Shown here one piece after another: positions 1-64,000 of a stretch of 64,000 nt of DNA. The DNA comes from an uncultured beta proteobacterium (GTDB taxonomy: Bacteria > Pseudomonadota > Gammaproteobacteria > Burkholderiales > Burkholderiaceae_C), in NCBI GenBank assembly GCA_903945325.1, contig CAJAVE010000269.1, positions 1-64,000 on the forward strand, written 5' to 3'. Both the position numbers and the translations under genes were made by a program. Every line of letters begins with the position of its first letter. Positions within the stretch are counted from its first letter, which is position 1. The notes under the pieces were generated by a model, which saw only the letters and a list, made by a program, of their open reading frames with translations, had not been told where the DNA came from and made no database searches.

Positions 1-2658
1 ATTGCTGCCACCTATGGTCAGCATGTCCGTCTCCACCACGCTGGCATCACCCAGCGTGACTTGCTGCGTCTTCATCTCCAGTGCCAAATCCCCACTCAAC
101 TGCACAAAACCAAATACGTCTATTTCTAGCGCACCGCTGGCTTCCAGCATGCTGCCCTTGCTACTGGTCGCAGACAGCTTCAATTCCTTGCCTGCCACTG
201 TGGTGCCAATGGCATGGTCACCGGAAAAGTCAGCGACTGGCTGCCCCGTGGATGAACGGTTATAAGCCAGTGCGACATTGCTGGCCGCAAGCGTGACACC
301 CTGCCAGCCCGATACAGCCACAGTACCCAAAGCCCCCGATAGGCTGGACCACTGGTTGTCAGCATTAGCGGTGTCGGTGAACAGACCCAACACGAAATCA
401 AGACCAGTGGCGCTCAGACCAAAAAAGTCTGGGGTATCAATGCCAACACCGACAGCAGCCGACAGGTCAACTCCCGCAATCCAAATGGGATTGACCGTAC
501 GGGTTGTTTCATCGGCAAGAGTCAGAATGGTGGGCTCACCAGCCCAATGCACTGCCAGGGAACCTGACGCCTGCACAAAACCAGCCAGGCTCAATTGGGC
601 TCCAGTAATGCCAATTTCACGTGTCCCGGCACCCAAGTCAGAGCCAAAGGTGTAGGCATGGCCCGCCGCCGTCATGGCCAAGCCGCTGGCATCACCGGTG
701 GTCTCATTCATGCGCAGAGAAACCTCATCTGCGGAGAGGGAAATTTCACCGCCCAGGCTGGCGTACAAGCCGCCACGCGCTTCGACAATGCGTCCGGCCG
801 AACTGATGGAAAGGCCTAGAGTGGTGTCTTGAACACCGACCACAAAAGTACCCGATTCAACCTGGGCACCCGCAGACTCCGCCACGATGCGCATGGCATC
901 GGCCACCGCGTCACGCTCAAAGTAGAAATTGCCGGACACCGACAACACCTCACCAAGCGACGCGGTCAGCCCAGTTACACCGACAGCCTGCAAATTGCTT
1001 GAAGCGGGGACATCACCAAACGCGTAGCTGAAGTCACCTGCGAACTGCAACACGCGTCCGGTCTGTAACGCACCCGTACGATTGACAACCACCCGAGCCA
1101 AGTCGGCATTGACACTGCCGAAGCCGCCCCCAGACAGGGCCAGACTGCCGGAAGCCTCAAACAACAACCCTTCTGTTGATTGCACCAATCCAAATGCGCC
1201 ATTGACAACACCAACCGACACGCCGCCCGCAACCAATGACGCAGACGCTTCACTGCCAGCAATAACAAAGTCGCTCCCCAACACGGAAACCCCAACAGTG
1301 GCCGTAAGGGACACCGATTGCACCGACCCGGTCAGGGTGCCACTTGCAAGGACGTATTCCCCGCCACTGCCATCACCGTCAAAAACCGAAGAGCCAACAT
1401 TCAGGGCATGCTGACTCAGGTCCAGCAGCGCATCGTTGGCAGCACCCGTCGGCAGATTGCCATAACCCAAGCCGAGGTCCAAGGCCAAATTGGTGCCCTG
1501 TAGTGTCAAACCGTCAATGCCGGTTACCGACGCTCCATCCATCAGGCCTTTGGCCATAACCCAACCGTAGGTAGCACCCGCTGAAGAAGGTTCAACAAAA
1601 GCCAAATCCAGATCAAGATTGCTCAGTGTCAAGCCCTTGCCACCACTGCCCAGGAAGGCCGTCGTGTTTTCAGCGTGCAGGGTCCAGACATTGGTATTGA
1701 TTGGACTGCCACCGTTCGGGCTCAGACTTTCGTCAGCGTCATACCCCAAGGTAAAGGTACCACTGGCGGAGAGTGCACCCGCCAAATCCAGGGTGCCCGC
1801 AAAAGTAACGGGGGCTACATCCTGAAAGTAGTCGAAATTCAACCATTGACCAATTTGATCCCCCGGCTCATTGCCCAATGCGCCCAGGATGTAGCCGATG
1901 GATGGGTCCAGTGTGTGGGCGGTCAACACCAGACTGTTGTTGCCCTGTGTCACCTCGAAATACAGATCCGAGTCAGTTCTCAGGAGACCAGAGCCCACAT
2001 CAAACTTGCCGGTGGCTGAACCAAAGTTCATGACAGTAAAGGACTGCCCGTCGACGGGCTTGAAACCGTCAATCAACTGAATGGAAAGTGTTCCGTCAAG
2101 GATGGCCTGTCCAGTGACATTGAGCTGATCGTAGTGCCCTGCACCATCTCCCGCAGTTGCACCTCCCAGTTCTATCTCCAAAGTTCCACTCGGTGTCTGG
2201 GTGTAGGTCGCAACGGTTACCACACCCGGGGAATGCCCAGGGCTCACCGTGCCGGCATTCAGGAGCGAAAGTGTAGTTTGGGCCTTTCCGCCCAGCACCT
2301 CGTTGGCCGCAACCATCATATTCGCGTTCAAGAAACCGTCACGCGCAGCCATCTGCCCGATGTCAAACAGAACCGCATCCACCGCAAAAGTTTGTGCAGC
2401 GCCAGTCGCCGCAGGGCTGGAAAGCAGCCGGGCAACCAATGGCACTGATATATAGGGGCTGGTATTGACCTGGGACGCCGCGTAGGCTTCGGTCAGACTC
2501 TGGATGTCATTGCGATCCGGCAACAGCGCCAGCTTCAACGGTGCTAAAAGAGGGTCAGCGTTGAGTAGAACGCGTGGTTCCAACGGCTCAATTCGAAAGG
2601 CATCACGACGCAATGCATCACGAATTCGAACAGCCAAAGATCTTTTAATTGGTTTCAT
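1..2658 (-). CDS. Giant LEPR-XLL-type repetitive secreted/surface protein, N-terminal part (C-terminus beyond window)
   Basis: Manual reverse-strand translation from ATG at 2658 is open through position 1 (886 codons): MKPIKRSLAVRIRDALRRDAFRIEPLEPRVLLNADPLLAP... The N-terminal LEPRVLLNADP motif matches the LEPR-XLL family. It is followed by autotransporter-like Gly/Ser/Thr-rich beta repeats (LLNAGTVSPGHSPGVVTVATYTQTPSGTLEIELGG...). Missing from the ORF track because it has no stop inside the window. Confidence 0.85.
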   Translation of the reverse strand, partial: MKPIKRSLAVRIRDALRRDAFRIEPLEPRVLLNADPLLAPLKLALLPDRNDIQSLTEAYAASQVNTSPYISVPLVARLLSSPAATGAAQTFAVDAVLFDIGQMAARDGFLNANMMVAANEVLGGKAQTTLSLLNAGTVSPGHSPGVVTVATYTQTPSGTLEIELGGATAGDGAGHYDQLNVTGQAILDGTLSIQLIDGFKPVDGQSFTVMNFGSATGKFDVGSGLLRTDSDLYFEVTQGNNSLVLTAHTLDPSIGYILGALGNEPGDQIGQWLNFDYFQDVAPVTFAGTLDLAGALSASGTFTLGYDADESLSPNGGSPINTNVWTLHAENTTAFLGSGGKGLTLSNLDLDLAFVEPSSAGATYGWVMAKGLMDGASVTGIDGLTLQGTNLALDLGLGYGNLPTGAANDALLDLSQHALNVGSSVFDGDGSGGEYVLASGTLTGSVQSVSLTATVGVSVLGSDFVIAGSEASASLVAGGVSVGVVNGAFGLVQSTEGLLFEASGSLALSGGGFGSVNADLARVVVNRTGALQTGRVLQFAGDFSYAFGDVPASSNLQAVGVTGLTASLGEVLSVSGNFYFERDAVADAMRIVAESAGAQVESGTFVVGVQDTTLGLSISSAGRIVEARGGLYASLGGEISLSADEVSLRMNETTGDASGLAMTAAGHAYTFGSDLGAGTREIGITGAQLSLAGFVQASGSLAVHWAGEPTILTLADETTRTVNPIWIAGVDLSAAVGVGIDTPDFFGLSATGLDFVLGLFTDTANADNQWSSLSGALGTVAVSGWQGVTLAASNVALAYNRSSTGQPVADFSGDHAIGTTVAGKELKLSATSSKGSMLEASGALEIDVFGFVQLSGDLALEMKTQQVTLGDASVVETDMLTIGGSN

Positions 2659-2970
2659 GATGAAGCCCGCAGGTGAAATTAACTTTTTACGAAAACCATT
2701 GCGCAAGCCAATGCGCCGCCTAAATGCATTCGACTGGAACCGTGGCTCCAATCAAAAAGTGATCATTTACGAGGATCCGGCGTGCCATGAAAAGCCTATT
2801 CGCCCAATTCACGACACTATTGATCCACATCAAGCAGATTTTGGACCAGAAACTGCTGAGTTGCAATCCCTGAAATCCCGCCCCACGGTGGAGCATACGC
2901 CAAGAAATTGGAGGATGTGAGGGCCTGCGCGCTGCCCCGGAATGCCGTTTCATGTCATCGCCGGCGCATT

Positions 2971-3031
2971 GCTATGTTTTTTATAGCTGGTTGCGCAGAT
3001 TCCATATGGCCTAGAGGCCCATTTCATACAT
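2971..3031 (+). repeat. Dispersed Comamonadaceae-type repeat, copy 1 (intergenic)
   Basis: gctatgttttttatagctggttgcgcagattccatatggcctagaggcccattt; matches the copies at 21080, 22841 and 59298. Confidence 0.8.
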
Positions 3032-3200
3032 AAAATGCGGCCCGAAACAGGATAAGGTGCGAAAACTACCCGGCTTTTTTTCACGTATCGCAGGAAATAG
3101 GCTGGGCTATCCGCCCAATGAAGGTGCCCAATGCCGTGTGAAAGGTCCTGGTCGGGGAAACTTCCAGCCAGAGGCCAGGACGATTGCGAATGTCAGCAGA

Positions 3201-3710
3201 TTAACGCCAGCAAGCCGCCACAGCCAGGTCCACCGTGGAGTACTTGCCCGTGTCGTATGACGCAAGCGACTTGCGGCCCGTGTTGGTTAAGGTGAAATTG
3301 CCACAATCGTCAGTGGCGGCACTACCGGTTCGGGTGGCAGTGATGGTGTAGGTGTTGGCGGCTGCACTGACAGTCAGGTTATAGGCCGCCGTGCCCTCGC
3401 CAGGTCTTGGGGAGGTGCGAAAAGACTGAGCTCCCCACAGCGTGTCATCAGTCACTGCAACCGCAGTGGCAGCCGAGGTTTCGTTGTATTTGTAATGCTC
3501 GCTGTAAAACCGTTCCATCCACTGCTGCGCTGCCAGCAATTGGGTCTTCGCGTCACCCCTTCGCCCCTTGGCGATGGACTCGTTGTAACTTGGCAGGGCC
3601 ACGGCGGCCAGAATGCCGATGATGGCCACCACGATCATGACTTCGATCAGGGTGAAGCCTCGGGTCGAACCGGCACACAGGCCCGGCTTGGTACACATTG
3701 AACTGCTCAT
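3201..3710 (-). CDS. pilE: Type IV pilin PilE-like
   Basis: [25 protein letters not shown] prepilin N-terminal signature; last gene of the minor pilin operon. Confidence 0.85.
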
Positions 3711-6700
3711 TGGTCAGACCTCATTCCTGAAATTTCACGCCATTGCCGACGTGAGGGTACCAAAAATTGTGGCGTTTCAACCAGTTCATTGGCGCCCAAT
3801 GTTGCCCAGGTTCCCTTTTTCCCGGCTATTTTCAACACTACCGTACTTTTTTGATCGGTACTGGTTTTACCAAACGCATACACCGGGGTCGATACGCCGT
3901 CGATCATGACGTCAACTGCACTCAATTGGCCCGTGGGCAAGCCTGTAAGAGGGTTGAAACTGAAATTGCTCGGTATGGCAGCGGGGTCGCAATAGGTCGC
4001 CTGGTCCGGGTTGGGTCTGACAGTCTTGCCTTTGACCTCGCCACCAGCCAGCACCAGACTGCTCAACACCATTTCATTATTCTTGGTGTCGGTTCCGGTG
4101 GTCGCGAGGGCTGGAAAATTGTGGTAATACCCATCATCGGTACTGGCGTTAAATTTCGTATCTCCACCATTGGAAATGAACAGCGCGTTATTGGCTCCCC
4201 TCTTCAAGGTGAATTTGTGCATGGTCGACAAATTGCTATTGGGCAGGGCTCGTGGAGTGGGCGTTGTCCAATTGAACCGGTCGTAGACCGTAATCACCCG
4301 TTGCGTCTTGGTCGCATCCGGGAAATCGGTCGATTCAATAGCCCGACCTGTTCCAAAGTGAACCATGATGCCCCCAAAGCCCGGGGCGCTCAGCACCGGC
4401 GAGGTGGTGATTGAAAGCCGGTCGGTGCCACTCTTGGCTTCAAACAGCGGAATGGGCGTGGTGCCAGACAAAAAGGCCGACTTCCAGTTGGAGGTAGTGG
4501 CACTTGAAACGTCGAACTTCCATACCCGGCCCAACAAGTCAGTGCCATAGACAAGGTCGGCCTTGCCGTCATTATTGGTATCAACCCAGTTCGCACCCAT
4601 CAGTCCGTTTGAACCCTGAGTATCGGTTGGAATCTTGATGTAATGGGTGCCTGCAGTCCAGGTGCCACTGCTGGGGCCGTCGACAAACAGCACATACAGA
4701 TAGGCACGCCCAGCGGTTGAGCCCACGCCATTGGGTACCAAAATGGCGTACTTGTCATTGTTCATGCGCACCACTGGGCTGGCCTGCTTGCTGATCGGGT
4801 GTTTCTGATAGTCACCAATGATGTATCCAAGGTCACTGCTGTCGTCAGAGGTAAACATCCATTTGTAAATGGTACCGGCGTTGCTCTCAGTGAGCGTCGA
4901 GGGTGAAGTGACATCCAACGCAAAAACCGCACGTCCACCTCGCCCCAGGCTACTGAACAAATAGGTTTTCCACAACGCTGACGTGCTGCTGCCCACCAGC
5001 ACGTCACCGGTAAAGGGGCTTCCGTCCATTCCCGACAGGATGGTGGAGCCTTGAGACAAGCTCCTCAGTCGACTCACCATGGGCGACGGCAAATACGACA
5101 GCACTGGCGCACCGGCATCGGTGCCAGTGGCTTTGAAGCCGTGCAGCATCCCGTCGTTGGAGCCCACCCACAGCAGCGAGTCGCGCGCCTTTTGGTCAGT
5201 AATGAAACTGGCATAGGTCGGTGCACCAGTGGGCAAAACGCCCATATTTTCAGCAACAGGGCGCGACTGCAGCCACGGCGACGAATTCACCACCATGCCC
5301 ATCACATTTTCATCGCTGCGCTTGCGCCATATCCCCACCGGTATCTCTTGCGTGCGGTCACCGCGCAGGTAGTTCATTAACTGTTCCCCCTGCGTGGTCG
5401 TCAGCGCACCCGTGCCGGTGCCGAGCAAGGCAGTCGCAAAACCTGTCTCGAAAGTGGTGGTAGTTCGCCAAGCCACCCCGGTATTGCCATCGTTGGTTAT
5501 CACCACTCGATCGGCGGCCGCTACACCTGTCAGCTTTTTGCCGGCATCCCAATCTGGGGTATCCGAAAACTGGCCGCTGCTCAGCAGTTTCTTGGCCTCA
5601 ACCGTTCCGTAAAACTCGTCCTTGTTGAAGTTGGAAATGTATTTGTAGCTCCCCTCTTCAATCGAAGTGCTGGAGGTTGCCGGTGACGAGTTACTCTTGC
5701 CGATAATATTGGACAAGGCTTTGCGCAACTGTTCTTCCAACTGATCCGGGCGGCGAGCCAGGTAGTACCCGTCAGGCGTTCCATCGGGACCGGTTGTTCC
5801 ATCGGCCTTGACGGCGTCCCATGATGCAACGGTGGTTGGCAACGCGACCTCGGTAAAAGTGCCTGTATTGGCTCCGGATGTCACTTTGGTGCTGGAAGTA
5901 AAGTTGCCGTATTTGGCTGCATACCAGAGTGGATCATTGACAACTGCATTCGCAGCGCCAACCATATTAAAGCGCGCAGTCACCGCGAAATTCTTGTCTT
6001 GCACGGCGCAGTAGCCAGCTGCCCCAGTCTTCTCCGGGATCGGGTTGACGTAGCAAGCCCCATCTGCAGCGGTTACCGTGTTGTTGTTCGTACCATCTGC
6101 GTTGGTATTTTTAAATGTGATGAAGGAGTCATAGGTGGTTGCGTTGGTCGCAGTGCGGTATGCGGCAACGCCGCACAAATAGCCATCCCGTCCAGTCAGC
6201 AAGGTGCTTCCATGATTCCAGTGCTGATGCGTCAGGTAGCGGCCATTGGCCGACGCACCGCCCGGTATCTTGGTCACACCGATCACACTGAAGCCGTGCG
6301 TTCCGGCCGCGCCCGAACAGTTGGCCGGGACATCGGTCGTAATTTTGATATCCCACCCGGTAGGGCTTGCCGAGTTGGCAACCAAGTCATATCGCAGAAA
6401 CCCTGTCAAGTCCATGTCGTAATCACCACCGAGCAAGCGGTCATTCCAGGTCAATATGAAGGCACCATGGGTGGCACTGGAACTGATCGACGCAAAGGTC
6501 AAAATGGCACCCGTGTTGTTACTCCACAAACTCTCGGGTGTGATGTAGACATACTTTTTGGGGTTGCTTCCCGGTATCAATACATCGATGCGCGCCGCAC
6601 CGCCGGACAACGATGCCGCCAGGGTCTTGACTTTAAGGGCATCCTGGATGAACTTCAAATCGGGTGGTGGAGTTGTGATGGTGCGAATTTTGGACGTATT

Positions 6701-8575
6701 CGCATACAAAGCAGCGCCCGCCACCTGGTAGGTACCGCCCATGGCAGGCGCCTCCGGGCAGACCCCAGACACGTTCGCCAAAGTCGAAATGGTCTTTCCT
6801 GAGCACGAGTCGCCGAAGCCCGCCGCGACTGACCCCACCGACTTGACGGCACCGGATAAACCCTCGGCATCACCTACCGCGTTGGTATAGCTGGTCAAGG
6901 TGCCTAGCGCTCTGTTGGGTAGCGTTTCAAATGGCGTGTCCGCCTGTCCATCAAAGCTTAAGGCGCTACTAGAAAGCCCCAAGGTGTACATGCGCCGACA
7001 AATGGCGTTGCCGTAATTGGCCTTGCGTACCGTGTTGGAGTTTGACAGCGGGTCTTGCCAAGTCACCACGGGCAGCCCGGTTGCAGCGTCCTTGGTTGTT
7101 GTGGACGGGTTGGTCGACGTGACGCCTGCATAGTACTGCAACGATTGCACCACCATCTCACCAATGGGGTTCCCCCAGGCTGGCAGGTCGCCATCTGTCA
7201 AAGGCGGCTGGCTGGCAGACCCGTTGTAGCTCAGAGAGGTCCGTCCGTAGAGCAAGAAATTATCAATCGCCTTGATCGCACCATTACCGGTTGTTCGCCC
7301 GTCAGGTGAAGGCAAGGTTGTCGCACAGCCGGACGACGGACTATGGCAAAAAACGCCGGTGGATGCATTGATCTCATCCGCAAAGTCACCCATATTTTTG
7401 CGCAGTGCGCCGGCGGTCACGTTCTTGTCGAAACTGCCGGTAATGACCGCAAACTCAGCCCGCGCCGCGCCGCCCGTCTGAGAAAAACCAAACTCTTGCA
7501 ACAGGCCGTAGGGCTTGTAATTGGTGGTGGAATCGGGCGGATAGGCTTGGCAACGTTCGTCTCCAATATAAGAAGCATCACACACCTTGACACGCATGTT
7601 GAGTTCGGGGCCGATAGTCGAGCCATACGTTGCGCCGTCTGTACTGCGCACGGGCAGTGTGGTTTCGTGTGACACCCCGCCGCCGCCCTTATCCGTATCT
7701 TTGTAATAGCGTGCTAGCTTGGCCGAGAATTTGCTGTCGTTGTCAGTCGGCTCATCCTTGAATCGACACACTTGATGCTCAACGGTTCCCCACAGTCGGT
7801 AATTGCCCTTCACCATTCGCATGATGGGTACATTGGTGGACGCATTGTCGTCAGAGGTGCCGGTGTTGCAAACCGTCAAACCCGCATAGACATCGGGGTT
7901 TGCGCCCGTCGTCTTCGTCAGTGCTGCAGTAGTAAACGGGGTGTAGTCGCGGATATCGGTGCCTTTGTAGTACTTGGTGAAGGAGTGCGCGTCATAGTTA
8001 AGCCGTGTGCGCTCCAAAACAGTCAAACTACCCGTGTCAGTACTTCGTTTTCCGCCGTACAGCATTTTGCGCACCACATCAAGACGCGTGGTGGACGCCC
8101 AGTTCAGAAAGTTCCCGCTCCAATGGCTGGAGGCTGACGAACAGGTATACCGACCCCCCGCAATGGTTGCAATCGCCGCCGGATTGAATCGGCCATCCGA
8201 GGTGCTGTAGCTATAGCACTTGGTCGCGTCAAAATACCCGTAATATTTGAATGCCGGTTTGAAATCCGTATCCAACACTCCATCTTCGTCAATATCTTCA
8301 AAATCCGTGTAGATGGGCCCAAACAAAGTGTGGTCCTTGGATGTGGCGAGCATCATCATGGGCTTGGCGCCAGACGATGAAGAAATGTTGGGGGGCACCG
8401 CCGGATACACCGTCGTCGACGTGTAGGGTGGTGCAGCCAACGCCGTTGCCGCAGCCGTAACAAAAAGCGACAGTGCAGCCACCTTCAACAACTTAGGCAA
8501 GTACTTCAAGAGGTTCATGGTGAACTCCAAAGATAAAACAAAAACAGCAACCCGTGCAAACACGGCAATCGTCAT
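3707..8575 (-). CDS. pilY1: PilY1-type type IV pilus tip/biogenesis protein (1622 aa)
   Basis: Length, C-terminal beta-propeller with Ca-binding-like [21 protein letters not shown], and position between pilX and pilE. Confidence 0.88.
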
Positions 8576-9360
8576 GAGGCTGAAGGCTTAACGATGCTGA
8601 AATAGGACTGCATCATGACTTCGGTATTGGCCGATGGACCGAAACCCCGCGCCGTAATTCGAAACAAATAGCAGGACATGAGTGGCGTGGTCACTGCTGC
8701 GGCGTTGGTCTGGTCAGCCGCCGCCAAAGCGGCACCCACACCGATGAGTGGCGTCGCACATTGAAAACCCTTGCCGACCAAGGCCGTGTCCTGGGCGGGA
8801 TCACCCAGATACTCGATCAGGTAGTCGGGTTGCTTCAACGGGGGCAGGGGCAGCGCGGGCACACCGGTGTAACGACCCAGGGGGACCGGGCCCTTATAGG
8901 TAGCGCAAGTGGTGCCCGATTTCGTCCACATCCCGCCCTTTGAAGTTGGCCACCAGGGCTCACCTCGGTTGCCGCCGGACGCAGCGGACCACGGCACCGC
9001 ATACTGCGCCGCCGGAACCCAGCACTGGCCGCCAAGACAATCGGAAGTGAATTCACCTGAGCTCACAACACGGTCGTTGGTGCGAAAAACGGAGCCCGTC
9101 CTTGGGCACGCCGGGGTCGCTGGGGGCGGCACAGCGGGGTCAGGATAGAGGTCACGCTCGGCGTCCCGCAGCGCTGCTTCAGCCGCTTGACGGGCGATTT
9201 GGTATTCAGTCTCGTTGCGCGACTGGCGTTCACCCATGGTTGCATTGCGCGAGGCAAAAACTGCAATCGTGGTCAAGGCCAACATGAATATAAGAACAAC
9301 CACCAGAGCAACGCCTGCCTGCCTGGGTGGCACGGATGAAAATTTTGCGGGGTGGATCAT
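8572..9360 (-). CDS. pilX: PilX-like pilus assembly protein
   Basis: N-terminal RQAGVALVVVLIFMLALTTIAVFASRNATMGERQSRNETEYQIARQAAEAALRDAE, typical of PilX. Confidence 0.82.
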   Translation of the reverse strand: MIHPAKFSSVPPRQAGVALVVVLIFMLALTTIAVFASRNATMGERQSRNETEYQIARQAAEAALRDAERDLYPDPAVPPPATPACPRTGSVFRTNDRVVSSGEFTSDCLGGQCWVPAAQYAVPWSAASGGNRGEPWWPTSKGGMWTKSGTTCATYKGPVPLGRYTGVPALPLPPLKQPDYLIEYLGDPAQDTALVGKGFQCATPLIGVGAALAAADQTNAAAVTTPLMSCYLFRITARGFGPSANTEVMMQSYFSIVKPSAS

Positions 9361-9363
9361 GGC

Positions 9364-10359
9364 TTAGGGCAGGTTGAGCAACTGGCTATGATTTTTCATA
9401 GCAAAAACTTGCGAGAAGATGCGGCGCTCGACACCATCCGTAAAGGACGTGCTGACACCATCACAGTCCTGGATCGTGTACGAGGTGGAACCCTGCAATT
9501 TGGCTGCCTGAATGGACCTGGCCAACAGGCACACCCGCACGGACACGACGTTAGGCCAGTCTGTCGCCGTAACACCGTCGGCGCGCTGGAACTTCGATGC
9601 TGCCGTGTCGCTGGCCCGAACCAGGTAGTAAAAGCGCAACTGGTCAATTCCCCCCACCATCGGGTAATACGAATCTGAAGCAGGATTAACCCCATTGCCA
9701 TTGCATGCCAAACTGAAGGTACTGATGCTTTGACCTTCAACCTGGATCGTTGTTGGAAGCAATGTGTAGCGGTTGGATACGAACAGGGGGCTCAATGGTG
9801 TCAACGCAACAGTAGGGTTTTTGCGCGCTGCGTTGACCGGGTCGTTTGCAGAATCTTTGCGTAGACAGTCCGCACGGCTGCCGGCATCCAACCCGTATGA
9901 ATCGTTGGAGTAGCTGTTCAGCACCAGCGTATCGGCATCCACGGTGCCCGTGTGTGCGCCACAGGCTGGGGTGGTGGCTGCAGGCTGGTAGGTTTGTCCC
10001 TTGCATCCAAATACCGGCGCGTTGTAGGCTGCCGGTATGGTGCCAGTCTTCACCGGATTGACATAGGTTTCTACCGTCACAGTAGCCACTGCTGCCGAGC
10101 CAGACACCCGAATCGATGGGTAAAACCCTGCATTCTCAAGGTCGCGCCCCAACACATCCATGGCGTAATGGGCCGTTTCAGTGGCAAAGGCCTTCTCGAA
10201 CAGGGCGCTTTGAGTCTTGCTCGTACTCAGGTAGACATAGGCGGCACCCGCCACGAGAACCATGCTGATGGCCAATGCAACCAGCAACTCCACAAGGCTG
10301 AAGCCACGCACAGCCGATCTATGCATGGGAACAATCGGTACCTGAACACGCGTATTCAT
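9364..10359 (-). CDS. pilW: PilW-like minor pilin
   Basis: RGFSLVELLVALAISMVLVAGAAYVYLSTSKTQ prepilin signature, operon position. Confidence 0.82.
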   Translation of the reverse strand: MNTRVQVPIVPMHRSAVRGFSLVELLVALAISMVLVAGAAYVYLSTSKTQSALFEKAFATETAHYAMDVLGRDLENAGFYPSIRVSGSAAVATVTVETYVNPVKTGTIPAAYNAPVFGCKGQTYQPAATTPACGAHTGTVDADTLVLNSYSNDSYGLDAGSRADCLRKDSANDPVNAARKNPTVALTPLSPLFVSNRYTLLPTTIQVEGQSISTFSLACNGNGVNPASDSYYPMVGGIDQLRFYYLVRASDTAASKFQRADGVTATDWPNVVSVRVCLLARSIQAAKLQGSTSYTIQDCDGVSTSFTDGVERRIFSQVFAMKNHSQLLNLP

Positions 10360-10362
10360 GGC

Positions 10363-11019
10363 TTAAAGAATAAAAGTGAAATTAAGGCAACGCACGCCTG
10401 GCGTGGAGCTGACTGCGGCCACTGTCGGACAGCAGGTGTTCAACGGAACGCCGGTCATGGAGGTGGTGCACTCTGCGCTTTGCCGCAATGGGGTGCCATC
10501 ATCTTTCGTTGTGTCTTTGTCAAACCAGAGGAAAGTGGTGGTCAGGCCATTGGCTCCACTGCCACCAACCAATAGGCTTCCCTGCGGTATGGCGGCACGC
10601 ACTGCAGATCGCATGACCCACAGGTCGTCTGCGGCCCTCTCGGCGGCTGTACAAGACAGCAAAGCCGCTGCAGCAGTCGCAGTTGCGGCCGTCCCGCTGC
10701 AGTCTTTAACCCTTGCCGGAATTGCGGCTTGCTGCGTTGACCATGAAGCCGTGTTGTAAAGGTAGGCAGCCACTTGCGTCGGATTGCTCCTGACCCGATT
10801 GGTCAGATCGTTGTAGAGAAGAGTCATTTTTGAACGCCCTTCAACCCCCAATTGGTACCGGGTCGTCGCACCCAGCAAACCAGCGATCCCCAATAGCGTG
10901 AACGACAGCAACAAAAATGCCACCAATACCTCAATCAATGTTGAACCTTTGACTCGACGCACCGACGAACCACCGAAATGGGAACGACCTTGTCGCTTGG
11001 CTTGTTGTGTCAGGAACAT
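10363..11019 (-). CDS. pilV: PilV-like minor pilin
   Basis: KGSTLIEVLVAFLLLSFTLLGIAGLLGATTRYQ signature, operon position. Confidence 0.82.
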   Translation of the reverse strand: MFLTQQAKRQGRSHFGGSSVRRVKGSTLIEVLVAFLLLSFTLLGIAGLLGATTRYQLGVEGRSKMTLLYNDLTNRVRSNPTQVAAYLYNTASWSTQQAAIPARVKDCSGTAATATAAAALLSCTAAERAADDLWVMRSAVRAAIPQGSLLVGGSGANGLTTTFLWFDKDTTKDDGTPLRQSAECTTSMTGVPLNTCCPTVAAVSSTPGVRCLNFTFIL

Positions 11020-11672
11020 GATGCTGCGTACTCCAAAGTTTTGACGCGACCCGCAAAATCAAGGCAAAACGTCCGGTTGATTTTGTCGCCGGAAGGCGCC
11101 TGGGTATCCACCAAATTGAAACTTGCACCAGTGGAAGAACTGGTGTTACCCCGCGCACTGAAAGTAATTGACCGAGTGCCTGAATTGCCATTCTGGAGGG
11201 AATAACGCGAATCGGAAGCTTCACGCACAAGAACGACTGTTTCAGCTGGAGTCGTTTTCGGGTTGGCGGTTGTTATGCTTGCATCGCAGCTGGGATTCAA
11301 AAAGACGATCCAGCCGACGCCCCATTCATCGCCAGTTGCAGTGCACTTCGGTGTGGCCAGACTGGAGTTGGACGACATGCACATCGTTACACACATATTG
11401 CGGTTGATCGCTTCGGACCGCGAGCGCTGCATCGCCATGGTGAAATCGGCGCTGATACCCCGCATGGCACTGCGTGAGACAAATGTGCCCAAGGCGGGTG
11501 CTGCCAGGGAGGCGATGATTCCCAATACGGCAATCGTCACGAGCAGCTCAATGAGCGTAAAACCGGCGTTTCGATAGGTAATGGGCATCATGACCATGAT
11601 TATGGGCGTAGCCAGGACAATCGTGCGGCCATTGGTCGCACCATGATGGCCGCATGTCGGAGACTTGCTCAC
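11010..11672 (-). CDS. fimT: GspH/FimT-family minor pseudopilin
   Basis: AGFTLIELLVTIAVLGIIASLAAPALGTFV signature, first gene of the minor pilin operon. Confidence 0.8.
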   Translation of the reverse strand: MSKSPTCGHHGATNGRTIVLATPIIMVMMPITYRNAGFTLIELLVTIAVLGIIASLAAPALGTFVSRSAMRGISADFTMAMQRSRSEAINRNMCVTMCMSSNSSLATPKCTATGDEWGVGWIVFLNPSCDASITTANPKTTPAETVVLVREASDSRYSLQNGNSGTRSITFSARGNTSSSTGASFNLVDTQAPSGDKINRTFCLDFAGRVKTLEYAASCS

Positions 11673-11767
11673 TAAAATCCCCTAATGCGCATTTCATCCT
11701 CCGTCCGTCCGCCAGCCCCTTCAGCAGCCGGAGTGCCGTTGCGCTTCTGCCTCTTGCACTGCCGAGC

Positions 11768-12901
11768 ATGAGTTTGCACCCTTTCCTGGACAAAGCGCTG
11801 GACCTGGCCACTCAAAGCCTGACGCTCACTTCACCCAACCCGCGTGTCGGCTGCGTACTGACTGATTCCAGCGGCTTCATCCTTGGCCAGGGCCACACGC
11901 AACGCACTGGCGCTGCCCACGCCGAAGTGATGGCGCTTCGCGATGCCGCTGCCAATGGACGCTCAGTCGCTGGTGCCACCGCCTATGTCACGCTGGAGCC
12001 CTGCTCGCACCACGGTCGCACCGGACCTTGCTGCGATGCCCTGATTGCAGCGGGCATCACACGAGTAGTCGCGCTCCATGCGGACCCTAACCCATTGGTG
12101 GCGGGCCAAGGGTTTGCCAGACTGAGAGCCGCAGGTGCCGAGGTCGAGGTTTTGGCGGCAGACGAACCTCTGGCCATGCGGGCCCGGGAGCTCAATATTG
12201 GCTTCTTCAGTCGCATGATCCGGAAAAAACCGTGGGTGCGCATGAAGATTGCCGCCTCACTGGACGGAAAAACAGCGCTGAACAACGGCTCGAGCCAGTG
12301 GATTACTTCACCAGAAGCGCGGGCAGACGGTCATGCCTGGCGAGCCAGAGCCTGCGCCGTTCTGACAGGCATTGGCACCATTCTGCAAGATCGCCCCCGA
12401 ATGGACGTGCGGCTGGTTCAAACTTCCAGGCAGCCGCAGCTTGTCATAGTCGATAGCCGCCTGCAAACGCCACCAGATGCTACTATTTTTATAGCTGGTC
12501 GCGCAGTGTTTATATACTCTTCAGTCCAAAATGATGCCAAAAAGTTGGCACTGGAACAGCGCGGGGCAACGGTCATTTACTTGCCGGGCTCACACGCTGA
12601 TGGCACGCCAACCGGCAAGGTGGACTTGAGCGCCATGCTGTTGGATTTGGCTCAGCGTGAAATCAATGAATTGCACGTGGAAGCGGGTCATGGTCTCAAC
12701 GGATCCATGTTGCGAGAGGCATTGGTGGATGAATTGGTGGTCTATTTGGCACCCAAATTTGTGGGAAAAGGCCAGGAAATGGCCGACTTCGGCCCCCTGA
12801 TCAACCTCGACCAGTCGATGCAACTGGATTTTTCGTCAGCAATCCCCATCGGGCCAGATCTGCGCATCGTTGCCCGCGTGCGGGGTCGAGGCGTTTTTTA
12901 G
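11768..12901 (+). CDS. ribD: Bifunctional diaminohydroxyphosphoribosylaminopyrimidine deaminase / reductase RibD
   Basis: GAAHAEVMALRDA..., LEPCSHHGRTGPC deaminase zinc motif, reductase domain MKIAASLDGKTALNNGSSQWITS. Start set at ATG 11768 (MSLHPFLDKALDLA); the track start 11654 looks over-extended. Confidence 0.92.
   Translation: MSLHPFLDKALDLATQSLTLTSPNPRVGCVLTDSSGFILGQGHTQRTGAAHAEVMALRDAAANGRSVAGATAYVTLEPCSHHGRTGPCCDALIAAGITRVVALHADPNPLVAGQGFARLRAAGAEVEVLAADEPLAMRARELNIGFFSRMIRKKPWVRMKIAASLDGKTALNNGSSQWITSPEARADGHAWRARACAVLTGIGTILQDRPRMDVRLVQTSRQPQLVIVDSRLQTPPDATIFIAGRAVFIYSSVQNDAKKLALEQRGATVIYLPGSHADGTPTGKVDLSAMLLDLAQREINELHVEAGHGLNGSMLREALVDELVVYLAPKFVGKGQEMADFGPLINLDQSMQLDFSSAIPIGPDLRIVARVRGRGVF
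12479..12520 (+). repeat. Partial copy of the dispersed repeat inside ribD
   Basis: gctactatttttatagctggtcgcgcag resembles the first half of the repeat (gctattatttttatagctggttgcgcag); diverges afterwards. Confidence 0.5.
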
Positions 12902-12944
12902 CCCTATGTCCAGGCACGGGATCAATCCCTGCGAAAATACTGCC

Positions 12945-13577
12945 ATGTTTACAGGAATCATCACCAGCGTGGGCCGCATAGCCTTGGTCCAGGCCTTGGG
13001 AAACTCGGACACCCACGGCAAGCGACTCACCGTTGTTTGCCCGGCACACTACCTCGACGACGCAGGCCTGGGCGATAGCATCGCCCTGAACGGCGCCTGC
13101 ATGACCGTGACTTCTATTGACATCACCACAGGTCAGTTCACCGTTGATATATCAGCTGAATCACTGCGCAAGACGGCTGGTCTTGATGCACCTGGCCCCG
13201 TAAATCTGGAAAAGGCGCTGCGAGCCAATGATCGCCTGGGTGGGCATCTGGTTTCTGGCCACGTCGATGGCATTGGCACCGTCACGCATTTCGCGCAAAC
13301 CGGCGAAAGCTGGGAACTTCGCGTTCTGACGCCCAAGGATCTTGCAAAATTTCTGGCGTATAAAGGCTCCATAACAATCAATGGTGTCAGTCTGACGGTG
13401 AACCGCATTGCGGATACGCAGACGGGTTGCGAAGCGAGCATCAATCTCATCCCCCACACCGTCGACAATACGGCTCTGAGCGCCATTTCAGTTGGTTCTA
13501 TGGTCAATCTGGAAATTGACTTGATCGCACGCTATGTGGAGCGCATGCTCAAAAGTAGCCCGTCCCTGACAGCCTGA
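12945..13577 (+). CDS. ribE: Riboflavin synthase (alpha chain)
   Basis: MFTGIITSVGRI start and internal duplicated lumazine-binding domains; operon context. Start 12945 preferred over 12870. Confidence 0.92.
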   Translation: MFTGIITSVGRIALVQALGNSDTHGKRLTVVCPAHYLDDAGLGDSIALNGACMTVTSIDITTGQFTVDISAESLRKTAGLDAPGPVNLEKALRANDRLGGHLVSGHVDGIGTVTHFAQTGESWELRVLTPKDLAKFLAYKGSITINGVSLTVNRIADTQTGCEASINLIPHTVDNTALSAISVGSMVNLEIDLIARYVERMLKSSPSLTA

Positions 13578-13615
13578 TTGCCGTCTCGGTCAACCCCTTT
13601 GTACAGAGGACAACA

Positions 13616-14857
13616 ATGAAACGTGTTGATGATTTCCGCTTGAAATTTGGCCGCAAGGAACTGGTGCCCATCATGATTGGTGGCATGGGTGTAGACATCT
13701 CTACGGCCGAACTTGCTTTGGAGGCGGCTCGCCTGGGTGGCGTTGGCCACATATCGGATGCCATGGTTCAGGACGTGTCTGATCGTCGCTTTGACACCGA
13801 GTTTGTCAAGGAAAAGACCAAGTTCTACAAGCACAACATCGATAACTCCGACAAAAGCCTGGTCCAGTTCGATATGGGACGACTGGCGGAAGCTACCAAA
13901 CTGCATGTAGGCAAGACCATGGAAGCCAAGCGCGGCGAAGGCATGATCTTCGTTAACTGCATGGAAAAACTGACCATGAACTCACCGCGTGACACCCTGC
14001 AGGTGCGGCTGAACTCGGCGCTGGATGCGGGTATTGATGGGATCACGCTCAGCGCAGGACTGCACCTCGGGTCTTTTGGGCTGATGGCCGATCACCCGCG
14101 ATTTCGGGATGCGAAGCTGGGCATTATTGTGTCGTCGGTTCGAGCCTTGCAGTTATTTCTGCGAAAGACAGCCCGATTGAACCGACTGCCGGATTTCGTG
14201 ATCATCGAAGGTCCCCTGGCTGGAGGGCACCTGGGTTTTGGCATGGACTGGGCGCAGTACGACCTTGCCACCATCGTGGCAGAGATTGCACAATTCCTCA
14301 AAACCGAACAGCTTGACATCCCGCTCGTGGCCGCGGGTGGCATTTTTACCGGAACCGATGCCACCAACTTTCTGGAAAACGGCGCTGCTGCGGTGCAAGT
14401 GGCAACGCGCTTCACGGTGGCCAACGAGTGTGGCCTGCCAGACAAAGTCAAACAGGAGTACTACAAGGCCAGCGAAGAAGACATCGTGGTCAATACCCTG
14501 TCACCCACTGGCTATCCGATGCGCATGCTGCGCAACACACCCGCTATCGGGTCGGGCATTCGCCCCAATTGCGAAGCCTATGGCTATATCCTGGATGGCA
14601 ATGGCAGCTGTTCCTATATCAACGCCTACAACGCGCAAATCGTGATCCACCCGGATGGCAAGAATATTTCTGTGCCAGACAAAATCTGCATGTGCACCCA
14701 TATGCGCAACTACAACTGCTGGACTTGCGGCAGTTTGACGTACCGTCTCAAAGACACGACCCGCAAGCTGGCTGACGGCTCCTACCAGACACTGAGCGCC
14801 GAGCACATCTTCAAGGACTACCAGTTCAGCGTTGACCAACAGATTTTGCTACCATGA
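13616..14857 (+). CDS. Nitronate monooxygenase / 2-nitropropane dioxygenase-like FMN protein
   Basis: [68 protein letters not shown]; Cys-rich C-terminal [15 protein letters not shown]. Confidence 0.78.
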
Positions 14858-15996
14858 ATTCCCAACAAGCTGTTTCCATTTCCCCTGTAGAAGACATCGT
14901 TGGCGACATGCGCGCCGGGCGCATGGTGATTCTGGTTGATGAAGAAGACCGCGAAAATGAAGGTGACCTGGTGCTGGCGGCGGACCATGTCACGCCGGAT
15001 GCCATCAACTTCATGGCCCGCTTCGGCCGTGGATTGATCTGCCTGACCCTGACCCGGGAGCGCTGTGAGCGGCTGCAACTCCCGCCCATGACCGCGCGCA
15101 ATGGCGACAAGAAAGGCACCGCTTTTACGGTATCAATTGAGGCCGCTGAGGGGGTCACCACCGGCATTTCCGCGGCTGACCGTTCGCGCACCATAGAGGC
15201 AGCGGTCGCAAAAAAAGCCGTCCCAGACGATCTTGTGCAGCCGGGCCACATCTTCCCCCTGCAAGCCGTAGATGGCGGCGTACTCATGCGCGCGGGCCAT
15301 ACTGAGGCTGGATGCGACCTGGCCGCCATGGCGGGGTGTTCACCCGCCTCCGTGATTTGTGAAATCATGAAGGACGATGGCACGATGGCCCGACTGCCGG
15401 ACCTGAAGCTTTTTGCCGCCGAACACGGTCTCAAGATTGGCACCATTGCCGACCTCATCGAATACCGCAGCAAGACCGAGTCCCTGATCCAGCAACTGGG
15501 ATCGCGCCCGCTGCAAACCGCTTTTGGCGAATTCACGGCCCATGCATTTCGCGACACCACCGGGTTTGGCGTGCATTTGGCCCTCGTCAAAGGTACATGG
15601 AGCACGACAGAATCGGTAGCGGTCAGGGTGCACGAACCCCTTTCGGTGCTGGATGCGCTGGAGACCGGGCGCACCATGCACTCCTGGAGTCTGGATGCCA
15701 CGTTGCTGCATATGCAACAGGAAGGCTCTGGCGTGGTCGTGCTGCTCAACTGCGGCGAAAGTGGTGAGCAGCTATTGGCACAATTTGACGGCACGGCGCA
15801 GTCGGCCCAGGCACCTGTGCGCGGACGCATGGATTTGCGCACCTACGGCGTCGGCGCCCAGATACTGCGCCAGTGCGGCGTGCAAAAGATGCGCCTGATG
15901 GGCAGCCCGCGCCGCATGCCCAGCATGACGGGTTACGGCCTGGAAATCACCGGCTACATCAACAAGAACAATCTTGCGGGACAGACCGAAGCGTAG
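14854..15996 (+). CDS. ribBX: 3,4-dihydroxy-2-butanone 4-phosphate synthase fused to a degenerate GTP cyclohydrolase II-like domain (RibBX type)
   Basis: N-terminal RibB ([37 protein letters not shown]). The C-terminal GCHII-like domain lacks the zinc-binding GDVFGSxRCDCG motif and has [28 protein letters not shown] instead. Confidence 0.85.
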
Positions 15997-16033
15997 CGCC
16001 GCTCTGTCCTCAACACATCCAGGAATCCACAAT

Positions 16034-16507
16034 ATGTTTGGCGCAGACAAGGGCAATGTAGCCTCTACCGACGACCGCATGAACGGCAAGAGACTCAAGA
16101 TTGGCATTGTGCAGGCTCGCTTCAACGCTGCCATTACCGACACGTTGGCCCAGGCCTGCAAGCTTGAGTTGCTGGCACTGGGCGTTGCCGAGAAAGACAT
16201 CGATCATGTGACCGTTCCAGGTGCGCTGGAAGTACCGGTTGCGCTACAGGCTCTGGCTGAAAAGGCCGGCTACGACGCGCTGGTCGCCATTGGGTGCATC
16301 GTCCGGGGTGAAACCTACCACTTTGAACTGGTGGCCAACGAATCGGGTGCCGGCGTAACCCGGGTATCCCTGGATTACCAGTTGCCCATTGCCAACGCGA
16401 TTTTGACCACTGAGGACATGCCACAGGCCGTTGCCCGTCAGGAAGAAAAAGGGCGTGATGCCGCCCGCGTTGCCATCGAAATGGCCAATCTGCTGGAGTC
16501 TTTCTAA
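16034..16507 (+). CDS. ribH: 6,7-dimethyl-8-ribityllumazine synthase
   Basis: [59 protein letters not shown]. Start 16034 (MFGADKG). Confidence 0.93.
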
Positions 16508-17049
16508 TGAGTGACATGAAACCACCCGCTGCTGCCAAGCGCCCTCCCCGCCAGTCCCGCTCGGGCCTGACGAGTACCGGCGCACGCAAGGCCGGCAGCA
16601 AGTCGGACCGCAGCCGCGCGCGCGAATTCGCATTGCAGGGGCTTTACCAGAGCCTGGTAGGTGGTAATTCGGTGACTGACATTGACCTCTTCACCCGTGA
16701 CCTGGCCGGGTTCAGCAAGGCGGACTCGGTCCATTTCGATGCCTTGCTGCAAGGCTGCGTCTCAGAGGCCATGCAGCTTGACGCTTTGATCGTTCCACTG
16801 CTGGACCGCCCCCTGGCCGAGATTTCTCCCATTGAGCACGCCATCATGTGGATTGGCGCCTACGAGTTCAGCCATTGCCCGGATGTGCCGTGGCGCGTGG
16901 TACTGAACGAGTGCATTGAACTGGCCAAAGAGTTTGGCGGTACTGACGGCCACAAGTATGTCAACGCCGTGCTTAACGGTGTCGCGCCCCTTTTGCGGGC
17001 TACGGAAATCGAGGCGGATCGGGGTCAGGGCAAAAAGCCCCGTACCTAA
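16507..17049 (+). CDS. nusB: Transcription antitermination protein NusB
   Basis: [43 protein letters not shown]; classical ribH-nusB linkage. Confidence 0.92.
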
Positions 17050-17069
17050 ATCGCCGGACCCCCAAGCCC

Positions 17070-18254
17070 ATGCAGATATCCTCACGCGCGCGAAAAATAG
17101 AACCCTTTTATGTCATGGAGGTCGCCAAGGCGGCCTCCGCGCTGGCTCGCGACGTAGCGCACACCGATGCGCCCATGATTTTCCTGAACATTGGCGAGCC
17201 AGATTTCACGGCGCCTCCGCTGGTGCAGGTCGCGGCCGAAAAAGCCATACGCGATGGCCAGACCCAATACACCCAGGCAACCGGACTGCTGGCCTTGCGC
17301 GAGCGCATCAGTCAATGGTATTTGGATCGCTTTCGGGTGACGGTGCCAGCCAGCCGGATTGTGGTGACTGCCGGCGCATCGGCAGCCCTGCATCTGGCCT
17401 GTATGGCCCTGATCGAGCCCGGTGATGAAATCCTGATGCCCGACCCCAGTTACCCCTGCAACCGGCACTTTGTCAGCGCCTCCGAGGGCAAAGCCATCCT
17501 GGTTCCCACCACGGCTGAAGACCGCTTCCAGCTCAGCGCAGCGCAGGTGCAGGCGGCTTGGGGGCCGCGCACGCGCGGCGTGTTGCTGGCATCACCCTCC
17601 AACCCCACCGGTACCTCCATTCACCCGGATACCCTGCGCGACATCCACCGCGTGGTGCAAGCAAAGGGTGGCATCACGCTGGTGGATGAAATTTACCTGG
17701 GCCTCAGTTTCGAGGCGCAGTACGGGCAAACGGCCCTGGCGCTGGATGAGCACATCATCAGCATCAACAGTTTCAGCAAATACTTCAACATGACGGGGTG
17801 GCGCCTGGGCTGGATGGTGGTGCCCGAGAAATTGGTGCCGGTCATCGAGCGGCTGGCGCAAAACCTGTTCATTTGCCCCAGCACCATTGCCCAGTACGCG
17901 GCATTGGCCTGCTTTGAATCCGAAAGCCTGGCGCTATACGAGCAGCGCCGTCAGGAATTCAAGGCGCGTCGGGACTACTTCCTACCCCAGCTCAACGCCA
18001 TGGGTCTGACCGTACCGGTCATGCCAGATGGTGCCTTTTACGCCTGGGCCGACTGCTCAGCAGCCTGTGCCAAGCTCGGAATCAAGGACAGCTGGGATTT
18101 TGCCTTTCATCTCATGAACCAAGCCCATGTCGCCATCACACCGGGGCGGGACTTTGGCACAGCGCAGACGGGGCATTTCGTGCGTTTCTCCACCGCGAGT
18201 TCCATGCAGCACCTTGAGCAAGCCGTTGCCCGTTTGCGGGCGCACCTTCTGTAG
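17070..18254 (+). CDS. Class I/II PLP-dependent aminotransferase
   Basis: NIGEPDFTAPPLVQ, NSFSKYFNMTGWRLGWMVVP PLP-lysine motif, FVRFSTASS. Confidence 0.88.
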   Translation: MQISSRARKIEPFYVMEVAKAASALARDVAHTDAPMIFLNIGEPDFTAPPLVQVAAEKAIRDGQTQYTQATGLLALRERISQWYLDRFRVTVPASRIVVTAGASAALHLACMALIEPGDEILMPDPSYPCNRHFVSASEGKAILVPTTAEDRFQLSAAQVQAAWGPRTRGVLLASPSNPTGTSIHPDTLRDIHRVVQAKGGITLVDEIYLGLSFEAQYGQTALALDEHIISINSFSKYFNMTGWRLGWMVVPEKLVPVIERLAQNLFICPSTIAQYAALACFESESLALYEQRRQEFKARRDYFLPQLNAMGLTVPVMPDGAFYAWADCSAACAKLGIKDSWDFAFHLMNQAHVAITPGRDFGTAQTGHFVRFSTASSMQHLEQAVARLRAHLL

Positions 18255-18300
18255 CGCCCGCCCACCCTATTCCTGCCATTTGACACTGTGACACTTTGAC

Positions 18301-18993
18301 ATGAACCAAGACCTATCCATTCTCCATCTGGTGCTGAATGCCAGTTTTGTCGTGCAAGGCGTGATGCTGCTGCTCATGGTGGTGTCCGTCATGAGCTGGG
18401 CTGCCATCTTCCGCAAATTTTTTGCACTCAACCGCATCAAGACACTCAATGAAGTCTTTGAGCGCGACTTCTGGTCGGGCACCAGCCTGAACGACCTGTT
18501 TGCGTCAGCCTCCAAGAACGCCAGCCAGGTGGGGCCCATGGAGCGCATTTTTGCCAGCGGCATGCGCGAGTTCCAGAAACTGCGGGAGCGCCGAATCACC
18601 GATGTTGGCACCCTGATGGACGGCGCCCGCCGCGCCATGCGTGCCAGTTTTCAGCGCGAGATGGACGTCATTGAAACCAACCTGTCCTTCCTGGCATCGG
18701 TCGGCTCCGTCTCGCCCTATGTCGGCCTCTTTGGCACGGTCTGGGGCATCATGCACGCCTTTGTGGGTTTGGCGGCGTTGACACAGGTCACTCTGGCTAC
18801 CGTGGCGCCCGGCATTGCAGAAGCACTGGTGGCAACCGCTATCGGCCTTTTTGCAGCCATTCCCGCCGTCGTTGCCTACAACCGCTTTGCGCGCGATATC
18901 GACCGCATTGCAACCCAACAGGAGACCTTTATTGAAGAGTTCTCCAACATCCTGCAACGCAACGTGGGTGCGCAAGCCAGCGCTCCACGCTAA
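18301..18993 (+). CDS. tolQ: TolQ (Tol-Pal proton channel subunit)
   Basis: VGSVSPYVGLFGTVWGIMHAFVGLA and following TM helices; followed by tolR and tolA. Confidence 0.9.
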   Translation: MNQDLSILHLVLNASFVVQGVMLLLMVVSVMSWAAIFRKFFALNRIKTLNEVFERDFWSGTSLNDLFASASKNASQVGPMERIFASGMREFQKLRERRITDVGTLMDGARRAMRASFQREMDVIETNLSFLASVGSVSPYVGLFGTVWGIMHAFVGLAALTQVTLATVAPGIAEALVATAIGLFAAIPAVVAYNRFARDIDRIATQQETFIEEFSNILQRNVGAQASAPR

Positions 18994-18996
18994 ACC

Positions 18997-19431
18997 ATGC
19001 CCGCCGTAACCCACCGCGGCCGTGGCCGTCGCACCATCAACGAGATCAACATGGTGCCCTTCATTGACGTGATGCTGGTGCTGCTGATCATCTTCATGGT
19101 GACCGCCCCCCTCATTACCCCCAGCATGATTGACCTGCCCAGCGTGGGCAAAGCATCGCGACAACCTGACCAGATTATTCAGATCATCATCAGCAAAAAC
19201 GACGGTCTGGAAGTCAAGATCAAGGACAAGACCACGCCATTGACGCTCAAAGACCTGGCCACCACGGTCAAGAGTGCCCAGGGGCCACGTGACGGGTCCG
19301 CAGCAGCCAACTCGGCCGTGGTCATCAGCGCTGACAAGAACGTGAAGTACGAAAGCGTGGTGAAGGTCATGGACACCTTGCAACGTGCAGGTATCCAGCG
19401 CGTCGGCCTGTCCGTCCAACTGGCCAACTGA
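18997..19431 (+). CDS. tolR: TolR (ExbD/TolR family)
   Basis: EINMVPFIDVMLVLLIIFMVTAPLI. Confidence 0.9.
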   Translation: MPAVTHRGRGRRTINEINMVPFIDVMLVLLIIFMVTAPLITPSMIDLPSVGKASRQPDQIIQIIISKNDGLEVKIKDKTTPLTLKDLATTVKSAQGPRDGSAAANSAVVISADKNVKYESVVKVMDTLQRAGIQRVGLSVQLAN

Positions 19432-19466
19432 CAGACAGCGACCCGCCGCATCTCTGCATTCCCCCC

Positions 19467-20366
19467 ATGACCGCCATCACCGCACGCATGGAATTTGCAC
19501 CGCCCCCGACGAAGGGGCTCTTGCGTGCTTTCGGACTGGCAATTGTGGCCCACGGCCTGCTACTGATGGTCTTGACCCTGGGTTTGCAGTGGAAACGTGA
19601 TCCCGTTTTGGTCACGGTAGAGGCTGAGCTGTGGTCAGCACTGCCGGTACAGGCAGCACCGCCAGCGGTTCCCGAGCCCACTCCGATTCCGCCAGAACCC
19701 GTCCCTGAGCCAAAGCCGGTGGTTGCGCCACCGACTCCGTTGCCGCCCGCCGTTGACCCCAACATCGCCGTTGCGCAGGAAAAAGCAAGGCTCCAAAAAG
19801 AAAAACAGTTGCAGCTGGAGCTGGAAAAGCGCCAGAAAGACGCCCTGCTTGCCAAGAAGCGTGCAGAAGAATTGGAGGCCAAAGCGAAGAGCGAACGCGA
19901 AGAGCGCGACAAACTGGCCCGCGACAAGCAACAGCAACTCGCGCAGCAGAAGGCAACGACAGCCAAGTCCGAGGCAGACGCCAAGAAGCTTGCAGAGTTG
20001 CGCCAGCAGCAAATCGACCGCATGAACCGCCTGGCTGGGCAGTCGGGGGGGAGTGGTGCGCCCGAGTCCACGGGCACGGCCAAACAGTCATCAGGCCCGA
20101 CGGCCAGCTACGCCGGCCGCATCGCGGCACGCATCAAGCCCAACATCACCTATACCGAGCTGATTTTGGGCAACCCTGCTGCGGATGTCGAAGTGCGCAC
20201 CTCGCCCGACGGAACCATCATCAGCCGCAAGCTGGTCAAGTCCAGTGGCGTCAAGTCTTGGGATGATGCGGTACTCAACGCCATCGACAAGACGGAAAAA
20301 CTACCCCCTGACACGGATGGCCGGGTGATCCCTTCACTGGTCCTGGGCTTTCGTCCAAGAGACTAA
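19467..20366 (+). CDS. tolA: TolA (cell envelope integrity protein, TonB-like C-terminus)
   Basis: N-terminal TM, Pro-rich, long K/A/E/Q coiled coil, C-terminal RIKPNITYTELILGNPAADVEVRTSPDGTI. Confidence 0.87.
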   Translation: MTAITARMEFAPPPTKGLLRAFGLAIVAHGLLLMVLTLGLQWKRDPVLVTVEAELWSALPVQAAPPAVPEPTPIPPEPVPEPKPVVAPPTPLPPAVDPNIAVAQEKARLQKEKQLQLELEKRQKDALLAKKRAEELEAKAKSEREERDKLARDKQQQLAQQKATTAKSEADAKKLAELRQQQIDRMNRLAGQSGGSGAPESTGTAKQSSGPTASYAGRIAARIKPNITYTELILGNPAADVEVRTSPDGTIISRKLVKSSGVKSWDDAVLNAIDKTEKLPPDTDGRVIPSLVLGFRPRD

Positions 20367-21061
20367 TGTGTGAGTGCCAGAACCTCGAGCACCCGGGTTA
20401 AATCCGGCCCGGTGTAACTGGGTAGTGGCCCGATGGTCTCAGCGGGCAGGTTTTGGCGGTTCACCCACAGCGTGGTGAAACCAAACCAGCTGGCACCCAA
20501 GGCATCCCATGCATTGCTGGATACAAAAAGCACCTCGTCCGCTTGAACCTCAAATGCCTGGAGCACCAGACCGTAGCACTGCGGCGCAGTTTTGAACAGG
20601 CGAATGCCGTCTACAGAAATGACCCGGCTCAGCAGTTCGGTGAAACCCGCGCTGGCTACCGCAGAAGCCAGCATGTCCGGGCTACCGTTGGACAAAATGG
20701 CAGTGGGCAAACCCATGGCGCGCAGTTGTTGCAGCACGCCCAGGTTTTCAGAAAAAGCGGTGAGTCTGGCGTATTGCGCCATCAGGGCGTCTTCATGGTC
20801 TTTCGAATGCACCAGCTTCTGGCGCGCCAGCGTGTAGCGCAGCGCGGCTTGCGTCAGATCCCAAAAGCTTTGGTAATAGCGACTCCCTCCAACGCCCTGC
20901 GCGTCAGACTGGGTGACCAGCCGGGTGTACTCAATCTGCTTGTCGCGCCACAGCGCAGAAATGGCAGCGCCCTGCCCCGGATACAGGCTTTCGGCAAGCG
21001 CGCTAATGGAATGGACATCAAACAGCGTGCCATAGGCATCAAAGACAACGACTTTTATCAT
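20363..21061 (-). CDS. Haloacid dehalogenase, type II (HAD superfamily)
   Basis: MIKVVVFDAYGTLFDVHS, ILSNGSPDML, LFVSSNAWDALGASWFGF. Start 21061. Confidence 0.88.
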   Translation of the reverse strand: MIKVVVFDAYGTLFDVHSISALAESLYPGQGAAISALWRDKQIEYTRLVTQSDAQGVGGSRYYQSFWDLTQAALRYTLARQKLVHSKDHEDALMAQYARLTAFSENLGVLQQLRAMGLPTAILSNGSPDMLASAVASAGFTELLSRVISVDGIRLFKTAPQCYGLVLQAFEVQADEVLFVSSNAWDALGASWFGFTTLWVNRQNLPAETIGPLPSYTGPDLTRVLEVLALTH

Positions 21062-21079
21062 GGCGTATCGCTCCAAAAT

Positions 21080-21141
21080 GCTATTAAATATATAGCTGGT
21101 TGCGCAGATTCCACGGGGGCTAGAGGCTGATTTGGCTTAAA
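21080..21141 (+). repeat. Dispersed repeat, copy 2 (left member of a direct-repeat pair)
   Basis: gctattaaatatatagctggttgcgcagattccacgggggctagaggctgatttggcttaaa; about 60/62 identical to 22841-22902. Confidence 0.93.
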
Positions 21142-21189
21142 ACATAATCCTCAGGAAAACCCTCTTCGAGACACTTCAACCCCATTGGC

Positions 21190-22341
21190 TTACTTTCCAG
21201 TTGTAACCGATGTCACATCTGCTGGCAGCGGCTGTGTCAGCTTCATCTCAAATTGTGCCTGGCGGTGGTGGTTGGCGCACAGCACGGTCACGTCTTTCAG
21301 CGTGGTGCGGCGCACGCCTTCGCTCACGGGGTGCCGATGGTGCACATCCAGCAGGTGGGCCTGGCTGACATCGCATCCGGCGTGCTGGCAAGTGGTGCCG
21401 TAGTGTTTGAGAGCCGCCTTGCGCAGGCCCGGGTCGCGCTCGGCAGCGGACAGCACCAGTTCCTGCCGCGCACCCTCTTCAAACACCTGGCGCGCGGACC
21501 AGTTGGCGGCAAAGCGCTCGGGCACAAAGCGGCCCAGTTTGCTGACCCTTGCGTCCAGCACCACCACCGTGCAAACGGCATCGGGAGTGCGCAGGCCACG
21601 GCCAATGGCCTGGCGCATGCGGCGGCTGGCGGTGACCTTGGCGTCCAGATACGAGGTCACCGCCTCGCCATCCACCACCACCGGCGCACCAAACGGAACC
21701 CGGGGAATGACAACGGTGCGCCAGCGCGTGGGGGTGTCCAGCCCCGCCCAGGCACCCGCGCGAATCAGCAGGTCGGCCTGCGCGCCCACGGCGGCCAGCA
21801 GCCGCTCGGTCAGGTCATGGCTGGGCGTCACCACTAGCGTGGGGCGCTGGGCGCTCTGGATGCACTGCACGGTGGCGGCAAACCAATCATCGGTTTCCAC
21901 TTCATGCGCGTGCAGCACAAAATCGAGCGCGCCATGGCGCTCAGGCTCAATGCTGGCGGACAGGCTGCTGGCGGCGTCCAGCCCCATGGCGTGCCTGAAG
22001 TTGTCAAACTTGCCGTTGTGCGACAGCGTGGCGGATAGGAACACCGTGCTGGCGCGGTTGCTCACCTTTTTGAGCAGGCGCGCGGGCAGGCGGTGGTGCA
22101 ACCGGGCATTGCCATCGCCATCCAGCCCGACTGACGCATAGCCTACCGGCTCGGCCAGTATTTCCAGCATCACCCGTGCGGCGGCCTTTTGCTCGGCCTC
22201 AACGGTGTGGGAGCGGGTGGTGCTGATGCGCTCCAGCGCCACCGGCAGCGGCTGGCCCTGCAGCAGCGTTGCGTCAATCACGCAGTCGCTTTGCAGTGCG
22301 GTCATGTCGGGCAGCTGGTCGGCTTCGTCAAACACGATCAC
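21190..22341 (-). pseudogene. DinG-like helicase C-terminal half fused to an HNH endonuclease domain, N-terminally truncated
   Basis: Starts at the DEAD-box-like Walker B (VIVFDEADQLPD); contains SATLSHNGKFD and QAIGRGLRTPDAV helicase motif VI-like; C-terminal CQHAGCDVSQAHLLDVHHRHPVSEGVRRTTLKDVTVLCANHHRQAQ HNH. No Walker A in frame: upstream DNA is a TA toxin and the frame closes with a TGA just upstream. Confidence 0.72.
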
Positions 22342-22360
22342 GTCCCGCGCGGTGGCCCCG

Positions 22361-22558
22361 TTATAGTCGCCCTCGCTTTGCCAGTACTTTCTCGATACGC
22401 GGGTAGCTCAGTACGCGTTCCAACTCCACCACCAACTCACGAGAACTGGAGCAAAACAGACTGCGACTCAGCACCAGCTGAACCACTTGGCGCGGTGCGC
22501 CAGACCACAACAGCCCTGAGACCCAGGTGTTGGTGTCAATGACTGCGCGTTGCATCAA
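22361..22558 (-). pseudogene. Truncated PIN-family toxin (about 65 aa)
   Basis: MMQRAVIDTNTWVSGLLWSGAPRQVVQLVLSRSLFCSSSRELVVELERVLSYPRIEKVLAKRGRL*; N-terminal half of the PIN toxin family only. Confidence 0.75.
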
Positions 22559-22787
22559 TCGCGTGCTGGATATCGCTGGTTGTCAGCTCTTCGGCGCTGA
22601 CTGGCCGGTCCTCAAATTGCTGAATCGCCTGCTGCAACTTGCGCGCCGCACGGTCACGAACCAGCTCTCGCACGATGGTCGCCAGGGTATGACCGCTCAA
22701 AAGCCCCGCCTGCTGCGCACTTTGTGCAACATCGTCTGGTAGCTCAATGGTGATGGTGGTCATGGCAAACTCCTGCGGGTGAAGCAA
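22536..22787 (-). CDS. Antitoxin of a PIN-type TA module
   Basis: MTTITIELPDDVAQSAQQAGLLSGHTLATIVRELVRDRAARKLQQAIQQFED; overlaps the toxin start. Confidence 0.75.
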   Translation of the reverse strand: MLHPQEFAMTTITIELPDDVAQSAQQAGLLSGHTLATIVRELVRDRAARKLQQAIQQFEDRPVSAEELTTSDIQHAIDATRSH

Positions 22788-22840
22788 TGGTTCAACGAGT
22801 CTACTTCAAGCCGTTACTTTGTTTGATTCGACGTAAATTT

Positions 22841-22902
22841 GCTATCAAATAAATAGCTGGTTGCGCAGATTCCACGGGGGCTAGAGGCTGATTTGGCTTA
22901 AA
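22841..22902 (+). repeat. Dispersed repeat, copy 3 (right member of a direct-repeat pair)
   Basis: gctatcaaataaatagctggttgcgcagattccacgggggctagaggctgatttggcttaaa. Confidence 0.93.
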
Positions 22903-22923
22903 TTTTTCAGCCACAATTCCCCA

Positions 22924-24123
22924 CTACAGAATGGCCTGCCCCAAGCGCTGCACGCCCTCTTCAATCTTCGCCACATCGGCGGTCGCAAAACTCAGGCGCA
23001 ACGTCGCCAGATCCGGGTTGCTGGCATAGAACGGTGCGCCGGGCACAAAGGCCACGCCCTTCTCGATGGCCCGTTTGGCCAGTTCACCACCGTCGGCCAC
23101 CTTGCCTGCGGCACCGGTCAGGCGCGCCCACACAAACAAACCGCCTTGCGGTTGCACAAACTCGATGGCGTCACCCAGCTCCCGGCGCAGTGCGTTGCCC
23201 ATGGCCAGGGCCCGTTCGGCGTACACCGTGCGCACATGGGCCAGCGTGGCAGGCATGCGGCCCGCCTTGAGGTACTGCGCAGCGGTGGATTGCGAGAAAG
23301 TGCTGGTGTGGGCATCGCTGAACTGCTTGCACATGGTGGCCTTGCCCAGCAGTTCGGCGGGCGCAATCATCCAGCCCACGCGCAGGCCGGGGCTGAGCAC
23401 CTTGCTGAGCGAGCCGCAATGGGCCAGCAGTTCGCGGCTGCCCGGTACACCGGCACTCAGTGCCAGCAACGAAGGCGGCGGTGCGTCGTTGAAATACAGG
23501 TCGCCATAGGGGTCGTCTTCCACGATCAGGGTCTGGTACTGCACCGCCAGCTCCAGCACGCGTTTGCGCCGCTCCAGGCTCAGCATGGCACCGCTGGGGT
23601 TGCCAAACGTGGGGATGAGGTAGACGAATTTGGGTTTGTGTTCGGCGATCAGCGCTTCGAGCTTGTCCACCTGCACGCCATTGGCGTCGATGGGTGCGCT
23701 GATCAGCTCGGCACCGTAGAGGCGAAAGCACTGGATGGTGGCCAGAAAGGTGGGGCCTTCCACAATCACCTTGTCGCCGGGGCTGATCATGGTCTTGCCC
23801 AGCAGGTCCAGCGCCTGCTGACTGCCGGTGGTGACGATCAGGTTGTCGGGTGCGACATCCGTGCAGCCCTTGCCGGCCATGAAGGCGGCCAGTTGTTCGC
23901 GCAGCGGGTTGTATCCCTCGGTTGCGCCGTATTGCAAGGTGGCACCTGCGTCGTGGGTCAGCGCGGCATTGACCGCCTCGCGGATGCCCTCCACATCAAA
24001 CATGGCCGGGTCAGGAAAGCCGCCCGCAAAGCTGATGATGCCGGGCTTGCCCAGCAGTTTGAAAAGCTCGCGGATGGCTGAGGTTTCTACGTTGTTCAGG
24101 CGGGTGGCAAATTGAAGTGGCAT
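22924..24123 (-). CDS. PLP-dependent aminotransferase (2-aminoadipate transaminase-like)
   Basis: LLGKPGIISFAGGFPDPAMFDVEGIREAV, YGATEGYNPLREQLA, GSLSKVLSPGLRVGWMIAP. Start 24123 (MPLQFATRLNNVETSAIREL). Confidence 0.88.
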   Translation of the reverse strand: MPLQFATRLNNVETSAIRELFKLLGKPGIISFAGGFPDPAMFDVEGIREAVNAALTHDAGATLQYGATEGYNPLREQLAAFMAGKGCTDVAPDNLIVTTGSQQALDLLGKTMISPGDKVIVEGPTFLATIQCFRLYGAELISAPIDANGVQVDKLEALIAEHKPKFVYLIPTFGNPSGAMLSLERRKRVLELAVQYQTLIVEDDPYGDLYFNDAPPPSLLALSAGVPGSRELLAHCGSLSKVLSPGLRVGWMIAPAELLGKATMCKQFSDAHTSTFSQSTAAQYLKAGRMPATLAHVRTVYAERALAMGNALRRELGDAIEFVQPQGGLFVWARLTGAAGKVADGGELAKRAIEKGVAFVPGAPFYASNPDLATLRLSFATADVAKIEEGVQRLGQAIL

Positions 24124-24323
24124 GGCGTCGTGAATGAAAAAGCGGGGTTTGAATTGGCAAAGCTTCGATGGTAGCGCGTAGGGCGCAGAAAGCCCCGCAA
24201 ACTGGCAGCACGGTGCGTGATGCACTTTTTGCATAAGGCCATGAATCAGGGCTTACTAGCGTATCCAGATCAATTCTGCAAGCCTAGAATTCGCCACATT
24301 CAAAAGATAACCCGGAGCTAACA

Positions 24324-27300
24324 ATGACCCACTTCGCGCTCGACGAGCTGCTGTCCTATACCCGCGAACACGCAGGCCCTTCGTCCACCCACCTTGCCAG
24401 CTTTGTGGCAGCCTATTTTGACAACACCGACCCCGATGAATTGCAGGCCCGTGGCCCCGCCACGCTGTTTGCCATTGCCAACGCCCATTGGCGTCTGCTG
24501 GACGTGGCGCGCCCTGCCAACACGGCCAAAATCCGCGTATTCAACCCCACACTGGCCGAAGACGGGTTCGTGAGTGACCACACGGTGGTGCACATCGTCC
24601 ACGACAACATGCCCTTTTTGGTGGACTCGGTCACCATGGCCATCAACCGGGGCAACCGCACGGCGCACTGGATTGTTCACCCGCTGATGAGCGTAGCGCG
24701 CGACGCACAGGGCAAGGTCACCTCTGTCAGCAGTGCCGCAGTGGCGGCGGCCGAGGGTCGCCACGACCCGGTGGAGTCGGTCATTCAGGTGGAATGCGAC
24801 CGCATCGTTGGGCCAGGAGAACGCCAGGCGCTGGTGGCCGAACTGGAACGCGTGCTGGGTGATGTGCGCTGCGCGGTACAGGATTGGCAGGCCATGCTGG
24901 AGCGTGCGCAGTCTATGGCGGCTGCAGCGTCCAGTTCCACACTGTCGGCGTCTGGCCGCCAGGAGGGTGTGGACTTTCTGCGCTGGCTGGAAGACCGTCA
25001 CTTCACATTTCTGGGCGCGCGCGACTACGACATCAAGCGTGATGGCGATGTGGTGCACCTGGTGGCCAGACCTGAGACTGGCCTTGGAATTTTGCGGGGA
25101 GACGTCAAGACACTTGAAACACGCTTGCCACCCGAGGCGGTCGCTCTGTTGGAATCCAGCGAGCTGGTGCTGGTGACCAAGGCCATGACTCGCGCCACCG
25201 TGCACCGCCCGGCCTGGCTGGACTATGTCGCTGTCAAGCGCTTTGATGAGGCAGGCAACGTGGTCGGAGAAGCCCGCTTTCTGGGCCTGTATACGGCAAC
25301 GGCTTACACCGCTGCAGTGGGCGAGATTCCCCAGGTGCGCAGCCGCATTGCCGCGGTCATGACCGCCGCCGGTGTGGTGCCCGATGGCCATGCTGCCAAA
25401 TCGCTGCAGTCCATTCTGGATGTGTACCCGCGTGACGAACTGTTCCAGATCGATACCGCCACCCTGACCGAACACGCAATCGGCATCTTGCGCCTGCAGG
25501 AGCGCCAGCGCACCCGGCTCTTCCTGCGCCGCGACCCGTTTGGCCGCTTTACTTCGGCGCTGGTTTTTGTGCCCCGCGAGCGCTTCAACACCGAGTTGCG
25601 CGTCAAGATCGGCAATGAGCTGATGGCTGCGCTCGATGGCCAGTCGATCGAATTCACACCGATGCTGACTGACAGTCCGTTGGCCCGCATCCACTACATC
25701 GTGCGTGCCACAGAGAATGCACCGCAAAACGTCAACATCACCGCGCTGGAAGCCCGCATCACGCGCCTTACCCAGCGCTGGGAAGACGACTGCACCACCG
25801 AACTGCTGCGCACCCACGGCGAAGGCCCCGGTTTGTCACTGGCGCACCGGTTTGCAGAGGCTTTTTCCACCTCGTATCGGGAAGACTTCTCGGCACAGGC
25901 CGCTGCGGAAGACGCCGACGTACTCACCGCCCTGTCAGCCACATCGCCGCTGGCGGTCAAGCTGTACCGACCGCTGGATGCCGGGCCAGGCATGTTGCGC
26001 TTCAAGATTTACAGCGTCGCCAAGGTAGCGCTGTCTGACTCGCTGCCGGTGCTGGAGCGCATGGGCGCCCGTGTGCTGGACGAACACCCCTACCGGGTGG
26101 GCAGCAATGGCAGCGCATTGTGGATTCACGATCTGGGTCTTCAGCTCCCGCCTGATACCGACCTGGCCACCGTCAAGGACCGCTTTGAGGCCCTGTTTGC
26201 CTGCGCCTGGCGCGGCGAGGTCGAAAGCGATGACTTGAACAAACTGGCGCTGGTCACGCAGCTGGATGCCCGTGCCATATCGGTGCTGCGCGCCTACACA
26301 CGCTACTTCAAACAGCTGGGCTTTGCCTTCAGCCAGAGCTACATCGAAGCCACGCTGAACAAGAACGCAGAGATTGCGCAGTCCATCGTGAACCTGTTCA
26401 TGACCCGCTTTGACCCCGCACTGGCGGGCGAGCGAACCGCCGCACAGCAAAGCCTGAAGCAACACATAGACGCAGCGCTGGGCAAGGTCGCCAGCCTGGA
26501 CGAAGACCGCATCCTGCGCCAGTTTGTCGCCACCGTGATGGCCACGCTGCGCACCAACCTGTGGCAGACCACCGCCGCAGGGGCTGCCAAGCCCTATGTG
26601 AGCTTCAAGCTCAACCCGCGCGAAGTGCCGGGTGTGCCCGAGCCCAAGCCGCTGTTCGAGATCTGGGTTTACTCGCCCCGGGTGGAGGCGTTGCACCTGC
26701 GCATGGGCAAGGTGGCGCGCGGGGGACTGCGCTGGTCCGATCGGCGTGAAGACTTCCGCACCGAAATTCTGGGCCTGGTCAAGGCCCAGCAGGTCAAAAA
26801 CACGGTCATCGTGCCGGTCGGCTCCAAGGGCGGCTTCGTGCCCAAGAACCTGCCCCCCGTGAGCGACCGTGATGCCTGGATGGCCGAGGGCATTGCCTGC
26901 TACAAAATTCTGCTCTCGGGCATGCTGGACGTCACCGACAACATCGTCAAAGGTGTTGTGGTGCCACCCGCCAATGTCGTTCGCCACGATGTGGACGACC
27001 CCTACCTGGTAGTGGCGGCCGACAAGGGCACCGCTACCTTTTCAGACATTGCCAATGGCGTCTCACAGGACTACGGCTTCTGGCTCGGTGATGCGTTTGC
27101 CTCGGGCGGCTCGGTGGGTTATGACCACAAAAAGATGGGCATCACCGCGCGTGGTGCGTGGGAAGCCGTCAAGCGCCATTTCCGCGCGGTCAATGTCAAC
27201 ACGCAAACCACGCCGTTCACCGTGGCCGGTATTGGCGACATGTCGGGTGATGTGTTTGGCAATGGCATGCTGCTGTCCGAGCACATTCAACTGGTGGTGG

Positions 27301-29087
27301 CGTTTGACCACCGCCACATCTTCATCGACCCCACGCCCGATGTGGCGCGCTCGTTTGCCGAGCGCCAGCGGCTGTTCAACCTGCCACGCTCCAGCTGGGA
27401 TGACTTTGACAAGAGCTTGATCTCCCAAGGCGGAGGCGTTTACCCGCGCACCGCCAAGTCCATCACGCTGAGTCCTGAAGCGCGCGCCGTCATTGGCACA
27501 TCTGCAGAAGAACTGCCGCCATTGGAGCTGCTGAAAGCGATTTTGCAGGCGCCCGTGGACCTGCTCTACAACGGCGGCATTGGCACCTACGTCAAGGCCA
27601 GTTTTGAGACCCACGCCCAGGTCGGCGACAAGGCCAGCGACGCCTTCCGGGTCAACGGCGGAGAATTGCGCTGCAAGGTTCTGGCCGAGGGTGGCAACCT
27701 GGGTTGCACGCAAAACGGACGGGTGGAATTTGCACAAAAAGGTGGCCTGATCTACACCGACGCCATCGACAACTCGGCCGGTGTGGACTGCTCGGACCAC
27801 GAAGTCAACATCAAGATTTTGCTGGGTGCCATCGTCGAAGCGGGTGACCTGACGCTCAAGCAGCGCAATGATTTGCTGGCTTCCATGACGGAAGAAGTCG
27901 GCCACCTGGTGCTGCAGGACAACTACTACCAGACCCAGGCAATCGACATTGCCATGCACCGGCCACTGTATGTGCTGGACGGCCAGCAACGCCTGATGCA
28001 GTGGTTGGAGGGCAGCAACCGGCTGAACCGCGCCATTGAATTCCTGCCCGCCGACGATGAGATTGCCAAACGTCGCGCCCGCAAGGTGGGCCTGACCGCA
28101 CCGGAGAATGCAGTCTTGCTGGCCTACTCCAAGATGGCCGTGTTTGACGAACTGGTGGCCAGCAACCTGCCTGACGATCCGTTCTTTGGCCGCGCCTTGA
28201 AAGCCTATTTCCCCCAGGTGCTGACCGCGAAATTTGCCACAGCCATTGATGCCCACCCGCTCAAGCGCGAGATCATCGCCACCCACATCACCAACACCGT
28301 CGTCAACCGAACCGGGGCCACCTTTGTCAACTTCATTGCAGCGGAGGCCAGTGCCCCTGCGGCTGATGTGATACGCGCCTTTACGCTGGCGCGCGAGGTG
28401 TTCGATCTGGAGCCGCTGTGGGACCAGCTGGATGCGCTGGACTACAAGGTGAATTCCAGCTTGCAGCTCGATCTGCTGGCCAAGCTGATTACCATTGCCC
28501 AGCGCGCCTCGCGCTGGATGCTGCGCATCCGCGCCCAGGGCACCGACATGCCCACGCTGATCCAGCGCTACCAGCCGGCAGCGCGTGAACTGCGGGCGAA
28601 TTTAATCCATTGGTTGCCGGCCACCGCGCAAGCGAGCTGGCAGCAAGCGACCGACGCTGTGGTGCAGGCCGGGGTGGACGCCACGCTGGCGCAAAGCCTG
28701 ACGGCGCTGGAATTCATTTTCCCGGCACTGGACCTGGTGGATCTGGCCCAAAGCGCCAACACCGGGCTGGAGCAGGCTGCGCGCACCTATTTCGAAATCG
28801 ACGCCGAACTGGGCCTGACGCAATGGCGCGCCCAGATCAACCGCCTGCCCACCGACACCCTGTGGCAAACCCAGGCACGGGGCAGCGCGCGCGACGATGT
28901 GTATTCCATTGCCCGCCAGATCACCCAGGGGCAACTCACACGGGCTGACAAGGGCGACAACCACTGGCGCACGCAAAACGGCCAGTCCATTGGACGCCTG
29001 CAACGCCTGTTGTCCACCATCAGCACCCAGGCCGCCGATTTGGCCCCGGTGTCCGTGGCACTGCGCGAGCTGCGCCACCTGGCCTAG
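24324..29087 (+). CDS. NAD-specific glutamate dehydrogenase, large L_180-type (1587 aa)
   Basis: MRMGKVARGGLRWSDRREDFRTEILGLVKAQQVKNTVIVPVGSKGGFV, DMSGDVFGNGMLLS, VRVNGGELRCKVLAEGGNLGCTQNGR-type motifs. Confidence 0.93.
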   Translation: MTHFALDELLSYTREHAGPSSTHLASFVAAYFDNTDPDELQARGPATLFAIANAHWRLLDVARPANTAKIRVFNPTLAEDGFVSDHTVVHIVHDNMPFLVDSVTMAINRGNRTAHWIVHPLMSVARDAQGKVTSVSSAAVAAAEGRHDPVESVIQVECDRIVGPGERQALVAELERVLGDVRCAVQDWQAMLERAQSMAAAASSSTLSASGRQEGVDFLRWLEDRHFTFLGARDYDIKRDGDVVHLVARPETGLGILRGDVKTLETRLPPEAVALLESSELVLVTKAMTRATVHRPAWLDYVAVKRFDEAGNVVGEARFLGLYTATAYTAAVGEIPQVRSRIAAVMTAAGVVPDGHAAKSLQSILDVYPRDELFQIDTATLTEHAIGILRLQERQRTRLFLRRDPFGRFTSALVFVPRERFNTELRVKIGNELMAALDGQSIEFTPMLTDSPLARIHYIVRATENAPQNVNITALEARITRLTQRWEDDCTTELLRTHGEGPGLSLAHRFAEAFSTSYREDFSAQAAAEDADVLTALSATSPLAVKLYRPLDAGPGMLRFKIYSVAKVALSDSLPVLERMGARVLDEHPYRVGSNGSALWIHDLGLQLPPDTDLATVKDRFEALFACAWRGEVESDDLNKLALVTQLDARAISVLRAYTRYFKQLGFAFSQSYIEATLNKNAEIAQSIVNLFMTRFDPALAGERTAAQQSLKQHIDAALGKVASLDEDRILRQFVATVMATLRTNLWQTTAAGAAKPYVSFKLNPREVPGVPEPKPLFEIWVYSPRVEALHLRMGKVARGGLRWSDRREDFRTEILGLVKAQQVKNTVIVPVGSKGGFVPKNLPPVSDRDAWMAEGIACYKILLSGMLDVTDNIVKGVVVPPANVVRHDVDDPYLVVAADKGTATFSDIANGVSQDYGFWLGDAFASGGSVGYDHKKMGITARGAWEAVKRHFRAVNVNTQTTPFTVAGIGDMSGDVFGNGMLLSEHIQLVVAFDHRHIFIDPTPDVARSFAERQRLFNLPRSSWDDFDKSLISQGGGVYPRTAKSITLSPEARAVIGTSAEELPPLELLKAILQAPVDLLYNGGIGTYVKASFETHAQVGDKASDAFRVNGGELRCKVLAEGGNLGCTQNGRVEFAQKGGLIYTDAIDNSAGVDCSDHEVNIKILLGAIVEAGDLTLKQRNDLLASMTEEVGHLVLQDNYYQTQAIDIAMHRPLYVLDGQQRLMQWLEGSNRLNRAIEFLPADDEIAKRRARKVGLTAPENAVLLAYSKMAVFDELVASNLPDDPFFGRALKAYFPQVLTAKFATAIDAHPLKREIIATHITNTVVNRTGATFVNFIAAEASAPAADVIRAFTLAREVFDLEPLWDQLDALDYKVNSSLQLDLLAKLITIAQRASRWMLRIRAQGTDMPTLIQRYQPAARELRANLIHWLPATAQASWQQATDAVVQAGVDATLAQSLTALEFIFPALDLVDLAQSANTGLEQAARTYFEIDAELGLTQWRAQINRLPTDTLWQTQARGSARDDVYSIARQITQGQLTRADKGDNHWRTQNGQSIGRLQRLLSTISTQAADLAPVSVALRELRHLA

Positions 29088-29112
29088 TGATGTTGCCCCC
29101 ACGCTCTCCACG

Positions 29113-29757
29113 ATGACCCCGTCCCAAGTCGAAACCTTCTTCCGCACACTCCAGGCGGCCAACCCGACGCCGGTCACCGAGCTCGAATACACCAGTGTGT
29201 TTGAGCTGCTGACCGCCGTGCTTTTGAGTGCGCAGGCGACCGATGTCGGCGTGAACAAGGCCACGAGCAAATTGTTCCCCGTGGCGAACACACCCCAAGC
29301 GATATTGGACCTGGGGCTGGCTGGCCTGGAGTCGGCCATCAAGACCATTGGCCTGTACCACAGCAAGGCGAAACACCTGCTGCAAACCTGCCGCATGCTG
29401 GTGGACCTGTACGGCGGCCAGGTGCCGCGCACACGGGAAGCACTGGAGGCGCTGCCAGGCGTGGGCCGCAAAACGGCCAATGTGGTGTTGAATGTGGCCT
29501 TTGGTGAGCCGACCATGGCAGTGGATACGCACATTTTTCGGGTCGGCAACCGCACGGGTCTGGCTCCGGGCAAGACACCACTGGAGGTAGAACGGCAGTT
29601 GCTCAAGCGCATTCCACCGGACTACAGGGTGGATGCCCACCATTGGCTGATTCTGCACGGTCGCTATGTCTGCCAGGCGCGCAAGCCCCAGTGCTGGCAG
29701 TGTGGCGTGAGCAGCTGTTGCAACTTTGGTGCAAAGACGCCCTCCCCTGCGGCCTGA
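29113..29757 (+). CDS. nth: Endonuclease III
   Basis: ELLTAVLLSAQATDVGVNKAT, LPGVGRKTANVVLNVAFGEPTMAVDTHIFRV, C-terminal FeS cysteines CQARKPQCWQCGVSSCC. Start 29113. Confidence 0.94.
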   Translation: MTPSQVETFFRTLQAANPTPVTELEYTSVFELLTAVLLSAQATDVGVNKATSKLFPVANTPQAILDLGLAGLESAIKTIGLYHSKAKHLLQTCRMLVDLYGGQVPRTREALEALPGVGRKTANVVLNVAFGEPTMAVDTHIFRVGNRTGLAPGKTPLEVERQLLKRIPPDYRVDAHHWLILHGRYVCQARKPQCWQCGVSSCCNFGAKTPSPAA

Positions 29758-29761
29758 TTCT

Positions 29762-31102
29762 GTGACCCAATCCCTCCGTTACACCCTGCTCTCGCTGCGC
29801 GACCTGGCGGTGTCGGTCGGTCCATTCATCTTGCTGGCGCTCAGTTTGCTGTTGGCTGCCTATTGGATGCTCAATCCCAATCCGCCAAAGCGCGTGAAGC
29901 TTGCCACCGGCCCCGCCCAAAGCGCTTATGAAGAGTTTGGAAAGCGGTACGCCAAGGTTTTGGCAAAAGATGGCATTACGGTTGAGCTGATCGCCTCGGA
30001 GGGATCAGCGCACAACCTGCGGCTACTGCGCGAAGGCGCCGTCGATCTGGGCTTTGTGCAGGGTGGTACGGCCGAGCCTGCTGCGCTGGATGATGCCGAC
30101 CTGGAATCACTGGGAAGCCTGTTTCTGGAGCCGGTCTGGCTCTTCTACCGCAAGGCGTCCGCTCCGCTGGACACCAACCCGCCTCAGACTTTGGACTCAC
30201 TCACCCAGTTGAAGGGCCTGCGGGTCAATGTGGGCACGCACGGCAGCGGCGTACCCAATTTGATGAACAAGCTACTCGACAGCAACCACATTGCGCCTGC
30301 GTCGCTGAACTTGTCCCACATGGAGCAAACACCTGCCACCGTAGCCCTGCTTGCAGGGCAACTGGACGCCATCGTATTCGCCTCGGCCCCAGAGACCAAC
30401 CTGGTGCAGATGCTGCTGCAGACACCTGGCATCAAGTTGATGAATTTTGCCCAGAGCGAGGCCTATTCGCGCCGGTTTTCATTCCTGAGCCCGGCTGTGT
30501 TGCCGCGTGGCGTCGTGGACCTGGCGGCCAATGTTCCACCCAGGAACGTGCATCTGGTAGCACCCACCACCACGCTGATTTCGCGCGCTGAAACCCACCC
30601 GGCTTTGTTGCAGCTTTTTGCACTGGCGGGCAACAGCATTCACGGCAGTGCTGGCTGGTTCAAGCATGCCCGGGAGTACCCCAACCTCAAGAACAACGAG
30701 TTGCCGTTGGCCCAGGAGGCCGAGCGCAGCATTCAGGGCGGCACGCCACTGCTCCAGCGCTACCTGCCGTTCTGGGTAGCCAATTTGATTGAGCGCATGT
30801 GGTTGGCGATGGGCATCATCCTGGCGGTCTTGCTACCTCTGTCGCGCGTGATTCCGCCGCTCTATGCGTTTCGGGTACGTTCGCGCATCTTCAGGTGGTA
30901 CGCCCAGCTGCGCGAAATTGAAAGTCGCGCAGAGGGGTCTCAAGACACCCGGGCACTCATTGCCGAGCTCGATCAGATGGACCGCCATGCCGAAAAGATC
31001 AGTGTGCCGTTGTCTTACACCGACGAACTCTATGCGCTACGCACCAACATCCAGCTGGTCCGAAAGGCGCTACAGCGCAGTGGCGGGCGTTTGAGCGGGT
31101 GA
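29762..31102 (+). CDS. TAXI-family TRAP transporter substrate-binding-like membrane protein
   Basis: LATGPAQSAYEEFGKRYAKVLAKDGITVELIASEGSAHNLRLLREGAVDLGFVQGGTAEP; N- and C-terminal TM. Start GTG 29762 or ATG 29726. Confidence 0.75.
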   Translation: MTQSLRYTLLSLRDLAVSVGPFILLALSLLLAAYWMLNPNPPKRVKLATGPAQSAYEEFGKRYAKVLAKDGITVELIASEGSAHNLRLLREGAVDLGFVQGGTAEPAALDDADLESLGSLFLEPVWLFYRKASAPLDTNPPQTLDSLTQLKGLRVNVGTHGSGVPNLMNKLLDSNHIAPASLNLSHMEQTPATVALLAGQLDAIVFASAPETNLVQMLLQTPGIKLMNFAQSEAYSRRFSFLSPAVLPRGVVDLAANVPPRNVHLVAPTTTLISRAETHPALLQLFALAGNSIHGSAGWFKHAREYPNLKNNELPLAQEAERSIQGGTPLLQRYLPFWVANLIERMWLAMGIILAVLLPLSRVIPPLYAFRVRSRIFRWYAQLREIESRAEGSQDTRALIAELDQMDRHAEKISVPLSYTDELYALRTNIQLVRKALQRSGGRLSG

Positions 31103-32584
31103 AATCAGGGCGTCCAGCGCACCCGGCTCAAAATGTTTTTCAATGTAGTGGGCCAGCCCGTCAAACACCGAGTCCAGCGTCGGTGCGCCGGCGCCAAACA
31201 GTGCTTGCAGCACCGCAGGGTTTTCAAACAGGCCATGCAGGTACAGGCCCATCACATTGCCAGCCCCATTGCACCAACCCAATCCTTCGGGCAACACGGC
31301 CAGGGCAACATCACCCCCGGCTGCCATGGCAGGGTGCTGGGTCGTTTGGCCATGGTGGATTTCGTAGCCCGAAAGGGACACGCCACCCAACGCGGCCCAA
31401 GGCGACGAAGAGCCGATTCCGGCGCCCAACGACGAGCAGGTGGCAGTCGTATGCCTGACCGTCTTGTCCTGCGCAAACACCGTGACCAGCGGCAACAGCC
31501 CCAGACCCGGCGCATTGCCATCAATTCCGTGCGGGTCGATCAGCGCCTCACCCAACATCTGCAACCCACCACAAACCCCCAGCACCGCCCCGCCCGCCGC
31601 CGCATGCGCAGCCACCGCAGCATCCAGCCCTTGCGAGCGCAGCCAGGCCAGATCAGCACTAGTCGCCTTGGAGCCCGGCAGGATGATCCAGTCAGTCGGC
31701 TCCAAAGCGGCCAATTCCTTGGGGCTGCGCACCCACATTAAGCGCAGGCCCGGGATGTTTTTCAGCGGCTGGAATTCATCCAGGTTGCTGATGCGCGGAT
31801 AGGCAATCACCGCCACCGTCTTCGTGATCCGACCCGGCACCACGCTGCGATCATCAAACAGGCCATCTTCTTCGGGAAGGCCGTGCTGCCACCACATCGG
31901 CAGCGTGGCGACCGTGGAAATGCCAGTCAGGTCCTGCAGCATCTGCGGTGCCGGCGCCAGCAGGCTGGCGTCGCCGCGAAATTTGTTCAGCACAAAGCCT
32001 CTGATCAGTGCCCGCTCCTCCACGGGCAATAGGGCCCAGGTGCCATACAAGTGGGCAAAGGCGCCGCCACGGTCGATGTCGGTGACCAGCAGGCATTGGG
32101 CCTGGCAGTGCAGCGCGACCCGCATATTGACGATGTCACTGTCATGCAGGTTGATCTCGGCCGGGGACCCTGCACCCTCGATGACCACAACGTCGTTTTC
32201 GGCACGCAGTTCATCCAGTGCAGCTGAAATCTGCGGCCACACCATGGCACTGCGACCGCGCCATGCCATGCGCGAAAGCGCTTCGTCCACCTTGCCCATC
32301 AGGACCACCTGGCTGTGGGTGTCCGCCTCGGGTTTGAGCAGGAGCGGGTTCATGCGGACATCGGGAACGGCATTGGCGGCCAGTGCCTGAAAGTATTGGG
32401 CACTTCCGATTTCACCCTGGCCATTTCCAGAGGCAACCACCCTTGCGTTGTTGCTCATGTTCTGCGCCTTGAACGGGGCGACTTTCAGCCCCTGGCGCGC
32501 GTAGTAGCGGCACAGCGCCGTGGTCAGCCAGCTTTTGCCAGCACCGCTGGTGGTGCCGAGCACCATCACACATTGGGCAGCCAT
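31070..32584 (-). CDS. cobQ: Cobyric acid synthase
   Basis: MVLGTTSGAGKSWLTTALCRYYARQGLKVAPFKAQNMSNNARVV, VIEGAGSPAEINLHDSDIVNM, GVCGGLQMLGEAL. Start 32584. Confidence 0.93.
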   Translation of the reverse strand: MAAQCVMVLGTTSGAGKSWLTTALCRYYARQGLKVAPFKAQNMSNNARVVASGNGQGEIGSAQYFQALAANAVPDVRMNPLLLKPEADTHSQVVLMGKVDEALSRMAWRGRSAMVWPQISAALDELRAENDVVVIEGAGSPAEINLHDSDIVNMRVALHCQAQCLLVTDIDRGGAFAHLYGTWALLPVEERALIRGFVLNKFRGDASLLAPAPQMLQDLTGISTVATLPMWWQHGLPEEDGLFDDRSVVPGRITKTVAVIAYPRISNLDEFQPLKNIPGLRLMWVRSPKELAALEPTDWIILPGSKATSADLAWLRSQGLDAAVAAHAAAGGAVLGVCGGLQMLGEALIDPHGIDGNAPGLGLLPLVTVFAQDKTVRHTTATCSSLGAGIGSSSPWAALGGVSLSGYEIHHGQTTQHPAMAAGGDVALAVLPEGLGWCNGAGNVMGLYLHGLFENPAVLQALFGAGAPTLDSVFDGLAHYIEKHFEPGALDALISPAQTPATAL

Positions 32585-32612
32585 GGTTGAGACTCCTTGC
32601 GACAGATAGCGC

Positions 32613-33380
32613 CTACAGGCGCGGCAACGCGACCCACTGGCCGGCCACGGAATGGATGGCCAGCCGTCCGCCAAAAACGGCTTCGACGGCGCCATGTGTG
32701 TCCGAGTGATGTGCTGCGCCGTGGTGCAGCACGCGTCCATCGGCCATGACAACTACGGCATCGGCATGCAGCGCCATGGACACCTCGTGCAGCACGCTGA
32801 CCACGGTCACGCCCTGCTCCACCAAAGCGCGCACAATGCCCAGCCAGTCGGCCTGGTGCGGCGGGTCGAGATTGGCCAGCGGCTCGTCCATCAGCAGCAC
32901 CTGGGCCTGCACCGCCAGCGCACGAGCCAGCAGCACGCGCTGGCGCTCGCCGCCGGATAGCTGCCCCAGCGCGCGGGCACGCCAGTCCCAGGCCTGCGTA
33001 GCGCGCAATGCCAGCTCTACCGCCGCATGGTCGGCAGCGCTGGGCGACGACAGCCAGGGCTGGTGCGGCAGGCGCCCCAGCATGGCCACGTCGAACACGG
33101 TCAGGTCATCGGCGCTGGATTCGTTCTGGCCCAGCCACGCCAGTTGCTGGGCCCTTTGGCGCCCATGCAAGGCCGACAGTGGTTGGCCCAGCAGCGTGAC
33201 GGTGCCGCTGTGGGGAATGAGTCCTGCCAGGACTTTCAGCAACGTCGATTTGCCGGCGCCATTGGGGCCGACGATGCTGGTCCAGCGGCCCTGGTCCAAC
33301 GCCAGATCAAAACCGTGCAAAACTTCGGCGTTTCCGAGGCTAGCCCTTATGGACTGTGCGTAGACAGCTATATCTTTCAT
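32613..33380 (-). CDS. btuD: B12/iron-siderophore-type ABC transporter ATP-binding protein
   Basis: IVGPNGAGKSTLLKVLAGL Walker A, LSGGERQRVLLARAL signature, LLMDEPLANLD Walker B. Start 33380 (MKDIAVYAQ) rather than the track's 34235. Confidence 0.87.
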   Translation of the reverse strand: MKDIAVYAQSIRASLGNAEVLHGFDLALDQGRWTSIVGPNGAGKSTLLKVLAGLIPHSGTVTLLGQPLSALHGRQRAQQLAWLGQNESSADDLTVFDVAMLGRLPHQPWLSSPSAADHAAVELALRATQAWDWRARALGQLSGGERQRVLLARALAVQAQVLLMDEPLANLDPPHQADWLGIVRALVEQGVTVVSVLHEVSMALHADAVVVMADGRVLHHGAAHHSDTHGAVEAVFGGRLAIHSVAGQWVALPRL

Positions 33381-33383
33381 AGC
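33334..33383 (-). repeat. Divergent repeat-like copy spanning the btuC stop / btuD start
   Basis: Minus strand gctatgaaagatatagctgtctacgcacagtccataagggctagcctcgg aligns by eye to gctat...atagctggttgcgcagattccacgggggctagaggc. Confidence 0.45.
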
Positions 33384-34378
33384 AAACCCCTGGCTGTCAC
33401 ACGCTGGTGCATCAGCCATAGCAGGTAGCCGCCACCCAGCACGGCGGTGAGCACGCCCACCGGCAGCTCCTGCGGCGCAATCACCCAGCGTGCCAGGATA
33501 TCGGCCGCCATCAGAAGGGCACCACCCATCAGGCTGCTGAGCAGGATCAGGCGGCCATGGCTGGTCTTGACCACCGAGCGCACCAGATGCGGAGCGGCCA
33601 GGCCGACAAAGGCGACCAGGCCGGTCTGCGCCACGGCCGTGCCAGTGGCCAGCGCCAGCACGGCAACCAGACCACGGCGCAGGCGGGCCAGCGGTAGCCC
33701 CAGGCTGGCGGCGGTGGCTTCGCCCAGCGCCAGGCCGTCCAGCACCGGGCTCACGGCCCAGGCGACAGCCATGCACAGCAGCCAGGTGCCCAGCATGATG
33801 CTGCAGGCGCTCCAGCCCACATAGCCGGTACTGCCCAGCATGAAGGACTGCATGGACTGCAAAAAGTCGGGCCGGGCCAGCATGATGAGTTCTTTGGCCG
33901 CACCCAGCACCACGCCAACGATGACGCCCGCCAGCAGCAGACGCAGCGTGTGCTGCACACCTTTGGCCAGCGTCAGCGTCAGCAGCACGCCAGCCACGGC
34001 ACCGGCAAAGGCACCGGCCGTCAGGCCCAGGCGCATCAGCCACTGCGTGGCAAACGGCGACACACCAAACAGCACCAGACTGAGCGCAACACCCAGCGAA
34101 GCGCCGGACGCACTGCCCAGCAGATAGGGATCTGCCAGCGGGTTGCGAAACAAGCCCTGCGCAACGGCACCAGCCAGCCCAAGCAACGCACCGGCCACCC
34201 AGGCACCCAGCGTGCGCGGCAGGCGAATGTCCCACACAATCTGCAGCGCCACAGGGTCATCCAGGGCGTGCAGCGCGCTCTGGAACCCCGTGCTGCCCAC
34301 GCCCACACCGAGCAATGCCAGCACGGCGGCGATCAGCAGCAGCACGGTCGCAATGGCGCTGGCGCGCTGGTTCATCAT
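33377..34378 (-). CDS. btuC: FecCD-family ABC permease
   Basis: FRNPLADPYLLGSASGASLGV, VGVVLGAAKEL, GLVAFVGLAAPHLVRSVVKTSHGRLILLSSLMGGALLMAADILAR. Start 34378. Confidence 0.9.
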   Translation of the reverse strand: MMNQRASAIATVLLLIAAVLALLGVGVGSTGFQSALHALDDPVALQIVWDIRLPRTLGAWVAGALLGLAGAVAQGLFRNPLADPYLLGSASGASLGVALSLVLFGVSPFATQWLMRLGLTAGAFAGAVAGVLLTLTLAKGVQHTLRLLLAGVIVGVVLGAAKELIMLARPDFLQSMQSFMLGSTGYVGWSACSIMLGTWLLCMAVAWAVSPVLDGLALGEATAASLGLPLARLRRGLVAVLALATGTAVAQTGLVAFVGLAAPHLVRSVVKTSHGRLILLSSLMGGALLMAADILARWVIAPQELPVGVLTAVLGGGYLLWLMHQRVTARGLL

Positions 34379-35277
34379 CGCGTGCGGCCCTTGTCGGCAA
34401 TGCAGCGCGCCATCAGCCGTGCACCGTCGGCCATGCGCGGCCCCGGGCGCACCAGCATGTCGGCCTCGTCGCGGTTGAACAGGCAGACGCGCTTCTCGCG
34501 CAGGGCGCGCATGCCGCTCCATCCGGGGCGCTGTTCCATGCCGACGTAGTTGGTGTCACCGACCATGACCAGGTCCGGGTCGGCGCGCACCACGAATTCG
34601 GGGTTGAGCTTGGGGAACGGCCCCAGACTGGCCGGCACGATGTTCTTCACGTCCAGGCGGGTCAGCGTCTCGCCAATGAAAGACACTTCACCGGCGGCGT
34701 AGGGGCCATTATTGACCTCGAAATACACCCGGGTGCTGCGCGCGGCCGGTGGGAGCGACTGGGCGGCGGCCAACACACCGGCGTCGATGACGCGCCAGAC
34801 GCGCTGGGCATCCTCCACGCCCAGCAAGGCACCGACCTTCTCCAGCACCCGACGCACGTCGGCGTGGGTCTTGGGTTCCAGGGCTACGACCTTGATGCCC
34901 AGCGCCTGCAGCCGCTCGCCGGCGCGCGCACTGGTGGCCATCAGCACTACGTCAGGTCTAAGCGCGACCACGGCCTCAATGCTTGGGTCCAGACCGCCGC
35001 CGACCTGGGGCAAGGCCCGCACAACGGCCGGGAAGTTGGAATAGCGGTCCACACCGACCAGGCGCTGGCACTGGTCCAGTGCACACACGACCTCGGTCAG
35101 CGAGGGCAGCAGGCTGACGATGCGCTGGGGCGACTTGTCAAAATTGACTATTACACCGCGGTCGTCGGTCACCTGCAGGGCGCGGGCCATGCCAGTGAAC
35201 ATCAATGCAACGATACAAGTTAGCACTGCCAGGAGGTGCAGGGTCGGTTGCTTGCTACGGCGAATCTGCGTGTTCAT
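34375..35277 (-). CDS. btuF: BtuF-like periplasmic cobalamin-binding protein (with signal peptide)
   Basis: Hydrophobic N-terminus LHLLAVLTCIVALMFTGMARA, PQRIVSLLPSLTEVVCAL. Confidence 0.83.
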   Translation of the reverse strand: MNTQIRRSKQPTLHLLAVLTCIVALMFTGMARALQVTDDRGVIVNFDKSPQRIVSLLPSLTEVVCALDQCQRLVGVDRYSNFPAVVRALPQVGGGLDPSIEAVVALRPDVVLMATSARAGERLQALGIKVVALEPKTHADVRRVLEKVGALLGVEDAQRVWRVIDAGVLAAAQSLPPAARSTRVYFEVNNGPYAAGEVSFIGETLTRLDVKNIVPASLGPFPKLNPEFVVRADPDLVMVGDTNYVGMEQRPGWSGMRALREKRVCLFNRDEADMLVRPGPRMADGARLMARCIADKGRTR

Positions 35278-36077
35278 TGCTGGTCACTCCAGTCCATGAT
35301 GATGCGATGCAACTGCTCCACTCCATCGGTCAGCGCGGCCGGGCCGGGCTGCAGGATGTCGCAGGATTTGATTTCGAACAACTGGCCGTTCTTCACTGCG
35401 TTGACGCTGTCCCAGCCAACACGTGCCGCCACCTTCTCGGGGCGAAACTTCTTGCCGCACCAGGAGCCGATGATGATGTCGGGGTTGCGGCGCACGATCT
35501 CGTCACTATGCGCAATGATGCGGTTCTTACCCATAGGTTGCAGCGCCAACTCCGGGAAACAGTCGTCCCCACCGGCGATGCCCACCAGCTCGGACACCCA
35601 GCGGATGGCGCTGATGTGGGGCACATCCCACTCTTCAAAAAACACACGGGGCCGGCGCGGCAGACTGGACGCCGCCGTCTGAATTGCTTGCAGGCGTGCC
35701 TGCATGGCGTCCATCAGTTCGGCAGCGCGTTCGACCTGCCCCACCATGGCCGCCACCTGGAACAGCACGGAGAAAATCTCGGCCACGCTGCGCTGGTTGA
35801 ACACGGTGACTTGCACGCCCTTGCGGATCAGCTCGGCCGCAATGTCGGCCTGTAAATCGGAAAAGCCAAACACACAGTCCGGCCGCAGCGCCAGGATCTT
35901 GTCGACTTTGGCCGTCAGATAGGCACTGACGCGCGGCTTCTCGACCCGCGCCCGCGCCGGGCGTACGGTGTAGCCCGAAATACCCACGATACGGTGCTCC
36001 TGCCCAAGCAGGTAGAGCCATTCTGTGGTCTCTTCCGTCAGGCAAACGATGCGTTGGGGGCCGTCAGGCAATTGCAT
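35274..36077 (-). CDS. Second BtuF-like (cobalamin-binding) protein without obvious signal peptide
   Basis: MQLPDGPQRIVCLTEETTEWLYLLGQEHRIVGISGYTVRP, LRPDCVFGFSDLQADIAAEL. Confidence 0.8.
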   Translation of the reverse strand: MQLPDGPQRIVCLTEETTEWLYLLGQEHRIVGISGYTVRPARARVEKPRVSAYLTAKVDKILALRPDCVFGFSDLQADIAAELIRKGVQVTVFNQRSVAEIFSVLFQVAAMVGQVERAAELMDAMQARLQAIQTAASSLPRRPRVFFEEWDVPHISAIRWVSELVGIAGGDDCFPELALQPMGKNRIIAHSDEIVRRNPDIIIGSWCGKKFRPEKVAARVGWDSVNAVKNGQLFEIKSCDILQPGPAALTDGVEQLHRIIMDWSDQQ

Positions 36078-36079
36078 GG

Positions 36080-37951
36080 CTACTGGGACCAGTTCATGGA
36101 GACAAACAGGTTGCGTCCGGGTGTGGAGAAGCCGTTTGCCAGCTGGTACTGCGCGTCCGTCAGGTTGTTGATGCGCGCCAGCAGCGACACATTTTTTTTC
36201 AGCCTCCAGTTCGCACCCACGTTGAGCAGCGTGTAGCCAGGCAACAGGTCTCGGCCACTGAAGGACAGGTTGTTGTCCTCACGGTCGCCGGAGAGGCGCA
36301 GCTCGCCAAACATGCTGACATCACCCAGGCGCTGGCTGATGCGCGCATTGAGCAGGTTGCGCGCCACGCGCACCAGGCGCAGGTCGTTGGACGCCGCAAA
36401 TGACGAGTAGGAACGCGGGTCGGCGTGGTCGTAGGACAGGCTGTAGCTGGTGTCACCCGACTGCACATCCGCCGTCAGCGTGATGCCACGCAGCACCGCC
36501 AGCGAACTCTGCACGTTGGTGGTTGGCACGATGAAGCCCTGGATGTCGTTGTTGTAGGCTACGGCGCCCAAGGCCACGCTGCCGGTGTGGTACTTCATGC
36601 CTAGTTCGGTGGCGCGGTTGCGTTGCGGTTGGAGCGCCGCGTTGCCAAAGCCGGGGTAGTACAACTGGTTGAAGCTCGGCGCCTGAAAGCTGGTGCCCAC
36701 GCTGGCGACGGCACGCAGGGCCTCGGTGACGCGGTAGCCACCGGATAGCGACCAGTTGCTGAAGTCGCCGAACTGCGAGTTGTCGTCGTTGCGTGCCACC
36801 ACCAGTGCATTCCATGCCGCGCGGTTGAAGGCGTAGGACGCAAGCAGGCTGCGCACGTCGCGGCTGGTTACGGTGTAGGCGGTGTTGCTGTCTACCGTCT
36901 CGTTGCGGCTTTCCAGCACTACGGACAGCACGTCCTTGTCCAGTGTGATGTCGTTCTGCCATGTCGCCTGGCGCCGGTTAGTGTTGAACTGTGTGGAGCC
37001 ACCGGCAGCACCGTCGCTGAAGCGGAAGTAGTCGCCCAGCGATTGCTCATTACTGCTACCGGCTGTCAATGTCGTTTGCCACTGCGGCAGCCACTGTGCG
37101 GCCCACTGCAGCGTCGCATGCACCAGTCCGGTCTTGCCGCGGGCGTCCGTGGTCAGACGGTTCAGCGCCAACGGATTGGGGAACGGGGTGGAATCGAGCC
37201 GGTAGTTAGTGTCACTGCGCAGCAAACTCAGACGCAGGGCGTGTTCGCGGTTGATAGGCGCCGACAGACGGAAATCGGCGCTGCTAGCGTCGAAACCGTC
37301 GTCATCGGGGTTGTAGCTCCCGGAAGCCGGGTTGGCCACAGCTGTGATGCCGTTCGCCTTCTCGCGCGAAACGCCCAGGCTGTAACCGATGGCGCCACTG
37401 GTACCGCTGACATGCGCACTGGCCTGCTGTTGCCCGTCCGTACCGACGCCCACACTGGCACCCAACTCCAACGCCTGGCTGGGCGCTCGGGTAAAGATCT
37501 GGATGACACCGCCAACAGCGTCAGGGCCATACAGCGCCGAGGCCGCGCCGCGCAGGATTTCGATCCGCTCAATGCGGTCCAACGGCAAATTCTCCATGGC
37601 GGCACCACCCGAAGTGGCGGAACCCACGCGTACACCATCCACCATTACCAGGGTCTGAGACGTCACCGCACCGCGCAAAAAAATGGCGGTATTGGAGCGG
37701 TAGCTGCCGCTGGAGACCATTTGTACGCCAGCCTGCTGGGCGAGCAGATCGCGAATGGAGGACTGGCCGGCCAGTTCCAATGTTGCGCGGTCAATGATGG
37801 AGACATCGGCAAGTACATCGGTCACCGGGGTGGCGACGCGCGAGGCGGTCACGACCTGCTCCTTGAGTTGCAATTGGGCGTGTGCGGACAGCGCGGTGCC
37901 CAGCGCCAGAGACAGCGTGGCAAAGCGCGCACGGGTAGTGCAGATTTTCAT
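36080..37951 (-). CDS. btuB: TonB-dependent vitamin B12 outer-membrane receptor
   Basis: Signal peptide, VVTASRVATPVTDVLADVSIIDR TonB box/plug, LYGPDAVGGVIQIFTR, C-terminal LARINNLTDAQYQLANGFSTPGRNLFVSMNWSQ; downstream of the cobalamin riboswitch. Confidence 0.92.
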   Translation of the reverse strand: MKICTTRARFATLSLALGTALSAHAQLQLKEQVVTASRVATPVTDVLADVSIIDRATLELAGQSSIRDLLAQQAGVQMVSSGSYRSNTAIFLRGAVTSQTLVMVDGVRVGSATSGGAAMENLPLDRIERIEILRGAASALYGPDAVGGVIQIFTRAPSQALELGASVGVGTDGQQQASAHVSGTSGAIGYSLGVSREKANGITAVANPASGSYNPDDDGFDASSADFRLSAPINREHALRLSLLRSDTNYRLDSTPFPNPLALNRLTTDARGKTGLVHATLQWAAQWLPQWQTTLTAGSSNEQSLGDYFRFSDGAAGGSTQFNTNRRQATWQNDITLDKDVLSVVLESRNETVDSNTAYTVTSRDVRSLLASYAFNRAAWNALVVARNDDNSQFGDFSNWSLSGGYRVTEALRAVASVGTSFQAPSFNQLYYPGFGNAALQPQRNRATELGMKYHTGSVALGAVAYNNDIQGFIVPTTNVQSSLAVLRGITLTADVQSGDTSYSLSYDHADPRSYSSFAASNDLRLVRVARNLLNARISQRLGDVSMFGELRLSGDREDNNLSFSGRDLLPGYTLLNVGANWRLKKNVSLLARINNLTDAQYQLANGFSTPGRNLFVSMNWSQ

Positions 37952-38039
37952 AAAGGGGAACCATCAACAAATGTGCCCTCGCTGTCTTCCCCGACAGCGC
38001 ATGGGCGTAACGGTTGCGCGCTAAGGCGCACAACCACCG

Positions 38040-38225
38040 TGTTGGCCGGTATCCGGGCTAGTGGAGCAACTCCCATCGCCTTCCCAGGCGCTTGTTCAAG
38101 GCACCCAGTGGCTGTTGATGGGAACGGAATCGCGAAACGATTCGTCCACTTACCGTTGCGGGGGCAGCGCAGGTTAGGTTTGCCGCTAGCGGCGCACCCT
38201 CCTGCTTCCCGTTGAACTGCTGCGT
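38040..38225 (-). promoter_or_regulatory. Cobalamin riboswitch upstream of btuB
   Basis: Minus strand contains the B12-box-like AGCCCGGATACCGGCC, GCCACTGGGTGCC...CCTGGGAAGGCGATGGGAGTTGC, and upstream GGGAAGCAGGAGGGTGCGCC. Confidence 0.92.
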
Positions 38226-38299
38226 GTGAACCACGCCGCGAGAACCAACGCAAGAATTCTAAGGCAGTTTGCTTGACGTAACCCTACAATGTCTAGCCT

Positions 38300-38524
38300 A
38301 TGGCGAACCAGAACCACATCGACCAAATTGCAGAGCGGGTAGAGCGCCTGTTGGTGCGTTACGCTGAGTTGCAACGCACCAACGTGCTACTTACCAACCA
38401 GGTGGATGGACTCACGCAGGAACGCGATGCTCTCAAGTCGCGGCTAAGCGCTGCGCGTGCCAGAGTAGACGCCCTGCTGGACCGACTCCCGGAAGCACCT
38501 GCGGTGCAAAAAGACCCATCATGA
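38300..38524 (+). CDS. Small coiled-coil protein (ZapB/TIGR02449-like)
   Basis: 74 aa coiled coil IDQIAERVERLLVRYAELQRTNVLLTNQVDGLTQERDALKSRL directly upstream of zapA. Confidence 0.75.
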   Translation: MANQNHIDQIAERVERLLVRYAELQRTNVLLTNQVDGLTQERDALKSRLSAARARVDALLDRLPEAPAVQKDPS

Positions 38525-38859
38525 AACAGCTTGAAGTTCAAATCATGGGGCAAACCTATTTGCTGGGCTGCCCAGAAGGCGGCGACTCCCGTTTACTCGA
38601 AGCAGTAGAGCGCGTCGACACTGCCATGTGCAAGATTCGCGATGCGGGCAAGGTGCGCGCTCGGGACCGCATCGCGGTACTGGCAGCGCTGAATCTGGCA
38701 TTTGACGTGCCAGACCGCACACCGGCTGTACCTGCCACCATTTCAAATGACCCACCGGTTGCGGCGTCCACCCCGCAGGGTACCGACTCCGATGTGTTAC
38801 TGGTGTCTCTATTGGAGCGACTGGACCAGGCACTTGGAAATGACGGCAGACTGCTGTAA
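38521..38859 (+). CDS. zapA: Cell division protein ZapA
   Basis: MKQLEVQIMGQTYLLGCPEGGDSRLLEAVERVDTAMCKIRDAGKVRARDRIAVLAALNLAFDV. Confidence 0.9.
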   Translation: MKQLEVQIMGQTYLLGCPEGGDSRLLEAVERVDTAMCKIRDAGKVRARDRIAVLAALNLAFDVPDRTPAVPATISNDPPVAASTPQGTDSDVLLVSLLERLDQALGNDGRLL

Positions 38860-38898
38860 ACCCCAACGATTGCACGCGATAGGCCTACAATCGTCCGT

Positions 38899-39069
38899 GT
38901 CTGCAGTGCCCGCCGGGCTTTATATTTCCTTGTACCAATGCTCTTAGAGCTCGGGCCTGGAACATTGCCTTGCTAGCGTGATCATCTCGCGTTAGATGAA
39001 CCCAAAGCTTGCGCTGACCTAGCCCACCTGAACCCCGGTTCAGGATGCCGGTCCGGTGGCACTGCAGAC
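38899..39069 (+). ncRNA. ssrS: 6S RNA
   Basis: Immediately downstream of zapA (conserved linkage). Perfect 12-bp terminal stem GTCTGCAGTGCC / GGCACTGCAGAC bounding about 171 nt; interior consistent with the rod and central bubble. Confidence 0.87.
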
Positions 39070-39175
39070 ACCTATTACCTATTTCTCCAATGAAAAAGCT
39101 GGGGAGTTCTCTTAAGTCACATCATGAGGTATCATGAAATTCCAACTACTTTGTTGGTACTTTTGATGGCACCAG

Positions 39176-40336
39176 ATGGCACTCTCAGACCTCCAAATTC
39201 GCCGGACTGATAAACCAGGTAAGTATGCTGACGGTCGCGGCCTCTTCCTACAGGTGACACCCCGCGGCGGCAAGTACTGGCGCTACTCCTACCGTTATGG
39301 TGGAAAGCAAAGGACCCTTGCTCTCGGAATCTATCCTGATATCGGTCTAGCCAAGGCACGCGAACTGCACCAAGAAGCTCGCTCCCAGCTTGCACAAGGG
39401 ATTGACCCCAGTGCCCAAAAGCAGGTTGTTAAAGCCCGCAAAGCCAACACCTTTGAGTCATTGGCTTCCGATTGGCTAAGTCGCCAGACCCTAAAAGACA
39501 TCACGCGAGACAAGCTGCACCTGTGGATTGAGCGTGAATGCCGTCCGTTGGCCTCTATGGAAGTGACAGCGATTACCGCACGTGACATATTGACGGTAGC
39601 CCATGTTGTGGAATCCTCCAGTGCTGACCGTGCCCGCAGAATAGTTGCGATGTGCGGCCAAATTCTGCGCTATGGCGTGGCAACTGGGCGAGCAGAACGA
39701 GACCCAACAGGTGATTTACGCGGTGCCCTTGCCGCGCCACCAGGTGGTAACTTCACAGCTATCACCGACCCCGTGAATTTGGCCAAGCTCATGCACGCCA
39801 TTTATGCCTTTCATGGAAATTTACTGACTGTATCCGCCCTCAAACTATCGGCACTCACATTTACACGGCCTGGTGAATTGCGGGCGGCCTTATGGACTGA
39901 GATTGAAAACGACACCTGGTCCATACCCGCAGCACGCATGAAGATGGAGCGCGACCACATCGTTCCGCTATCAACCCAAGCGTTATCTGTCCTGGAGGGC
40001 TTGCCGCGCACCAGCATATATGTGCTGCCAATGCAGAAAGATGATGATCGACCCATGGCGGCCAATACAGTGGCTGATGCCATCCGGAAACTAGGGTTTA
40101 AACACACCGCCCATGGTTTCCGGGCCACTGCGCGCACCATTCTGGATGAAGTACTGAATCAAAAAGTTGACCTTATAGAGCATCAGCTAGCTCATGCGGT
40201 CAAAGATGCCAATGGTCGGGCTTACAACCGCACAACGCACCTACCAGCGCGTAGGCAAATGATGCAGGTATGGGCCGACTATCTGGACAAGCTGCGCATT
40301 GGTGCGGACGTTATCCAACTACGCACAGCGACATAA
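39176..40336 (+). CDS. Tyrosine recombinase / phage integrase with DUF4102 Arm-type N-terminus (P4-like)
   Basis: LSDLQIRRTDKPGKYADGRGLFLQVTPRGGKYWRYSYRYGGKQRTLALGIYPDIGLAKARE; catalytic region HGFRATARTILDE, HQLAHAVKDANGRAYNRT. Confidence 0.93.
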   Translation: MALSDLQIRRTDKPGKYADGRGLFLQVTPRGGKYWRYSYRYGGKQRTLALGIYPDIGLAKARELHQEARSQLAQGIDPSAQKQVVKARKANTFESLASDWLSRQTLKDITRDKLHLWIERECRPLASMEVTAITARDILTVAHVVESSSADRARRIVAMCGQILRYGVATGRAERDPTGDLRGALAAPPGGNFTAITDPVNLAKLMHAIYAFHGNLLTVSALKLSALTFTRPGELRAALWTEIENDTWSIPAARMKMERDHIVPLSTQALSVLEGLPRTSIYVLPMQKDDDRPMAANTVADAIRKLGFKHTAHGFRATARTILDEVLNQKVDLIEHQLAHAVKDANGRAYNRTTHLPARRQMMQVWADYLDKLRIGADVIQLRTAT

Positions 40337-41474
40337 ATCAGTTTTGACCACGCCTAGCCATCGGCTGATCCCCGATGGTGAAAATGAGTTTCCCCTGACT
40401 CGCTGGCGCTGGTTCATTAATAGGGTGTTTAGGGGCGCGGGGATGGGTAACTTAGAGAATGGCACTAAGATCATTTACGAACCTGAGCCGGGCGAACCAT
40501 GCTGGCCATTTTGGGGGTTGCTTGAGGCGGTTACGGTTCCACCGACGCTACGCCTTAGCTTGGGCCAATCCGGCATCAGATTCAAAAAGATTCCGTCCGA
40601 TTTCTTTGCACGGTCAGAGCCAATTGGTCGTCAGGCCCTGAGGCTACTGCAACGGCGCACCATCGGGGAGTTACGCGTAGCAGCTACGGAGATACGCGCA
40701 GCAATTGCACACGCTGTCGTGGAAAGCACGGACATTGCCATCTATGACCTCATCACAAGACCGTGCATAAATGGTGGGGCTCAACTGCACATTGAGCTCG
40801 ACGACGCTCCATTGACAGCGCGTGAAATCAGTGACTTGCTTGAAAGCTGGGCAACAAAATGGGATGACCCAACCGGTCTACCAAATCGTGACGGTCTGAG
40901 CGACCTTGATGCGTTGCGCTGGTTCGGCCGACGTCAATACGGTGAGAAACTTTGGTATGGGTTGATTGAACCCGATGAATCAGAGATCTATGCTGTGTTG
41001 GCATTGATGCTTATTTGTGCAGCGGTACATGTAAGCCAACTCTATAAGGATTGCAGTGTTCCCAACCCTGCTGATCCAACGGTGTGGCAGCTAAAGGTCT
41101 TCGGCTGGGCAACTATCAATGCTGTGGAGGCCATCGCATATGCAGAACGCCTGGAATCAGAGCAAGAGATCAGACAGGACCATGACCGCAAGCAAGAAAC
41201 AAGTCTTGACGACGCGCTATCACAAAAAACTAGTGAACGGGCGATTCACGCCGCTACCAAGCGCCACGCACCAAGCAATGCTGCACGAGACTGGGTTCGC
41301 CAGGAATGGGCTCTCCATCACGACAGCTATTCCGGTAACAAGTCTGAGTTTTCCAGAACTTACGTTGCACGCGTCAAGAATGAGTTTCAGGATTCAAAAG
41401 GCGACCCACTGATCGTGACCGAAAAAACGATCCGTGACGTGTGGTTAAAGAGTCCCCCGGCTGCTGGCAAATAG
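40299..41474 (+). CDS. Uncharacterised island protein (391 aa)
   Basis: Long open frame in the element between integrase and AlpA; C-terminal RDWVRQEWALHHDSYSGNKSEFSRTYVARVKNEF...VTEKTIRDVWLK. No family recognised. Confidence 0.7.
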   Translation: MVRTLSNYAQRHKSVLTTPSHRLIPDGENEFPLTRWRWFINRVFRGAGMGNLENGTKIIYEPEPGEPCWPFWGLLEAVTVPPTLRLSLGQSGIRFKKIPSDFFARSEPIGRQALRLLQRRTIGELRVAATEIRAAIAHAVVESTDIAIYDLITRPCINGGAQLHIELDDAPLTAREISDLLESWATKWDDPTGLPNRDGLSDLDALRWFGRRQYGEKLWYGLIEPDESEIYAVLALMLICAAVHVSQLYKDCSVPNPADPTVWQLKVFGWATINAVEAIAYAERLESEQEIRQDHDRKQETSLDDALSQKTSERAIHAATKRHAPSNAARDWVRQEWALHHDSYSGNKSEFSRTYVARVKNEFQDSKGDPLIVTEKTIRDVWLKSPPAAGK

Positions 41475-41515
41475 GCCGGGCTGCCTGGCAAACGGGCCGG
41501 GATGCCCGGCATTCG
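41466..41515 (+). repeat. 21-nt tandem repeat with hairpins upstream of alpA-like gene
   Basis: ggcaaataggccgggctgcct / ggcaaacgggccgggatgccc / ggcattcgg...; each unit forms GCCGGG-NNN-CCYGGC. Confidence 0.75.
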
Positions 41516-41574
41516 GGTACTGACAATTAGCATCGGTCCAAACAAACTCGGGTTTTCATTTAAGGAATCCCGAC

Positions 41575-41874
41575 ATGTCACCCAAAATCACATCCGTTAA
41601 AACGCCAATTGCATCCAGCATTCCGGCGGCAAAACCAACAATCCATCACTCGGTCTTCGACGCCTACGCCGACAGCGCCTTTGTTCGAGAATCACAACTG
41701 GTACGTAGTCCCAAGCGTCCGGAGCATCCAGCACCACTGCCATTCAGCGCACCGACCCTTTGGCGCAAAGTGGCGGCAGGTACTTTCCCCAAGCCCATCA
41801 AATTATCAGAGCGAGTGACATGCTGGAAGGTCAGTGAAGTCCGGGCCTGGATGACGGCACAAGCCATGGCGTAA
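41575..41874 (+). CDS. AlpA-like HTH regulator/excisionase
   Basis: FSAPTLWRKVAAGTFPKPIKLSERVTCWKVSEVRAWMTAQ, the AlpA/Xis-type winged-HTH pattern. Confidence 0.82.
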   Translation: MSPKITSVKTPIASSIPAAKPTIHHSVFDAYADSAFVRESQLVRSPKRPEHPAPLPFSAPTLWRKVAAGTFPKPIKLSERVTCWKVSEVRAWMTAQAMA

Positions 41875-41887
41875 GGATCGACACACC

Positions 41888-44800
41888 ATGAACGCCAACA
41901 CCATGCAAAAGGCCGCTGGAGCGACTAACTCCAACGGCCAACACACTGACACCAACAGTGTCAATTCTGGCACTAACGACACCACCAGTAAAGTCGTTGC
42001 GCCGACCCCAGTCCCCAAACCTAACAGGGCCGCCATTCTGGATGCGCTGATGGTGCTATACGATCCAGCTGATGTGGTCGAGCTTCGTGCAATTAGCACC
42101 AACGGCCGCAAGCGTACTGATTCTGGCTACTTTGATGCCGACCACCGTGACGATCTAGCGGACTATGCGATGGGACTGAGTGAAAGTGGTGCTGCGGTTT
42201 ACACCACGTTAAACGCAGTTAATCCCCAGTTACTGAGTCGATATTCCAATCGCCTTGAAGTCAACGCCAGTTCCACTACCACCGACAAGGATGTGACACG
42301 GCGGCGCCAGTTGCTAATTGATCTTGACCCAGTGCGTCCATCTGGCACAAGTGCGACGGACGCACAGCTTGAGGCAGCTAGGATCAAAGCTTGTGAGATT
42401 TACACCTACCTAGAGAGTATCGGTTGGCCTGCGCCTGCAACTGCCTTATCAGGCAACGGCTACCACCTGCTTTACGCTATCGATCTGCCCAACGATGACG
42501 CTTCAACTGCGTTAGTGAAGGCGGTGTTGCTGGCGCTGGCTGATCGCTTTGACGATGCCCACACCAAGGTCGATCGCGCTGTTTTCAATGCGGGGCGGAT
42601 AACCAAGCTGTATGGCACTGTTGCCAACAAGGGCGACCATACAGCGACCGCCCCATGGCGGCGGTCATGCCTGATGGACACCCCTGCGCGGGTCGTGGTG
42701 AAAGTGGCGCAGCTTGCCATGGTTCAACCACCAGCACGGGCAGCGACACCCGACACAAGGCCTGCTACTGTTGCCGATACATCCACAGCGGGAAGTTTCA
42801 ATCTGGAGGACTTCTTTGGACGGCATAGCATTGCCTACACCACCGACCTGCACGATGGTCGTGAGCGGTTCAAGCTGGCACGGTGCCCCTTCAACCCCGA
42901 GCACGTCAATGGTGAAGCAGCGGTGTTTCGTCCACCATCGGGGCCACTGGGCTTCAAGTGCCAGCACGATTCCTGTTCAGACAATCACTGGAAGCAAGTA
43001 CGGGAGTTGCTGGATGGGCCGCAACAGGGCGGCGTGAACTCAGTGGCCGCTGGTGCAAGTAATGTGGGGGCTACATTTCATGTAGACACTATTTCAAGCG
43101 AAGACGAACAGCGCTTGCGCGGTGCCCTTGCTGCTATTCCAGCAACCGCCTGTCTGAAAAACCATACTGCAGCGCAGGTCATCGGCATGGCCTTGCGCCA
43201 TATGCCCAGTGGCATTGCCGAAGACCTAGGCAGGGCAATGTGTGGCGAATGGGATGCATTGACCGGTGGAGTGGCACTAGCGGTGTTTGACAAAAGCGAT
43301 CCGCACTATTCGGCACGTAAGCCGCTGGGACTGGCTAGCGTGTATGCGATGGCGCAGATGCATGGTTGGTCGGATTCAGAGCCTTGGTCAGCACCAACTC
43401 TATTGCCTGTTGGGTTGCCCCCTGTGATGCCTTTTACCGACGACCTACTGCCTGTAGCTTTGCGGCCCTGGGTGATGGATATTGCCCACAGGATGCAATG
43501 CCCCCCGGACTTCTCAGCAGTTGGCGCTATTGCAGCGATATCTAGCCTGATCGGGGCTCGTGCTGTGGTTCAACCTAAGCAACACGATAACTGGCAGGTC
43601 GTTCCAAATCTTTGGGCACTCATTGTGGGCAGGCCGGGCGTGATGAAATCCCCGGCGCTTGGTCAAGTCATGATGCCCTTGAATCAGATGGAAGCGACCG
43701 CGCGCAAGCTATTTCAGACGGTGCATGAGTCATGGGAGCTGGACTGCAAGGTGTCAAAGATTCAGGACGATGCCAATGAGAAGAAAGCTAAGGGCCTGAT
43801 TGACAAGGGCAACACAGCAGCAGCGCGTCAACTACTGACACCCAGCGCCACTCCGGCAGAACCCACCATGCGCAGCTACGTGGAGACCAATACCACTATG
43901 GAGGCTCTGGGCGTAACGCTCCAGCAGAATCCTTGGGGTTTGATCGTTTATCGAGATGAGATTTTTAGCTTTTTGACAACGTTGGATAGTGAAGACAACC
44001 AGGAGGCTAGAGGCTTCTACCTTCAGGGCTATGACGGAAACCAAGGCTACAAATTCAAGCGCATCACTCGCAGTGAGACTTGGCTGGATCGTGTGTGCAT
44101 TGCCATGCTGGGTGGCATCCAGCCAGGCAAAATTCAACGTTACGTGAGGGATGCGGTATCTGGCGGTAATGGCGATGATGGCTTGTTGCAACGGTTTGGT
44201 TTGACGGTATGGCCAGACATTGAAGCAGAGTTCAAACTGGTTGACCAATGGCCAGACACCCAGGCTAAACAAGCCGCCTGGGCAGTATTTGAACGCCTGG
44301 CACCGTTGCAGCCTCTGAATGACACCGAGCCCGTGGTGTGGCGATTCACTCCAGAAGCACAAGCCCTGTTCTTTGATTGGCTGGTTCCCTTTGAAACCGA
44401 GATTCGCAGCGATGAACTTCACCCAGCCATGGTGTCCCATCTGGCCAAGTACCGCAAACTAATCCCGGCCTTGGCGCTGATCTTTGCCCTGATTGATACA
44501 CCTGACAGCGGTGGCGTGATCCATGAAGCTGAACTGAGGCGCGCACTGGCTATGGGGGAGTATCTGCGTAGCCATGCAAACCGCCTCTATGCGGCGGCAA
44601 CGACCCCAGAGACCAAGGCCGCTGAAACCCTACTATCCAAGATCAAGGCAGGAAAGTTGGTTGGCGGCGACGGTGCAGTCTCAAGCAGGTTCACACCCCG
44701 GCTAGTAGCTAAGAAAAGTTGGTCTGGCTTGGGATCGTCAGCTGATGTACGCAAAGCCGCCGACTTGCTGGTGGACTATGACTACTTGCGCCGTGAAGTA

Positions 44801-44899
44801 GAGCCAGTTGGTGCATCCGGTGGCAGACCGAGCGTGTGCTATGTAATCAATCCAGAAGTACTTCAAGGCGTTACAGCGGGAACCCCCTTGCATTGTTGA
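41888..44899 (+). CDS. DUF3987-type protein with primase-polymerase-like N-terminus (1003 aa)
   Basis: N-terminal RRQLLIDLDPVRPSGTSATDAQ... GNGYHLLYAIDLPNDD..., KLYGTVANKGDH; zinc/CHC-like CPFNPEH...FKCQHDSC; DUF3987-like WALIVGRPGVMKSPALGQVMMPLNQMEA, VYRDEIFSFLTTLD. Confidence 0.82.
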   Translation: MNANTMQKAAGATNSNGQHTDTNSVNSGTNDTTSKVVAPTPVPKPNRAAILDALMVLYDPADVVELRAISTNGRKRTDSGYFDADHRDDLADYAMGLSESGAAVYTTLNAVNPQLLSRYSNRLEVNASSTTTDKDVTRRRQLLIDLDPVRPSGTSATDAQLEAARIKACEIYTYLESIGWPAPATALSGNGYHLLYAIDLPNDDASTALVKAVLLALADRFDDAHTKVDRAVFNAGRITKLYGTVANKGDHTATAPWRRSCLMDTPARVVVKVAQLAMVQPPARAATPDTRPATVADTSTAGSFNLEDFFGRHSIAYTTDLHDGRERFKLARCPFNPEHVNGEAAVFRPPSGPLGFKCQHDSCSDNHWKQVRELLDGPQQGGVNSVAAGASNVGATFHVDTISSEDEQRLRGALAAIPATACLKNHTAAQVIGMALRHMPSGIAEDLGRAMCGEWDALTGGVALAVFDKSDPHYSARKPLGLASVYAMAQMHGWSDSEPWSAPTLLPVGLPPVMPFTDDLLPVALRPWVMDIAHRMQCPPDFSAVGAIAAISSLIGARAVVQPKQHDNWQVVPNLWALIVGRPGVMKSPALGQVMMPLNQMEATARKLFQTVHESWELDCKVSKIQDDANEKKAKGLIDKGNTAAARQLLTPSATPAEPTMRSYVETNTTMEALGVTLQQNPWGLIVYRDEIFSFLTTLDSEDNQEARGFYLQGYDGNQGYKFKRITRSETWLDRVCIAMLGGIQPGKIQRYVRDAVSGGNGDDGLLQRFGLTVWPDIEAEFKLVDQWPDTQAKQAAWAVFERLAPLQPLNDTEPVVWRFTPEAQALFFDWLVPFETEIRSDELHPAMVSHLAKYRKLIPALALIFALIDTPDSGGVIHEAELRRALAMGEYLRSHANRLYAAATTPETKAAETLLSKIKAGKLVGGDGAVSSRFTPRLVAKKSWSGLGSSADVRKAADLLVDYDYLRREVEPVGASGGRPSVCYVINPEVLQGVTAGTPLHC

Positions 44900-44930
44900 T
44901 AAATCAGTAATGCCTCAGGTGGGGGCTACG

Positions 44931-44979
44931 AAACCTACAAAACCCACTGAGTGACATCAGTATGGGGTTTTGTAGGTTT
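44931..44979. terminator. Large perfect inverted repeat downstream of the DUF3987 gene (terminator or replication-associated hairpin)
   Basis: AAACCTACAAAACCC (44931-44945) / GGGTTTTGTAGGTTT (44965-44979), 15/15 complementary, plus inner ACTGA/TCAGT. Confidence 0.65.
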
Positions 44980-45249
44980 TGCTGTCTTCTCCCAGGCACC
45001 GCCAGAATATATGGGGTAGTAATGGATATTCACTGGCTTAGGTCACCACTGGTCGTGGCATAGGAAATTTTTAAATTTTTTGTGAACAAAAAATGATGCC
45101 GGAGCTCAAGGTTGGGTGAAATTTACAAAATGGGTACGAGGGCAGTACCAACGGGTCAAAGGTAGAAAACAAAAACACCCCCCCCGCATCAAGCCCTGCA
45201 CAGTTTTCAACCCATGCCCACCCCCTAATGCGTGGTCATGTGCCCCTAC

Positions 45250-46300
45250 AAGTCGCTTCGCTTGGTTTCCAGGTCACATCACCGCTTTTCACACGTTCGG
45301 CGGCTGGGTATGTCAATCAGTGCAATAGGCGTTGCTACGCCCCTTGCAGAGGCTGCAGAGGTGCTTGGTAAGTGCTTCGCAATGGTGGTCAGTGCGCTGT
45401 GGCGCAGACGTGGCTACGGCTCGCTGGCGCATCGTGCTGGAGTCGCTGTTGCCAGCAGCGTGACCATGCAGCCCTTTTTAAGTCGTGCCTTTGTTAAAAA
45501 AGGCCACATCGTCACTTTCACCAGATCGACGGTTGGTTGTGCTGGTCAGTGGCAAAGGCTGGGTACAGCCATTGCCAGGATTCACGCATTCAAAGCATGT
45601 GCTTCGCAAGTGTCAATCAGTGCGCTGTGGCGCAGACATGGCCGCTACGCTCTCAGCTTCGACCAGCAGCGTGACCATGAACCACACTGCAAGTCGTGCC
45701 TTGGTTGCAGAGTGGCACATCGTCACTTGTCATGGGTTTAAAGTTCTGTGGGTCTGATCAGTGGCAAAGGCGGATTACCGCCATTGCCAAAATGCACAGT
45801 GTCATCACCAGTTGCTTCGCAAAGATGGCAGCATGAGCGCTGTGGCGCTGGGTGATGATCTCGCCTCGCTTGCGCATCGTGGCTGGCATTCCAGATCCAC
45901 CGCTACTGGTGATCCACAGCTACGGCAAAGTTACATAACGCCCCACTGCATGAAGTGCAGGTCCAGCCACTCGCAAGCTCGCTTTGTGGCCCTACACCGC
46001 TACGCGCCCTTTGGATTTACGCAGTAGGCGTTATGCAAAATTGCCTTCACTGGAGCGGTCACCAGCCGCCTGCACTCCCAGGCCGCTTCGCGCCCTACGT
46101 ACAGTCGTCTGTCGCCCTAGCGGTGTTCTGGCGTTGTGGCATATGTCAGGCGCTTTGCGCATTGTTCTGGTTTGTGGCCTACGGCCAGGCATCTTGTGTT
46201 TGCCCCTGCCCACCCTGGGCTGGCTTGCTTCGCAAGCATCGCCCGCGCGGTCTGCCCGTCTGCCCCCCAAGGGGGCTCCCTCAGAACCGCGCAAAGCCAC
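45250..46300. repeat. Non-coding, hairpin-dense region with about 210-230 bp degenerate tandem repeats
   Basis: Related blocks near 45391-45580, 45619-45790 and 45815-45960 (e.g. agtgcgctgtggcgcagac at 45391 and 45619; cagcagcgtgaccatg at about 45457 and 45663; ggcaaaggcNgg...ccNgccattgcc at 45551 and 45763). Confidence 0.7.
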
Positions 46301-46604
46301 ACCGCCGGTCATGCCCTTGTTGCCACCAATAATGCCAGCTCTATCACCGAGCACTTTTCACCCCTGTGCTAGAAGCAAGAAAAAGAAGCCCGCCACCATG
46401 AGGCAATCTAAGAATCATGCGCTGGTGAGGGGCTTCAATCCTACCAACTGGGGTAGCTGTCGCGCTACGAGGCACACCTGGATCAAAAGTATGAACGCGG
46501 CTTGGTGATGCCGATCAAGCACAGTCCTAATTAGCTTTGAAGCAAAGCCCAGGGCTGTTCGACAATCAAACCAAAAAAACCCACCACGGCTAAAAAGCAA
46601 ACGA

Positions 46605-49600
46605 TTAATTGAAATTGACTACCACTGTGAACTGTTCCCCTGTGCGAGTCAATGTCAAGTAATACACACCTCGGAAACCATTGTCTGCAGCACTTTTTGC
46701 CAATGTACTCGTCACTCCAACTGATTCTGCTGGGATGAGATCACCCCCACTAAGCAAGGTTAAGTTTGTGCTGCTGCTTAGCACTGCACTTCCATTTTGG
46801 AATTCATATTGACTGATAGAAAATGTTTCATTCGATTTATTTGAAATCGTTGAACTAAACTGCGACCCCGCCTGCTTTATACCGTTCATTGACGACCCCG
46901 CCGACGAGGAGCCAGTTCCAAAAAGCTGATTTAAATCGGACACTGCTGTAATCGCAACCGTTTTCACAACGCTGTTAAGTTGGCCGTCATTGACAACAAG
47001 TGATGCAACGTACGTTCCCGCCACATCAACGGTGTAAGTTGGCTTAACTGCGGTCGATGAAGACAAGGCAGCATCACTGCCAGCAGGTTTTGAAGTCAAC
47101 GTCCAGGCGTAGGTCAGCTTGCCACCATTGGCATCAGAACTGGCGCTGCCGTCCAATATGACCACACTACCGGCGACCACGCTTTGAGCAATGCCTGCAT
47201 TGGCTACCGGTGCGACATTGACAGCAACGCTCGACTCAGGCTTGTCCACCCAAAACCCAGTGCCATTGCCCAGCGTCTTGCTGCCTGCGGTGAAGTCCAG
47301 ATATCCCTTGCCGGTGATGTAGTCGGTCAGTGCCGTGCTGCTTTGTGCTTCTAGGTCTGGAGCATAAAAGTACCACTTAGACTGGGCACTGTCCCAGGCC
47401 CATAGGGTGGTGAGCCCATAGGCCGGTGGGGTGGCCCTTAAGCTGGTGTTAAAGGCGGTGGGGCTTACGTCGTTACCCGTGGCGACCAGGTTCCAGCCTT
47501 TGACCAGGTTGTCATTGGTAAAGTTAAACGGCGCTGCACTTTGTAAGTCGAGAGTGGCTGGTGCAGTGGCATTGACCCAGTAGCCTTCGCCGGGGTTGAT
47601 GTCGCTGAGGATGCCATAGCCTTTGCCAGTGGTGTAGTCCTGCAACTCTGCAGGCATCAAGCTGGGGGTGTAGAACTTCCAGCCTGGGGTGCTGGGGTCC
47701 CATTTCCACACGGTAGTGATTAATGATGGGTCACCAAAGGTGGTGGCAACGGGCAAAGGCTGGCTTTGGCTGTTGCCCAGCAGGTTCCAGCCTTTCAACA
47801 GAGTCAGCGACGTGCTGGCTGATACAGCCACCGTGTGCGGGCTTCCTGGAGCATTACTGGTGATGGTGACAGTACCTACGCGACTGCCCGCCACCCTGGG
47901 GCTAAAGGTCACGCTCAGGTCGCAAAAGCCCGATGCGCCCAAACCAGCGCCACAGTTGTTCGTGACCGCAAAATCGCCCGTGGTGCTGATGCTGGTCAGG
48001 CTCAAAACGGCACCACCAGTATTGGTCAGCTTGATGGTTTGTACTGCGCTGGTGCTGCCCAGTGCCGTCGCCGGAAAGCTCATTGTGGTGGGGTTGAGTG
48101 CCACCACTGGCACTGCCAACCCCGTCCCGCTTAAGCTGACGGTGTTGGGGCTGTTGCTGGCATCGCTGGTGATGACCACGCTGCCACTCAAAGGGCCAAC
48201 AGCAGTTGGGGCAAAGGTCACGCTGATGCTGCAACTAGCAGACGGAGCCAGTGTGGCGCCGCAAGAAGTGATTTTGGCAAAGTCGCCAGTTGCCGTGATG
48301 CTGCTGATGTTCAGCACGGCACCACCGGTATTGCTCAGGGTGATGGCTTGGGCTGCGCTAGAGGTGCCCTGCTTTTGGCTGGCAAAGTTTTTGCTGGTGG
48401 CGCTCAGGCTCAGCAGAGCACCCTGGCCTATGCCAGTGAGGGCGATTGTGTGCGGGCTGCCTGGGGCATCGCTGGTTAACGTCAATGTGCCGGTACGTGT
48501 GCCGCCAGCTGTGGGTTTAAAGCTGACATCCAGCGTGCAAAAACCACCTGCACCAATACCTGCGCCGCAGTTGTTGGTCACATTGAAGTCACCGGTCGCG
48601 GCGATGCTGGTGATGTTCATTGTTGCCGTACCGGTGTTGGATAGGATTACCGTTTGTGCAGCGCTGGTGCTGGCGATGTTTTGCTTGGCAAAGGCTTGGG
48701 TTGCTGGTAGGCCGCTAACAACTGGTACATCTTTGAAAGTGGCCGTGACAAACTTGGCTGCATCCATGGTGACGGTGCAGGTGGCTGCGGTGCCGCTACA
48801 GGCCCCGCTCCAAGCAATCAGATTGTTCGCAGGGCTGGCGGTTAGGGTAACCACATCCCCGGTGAAATAACCGGTGGAACTGGCTACGCTAATACAAGCA
48901 ATGCCATTGTAGGCACTACTGGTAATTTGCCCCAGTCCAGTAGAACTTACACTCAAAATCAAAGGTCCAAGGCACTGCCCACCGCGCACCAGCCGGACAC
49001 CGTAGCTGTTGATCCGGTCGTAGTAGTAGCTGGCGAGTCCATAGCCTAAATGGACGAACCATGTGAAGCTTGGATGCTCGGCGCTGAACGAACCCGACCA
49101 AAAGAACGAACTACCTGCAGCCGGAAAGACGCTGGTGTTGTATGCTGGAGTAGTCTTTCTATAGTCGACCAAGCTTATAAGTTCATCCGCGCTGGGAATC
49201 CGCCAGTCGTTTTTGCCATTAAAACTCTTACTTACTGCTTGAGCCTGCTCAAACGTCATGCTCGACACGACACCTGTGCAAGTACTGCCATTCCAGCTTT
49301 GTCCCTCAGCACAGTGTTTCCACATTAAATTGGTCGGTATATGTGTCACCGTGCCATCACCATTGTCTCTATAGTCGCTGGTGGGACGCGAAATATCCAG
49401 CAAACCGCCAACAGACTGCCCACCGCGCACCAGCCGGACATTGCGGGGGCTGCTCCGGTAGCCATCGTAGACGTTGCCTAAGCCGAAACTGATGTGCCAC
49501 GCGTTGCTGGAACCGGCGGCGTAGGGAGAACCTGACCAATAGGACGAGCTTGGTGCAGCTGGAAAAACCACTGAGTCAATTGCCGGATTAAAGACTGTTC

Positions 49601-49922
49601 GATCCACAATCGTCTGCAATTCTCGAATATTGGGCACCCGCCAATCACTCTGCCCCGCAAATGTCAGAGTGCCAGTTAATGCATTGGCCTGATCAAAGGT
49701 ATAAGCGCTGGCCTTGCCCGTGCAAGTCGTCCCATTCCAAGTCTGCCCCATTGAACAGCGCATCCAGACCAGCCCAGTAGTTGGGTCGGTCACCGTGCCG
49801 TCGTCATTGTCCGAATAGGTTTTTCCCGCCAACGCCGGGGTGATTGATCCACAGACCAATACCAGCAGCGCCAGAAAACGCAAAAAGGCGAAGCGAGCAA
49901 GAAGGAGTGACAGTGCATGCAT
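46605..49922 (-). CDS. Secreted multidomain protein: two DUF1566 domains, three choice-of-anchor-D repeats, GWNL repeats, PKD domain
   Basis: Signal peptide; YSDNDDGTVTDPTTGLVWMRC...WRVPNIRELQTIVD and NGDGTVTHIPTNLMWKHC...WRIPSADELISLVD; three copies of SAxQTIxLxNTGxAxxxITSIxxTGDF; C-terminal PVANAGIAQSVVAGSVVILDGSASSDANGGKLTYAWTLTSKP (PKD). Confidence 0.85.
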   Translation of the reverse strand: MHALSLLLARFAFLRFLALLVLVCGSITPALAGKTYSDNDDGTVTDPTTGLVWMRCSMGQTWNGTTCTGKASAYTFDQANALTGTLTFAGQSDWRVPNIRELQTIVDRTVFNPAIDSVVFPAAPSSSYWSGSPYAAGSSNAWHISFGLGNVYDGYRSSPRNVRLVRGGQSVGGLLDISRPTSDYRDNGDGTVTHIPTNLMWKHCAEGQSWNGSTCTGVVSSMTFEQAQAVSKSFNGKNDWRIPSADELISLVDYRKTTPAYNTSVFPAAGSSFFWSGSFSAEHPSFTWFVHLGYGLASYYYDRINSYGVRLVRGGQCLGPLILSVSSTGLGQITSSAYNGIACISVASSTGYFTGDVVTLTASPANNLIAWSGACSGTAATCTVTMDAAKFVTATFKDVPVVSGLPATQAFAKQNIASTSAAQTVILSNTGTATMNITSIAATGDFNVTNNCGAGIGAGGFCTLDVSFKPTAGGTRTGTLTLTSDAPGSPHTIALTGIGQGALLSLSATSKNFASQKQGTSSAAQAITLSNTGGAVLNISSITATGDFAKITSCGATLAPSASCSISVTFAPTAVGPLSGSVVITSDASNSPNTVSLSGTGLAVPVVALNPTTMSFPATALGSTSAVQTIKLTNTGGAVLSLTSISTTGDFAVTNNCGAGLGASGFCDLSVTFSPRVAGSRVGTVTITSNAPGSPHTVAVSASTSLTLLKGWNLLGNSQSQPLPVATTFGDPSLITTVWKWDPSTPGWKFYTPSLMPAELQDYTTGKGYGILSDINPGEGYWVNATAPATLDLQSAAPFNFTNDNLVKGWNLVATGNDVSPTAFNTSLRATPPAYGLTTLWAWDSAQSKWYFYAPDLEAQSSTALTDYITGKGYLDFTAGSKTLGNGTGFWVDKPESSVAVNVAPVANAGIAQSVVAGSVVILDGSASSDANGGKLTYAWTLTSKPAGSDAALSSSTAVKPTYTVDVAGTYVASLVVNDGQLNSVVKTVAITAVSDLNQLFGTGSSSAGSSMNGIKQAGSQFSSTISNKSNETFSISQYEFQNGSAVLSSSTNLTLLSGGDLIPAESVGVTSTLAKSAADNGFRGVYYLTLTRTGEQFTVVVNFN

Positions 49923-50621
49923 GACGGAATCCCTTGATTTCTATTGCCACTATTTGTTGCTATTATTGGTCTATGTTACTTGCATACCCGCATGGTCATG
50001 ATGACATGGCACAACAAGCACTTATCAGCGGGCGCAGGCACCCACTGGCAAACAGAGCTATATAGCGGCTAAGAGCATGGCTAGATCGGCTCAGGTGGGC
50101 TTATGGCGTGATGCTTACCCAACGCCACCCTCTGGGAGTTCAGGCACAAGCGGTGAGGCGCCGGGGCCTCTGGAAGAAATAGTTAACATTTCACAATGTG
50201 AAATATCACTACAAAGCCGTGATTTATCCGAACCGATATCTACCCGATAGGCTGACTCACATTGCCTCACTATGTGGTCCGAGCTATTGAAGTCTATCCA
50301 GACATCATCACACTTCTTGGGATTCCAGCTACATACATCTAGAACTTCTGATAGAAGTATTTGATAGCTGTCCCCGATGTACTACCCTTCCCAAATAGCC
50401 CACCTCTAGCGATATGCAGCCGGTAGGCTAACTGAGTGTGATCACCCCGATTGATGGGCCAATACCGTGTCAAAATACCACGCACAGTAAGTCACAAAAT
50501 CTCAGCCAACTGTTGGTCTTTTTGTTGGTACTTTCACCAATTTTTAAACTTTTCCATTGGTACGACTGAACCCTGGTTCAGGATGCGGGTCCGGTGGCAT
50601 TTGCAGACACCTAACCTTTCC

Positions 50622-51434
50622 ATGCTTGACCCCCTTCTGATCTTCGAACTGGCCGTACTGGGCCTGGCAACCGGCTTTCTGGCCGGTCTGCTGGGTATTG
50701 GCGGTGGCATGCTAATCGGTCCATTCATGACGATCATCCTGTCGTCCGTTGGTGTGTCCTCCGATCTGGCAGTCAAAATGGCGATCGCCACGTCCATGGC
50801 AACCATCATGTTTACCTCGATTTCCAGCGTGCGAGCCCATCACAAGCGCGGTGCTGTGCGTTGGGACATTGTCAGGGGCCTGGCTCCTGGCATCTTGATC
50901 GGTGGCGCCTTCGCCAGCGCTGGCGTTTTTGCCATCCTCAAAGGCAGTGCGTTGGCGATCTTTTTTGCACTGTTCGTTGGATTCTCAGCCACGCAAATGT
51001 TTCTGGACAAAAAGCCAAAACCCAGCCGGCAGATGCCGGGCTCGGGGGGCCAATTGGCAGCCGGCAGTGTGATTGGTTTCCTGTCAGGCCTCGTGGGCGC
51101 CGGTGGCGGCTTTGTCAGCGTGCCCTTCATGGTTGCGCACAACGTCGCCATTATCAATGCAGTAGCCACCAGCGCAGCGCTGGGTTTCCCCATAGCGCTG
51201 GCCAACACCGTGGGCTATGTCATCAGTGGCGCATCTCTTACGCACCTACCACCCCATTCACTGGGATATGTCTGGCTACCGGCGCTGGGCGTGATAGCTT
51301 GCTGCAGTGTGCTGACAGCACCCCTCGGCGCAAAAATGGCGCACAAATTGCCGGTGGCCAAGCTGAAGAAAGTGTTTGCGCTGATCCTGTACACCCTGGC
51401 GGCCTATATGTTGTGGAAGGGGTTACACGGTTAG
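50622..51434 (+). CDS. TauE/SafE family sulfite exporter/permease
   Basis: LGLATGFLAGLLGIGGGMLIGPFMTIIL... SGLVGAGGGFVSVPFMVAHNV. Start 50622 (MLDPLLIFELAV) just after attR; the track start 50451 is within the element. Confidence 0.88.
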   Translation: MLDPLLIFELAVLGLATGFLAGLLGIGGGMLIGPFMTIILSSVGVSSDLAVKMAIATSMATIMFTSISSVRAHHKRGAVRWDIVRGLAPGILIGGAFASAGVFAILKGSALAIFFALFVGFSATQMFLDKKPKPSRQMPGSGGQLAAGSVIGFLSGLVGAGGGFVSVPFMVAHNVAIINAVATSAALGFPIALANTVGYVISGASLTHLPPHSLGYVWLPALGVIACCSVLTAPLGAKMAHKLPVAKLKKVFALILYTLAAYMLWKGLHG

Positions 51435-51441
51435 ATCGTAT

Positions 51442-53484
51442 CTATCCCTTTGGCAAGGTCGCCTGCAAACGTTCAAGCTCGTCCGCAGGCAATCCGGGGG
51501 CGCATAGAAACCCCTGGAAAGCCTCGCAGTGCAGGCTTTTCAAATAGTCACGTTGAGCAACCGTTTCAACACCCTCTGCCACCACCGTCAACTTCAGAGC
51601 CTGTGCCATGGCAATGGTGGCACTGACGATGGCCCGGTCGCCCTCATCATCGGGAAGCCCCATGACAAAGGCCCGGTCGATTTTGAGCTTGGAAATCGGA
51701 AACTTCTTGAGATAGGCCAGGCTGGAGTAACCGGTCCCAAAGTCGTCGATGGCCAGACTTACACCCAGGCAGGACAACGCATGCAGGCGTGCCAGGGTCT
51801 CATTGACATCCTTGATCAGAACGGACTCGGTCAACTCCAGCTCCAGCAGGGACGCATCAAGACCGGCATCACCAATCGCGCTGGCCACGCGCTCCACAAA
51901 ATCACCCTGCTGAAACTGCAAGGCCGACACGTTGATGGACACGACGACGGGTCGACCCGAATGCTGCCAGACCAACGCCTGGCGGATAGCTTCTTGTAAC
52001 ACCCAGTTCCCAATTGTGATGATGAAACCGGACTCCTCTGCCAGCGGTATGAAGGTGGCAGGCGAAACGTTGCCCAGTTCAAGGTCATGCCAACGGATCA
52101 ACGCCTCAACCCCAAGCAGGCGTCCATCGCACAAAGCTATCTGTGGCTGGTAATGTAGGGTAAACAAGCCCAGATCCATGGCTTGCCGCATAGAGTGATC
52201 CAGTTTCACGCGTGACAGCAGGTCGACATTCATTTGCGGCTGGTAAAAGCGAAAATTCCCCCGCCCGCGTTCTTTCACCCGAAACATGGCAGTGTCTGCG
52301 CATTGAATCAATGCGTCCAATGTCCGCGCGTCGGCCGGATACATGGCAACGCCAATGCTGCAACCCAGCGAAAAATTGATCTGATCCACAACAAAAGGCT
52401 GTGCCAGCTTTTCCAGAATGCGCCGCGCCACAATCTCCGCGCCAAGGGCATCCGCCTCCTGTAAAAAGGCGATGAATTCATCTCCACCCACACGACACAG
52501 CGTATCCACCTCACGCAAGGTTTGTTGTATGCGCGAAGCCGCTTCCATCAGCGCGCGGTCCCCAAAAGTGTGTCCCAGGGAGTCATTGATGTTTTTGAAC
52601 CGGTCCAGATCAATGTACATGATGGCAAACGTCGCACCACTGCGTTGCGCAGCCCGAAGCGCAACTGCCACCCTTTGACCAAGCAGCAATCGATTTGGAA
52701 GACCGGTCAACGCATCGGTATAGGCCAAAACTTCAATACGCTTTTGTGCATCCAGTCGCTCAGTCAGGTCGCGAAACGAATACACGCGCCCCACGACCCG
52801 GCTGCGGCTGGTTTGGGGAAGCGTCACACGCTCTAACATGCGCCCCGAGCGCAGCAAAACAACATCGGTGCACTGCATCTCAGGGTCAGATGCAATCACA
52901 CCCAACTGGTCTGTATACGTCGTCTCGTCCAAAACGCAGGCGGACAAATGGGCAAACATTGCCGGGTCATTGTGGGCGTCCAATAAATCTGGCGGCACAT
53001 TCCACAATTCAACAAAGCGCCGGTTGTAATGGCGTACTGCACCGGTGGTGTCAGTCACCAATATACCGTCGCCAGTGGATTCCAAAGTCGCCCGCAATTC
53101 GGCCATGCGGTTTTCAAGTTGCTCTTCGGTTTGACGCTGTTGGCGTAAATCACGCACCCCGACCAGAAACACCGGCTCGCCCGGATTGAGCCACACCCGG
53201 CTGACCTTGCGTTCAACTGGTATGGCAATCCCATCGGAGCAGCGCAGCAGGGAGTCCGAAAAAATAGTACCTGCATGACCAGCAGCAACGTCTTCCCAAA
53301 AGTAGAGATCCTCTGGAGACGCCATCAGTTCCACCACGGGTTTACCGATGAAATCACTGCGCTCCATGCCAACCAGCACAGCCAGCCCCTGGTTGATCTC
53401 AATGATGCGCAACGTTGTTGCATCGACCAGGCACACCGCCTCGATCATGGCATCCAACAAAGCTGCGTATCGCAGGGGTGTCAT
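51442..53484 (-). CDS. PAS-GGDEF-EAL c-di-GMP signalling protein
   Basis: RVGGDEFIAFLQ (GGDEF motif), GVEALIRWHDLELGNVSPATFIPLAEESG (EAL domain), DDFGTGYSSLAYLKKFPISKLKIDRAFV. Confidence 0.93.
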   Translation of the reverse strand: MTPLRYAALLDAMIEAVCLVDATTLRIIEINQGLAVLVGMERSDFIGKPVVELMASPEDLYFWEDVAAGHAGTIFSDSLLRCSDGIAIPVERKVSRVWLNPGEPVFLVGVRDLRQQRQTEEQLENRMAELRATLESTGDGILVTDTTGAVRHYNRRFVELWNVPPDLLDAHNDPAMFAHLSACVLDETTYTDQLGVIASDPEMQCTDVVLLRSGRMLERVTLPQTSRSRVVGRVYSFRDLTERLDAQKRIEVLAYTDALTGLPNRLLLGQRVAVALRAAQRSGATFAIMYIDLDRFKNINDSLGHTFGDRALMEAASRIQQTLREVDTLCRVGGDEFIAFLQEADALGAEIVARRILEKLAQPFVVDQINFSLGCSIGVAMYPADARTLDALIQCADTAMFRVKERGRGNFRFYQPQMNVDLLSRVKLDHSMRQAMDLGLFTLHYQPQIALCDGRLLGVEALIRWHDLELGNVSPATFIPLAEESGFIITIGNWVLQEAIRQALVWQHSGRPVVVSINVSALQFQQGDFVERVASAIGDAGLDASLLELELTESVLIKDVNETLARLHALSCLGVSLAIDDFGTGYSSLAYLKKFPISKLKIDRAFVMGLPDDEGDRAIVSATIAMAQALKLTVVAEGVETVAQRDYLKSLHCEAFQGFLCAPGLPADELERLQATLPKG

Positions 53485-54773
53485 GCAAGCGCGCCCATTT
53501 GACTGTCCACTACCCGTTCAAAAAAATAGGTTACCCGTTGTCGTGGCGCCAAAAAATCCATGGCGGCACCAGGCAAAGCGGCCGGTTTGAGGCTGCGACG
53601 TATCCCCACATGGGGTGCACGCTCCAGATCCAGTATCAGCGTGTCATGCCGGGACACACCAGCATCGTGCACCAGTACACGGGGTTTCAACGGGCGCGCG
53701 GAATTGACCGACACCACCATCGCATACCGCTCATCAACCAGTTGCACGACAGAGCCTGGTGGGTACACGCCCATCATACGAATAAACGCACTCAACGCTG
53801 GTGTATCAAACCGTGATTTCTGTTGCGCAAAAATCAGGGACAAAGACTCGTGTGGTGTGAGCGCTGTAGCGGGTCGACTGGGGTTGCACAGGTTGTCATA
53901 TCGATTGACCAGCGCCAGCACGCGGGCGCTTCGGGTCATGGACTCGCCCTTGACTCGAGACGGAAAACCGCTGCCATCGGTCAACTCGTGGTGTTGGGCA
54001 ATGGCCATTAGTGCGCCTTTGGGCAGGTCCATACTTTTGCCTACTTGCACGCTCATCGCGACATGCTCTTGGTACAACTTGTATTCCGCAGTTGAAAAGT
54101 TCTCTTCCAGCCAACGCACCCTGTCTTGAAGTTGTGCCTTTCCGACATCGTGCAGGAAGGCAGCCAAGCCCAAGTCCGACAGCTCAGCTTTCTCCAAACC
54201 CATAGCTTTCCCCAGCAGGAGCGAAATGATGGTGACGTTGACCGGGTGCATGGATGACTTGTCACCCGCTGCTTCCGACAATAGGCGAATCGCAGACTCC
54301 CCTTCTGACAGCATCTCACTAACAAATCCATCGACCATCGCTTGACATTGCGCGGTAGCCGCTGCGGGCTGAGAGGGTATGAGTTCCAGCGCCTTGCGGT
54401 ATTGGCGAATCGCTTCACCAAAACGACGTTCACATACGATCAAGCTGCGGTGTTGCGCAGCTAACTCCTCGCCACGCTTGCGCAGCAGCGTGGCATCACG
54501 TTGCGCTACTTCCTGACTGACAATGGTTTTTGCATCACCAGCGGAAGCTGCAACGAGGGACGTGTCAACTCTCTCCGGATCACTCTTGTCCATGTTGACG
54601 CGCACATGCTGTAGACCCAGCCCGCGAATCGTCTCCATCTGCTTGACAGACGACAACTTGAAACTGCCAGTTGGAAAGGGATGTGCCAGCCACCCCACGT
54701 CCAACTCGACAAACATTCCGAGGCGCAAAGCGCCAACCGCCACCAACTCAATGCCATCGTCCTTGTTTTTCAT
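53481..54773 (-). CDS. HD-GYP domain phosphodiesterase with DUF3391-like N-terminus
   Basis: LGLAAFLHDVGKAQLQ, IAQHHELTDGSGFPSRVKGESM, LALVNRYDNLCNP. Start 54773 (MKNKDDGIELV). Confidence 0.87.
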   Translation of the reverse strand: MKNKDDGIELVAVGALRLGMFVELDVGWLAHPFPTGSFKLSSVKQMETIRGLGLQHVRVNMDKSDPERVDTSLVAASAGDAKTIVSQEVAQRDATLLRKRGEELAAQHRSLIVCERRFGEAIRQYRKALELIPSQPAAATAQCQAMVDGFVSEMLSEGESAIRLLSEAAGDKSSMHPVNVTIISLLLGKAMGLEKAELSDLGLAAFLHDVGKAQLQDRVRWLEENFSTAEYKLYQEHVAMSVQVGKSMDLPKGALMAIAQHHELTDGSGFPSRVKGESMTRSARVLALVNRYDNLCNPSRPATALTPHESLSLIFAQQKSRFDTPALSAFIRMMGVYPPGSVVQLVDERYAMVVSVNSARPLKPRVLVHDAGVSRHDTLILDLERAPHVGIRRSLKPAALPGAAMDFLAPRQRVTYFFERVVDSQMGALA

Positions 54774-54932
54774 GGGCCTTCCTTGTCCGGTCCAACGTTC
54801 AACAACTAACTGCCATCCACGATTTCGTTGCCTCGCATTCCCAATCGAAGGTAAGCATACCCAAATATTGACCATTCGGTCAAAATCTTACGCAAATTGT
54901 GTGCCGTAGTCCTCCCATAAACATATCAGAGC

Positions 54933-54961
54933 AAAAAAAACCCGCCTAGGCGGGTTTTTTT
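54933..54961 (-). terminator. Rho-independent terminator downstream of phaB
   Basis: aaaaaaaacccgcctaggcgggttttttt: GC stem CCCGCC/GGCGGG flanked by A and T runs. Confidence 0.85.
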
Positions 54962-54994
54962 AGAAGTGCGGTTGTGCGCCCGCACAAAAGGGAA

Positions 54995-55732
54995 TTAACC
55001 CATGTGCAATCCACCGTTGACCGAGAACTCTGCACCGGTAGCGTAGCCGCCTTCGTCGGACGCCAGCCACGCGATGATGGAAGCAATCTCGCCTGGTTCG
55101 CCCAAACGCTTGACCGGCACCGTGCCAATAATCTTGTCCAGCACTTCCTGGCGAATGGCCTTGACCATGTCGGTACCAATGTAGCCAGGGCTCACCGTGT
55201 TGACGGTCACGCCCTTGGTGGCAAGCTCTTGCGCCAGCGCCATGGAGAAGCCGTGCATACCGGCCTTGGCGGCCGAGTAGTTGGTCTGACCAGCCTGGCC
55301 CTTGACGCCGTTGACGGACGAGATGTTGATGATGCGGCCCCAACCCTTTTCCACCATGTCACCGACCACCTGTTTGGTGACGTTGAACATGGAGTTCAGA
55401 TTGGTTTCGATCACAGCGTCCCAGTCTTCGCGCGTCATCTTCAGGAACATGCGGTCTTTGGTGATGCCGGCGTTGTTGATCAGCACATCAATGCTGCCGT
55501 GTTCGGCCTTGGCCTTGGTAAAGGCTTCCACGGTGGAATCCCAGTTACCAACGTTGCCCACGGACGCGTAGAACGTGAAGCCCAGGGCTGCCTGTTCAGC
55601 GATCCACTTGGCGTGATCCCGGGTGGGGCCGCAACCGGCAATAACCTTGAAACCCTCTTTGTGCATGCGCTGGCAAATGGCGGTACCGATACCACCCATG
55701 CCACCGGTCACATATGCTACTTTTTGACTCAT
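54995..55732 (-). CDS. phaB: Acetoacetyl-CoA reductase
   Basis: KVAYVTGGMGGIGTAICQRMHKEGFKVIAGCGP, NNAGITKD, YSAAKAG; adjacent to thiolase and PHA synthase. Confidence 0.93.
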   Translation of the reverse strand: MSQKVAYVTGGMGGIGTAICQRMHKEGFKVIAGCGPTRDHAKWIAEQAALGFTFYASVGNVGNWDSTVEAFTKAKAEHGSIDVLINNAGITKDRMFLKMTREDWDAVIETNLNSMFNVTKQVVGDMVEKGWGRIINISSVNGVKGQAGQTNYSAAKAGMHGFSMALAQELATKGVTVNTVSPGYIGTDMVKAIRQEVLDKIIGTVPVKRLGEPGEIASIIAWLASDEGGYATGAEFSVNGGLHMG

Positions 55733-55769
55733 TTTCTCTCCTCTTTGGTTAAATTAATCAGTTGGGGTT

Positions 55770-56948
55770 TCATCGTTCAATGGTAAGGGCCACGCCCATG
55801 CCACCACCGATACACAGGCTGGCAATGCCCTTCTTGGCATCGCGACGCTGCATCTCATGCAACAAGGTCACCAGGATACGGCAGCCGGACGCCCCGATGG
55901 GGTGGCCGATGGCAATGGCGCCGCCGTTGACATTGACCTTGCTGGTGTCCCAGCCCATTTCGTTGTTGACGGCACAGGCTTGTGCTGCAAAGGCTTCGTT
56001 GATTTCGAGCAGATCCAGGTCCTGGGCTTTCCATCCGGCCCGCTCGAGCGCTTTCTTCGAAGCTGGCACCGGGCCCATGCCCATCAGGGCGGGGTCCAGG
56101 CCACTGGTGGCGAAGCTCGCGATGCGTCCCATGGGGGTCAGGCCCAGGGCGGCGGCTTTCTTTGCGGTCATCACCATCACTGCAGCGGCTCCGTCGTTGA
56201 TACCAGAGGCGTTGCCTGCGGTCACACCACCCGCCTTGTCGAAGGCGGGGCGCAATCCAGCCAGCGCTTCGGCGTTGGACTTGCGGTTGATGAACTCGTC
56301 GGCCGCGAACACGATGGGGTCACCCTTCTTCTGGGCAATGCTGAAAGGCACAATTTCATCCACAAAACGACCAGCGTCTTGTGCAGCAGCAGCCTTCTGC
56401 TGGCTGGCCAGGGCCAGTGCGTCCTGCATGTCGCGGGTAATCGAATAGGCTTTGGCCACGTTTTCGGCGGTGATGCCCATGTGGTACTGGTTGTAGACGT
56501 CCCACAGGCCGTCGACGATCATGGAATCGATCATCTTCCAGTCACCCATGCGCTGGCCGTCGCGGCTACCCAGCAGCACGTGCGGGCTGGCGCTCATGTT
56601 TTCCTGACCACCGGCAATCACGATTTCGCTGTCACCCCAGGCCACTGCCTGTGCGGCCAGCATCACGGCCTTGAGGCCCGAGCCGCAGACTGCATTAATA
56701 GTCAATGCAGGGGTTTCCTTGGCCAAGCCACTTTTGATGACAGATTGACGCGCCGGATTCTGACCCGCACCTGCCGCCAATACCTGACCCAAAATAACTT
56801 CGCCCACCTGATCGGCTGTCAAACCTGTACGGGCCAACAAGCTCTTGATGACAGCTGCACCCAGTTCAGGCGCCGCTATCTTTGCCAGCGTGCCACCAAA
56901 TTTGCCGACGGCTGTTCGTGCGGCTGAAACGATAACGATGTCTTCCAT
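55770..56948 (-). CDS. phaA: Acetyl-CoA acetyltransferase
   Basis: IVIVSAARTAVGKFGGTLAK, INAVCGSGLKAV, NVNGGAIAIGHPIGASGCRIL. Confidence 0.93.
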   Translation of the reverse strand: MEDIVIVSAARTAVGKFGGTLAKIAAPELGAAVIKSLLARTGLTADQVGEVILGQVLAAGAGQNPARQSVIKSGLAKETPALTINAVCGSGLKAVMLAAQAVAWGDSEIVIAGGQENMSASPHVLLGSRDGQRMGDWKMIDSMIVDGLWDVYNQYHMGITAENVAKAYSITRDMQDALALASQQKAAAAQDAGRFVDEIVPFSIAQKKGDPIVFAADEFINRKSNAEALAGLRPAFDKAGGVTAGNASGINDGAAAVMVMTAKKAAALGLTPMGRIASFATSGLDPALMGMGPVPASKKALERAGWKAQDLDLLEINEAFAAQACAVNNEMGWDTSKVNVNGGAIAIGHPIGASGCRILVTLLHEMQRRDAKKGIASLCIGGGMGVALTIER

Positions 56949-56981
56949 TTTTTAGTCCTTCAGTGAATCAAACGTGAAAAA

Positions 56982-58700
56982 TTAAGCTTTTGCAAGAACG
57001 TAGCTGCCTGGCGCAGGCATAGTGGTTTTGTACTTGCCCTTGCCATAGGTCTTGGGCGCTGCAATCTGCTTGCCCGCGTGGCTCTTGAGCCAGGTGGCCC
57101 AGTCGGTCCACCAGCTGCCGGGGTACTCGGTCGCACCCTCCAGCCAGGCCGCTTGGGATTTGGGCAACTTGCCGTCGGTACGAATCCAGTGACTGCGCTT
57201 CTTCTTTTCCGGTGGGTTGATCACACCGGCAATGTGGCCGGAGGCGCCCATCACAAAACGCTTCTTGCCCGGCAAAACCTGGGTGGAGGCATAGGCGCCG
57301 CCGATGGGAACGATGTGGTCCTCGCGTGAGCCGTAGATGTAGACCGGCATGTCAACCGTATTCAAATCAACTTTTTCACCACAGACCGTCGCTTTTCCGG
57401 GCTTGACCAGGTTGTTTTCCAGGTAGGTATTGCGCAGATACCATGCGTAATAGGGGCCGGGCAGGTTGGTGCTGTCGGAATTCCAGTACAGCAGGTCAAA
57501 CGGCGGCGGTGTCTCACCCTTAAGGTAATTGCCCACTACGTAGTTCCAGACCAGATCATTGGGACGTAAAAAGCTGAAGGTGGATGCCAGGTCTTGACCC
57601 TTCATCATGCCGCCCTTGCCCATTTCCTTCTCGCGATACTCAACAAAGGCATCGTCGATGAACACATCCAGAATGCCAGTGTCGGTGAAGTCCAGCAGGC
57701 TGGTCAGGAAAGTGGCGCTGGCCACCGGTTTCTCACCGCGCGCCGCCAGCACAGCCAGCGCGGTGCCCAGCATAGTGCCACCGACGCAGAAACCCAGGGC
57801 GTTGATCGTCGGCGAGCCGGAAATTTCTTGCGTGACGGCAATGGCTTTGATGACAGCCTGCTCAATGTAGTCGTCCCAGGTCGCGGTAGCCATGGACGCG
57901 TCCGGATTACGCCAGCTCACCACAAAAGTGCGGTGCCCTTGCGCCACTGCATACCGCACCAGCGAGTTTTCAGGCTGCAAATCAAGGATATAGAACTTGT
58001 TGATGCAGGGTGGCACCATCAGGAAGGGCTTCTCGTAGACCTTGGCCGTCAGCGGCTTGTATTCGATCAGCTGGAAAAACGCATTCTCAAAAACCACCGC
58101 CCCTTCGGTGGTGGCGACGTTCTTGCCGACTTCAAACAGGCTCTCGTCGGTCATGGAGACATGGCCTTGGCGCATGTCGTGCACCAGGTTTTGAATTCCC
58201 TTGGCAATGCTTTCGCCCTTGGTCTCAATCGCTTTCTTCTGCGCGTCGGCATTGAAAGCCATGAAGTTGCTGGGCGCCGCAGCCGCCATCCACTGCTCTA
58301 CTGCAAAGCGGATGCGCGTACGGGTTTTGGCATCCGTTTCCACCGCATCAGCCAGGCCCATCATGGTACGTGCGTTGAGCATGTACATCGCGGCCGAATA
58401 CGCAGCGACTGGATTGGTACCCCAAGCCTCGCCGGAAAAGCGTTTGTCACCGGTTGGCGCAGACAGACCATGGCTGAACATGCCCATGGCGTCCTGCAGG
58501 TATTGCTGCTGCAATTCCTGCAGCTTCTCGGGCGCGAAATGAATTTCGGGTTTTTTGGTGCCAGACACTGGCAGAGCGGAGCCCAAAGCGCCCAAATCCA
58601 TACTCTGTAGCGACTGCACCGCCTTGGACCAGTTCTCGGTCATGGATTGCTGGAACTCCTGGGCAGCCTGGGTCAGAAAATCGGGGGCGTTTTGCGTCAC
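56982..58700 (-). CDS. phaC: Class I poly(3-hydroxyalkanoate) synthase
   Basis: GFCVGGTMLGTALAVLAA lipase-like box (Cys), YYAWYLRNTYLENNLVKPG, GASGHIAGVINPPEKKKRSHW. GTG start at 58700. Confidence 0.93.
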   Translation of the reverse strand: MTQNAPDFLTQAAQEFQQSMTENWSKAVQSLQSMDLGALGSALPVSGTKKPEIHFAPEKLQELQQQYLQDAMGMFSHGLSAPTGDKRFSGEAWGTNPVAAYSAAMYMLNARTMMGLADAVETDAKTRTRIRFAVEQWMAAAAPSNFMAFNADAQKKAIETKGESIAKGIQNLVHDMRQGHVSMTDESLFEVGKNVATTEGAVVFENAFFQLIEYKPLTAKVYEKPFLMVPPCINKFYILDLQPENSLVRYAVAQGHRTFVVSWRNPDASMATATWDDYIEQAVIKAIAVTQEISGSPTINALGFCVGGTMLGTALAVLAARGEKPVASATFLTSLLDFTDTGILDVFIDDAFVEYREKEMGKGGMMKGQDLASTFSFLRPNDLVWNYVVGNYLKGETPPPFDLLYWNSDSTNLPGPYYAWYLRNTYLENNLVKPGKATVCGEKVDLNTVDMPVYIYGSREDHIVPIGGAYASTQVLPGKKRFVMGASGHIAGVINPPEKKKRSHWIRTDGKLPKSQAAWLEGATEYPGSWWTDWATWLKSHAGKQIAAPKTYGKGKYKTTMPAPGSYVLAKA

Positions 58701-58798
58701 ACTGTCACCTTTGTTGCATTTGTCTGTTCTGGAGCGATAGTATCTCAACTGCGGCCTACGGCTCCCTGACAGGCCATGAAAATTACCCCGCAAATTTT

Positions 58799-59071
58799 AT
58801 GTACATCGTTCCTATCGCCTGGCTTTATGTTGTGGTCATGATGAGCGTGGCCGAAGCCACCAATGTCAACGGCACTGTGCTGGGTGCCATCATCACATTC
58901 GTCCTGTACGGAGCGCTTCCGATTGGATTGATTTTGTATTTCATGGGAGCGCCAGGGCGCAGGCGCGCCATCCGGGCGCGTGAGGCTGCAGAGCTGCAAG
59001 CCTCACTCCAGCCAGATACAGGCCACCTGGCGCCCGCTGACGCGGTCGCGCCGGTGAGAAAAAAAGCGTGA
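58799..59071 (+). CDS. Small hypothetical membrane protein (90 aa)
   Basis: Two predicted TM segments (YIVPIAWLYVVVMMSVAEA; GAIITFVLYGALPIGLILYF); convergent overlap with pgeF. Confidence 0.65.
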   Translation: MYIVPIAWLYVVVMMSVAEATNVNGTVLGAIITFVLYGALPIGLILYFMGAPGRRRAIRAREAAELQASLQPDTGHLAPADAVAPVRKKA

Positions 59072-59800
59072 CGGGTTGCCCACCGTGCACCACGGTGGGC
59101 TGCCATCATTGCCAAATACCTGGGTAATGCCCAAAGCGTGCAAGCGTTGACGTGCCAGCGCTGGCAGGTTTGCCAACCATTTGTCTCTGGGTTGGGGATG
59201 GAAGCATTGCATCGCGTTGGGGTTGTTCCGGGTAAATGCCGTCACCACATCGGCGCCCACTTCAAACGCGTCCGGCCCGATGCAAGGCCCCAGCCACGCT
59301 ATTATTTCAGTAGCTGGTTGCGCATATTTCACGGGGGTTAGAGGCCTAAATCGTTGGTAAAAATGCTCCAAAATGCCAATTCCAGCGACACCCGCAAGTC
59401 CGCGCCACCCCGCATGCACGGCAGCCACCATGGAGCCACCCCGATCGCACAGCAGCACTGGCAGGCAGTCTGCCGCCATGACAGTACACGCCAAGCCTCG
59501 AGTGCGGGTGAACGCGCCATCTGCCGTCAGGTCGCCGACAGTGGTGGCTTCCAGCGCCAGTATCTGCGTGCCATGAATCTGGTTCAAAAACACCGGCCTG
59601 GCCCCTGTCGCAGAGTGCAGCACAGCGCGGTTACGCGCCACCGCGGCTGCGTCATCACCAACGTGTGAACCCAGGTTCAAACTGTCATACGGCAGTGCGG
59701 AAAAGCCGCCCCTGCGCGTGGTGCACAGCGCGCGGACGCCCGCCGGTGCAAGCCAGTCGGGCACCAGCCAATCAGCCGGAGCAGGTGTGGTTACGTTCAT
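59003..59800 (-). CDS. pgeF: Peptidoglycan editing factor PgeF / YfiH-family laccase-domain protein
   Basis: TTRRGGFSALPYDSLNLGSHVGDD, ADCLPVLLCDRGGSMVAAVHAGWRGLAGVAG, WLGPCIGPDAFEVGADV. Confidence 0.9.
   Translation of the reverse strand: MNVTTPAPADWLVPDWLAPAGVRALCTTRRGGFSALPYDSLNLGSHVGDDAAAVARNRAVLHSATGARPVFLNQIHGTQILALEATTVGDLTADGAFTRTRGLACTVMAADCLPVLLCDRGGSMVAAVHAGWRGLAGVAGIGILEHFYQRFRPLTPVKYAQPATEIIAWLGPCIGPDAFEVGADVVTAFTRNNPNAMQCFHPQPRDKWLANLPALARQRLHALGITQVFGNDGSPPWCTVGNPSRFFSHRRDRVSGRQVACIWLE
59298..59357 (+). repeat. Dispersed repeat, copy 4 (inside pgeF)
   Basis: gctattatttcagtagctggttgcgcatatttcacgggggttagaggcctaaatcgttggt. Confidence 0.88.
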
Positions 59801-59890
59801 GCAAACAAGGATACTGCAGCGCGTTGCTGAAACAAGCCCGTTACCATTGGTACCCTACGCAAAAGCCCATTTACTAATCGGAGCCGCCCC

Positions 59891-60193
59891 ATGATCCTCG
59901 AACTTGCCGATATCCGCATCCACCCCGGCCAGAACGCCGCATTTGAAGAAGCCATCCAACGGGGCTTGAGCGGCGTCATTGGCAATGCCAAGGGCTTTCA
60001 GGGATACAAGGTCAACCGGGGTCTGGAGAGCCCTGAGCGCTACATACTGCAAGTGTTCTGGGACACGCTGGAAGACCATACCGTCGGTTTCAGGCAGTCA
60101 GACGCCTTTACACAGTGGCGTGCCGTTGTGGGCCCATTTTTTGCAGCGCCTCCGGTAGTCGAGCACTTTGACCTCGTCACAAAATCGGCTTGA
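59891..60193 (+). CDS. Antibiotic biosynthesis monooxygenase (ABM)-like domain protein
   Basis: [25 protein letters not shown]...[50 protein letters not shown]. Confidence 0.8.
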
Positions 60194-60230
60194 ACGAACC
60201 ACGCACTTTTACCGCCAAAGGGAATCCACT

Positions 60231-60926
60231 ATGCCCTACGTCTTTGCTCCCTCTCCTCAAGTCAGTGTGCCGGTTGCTGGCCGGTCTGAGCGTTTTCCGG
60301 TGCACCGCATCTACTGTGTAGGTCGCAACTACGTTGAACACGCCCTGGAAATGGGCGGCACTGGCCGCGAGGCGCCATTTTTTTTCATGAAACCAGCCGA
60401 CGCCGTACTGGCCGCAGAACCTGGCGTAGCCGTTGCCATGCCCTACCCCACTCTGACCAGCAACCTGCACCACGAGATTGAACTGGTGGTTGCGATCGGA
60501 ATCGGTGGTTCGCACATCAAGGCCGCAGACGCCGCTAGCCACATTTTTGGCTATGCCGTGGGTCTGGACATGACCCGACGCGACTTGCAAAACGACATGA
60601 AAAAGCAGGGCCGCCCGTGGAGTATCGGCAAAGGATTTGACCACTCGGCCCCCATCGGCGCCATCACCCCGGCAGCCCAGGTACCCGGTATTGCCTGCGC
60701 GGCCATCCACCTGCAAGTCAACGGGCAGGATCGCCAGCACAGCACTATTGCCAAGCTGATCTGGAATGTCGCAGAGACCATTGAACAACTGTCCGCCGCC
60801 TGGACCTTGCAACCAGGCGATTTAATATTCACGGGCACGCCTGAGGGCGTTGGCGCCGTGGTGCGTGGCGACACTCTCGCTGGGTCCATTGATGGCCTGC
60901 AAAGCATACAAATTCACATTGAATGA
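60231..60926 (+). CDS. Fumarylacetoacetate hydrolase family protein
   Basis: [62 protein letters not shown]. Start 60231. Confidence 0.92.
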
Positions 60927-61738
60927 AGCACCCGCACAACCACCCCACATCAGCCTACGTGGCCCATACCGACGGCCACTGCACGTCCAGCGCCCTGACG
61001 CGTGGCCCCTGGCACCCCGACCACCAGCATGCTGGTCCCCCGGTTGCGCTGGTGTGCCGTGCCTTTGAAGCTGAGGCGCACAAACATGGCTTGACGCATT
61101 TGGCCAGGCTCACCGCCAACCTGCTGCGCCCAGTCCCGATCAGCGATCTGGAGGTCAAAGTTGCCACCATCTACGTTGGCCGCAATGCCGGACATTTTTC
61201 GGCACAACTGATGGCCGCTGGCAAGGAAGTGGGCGTCTTTTCCGCATTGGCTCAGCGTGAAAGTGAATTTCTGCTGCCTGAGGGTCTGCCCGGGCATCCC
61301 CTGCCCACTATTGCGACGCCACCAAAGGAAGCCACACCCGCGTATTTTCCCTTCGCCGGGCGCCACACAGGCTACTCGGATCTGGTCGAGACCCGCGAGG
61401 CGCGCGGCCACATTTTCGACGGCCCTTGTGCCATCTGGTTTCGTTTGCACCACCCTCTCGTGGAAGGCGAGGCCCCAAGCCCCTACCAGCGCGTTGCGGT
61501 AGCCGCCGACTCTGGCAACGGCATCAGCGCGGTACTGGACTACCAGCGCTACAGCTTCGTCAACTCCGACCTGACCATCAACCTGCTACGCCGTCCACTG
61601 GGCGAGTGGATGTGCCTGGATGCGCGCACCTGGCTGGGGTCCAACGGCTGCGGACTGGCCGAATCCGCCATATACGATGAACACGGACTGATCGGTCGCG
61701 CGAGCCAGAGCCTGGCGGTGCGCCAGCTTCAACACTGA
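60923..61738 (+). CDS. Thioesterase family protein
   Basis: Double hot-dog-like: [91 protein letters not shown]. Confidence 0.82.
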
Positions 61739-61805
61739 AACCGGGTTCGTGGAATACTACGAAGGCTTTTCAGCCTTTCATCTGTTACCCAGAAGGACAA
61801 TCACC

Positions 61806-62321
61806 ATGATCAAACTCAGTATTCCCCTTGCCGTCGCCGTCCTGGTCAGCGCCTGCGCATCCACCCCAAGCGGCCCTGCGGCGACCGCGCAACTGGTGGC
61901 GACCAAGGGCAATGCCGTGACGGGTGAGGTCAGCTTCACCCGTCACGGCAATGCGGTTTTGGTGTCCGGTGAAGTGCGTGGTCTGGCGCCCACCAAGGAA
62001 CACGGCTTTCACATTCACGACAAGGGTGATTGCTCCAGTGGTGACGGCATGAGCGCTGGCGGGCACTTCAACCCCTTGGCAAAGGGACACGGTGCCCATG
62101 ACCACAGCGAGCACCATGCTGGTGACTTGGCCAGCCTCAAAGCCGATGCCAATGGTGTCGCCCGCTTCAGCTACGAGACCACGGCTATCACGGTGGGCGA
62201 CGGTGCCACCGATGTCATTGGCCACGGCCTGATCGTGCACCGTGACCCCGACGATTTCAAAACCCAGCCCACTGGCAACTCGGGTCCACGCGTAGCCTGC
62301 GCAGTGATCGCCAAACGCTGA
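61806..62321 (+). CDS. sodC: Cu/Zn superoxide dismutase, lipoprotein-like
   Basis: Lipobox VLVSACAS; HGFHIHDKGDCSSGDGMSAGGHFNP; HAGDLASLKADANGVA; GHGLIVHRDPDDFKTQPTGNSGPRVACAVI. Confidence 0.93.
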   Translation: MIKLSIPLAVAVLVSACASTPSGPAATAQLVATKGNAVTGEVSFTRHGNAVLVSGEVRGLAPTKEHGFHIHDKGDCSSGDGMSAGGHFNPLAKGHGAHDHSEHHAGDLASLKADANGVARFSYETTAITVGDGATDVIGHGLIVHRDPDDFKTQPTGNSGPRVACAVIAKR

Positions 62322-62341
62322 CCCTGGCCACCAACAGACCG

Positions 62342-62887
62342 ATGCTACGTAGCCCCATCAAACACTGCAAACAATGCGGCACGGCGGTTGTCTATCGCTT
62401 GCCGGACGACGGCGATAGCAAGGAGCGCGCGGTTTGCACCGCATGCGCCACGGTGCACTACGAGAACCCGCTCAACGTCGTGGGAACGGTACCGCATTGG
62501 GGCGACAAGGTGCTGCTGTGCAAACGCAATATCGAACCGCGCTGGGGCAAATGGACCCTGCCCGCAGGCTTTATGGAATTAGGCGAAACCACGGCAGAAG
62601 GTGCAGCCCGCGAAACCGATGAAGAAGCCGGTGCCCAATTTGAAATGCAGGATTTGTTCAGCTTGCTCAACGTGGCCCGAGTCGGCCAAGTCCACCTGTT
62701 TTATCGCGCACGCCTGCTCAGCGACCAGTTCAACCCAGGCACCGAGACCATTGAGGCACGCCTGTTCACCGAAGGCGAGATCCCCTGGGACGAAGTCGCT
62801 TTCCGCACCGTCAAAGAAACGCTGGAACGCTACTTTTCTGACCGCCGCAGTGGGCAATACGGTTTTCACGTCGTTGACATTGCCTAG
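62342..62887 (+). CDS. NUDIX hydrolase with N-terminal zinc ribbon
   Basis: CKQCGTAVVY...CTACATVHYENP; GFMELGETTAEGAARETDEEAGA Nudix box. Confidence 0.9.
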   Translation: MLRSPIKHCKQCGTAVVYRLPDDGDSKERAVCTACATVHYENPLNVVGTVPHWGDKVLLCKRNIEPRWGKWTLPAGFMELGETTAEGAARETDEEAGAQFEMQDLFSLLNVARVGQVHLFYRARLLSDQFNPGTETIEARLFTEGEIPWDEVAFRTVKETLERYFSDRRSGQYGFHVVDIA

Positions 62888-62889
62888 GC

Positions 62890-63519
62890 TTGACTATTGA
62901 CACCATGGCCACTGCCAAGCCGACGAGCGAAAGTGTATTGACCAATGCCGTGCTGGAGCTGGTCCTGCACGTTCCAGACAGCGTTGAGCCCACACTCGCA
63001 CGACCCGCGCAACGCGCCCACGCTATATCCCGCGCCGCGGCACGCAATGCCAGCCTGATCTCTGGCTCGCTTTCATTGCCGCCTGGTTTTTTGGGTTGGC
63101 TCACCGTCGTGCCCGAACTGATCGGCATATGGAAATTGCAGGCGCAAATGGTGTCGGATATTGCCGCTGTGTACGGCAAGCGCAAAACCCTGGGGCGCGA
63201 ACAAATGGTGTATTGCCTGTTCAAGCACGTGTCGGCCCAGTTGTTTCGTGACGTCGTGGTACGGGTCGGTGAGCGTGTTGTCATCCAGCAGACCTCTCTG
63301 AAGTTTCTGCAAAACCTGGCCAAAACAATTGGCGTGCAGGTTTCAAAAACGGTGATTAGCAAAGGTGCTTCCCGATTTGTGCCGCTGCTGGGCGCTGTGA
63401 CCGTGGGCGCCTATGCGTACTTTGACACTGCGCAAGTGGCAAAGACGGCGATCGACCTGTTTGAGCGCGACATCGTGATCGATGCAGACACCGAAATCGA
63501 AAAAGATCGCACTCACTGA
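62890..63519 (+). CDS. EcsC-family protein
   Basis: LPPGFLGWLTVVPELIGIWKLQAQMVSDIAAVYGKRKTLGREQMVYCLFKH. Confidence 0.75.
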   Translation: MTIDTMATAKPTSESVLTNAVLELVLHVPDSVEPTLARPAQRAHAISRAAARNASLISGSLSLPPGFLGWLTVVPELIGIWKLQAQMVSDIAAVYGKRKTLGREQMVYCLFKHVSAQLFRDVVVRVGERVVIQQTSLKFLQNLAKTIGVQVSKTVISKGASRFVPLLGAVTVGAYAYFDTAQVAKTAIDLFERDIVIDADTEIEKDRTH

Positions 63520-63532
63520 ACCGAAAACCTGA

Positions 63533-64000
63533 ATGGCCAAACTTTATTTCCGCTACTCGGCAATGAACGCTGGAAAATCAACTACCCTGCTGCAGATTGC
63601 CTACAACTACGAAGAGCAGGGCCAGCGAGTCATGCTGTTCACCGCCGCAATTGACGATCGCAGCGGTGCGGGATGTATCGCCTCGCGCTTGGGCCTGCAG
63701 CGCCAAGCCAGTGTGTTTGACGACAGAACAGATTTTTTGGAACTGCTCGCCTCAGAAACCAGCTTGGCCTGCGTACTGATCGACGAATCGCAGTTCCTGT
63801 CGACCAGGCAAGTACGCCAACTCCACCAATTGGCCAATGTGCACAATCTGCCGGTCATCTGCTTTGGCATACGCTCTGACTTTCAGGGCAAAGCATTTCC
63901 TGGTTCAGCCGAGTTGCTAACGCTCGCCGAAGACATTGAAGAAATCAAGACGATTTGCGGATGCGGCCGCAAAGCGACCATGAATATCCGCATCGACGAA
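63533..64000 (+). CDS. tdk: Thymidine kinase (partial, truncated by window end)
   Basis: MAKLYFRYSAMNAGKSTTLLQIAYNYEEQGQRVMLFTAAIDDRSGAG, CVLIDESQFLSTRQVRQL, CFGIRSDFQGKAFPGSAELL, CGCGRKATMNIRID; open to position 64000. Confidence 0.92.
   Translation, partial: MAKLYFRYSAMNAGKSTTLLQIAYNYEEQGQRVMLFTAAIDDRSGAGCIASRLGLQRQASVFDDRTDFLELLASETSLACVLIDESQFLSTRQVRQLHQLANVHNLPVICFGIRSDFQGKAFPGSAELLTLAEDIEEIKTICGCGRKATMNIRIDE

Follow-up and report, generated by a model that had tools for sequence, protein, structure and literature searches.

Nucleic-acid structures found by covariation are usually filed as RNA, and two of the large covarying RNAs, GOLLD and ROOL, have a link to mobile DNA. Single-stranded DNA can fold into functional sites too: at plasmid ssi and Frpo sites, folded single-stranded DNA starts complementary-strand synthesis on mobile DNA (PMC7690428; PMC11541004). 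Very stable DNA mini-hairpins have GNA or GNNA loops with any nucleotide at N, for example GCGAAGC with a Tm of 78°C (PMC4686876), and the common stable RNA loops are GNRA and UNCG tetraloops (PMC5815330). Here we analyzed a 64,000-nucleotide stretch of DNA (the window) from an uncultured beta proteobacterium. A non-coding stretch of about 1.1 kb at 45228-46310 is shown below to be a strand-specific folding array, which comprises a four-way-junction core and tandem units of a hairpin A and a hairpin B and is kept by compensatory change.

A sequence-only reading of this DNA had described two hairpins with an internal A.A mismatch, in which a T-A pair of one is a G-C pair in the other, and had proposed a structured RNA or DNA element under selection. 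Both hairpins were found, GGCAAAGGCTG-GGTA-CAGCCATTGCC at 45551-45576 and GGCAAAGGCGG-ATTA-CCGCCATTGCC at 45763-45788, with the mismatch and the exchanged pair as described. The likeness is not due to chance: a covariance model of the repeat unit, made from homologues of other genomes with the window units left out, still detects both of them. Beyond the earlier description, the strand that folds is the minus strand, opposite to the one written there, both hairpins are a minor part of an array of about 1 kb, and the loop rules favor folded single-stranded DNA over RNA. On the folded strand, the A.A mismatch of the written strand is T.T, G.T or T.G in all 23 homologous units. Across these units, both partners have changed in seven of the 11 pairs of hairpin A, and pairing is kept in 98.4% of the hairpin's cells.

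The two hairpins are the hairpin-A parts of direct repeats spaced 211-212 nt apart. Repeat unit 1 (45667-45790, minus strand; unit model R2, 74.0 bits, E=9.4e-17) consists of hairpin A, a linker and a long hairpin B with a G.G mismatch, and folds under DNA parameters. Its hairpin A (45763-45788, minus strand) is made of 5 bp, a T.T mismatch, another 5 bp and a loop of 4 nt that reads TAAT on the folded strand. In repeat unit 2 (45456-45578, minus strand; R2, 67.1 bits, E=4.6e-15) the corresponding loop (hairpin A at 45551-45576, minus strand) is TACC, and repeat unit 3 (45228-45349, minus strand; R2, 30.8 bits, E=4e-6) is degenerate. The G.G mismatch of hairpin B is kept in 23/23 units, and the number of hairpin-A copies per array, where found, ranges from one to five. 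The core domain (45903-46062, minus strand; core model R1) comprises an extended helix, about 23 bp in length, which a four-way junction closes. The junction bears two very small hairpins, whose tri- or tetraloops are mostly GNA/GNNA among homologues, and a third arm. At the 5' side of the folded strand, alignment A1 and the comparison of upstream DNA revealed a flanking structured domain (46063-46310, minus strand) that is conserved to GCGCGGTTCTGAGGGAGCCCCC. Some arrays elsewhere are interrupted: at L045:4635-6170 a WYL-domain gene (4977-5774) splits the array between core and units, and at L055:3924-5540 (also in L013) the 5' domain is broken by an insertion that appears to be an IS with a transposase gene.

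We used two covariance models, R1 for the 172-nt four-way-junction core and R2 for the 136-nt repeat unit. The core alignment behind R1 (A3) holds 29 sequences with the window core among its rows; we excluded the pattern matches L052, L060, L065, L066, and L073 from the core alignments, since their core is partly missing or replaced. The 23 sequences of the unit alignment (A4) all come from outside the window, and R2 thus contains no window sequence. The core has 54 pairs with 94.9% paired cells, and 19 of them show double changes; the double-change cells number 132 versus 52 in shuffles, none of 500 shuffles reached 132, and sliding the partner by one column cuts pairing to 31-36%. For the unit, 18 of 40 pairs show double changes and 97.5% of cells are paired, with 59 double-change cells versus 12.5 in shuffles (0/500 reach 59). 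The covariance test is strongly positive for the homologues (29 core sequences and 23 units) and supports the earlier proposal that a structured RNA or DNA element is under selection. Uncompensated stem changes, which were to count against it, are rare, unpaired cells making up 2.5% in the unit and 5.1% in the core.

Only the minus strand folds properly. The consensus folding energy is -119.4 kcal/mol for the minus strand versus -98.3 kcal/mol for the opposite strand, the minus strand gives the better single-sequence fold in 27/29 cases, and R1 scores 127.2 bits on the minus strand of the window versus 21 bits on the plus strand. On the folded strand, G.T cells (132 and 66, sum 198) outnumber A.C cells (14 and 5, sum 19), a wobble bias that identifies the strand and not the sugar, i.e., RNA or DNA. 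On these strand tests we rejected a plus-strand RNA. A protein-coding role was also rejected: ORFs that cross the array are mechanical, and its evolution proceeds by compensatory stem substitution.

The loops bear on the choice between RNA and DNA. Two adjacent core hairpins, closed by C-G, carry the triloops GAA, GCA, GTA, GGA, and less often AAA, or alternatively the C-G-closed tetraloops GACA, GATA, GCCA, GTGA, GAAA, and GCAA. On the core tree, the two hairpins underwent at least 14 and at least 17 loop changes (at least 31 together), with the loop rule mostly kept. In a census of C-G-closed loops whose stems have 3 bp or more, the folded strand of 22 arrays gave GNA, GNRA, and GNYA counts of 142, 13, and 15, versus 1, 0, and 2 for the opposite strand and 11, 7, and 5 for shuffles; we claim no p-value because the counts of homologous arrays are not independent. 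The rRNA controls gave GNA/GNRA/GNYA counts of 0/6/1 for 23S and 0/4/0 for 16S, together 0/10/1. The folded-strand loops follow the d(cGNAg)/d(cGNNAg) rule that describes stable mini-hairpins of DNA. Triloops exist in RNA too, and we take the loop rules as evidence, not proof, of DNA folding. Comparison among loci found neither a conserved sequence nor a conserved promoter ahead of the folded strand's 5' end, where the DNA is unrelated among loci or is att-arm or REP-like, and a search for sigma70-like promoters on both strands of 44850-46700 found none. Based on the loop chemistry and the missing promoter, we infer that the working molecule is single-stranded DNA and not a transcript, a reading that presupposes a single-stranded phase of the island.

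The main rival is a large structured non-coding RNA made from the minus strand, resembling GOLLD or ROOL in scale and in its link to mobile elements. Covariation on one strand with tolerance of G-U, the size of about 0.8-1.2 kb and the linkage to integrase islands would all fit such an RNA, in which the T.T/G.T exchanges of hairpin A would also be acceptable as U.U/G.U. However, GNA triloops prevail and GNRA loops do not exceed GNYA loops, the opposite of 16S and 23S rRNA; moreover, no conserved promoter was found upstream of the 5' end, and the loci inspected show no T-run terminator where the array ends on its 3' side. The array matched no Rfam family at gathering or relaxed thresholds, the sole hit being a SNORD104-like chance match (E=0.92), and it was matched neither by the int-alpA RNA model (RF02996) nor by the models of large ornate non-coding RNAs (GOLLD/ROOL/OLE). 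We consider a large RNA rather unlikely. Transcription from an adjacent tRNA was rejected because the orientation of the array relative to the tRNA varies among loci.

The array is carried by an 11.5-kb integrative element with the order 6S-RNA attL, integrase, int-alpA RNA, AlpA, DUF3987, array, Lcl_C, and attR. The integration site is the 6S RNA gene (38895-39074; E=3.8e-7), which scores 41.7 bits, slightly under the Rfam gathering threshold of 46.4. Its 3' end forms attL (39037-39075, plus strand), which has 12-mers in common with attR (50575-50614, plus strand), a near-identical repeat of about 38 nt that marks the right end of the element. Domain matches identified a tyrosine integrase (Arm-DNA-bind_3, Phage_int_M, Phage_integrase; 39176-40336, plus strand), an AlpA regulator (41575-41874, plus strand), a DUF3987 protein (41888-44899, plus strand) and a surface-type protein with Lcl_C, HYDIN-Ig, and PKD domains (46605-49922, minus strand). 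The array occupies the gap between the latter two genes; the DUF3987 gene and the folded strand face each other with their 3' ends, and the Lcl_C protein, located between array and attR, is apparently cargo. The known int-alpA RNA (RF02996; Rfam match at 40347-40425, plus strand) is separate from the array, and Pfam and PADLOC searches gave no matches for a 391-aa element protein between integrase and AlpA (40299-41474). Downstream of the DUF3987 gene lies a perfect 15-bp inverted repeat with a 19-nt spacer (44931-44979), likely a terminator that separates this gene from the array. A cobalamin riboswitch (75 bits) was detected at 38027-38264 on the minus strand.

The core model matched 16 of 400 genomes of the family (about 4%) and 14 of 141 genera, and in a class-wide sample of 369 genomes its sole match was the window's own genome, which has five core-model matches. 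A second, diverged array copy (G000:C269:71506-71812, i.e., L137:7506-7812; unit 119 bits, core 31 bits) lies about 25 kb rightward on the same contig, beyond the window. Pattern and model searches revealed copies in Rhodoferax, Polaromonas, Hydrogenophaga, Comamonas, and other Comamonadaceae; the isolate Rhodoferax antarcticus ANT.BR has two of them (L069 and L088). The carriers are mobile genomic islands of freshwater Comamonadaceae, and the folding element was previously uncatalogued. Many copies, in either orientation, have a tRNA gene (Pro, His, Arg, Asn, Phe, Ser) no more than a few hundred bases away. An analogous element of about 14 kb, in an almost complete genome from the window's genus (G409), is bounded by the tRNA-Pro 3' end at both ends and has the order int, AlpA, AAA_25 ATPase, type I restriction genes, SIR2, array, tRNA-Pro. 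A distant-sensitivity search of phage and plasmid records gave zero array matches, and a pattern scan of IMG/VR matched one contig. A short REP-like intergenic repeat of Comamonadaceae (TTGCTAC..TGATAGCTGCTTGCGCA..GAGGGCTAGCGGCC) flanks many arrays on both sides in the same orientation (L042, L057, L092, and others). Two distant relatives of the core sit in near-perfect tandem repeats, L132 (G096:C9; at least 7.2 kb at 99.99%, period 8.8 kb) and L133 (G193:C1; at least 5.1 kb at 99.98%, period 8.0 kb). The tandem units carry genes for an integrase and a CHC2/Toprim primase, and L132 additionally has a Tox-ART-HYD1 toxin with Imm70.

What would a folded single strand do on such an island? AAGCGG is the consensus of PriA primosome assembly sites, although none of the papers searched pairs the motif with PriA. 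In 22 arrays we counted the motif 70 times in the folded strand versus four times in the other strand, a count that is not independent of homology since the motif sits in a conserved stem. In phiX174, the F-G intergenic region has AAGCGG at a hairpin foot, beside the mini-hairpin GCGAAGC. Many of the islands also encode a primase or helicase (DUF3987, Toprim, CHC2/DnaG-like, PriCT_2, AAA_25). Taken together with the precedent of plasmid ssi sites, the motif and these enzymes make a priming platform the most economical proposal. The island would become single-stranded during mobilization, or during strand-displacement or rolling-circle replication of an excised form; the minus strand would then fold into a loading platform for complementary-strand synthesis, on which either host PriA, via the repeated AAGCGG motifs, or an island-encoded primase/helicase may act. 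The array would thus be a multi-copy functional relative of the single-strand initiation sites of plasmids and phages. With less confidence than for the nature of the molecule, we infer that priming is the most likely job of the array. To the full proposal, a strand-specific folded single-stranded DNA site that probably primes complementary-strand synthesis via PriA or an island primase/helicase, we give tentatively a little less than an even chance. Its main difficulty is that the orientation of the array relative to the target tRNA and to the island genes flips among loci, which counts against it because a single transferred strand predicts a fixed orientation, unless the origin flips too. 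That no relaxase was seen among the proteins scanned also counts against it.

A broader possibility, which we regard as doubtful, is that the array represents a new class of modular folded-single-stranded-DNA machine on chromosomal islands, with a four-way-junction core and a variable number of hairpin units, one strand of which is selected at the DNA level and would recruit replication or recombination proteins in an as yet unrecognized single-stranded phase.

Folded single-stranded DNA could instead serve as a recombination, nicking or transfer-origin site, similar to attC, oriT or REP/RAYT, for an enzyme of the element or the host. The imperfect hairpins, which are strand-specific and keep the same mismatches (T.T/G.T in hairpin A, G.G in hairpin B), the position near the island ends and the core outer arms resembling attC boxes (GCATAAC.../...GTTATG) are consistent with such a site. 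However, the AAC/GTT triplet of RYYYAAC/GTTRRRY that attC requires is not invariant, the C-G pair (columns 33/131) departing in 7/29 sequences (CG 22, GC 3, UG 1, other 3), and we rejected an integron attC. Furthermore, neither cassettes nor conserved ORFs lie between the units, the integrases detected belong to the P4 type or to other phage types, and no relaxase was seen among the island proteins scanned. A site of this kind is improbable. Neutral quasipalindrome correction, in which template switching during replication keeps arms matched without selection and can yield compensatory double changes in any palindrome, is very improbable indeed, because it would erase mismatches and wobbles, and the T.T/G.T (23/23) and G.G (23/23) mismatches, G.T wobbles and GNA loops are kept, as are the linkers and the four-way junction.

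The loop statistics used here separate DNA from RNA folding and offer a test that may be extended to further orphan structured elements. If the single-stranded DNA reading is true, phage-integrase islands with restriction and SIR2-type cargo have a single-stranded stage, which would bear on the movement of defense islands between bacteria; if the molecule is RNA instead, it represents a new family of large non-coding RNA with a repeat architecture.

Compared with known systems, the array resembles REP/BIME palindromes in its arrayed imperfect hairpins with a central mismatch, but differs by its long conserved units and core, its island location and its strand-specific G.T bias. The int-alpA RNA shares the element with the array but is a distinct RNA of 79 nt, located between the int and alpA genes. 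With integron attC the array has in common bottom-strand-specific folding, CATAAC/GTTATG-like outer arms, mismatched stems and a terminal branched structure, whereas the invariant AAC triplet, the cassettes and IntI are absent from what we observed. GOLLD, ROOL, and OLE are likewise large, covarying and multi-helix, but the array has loops that follow DNA rules, a variable unit number, no conserved promoter and no Rfam match. Unlike ssi, sso, and Frpo sites, it consists of tandem modules with their own four-way-junction core on chromosomal islands, and in contrast to Frpo its folded stem carries no -10/-35 boxes and its priming role is putative. Like these sites and the PriA primosome assembly sites, it would be a strand-specific folded single-stranded DNA with imperfect hairpins on mobile DNA, its minus-only fold and DNA-type loops pointing to structure conserved at the DNA level, and it bears AAGCGG at the hairpin feet of the folded strand and the GCGAAGC mini-hairpin that is also present in phiX174.
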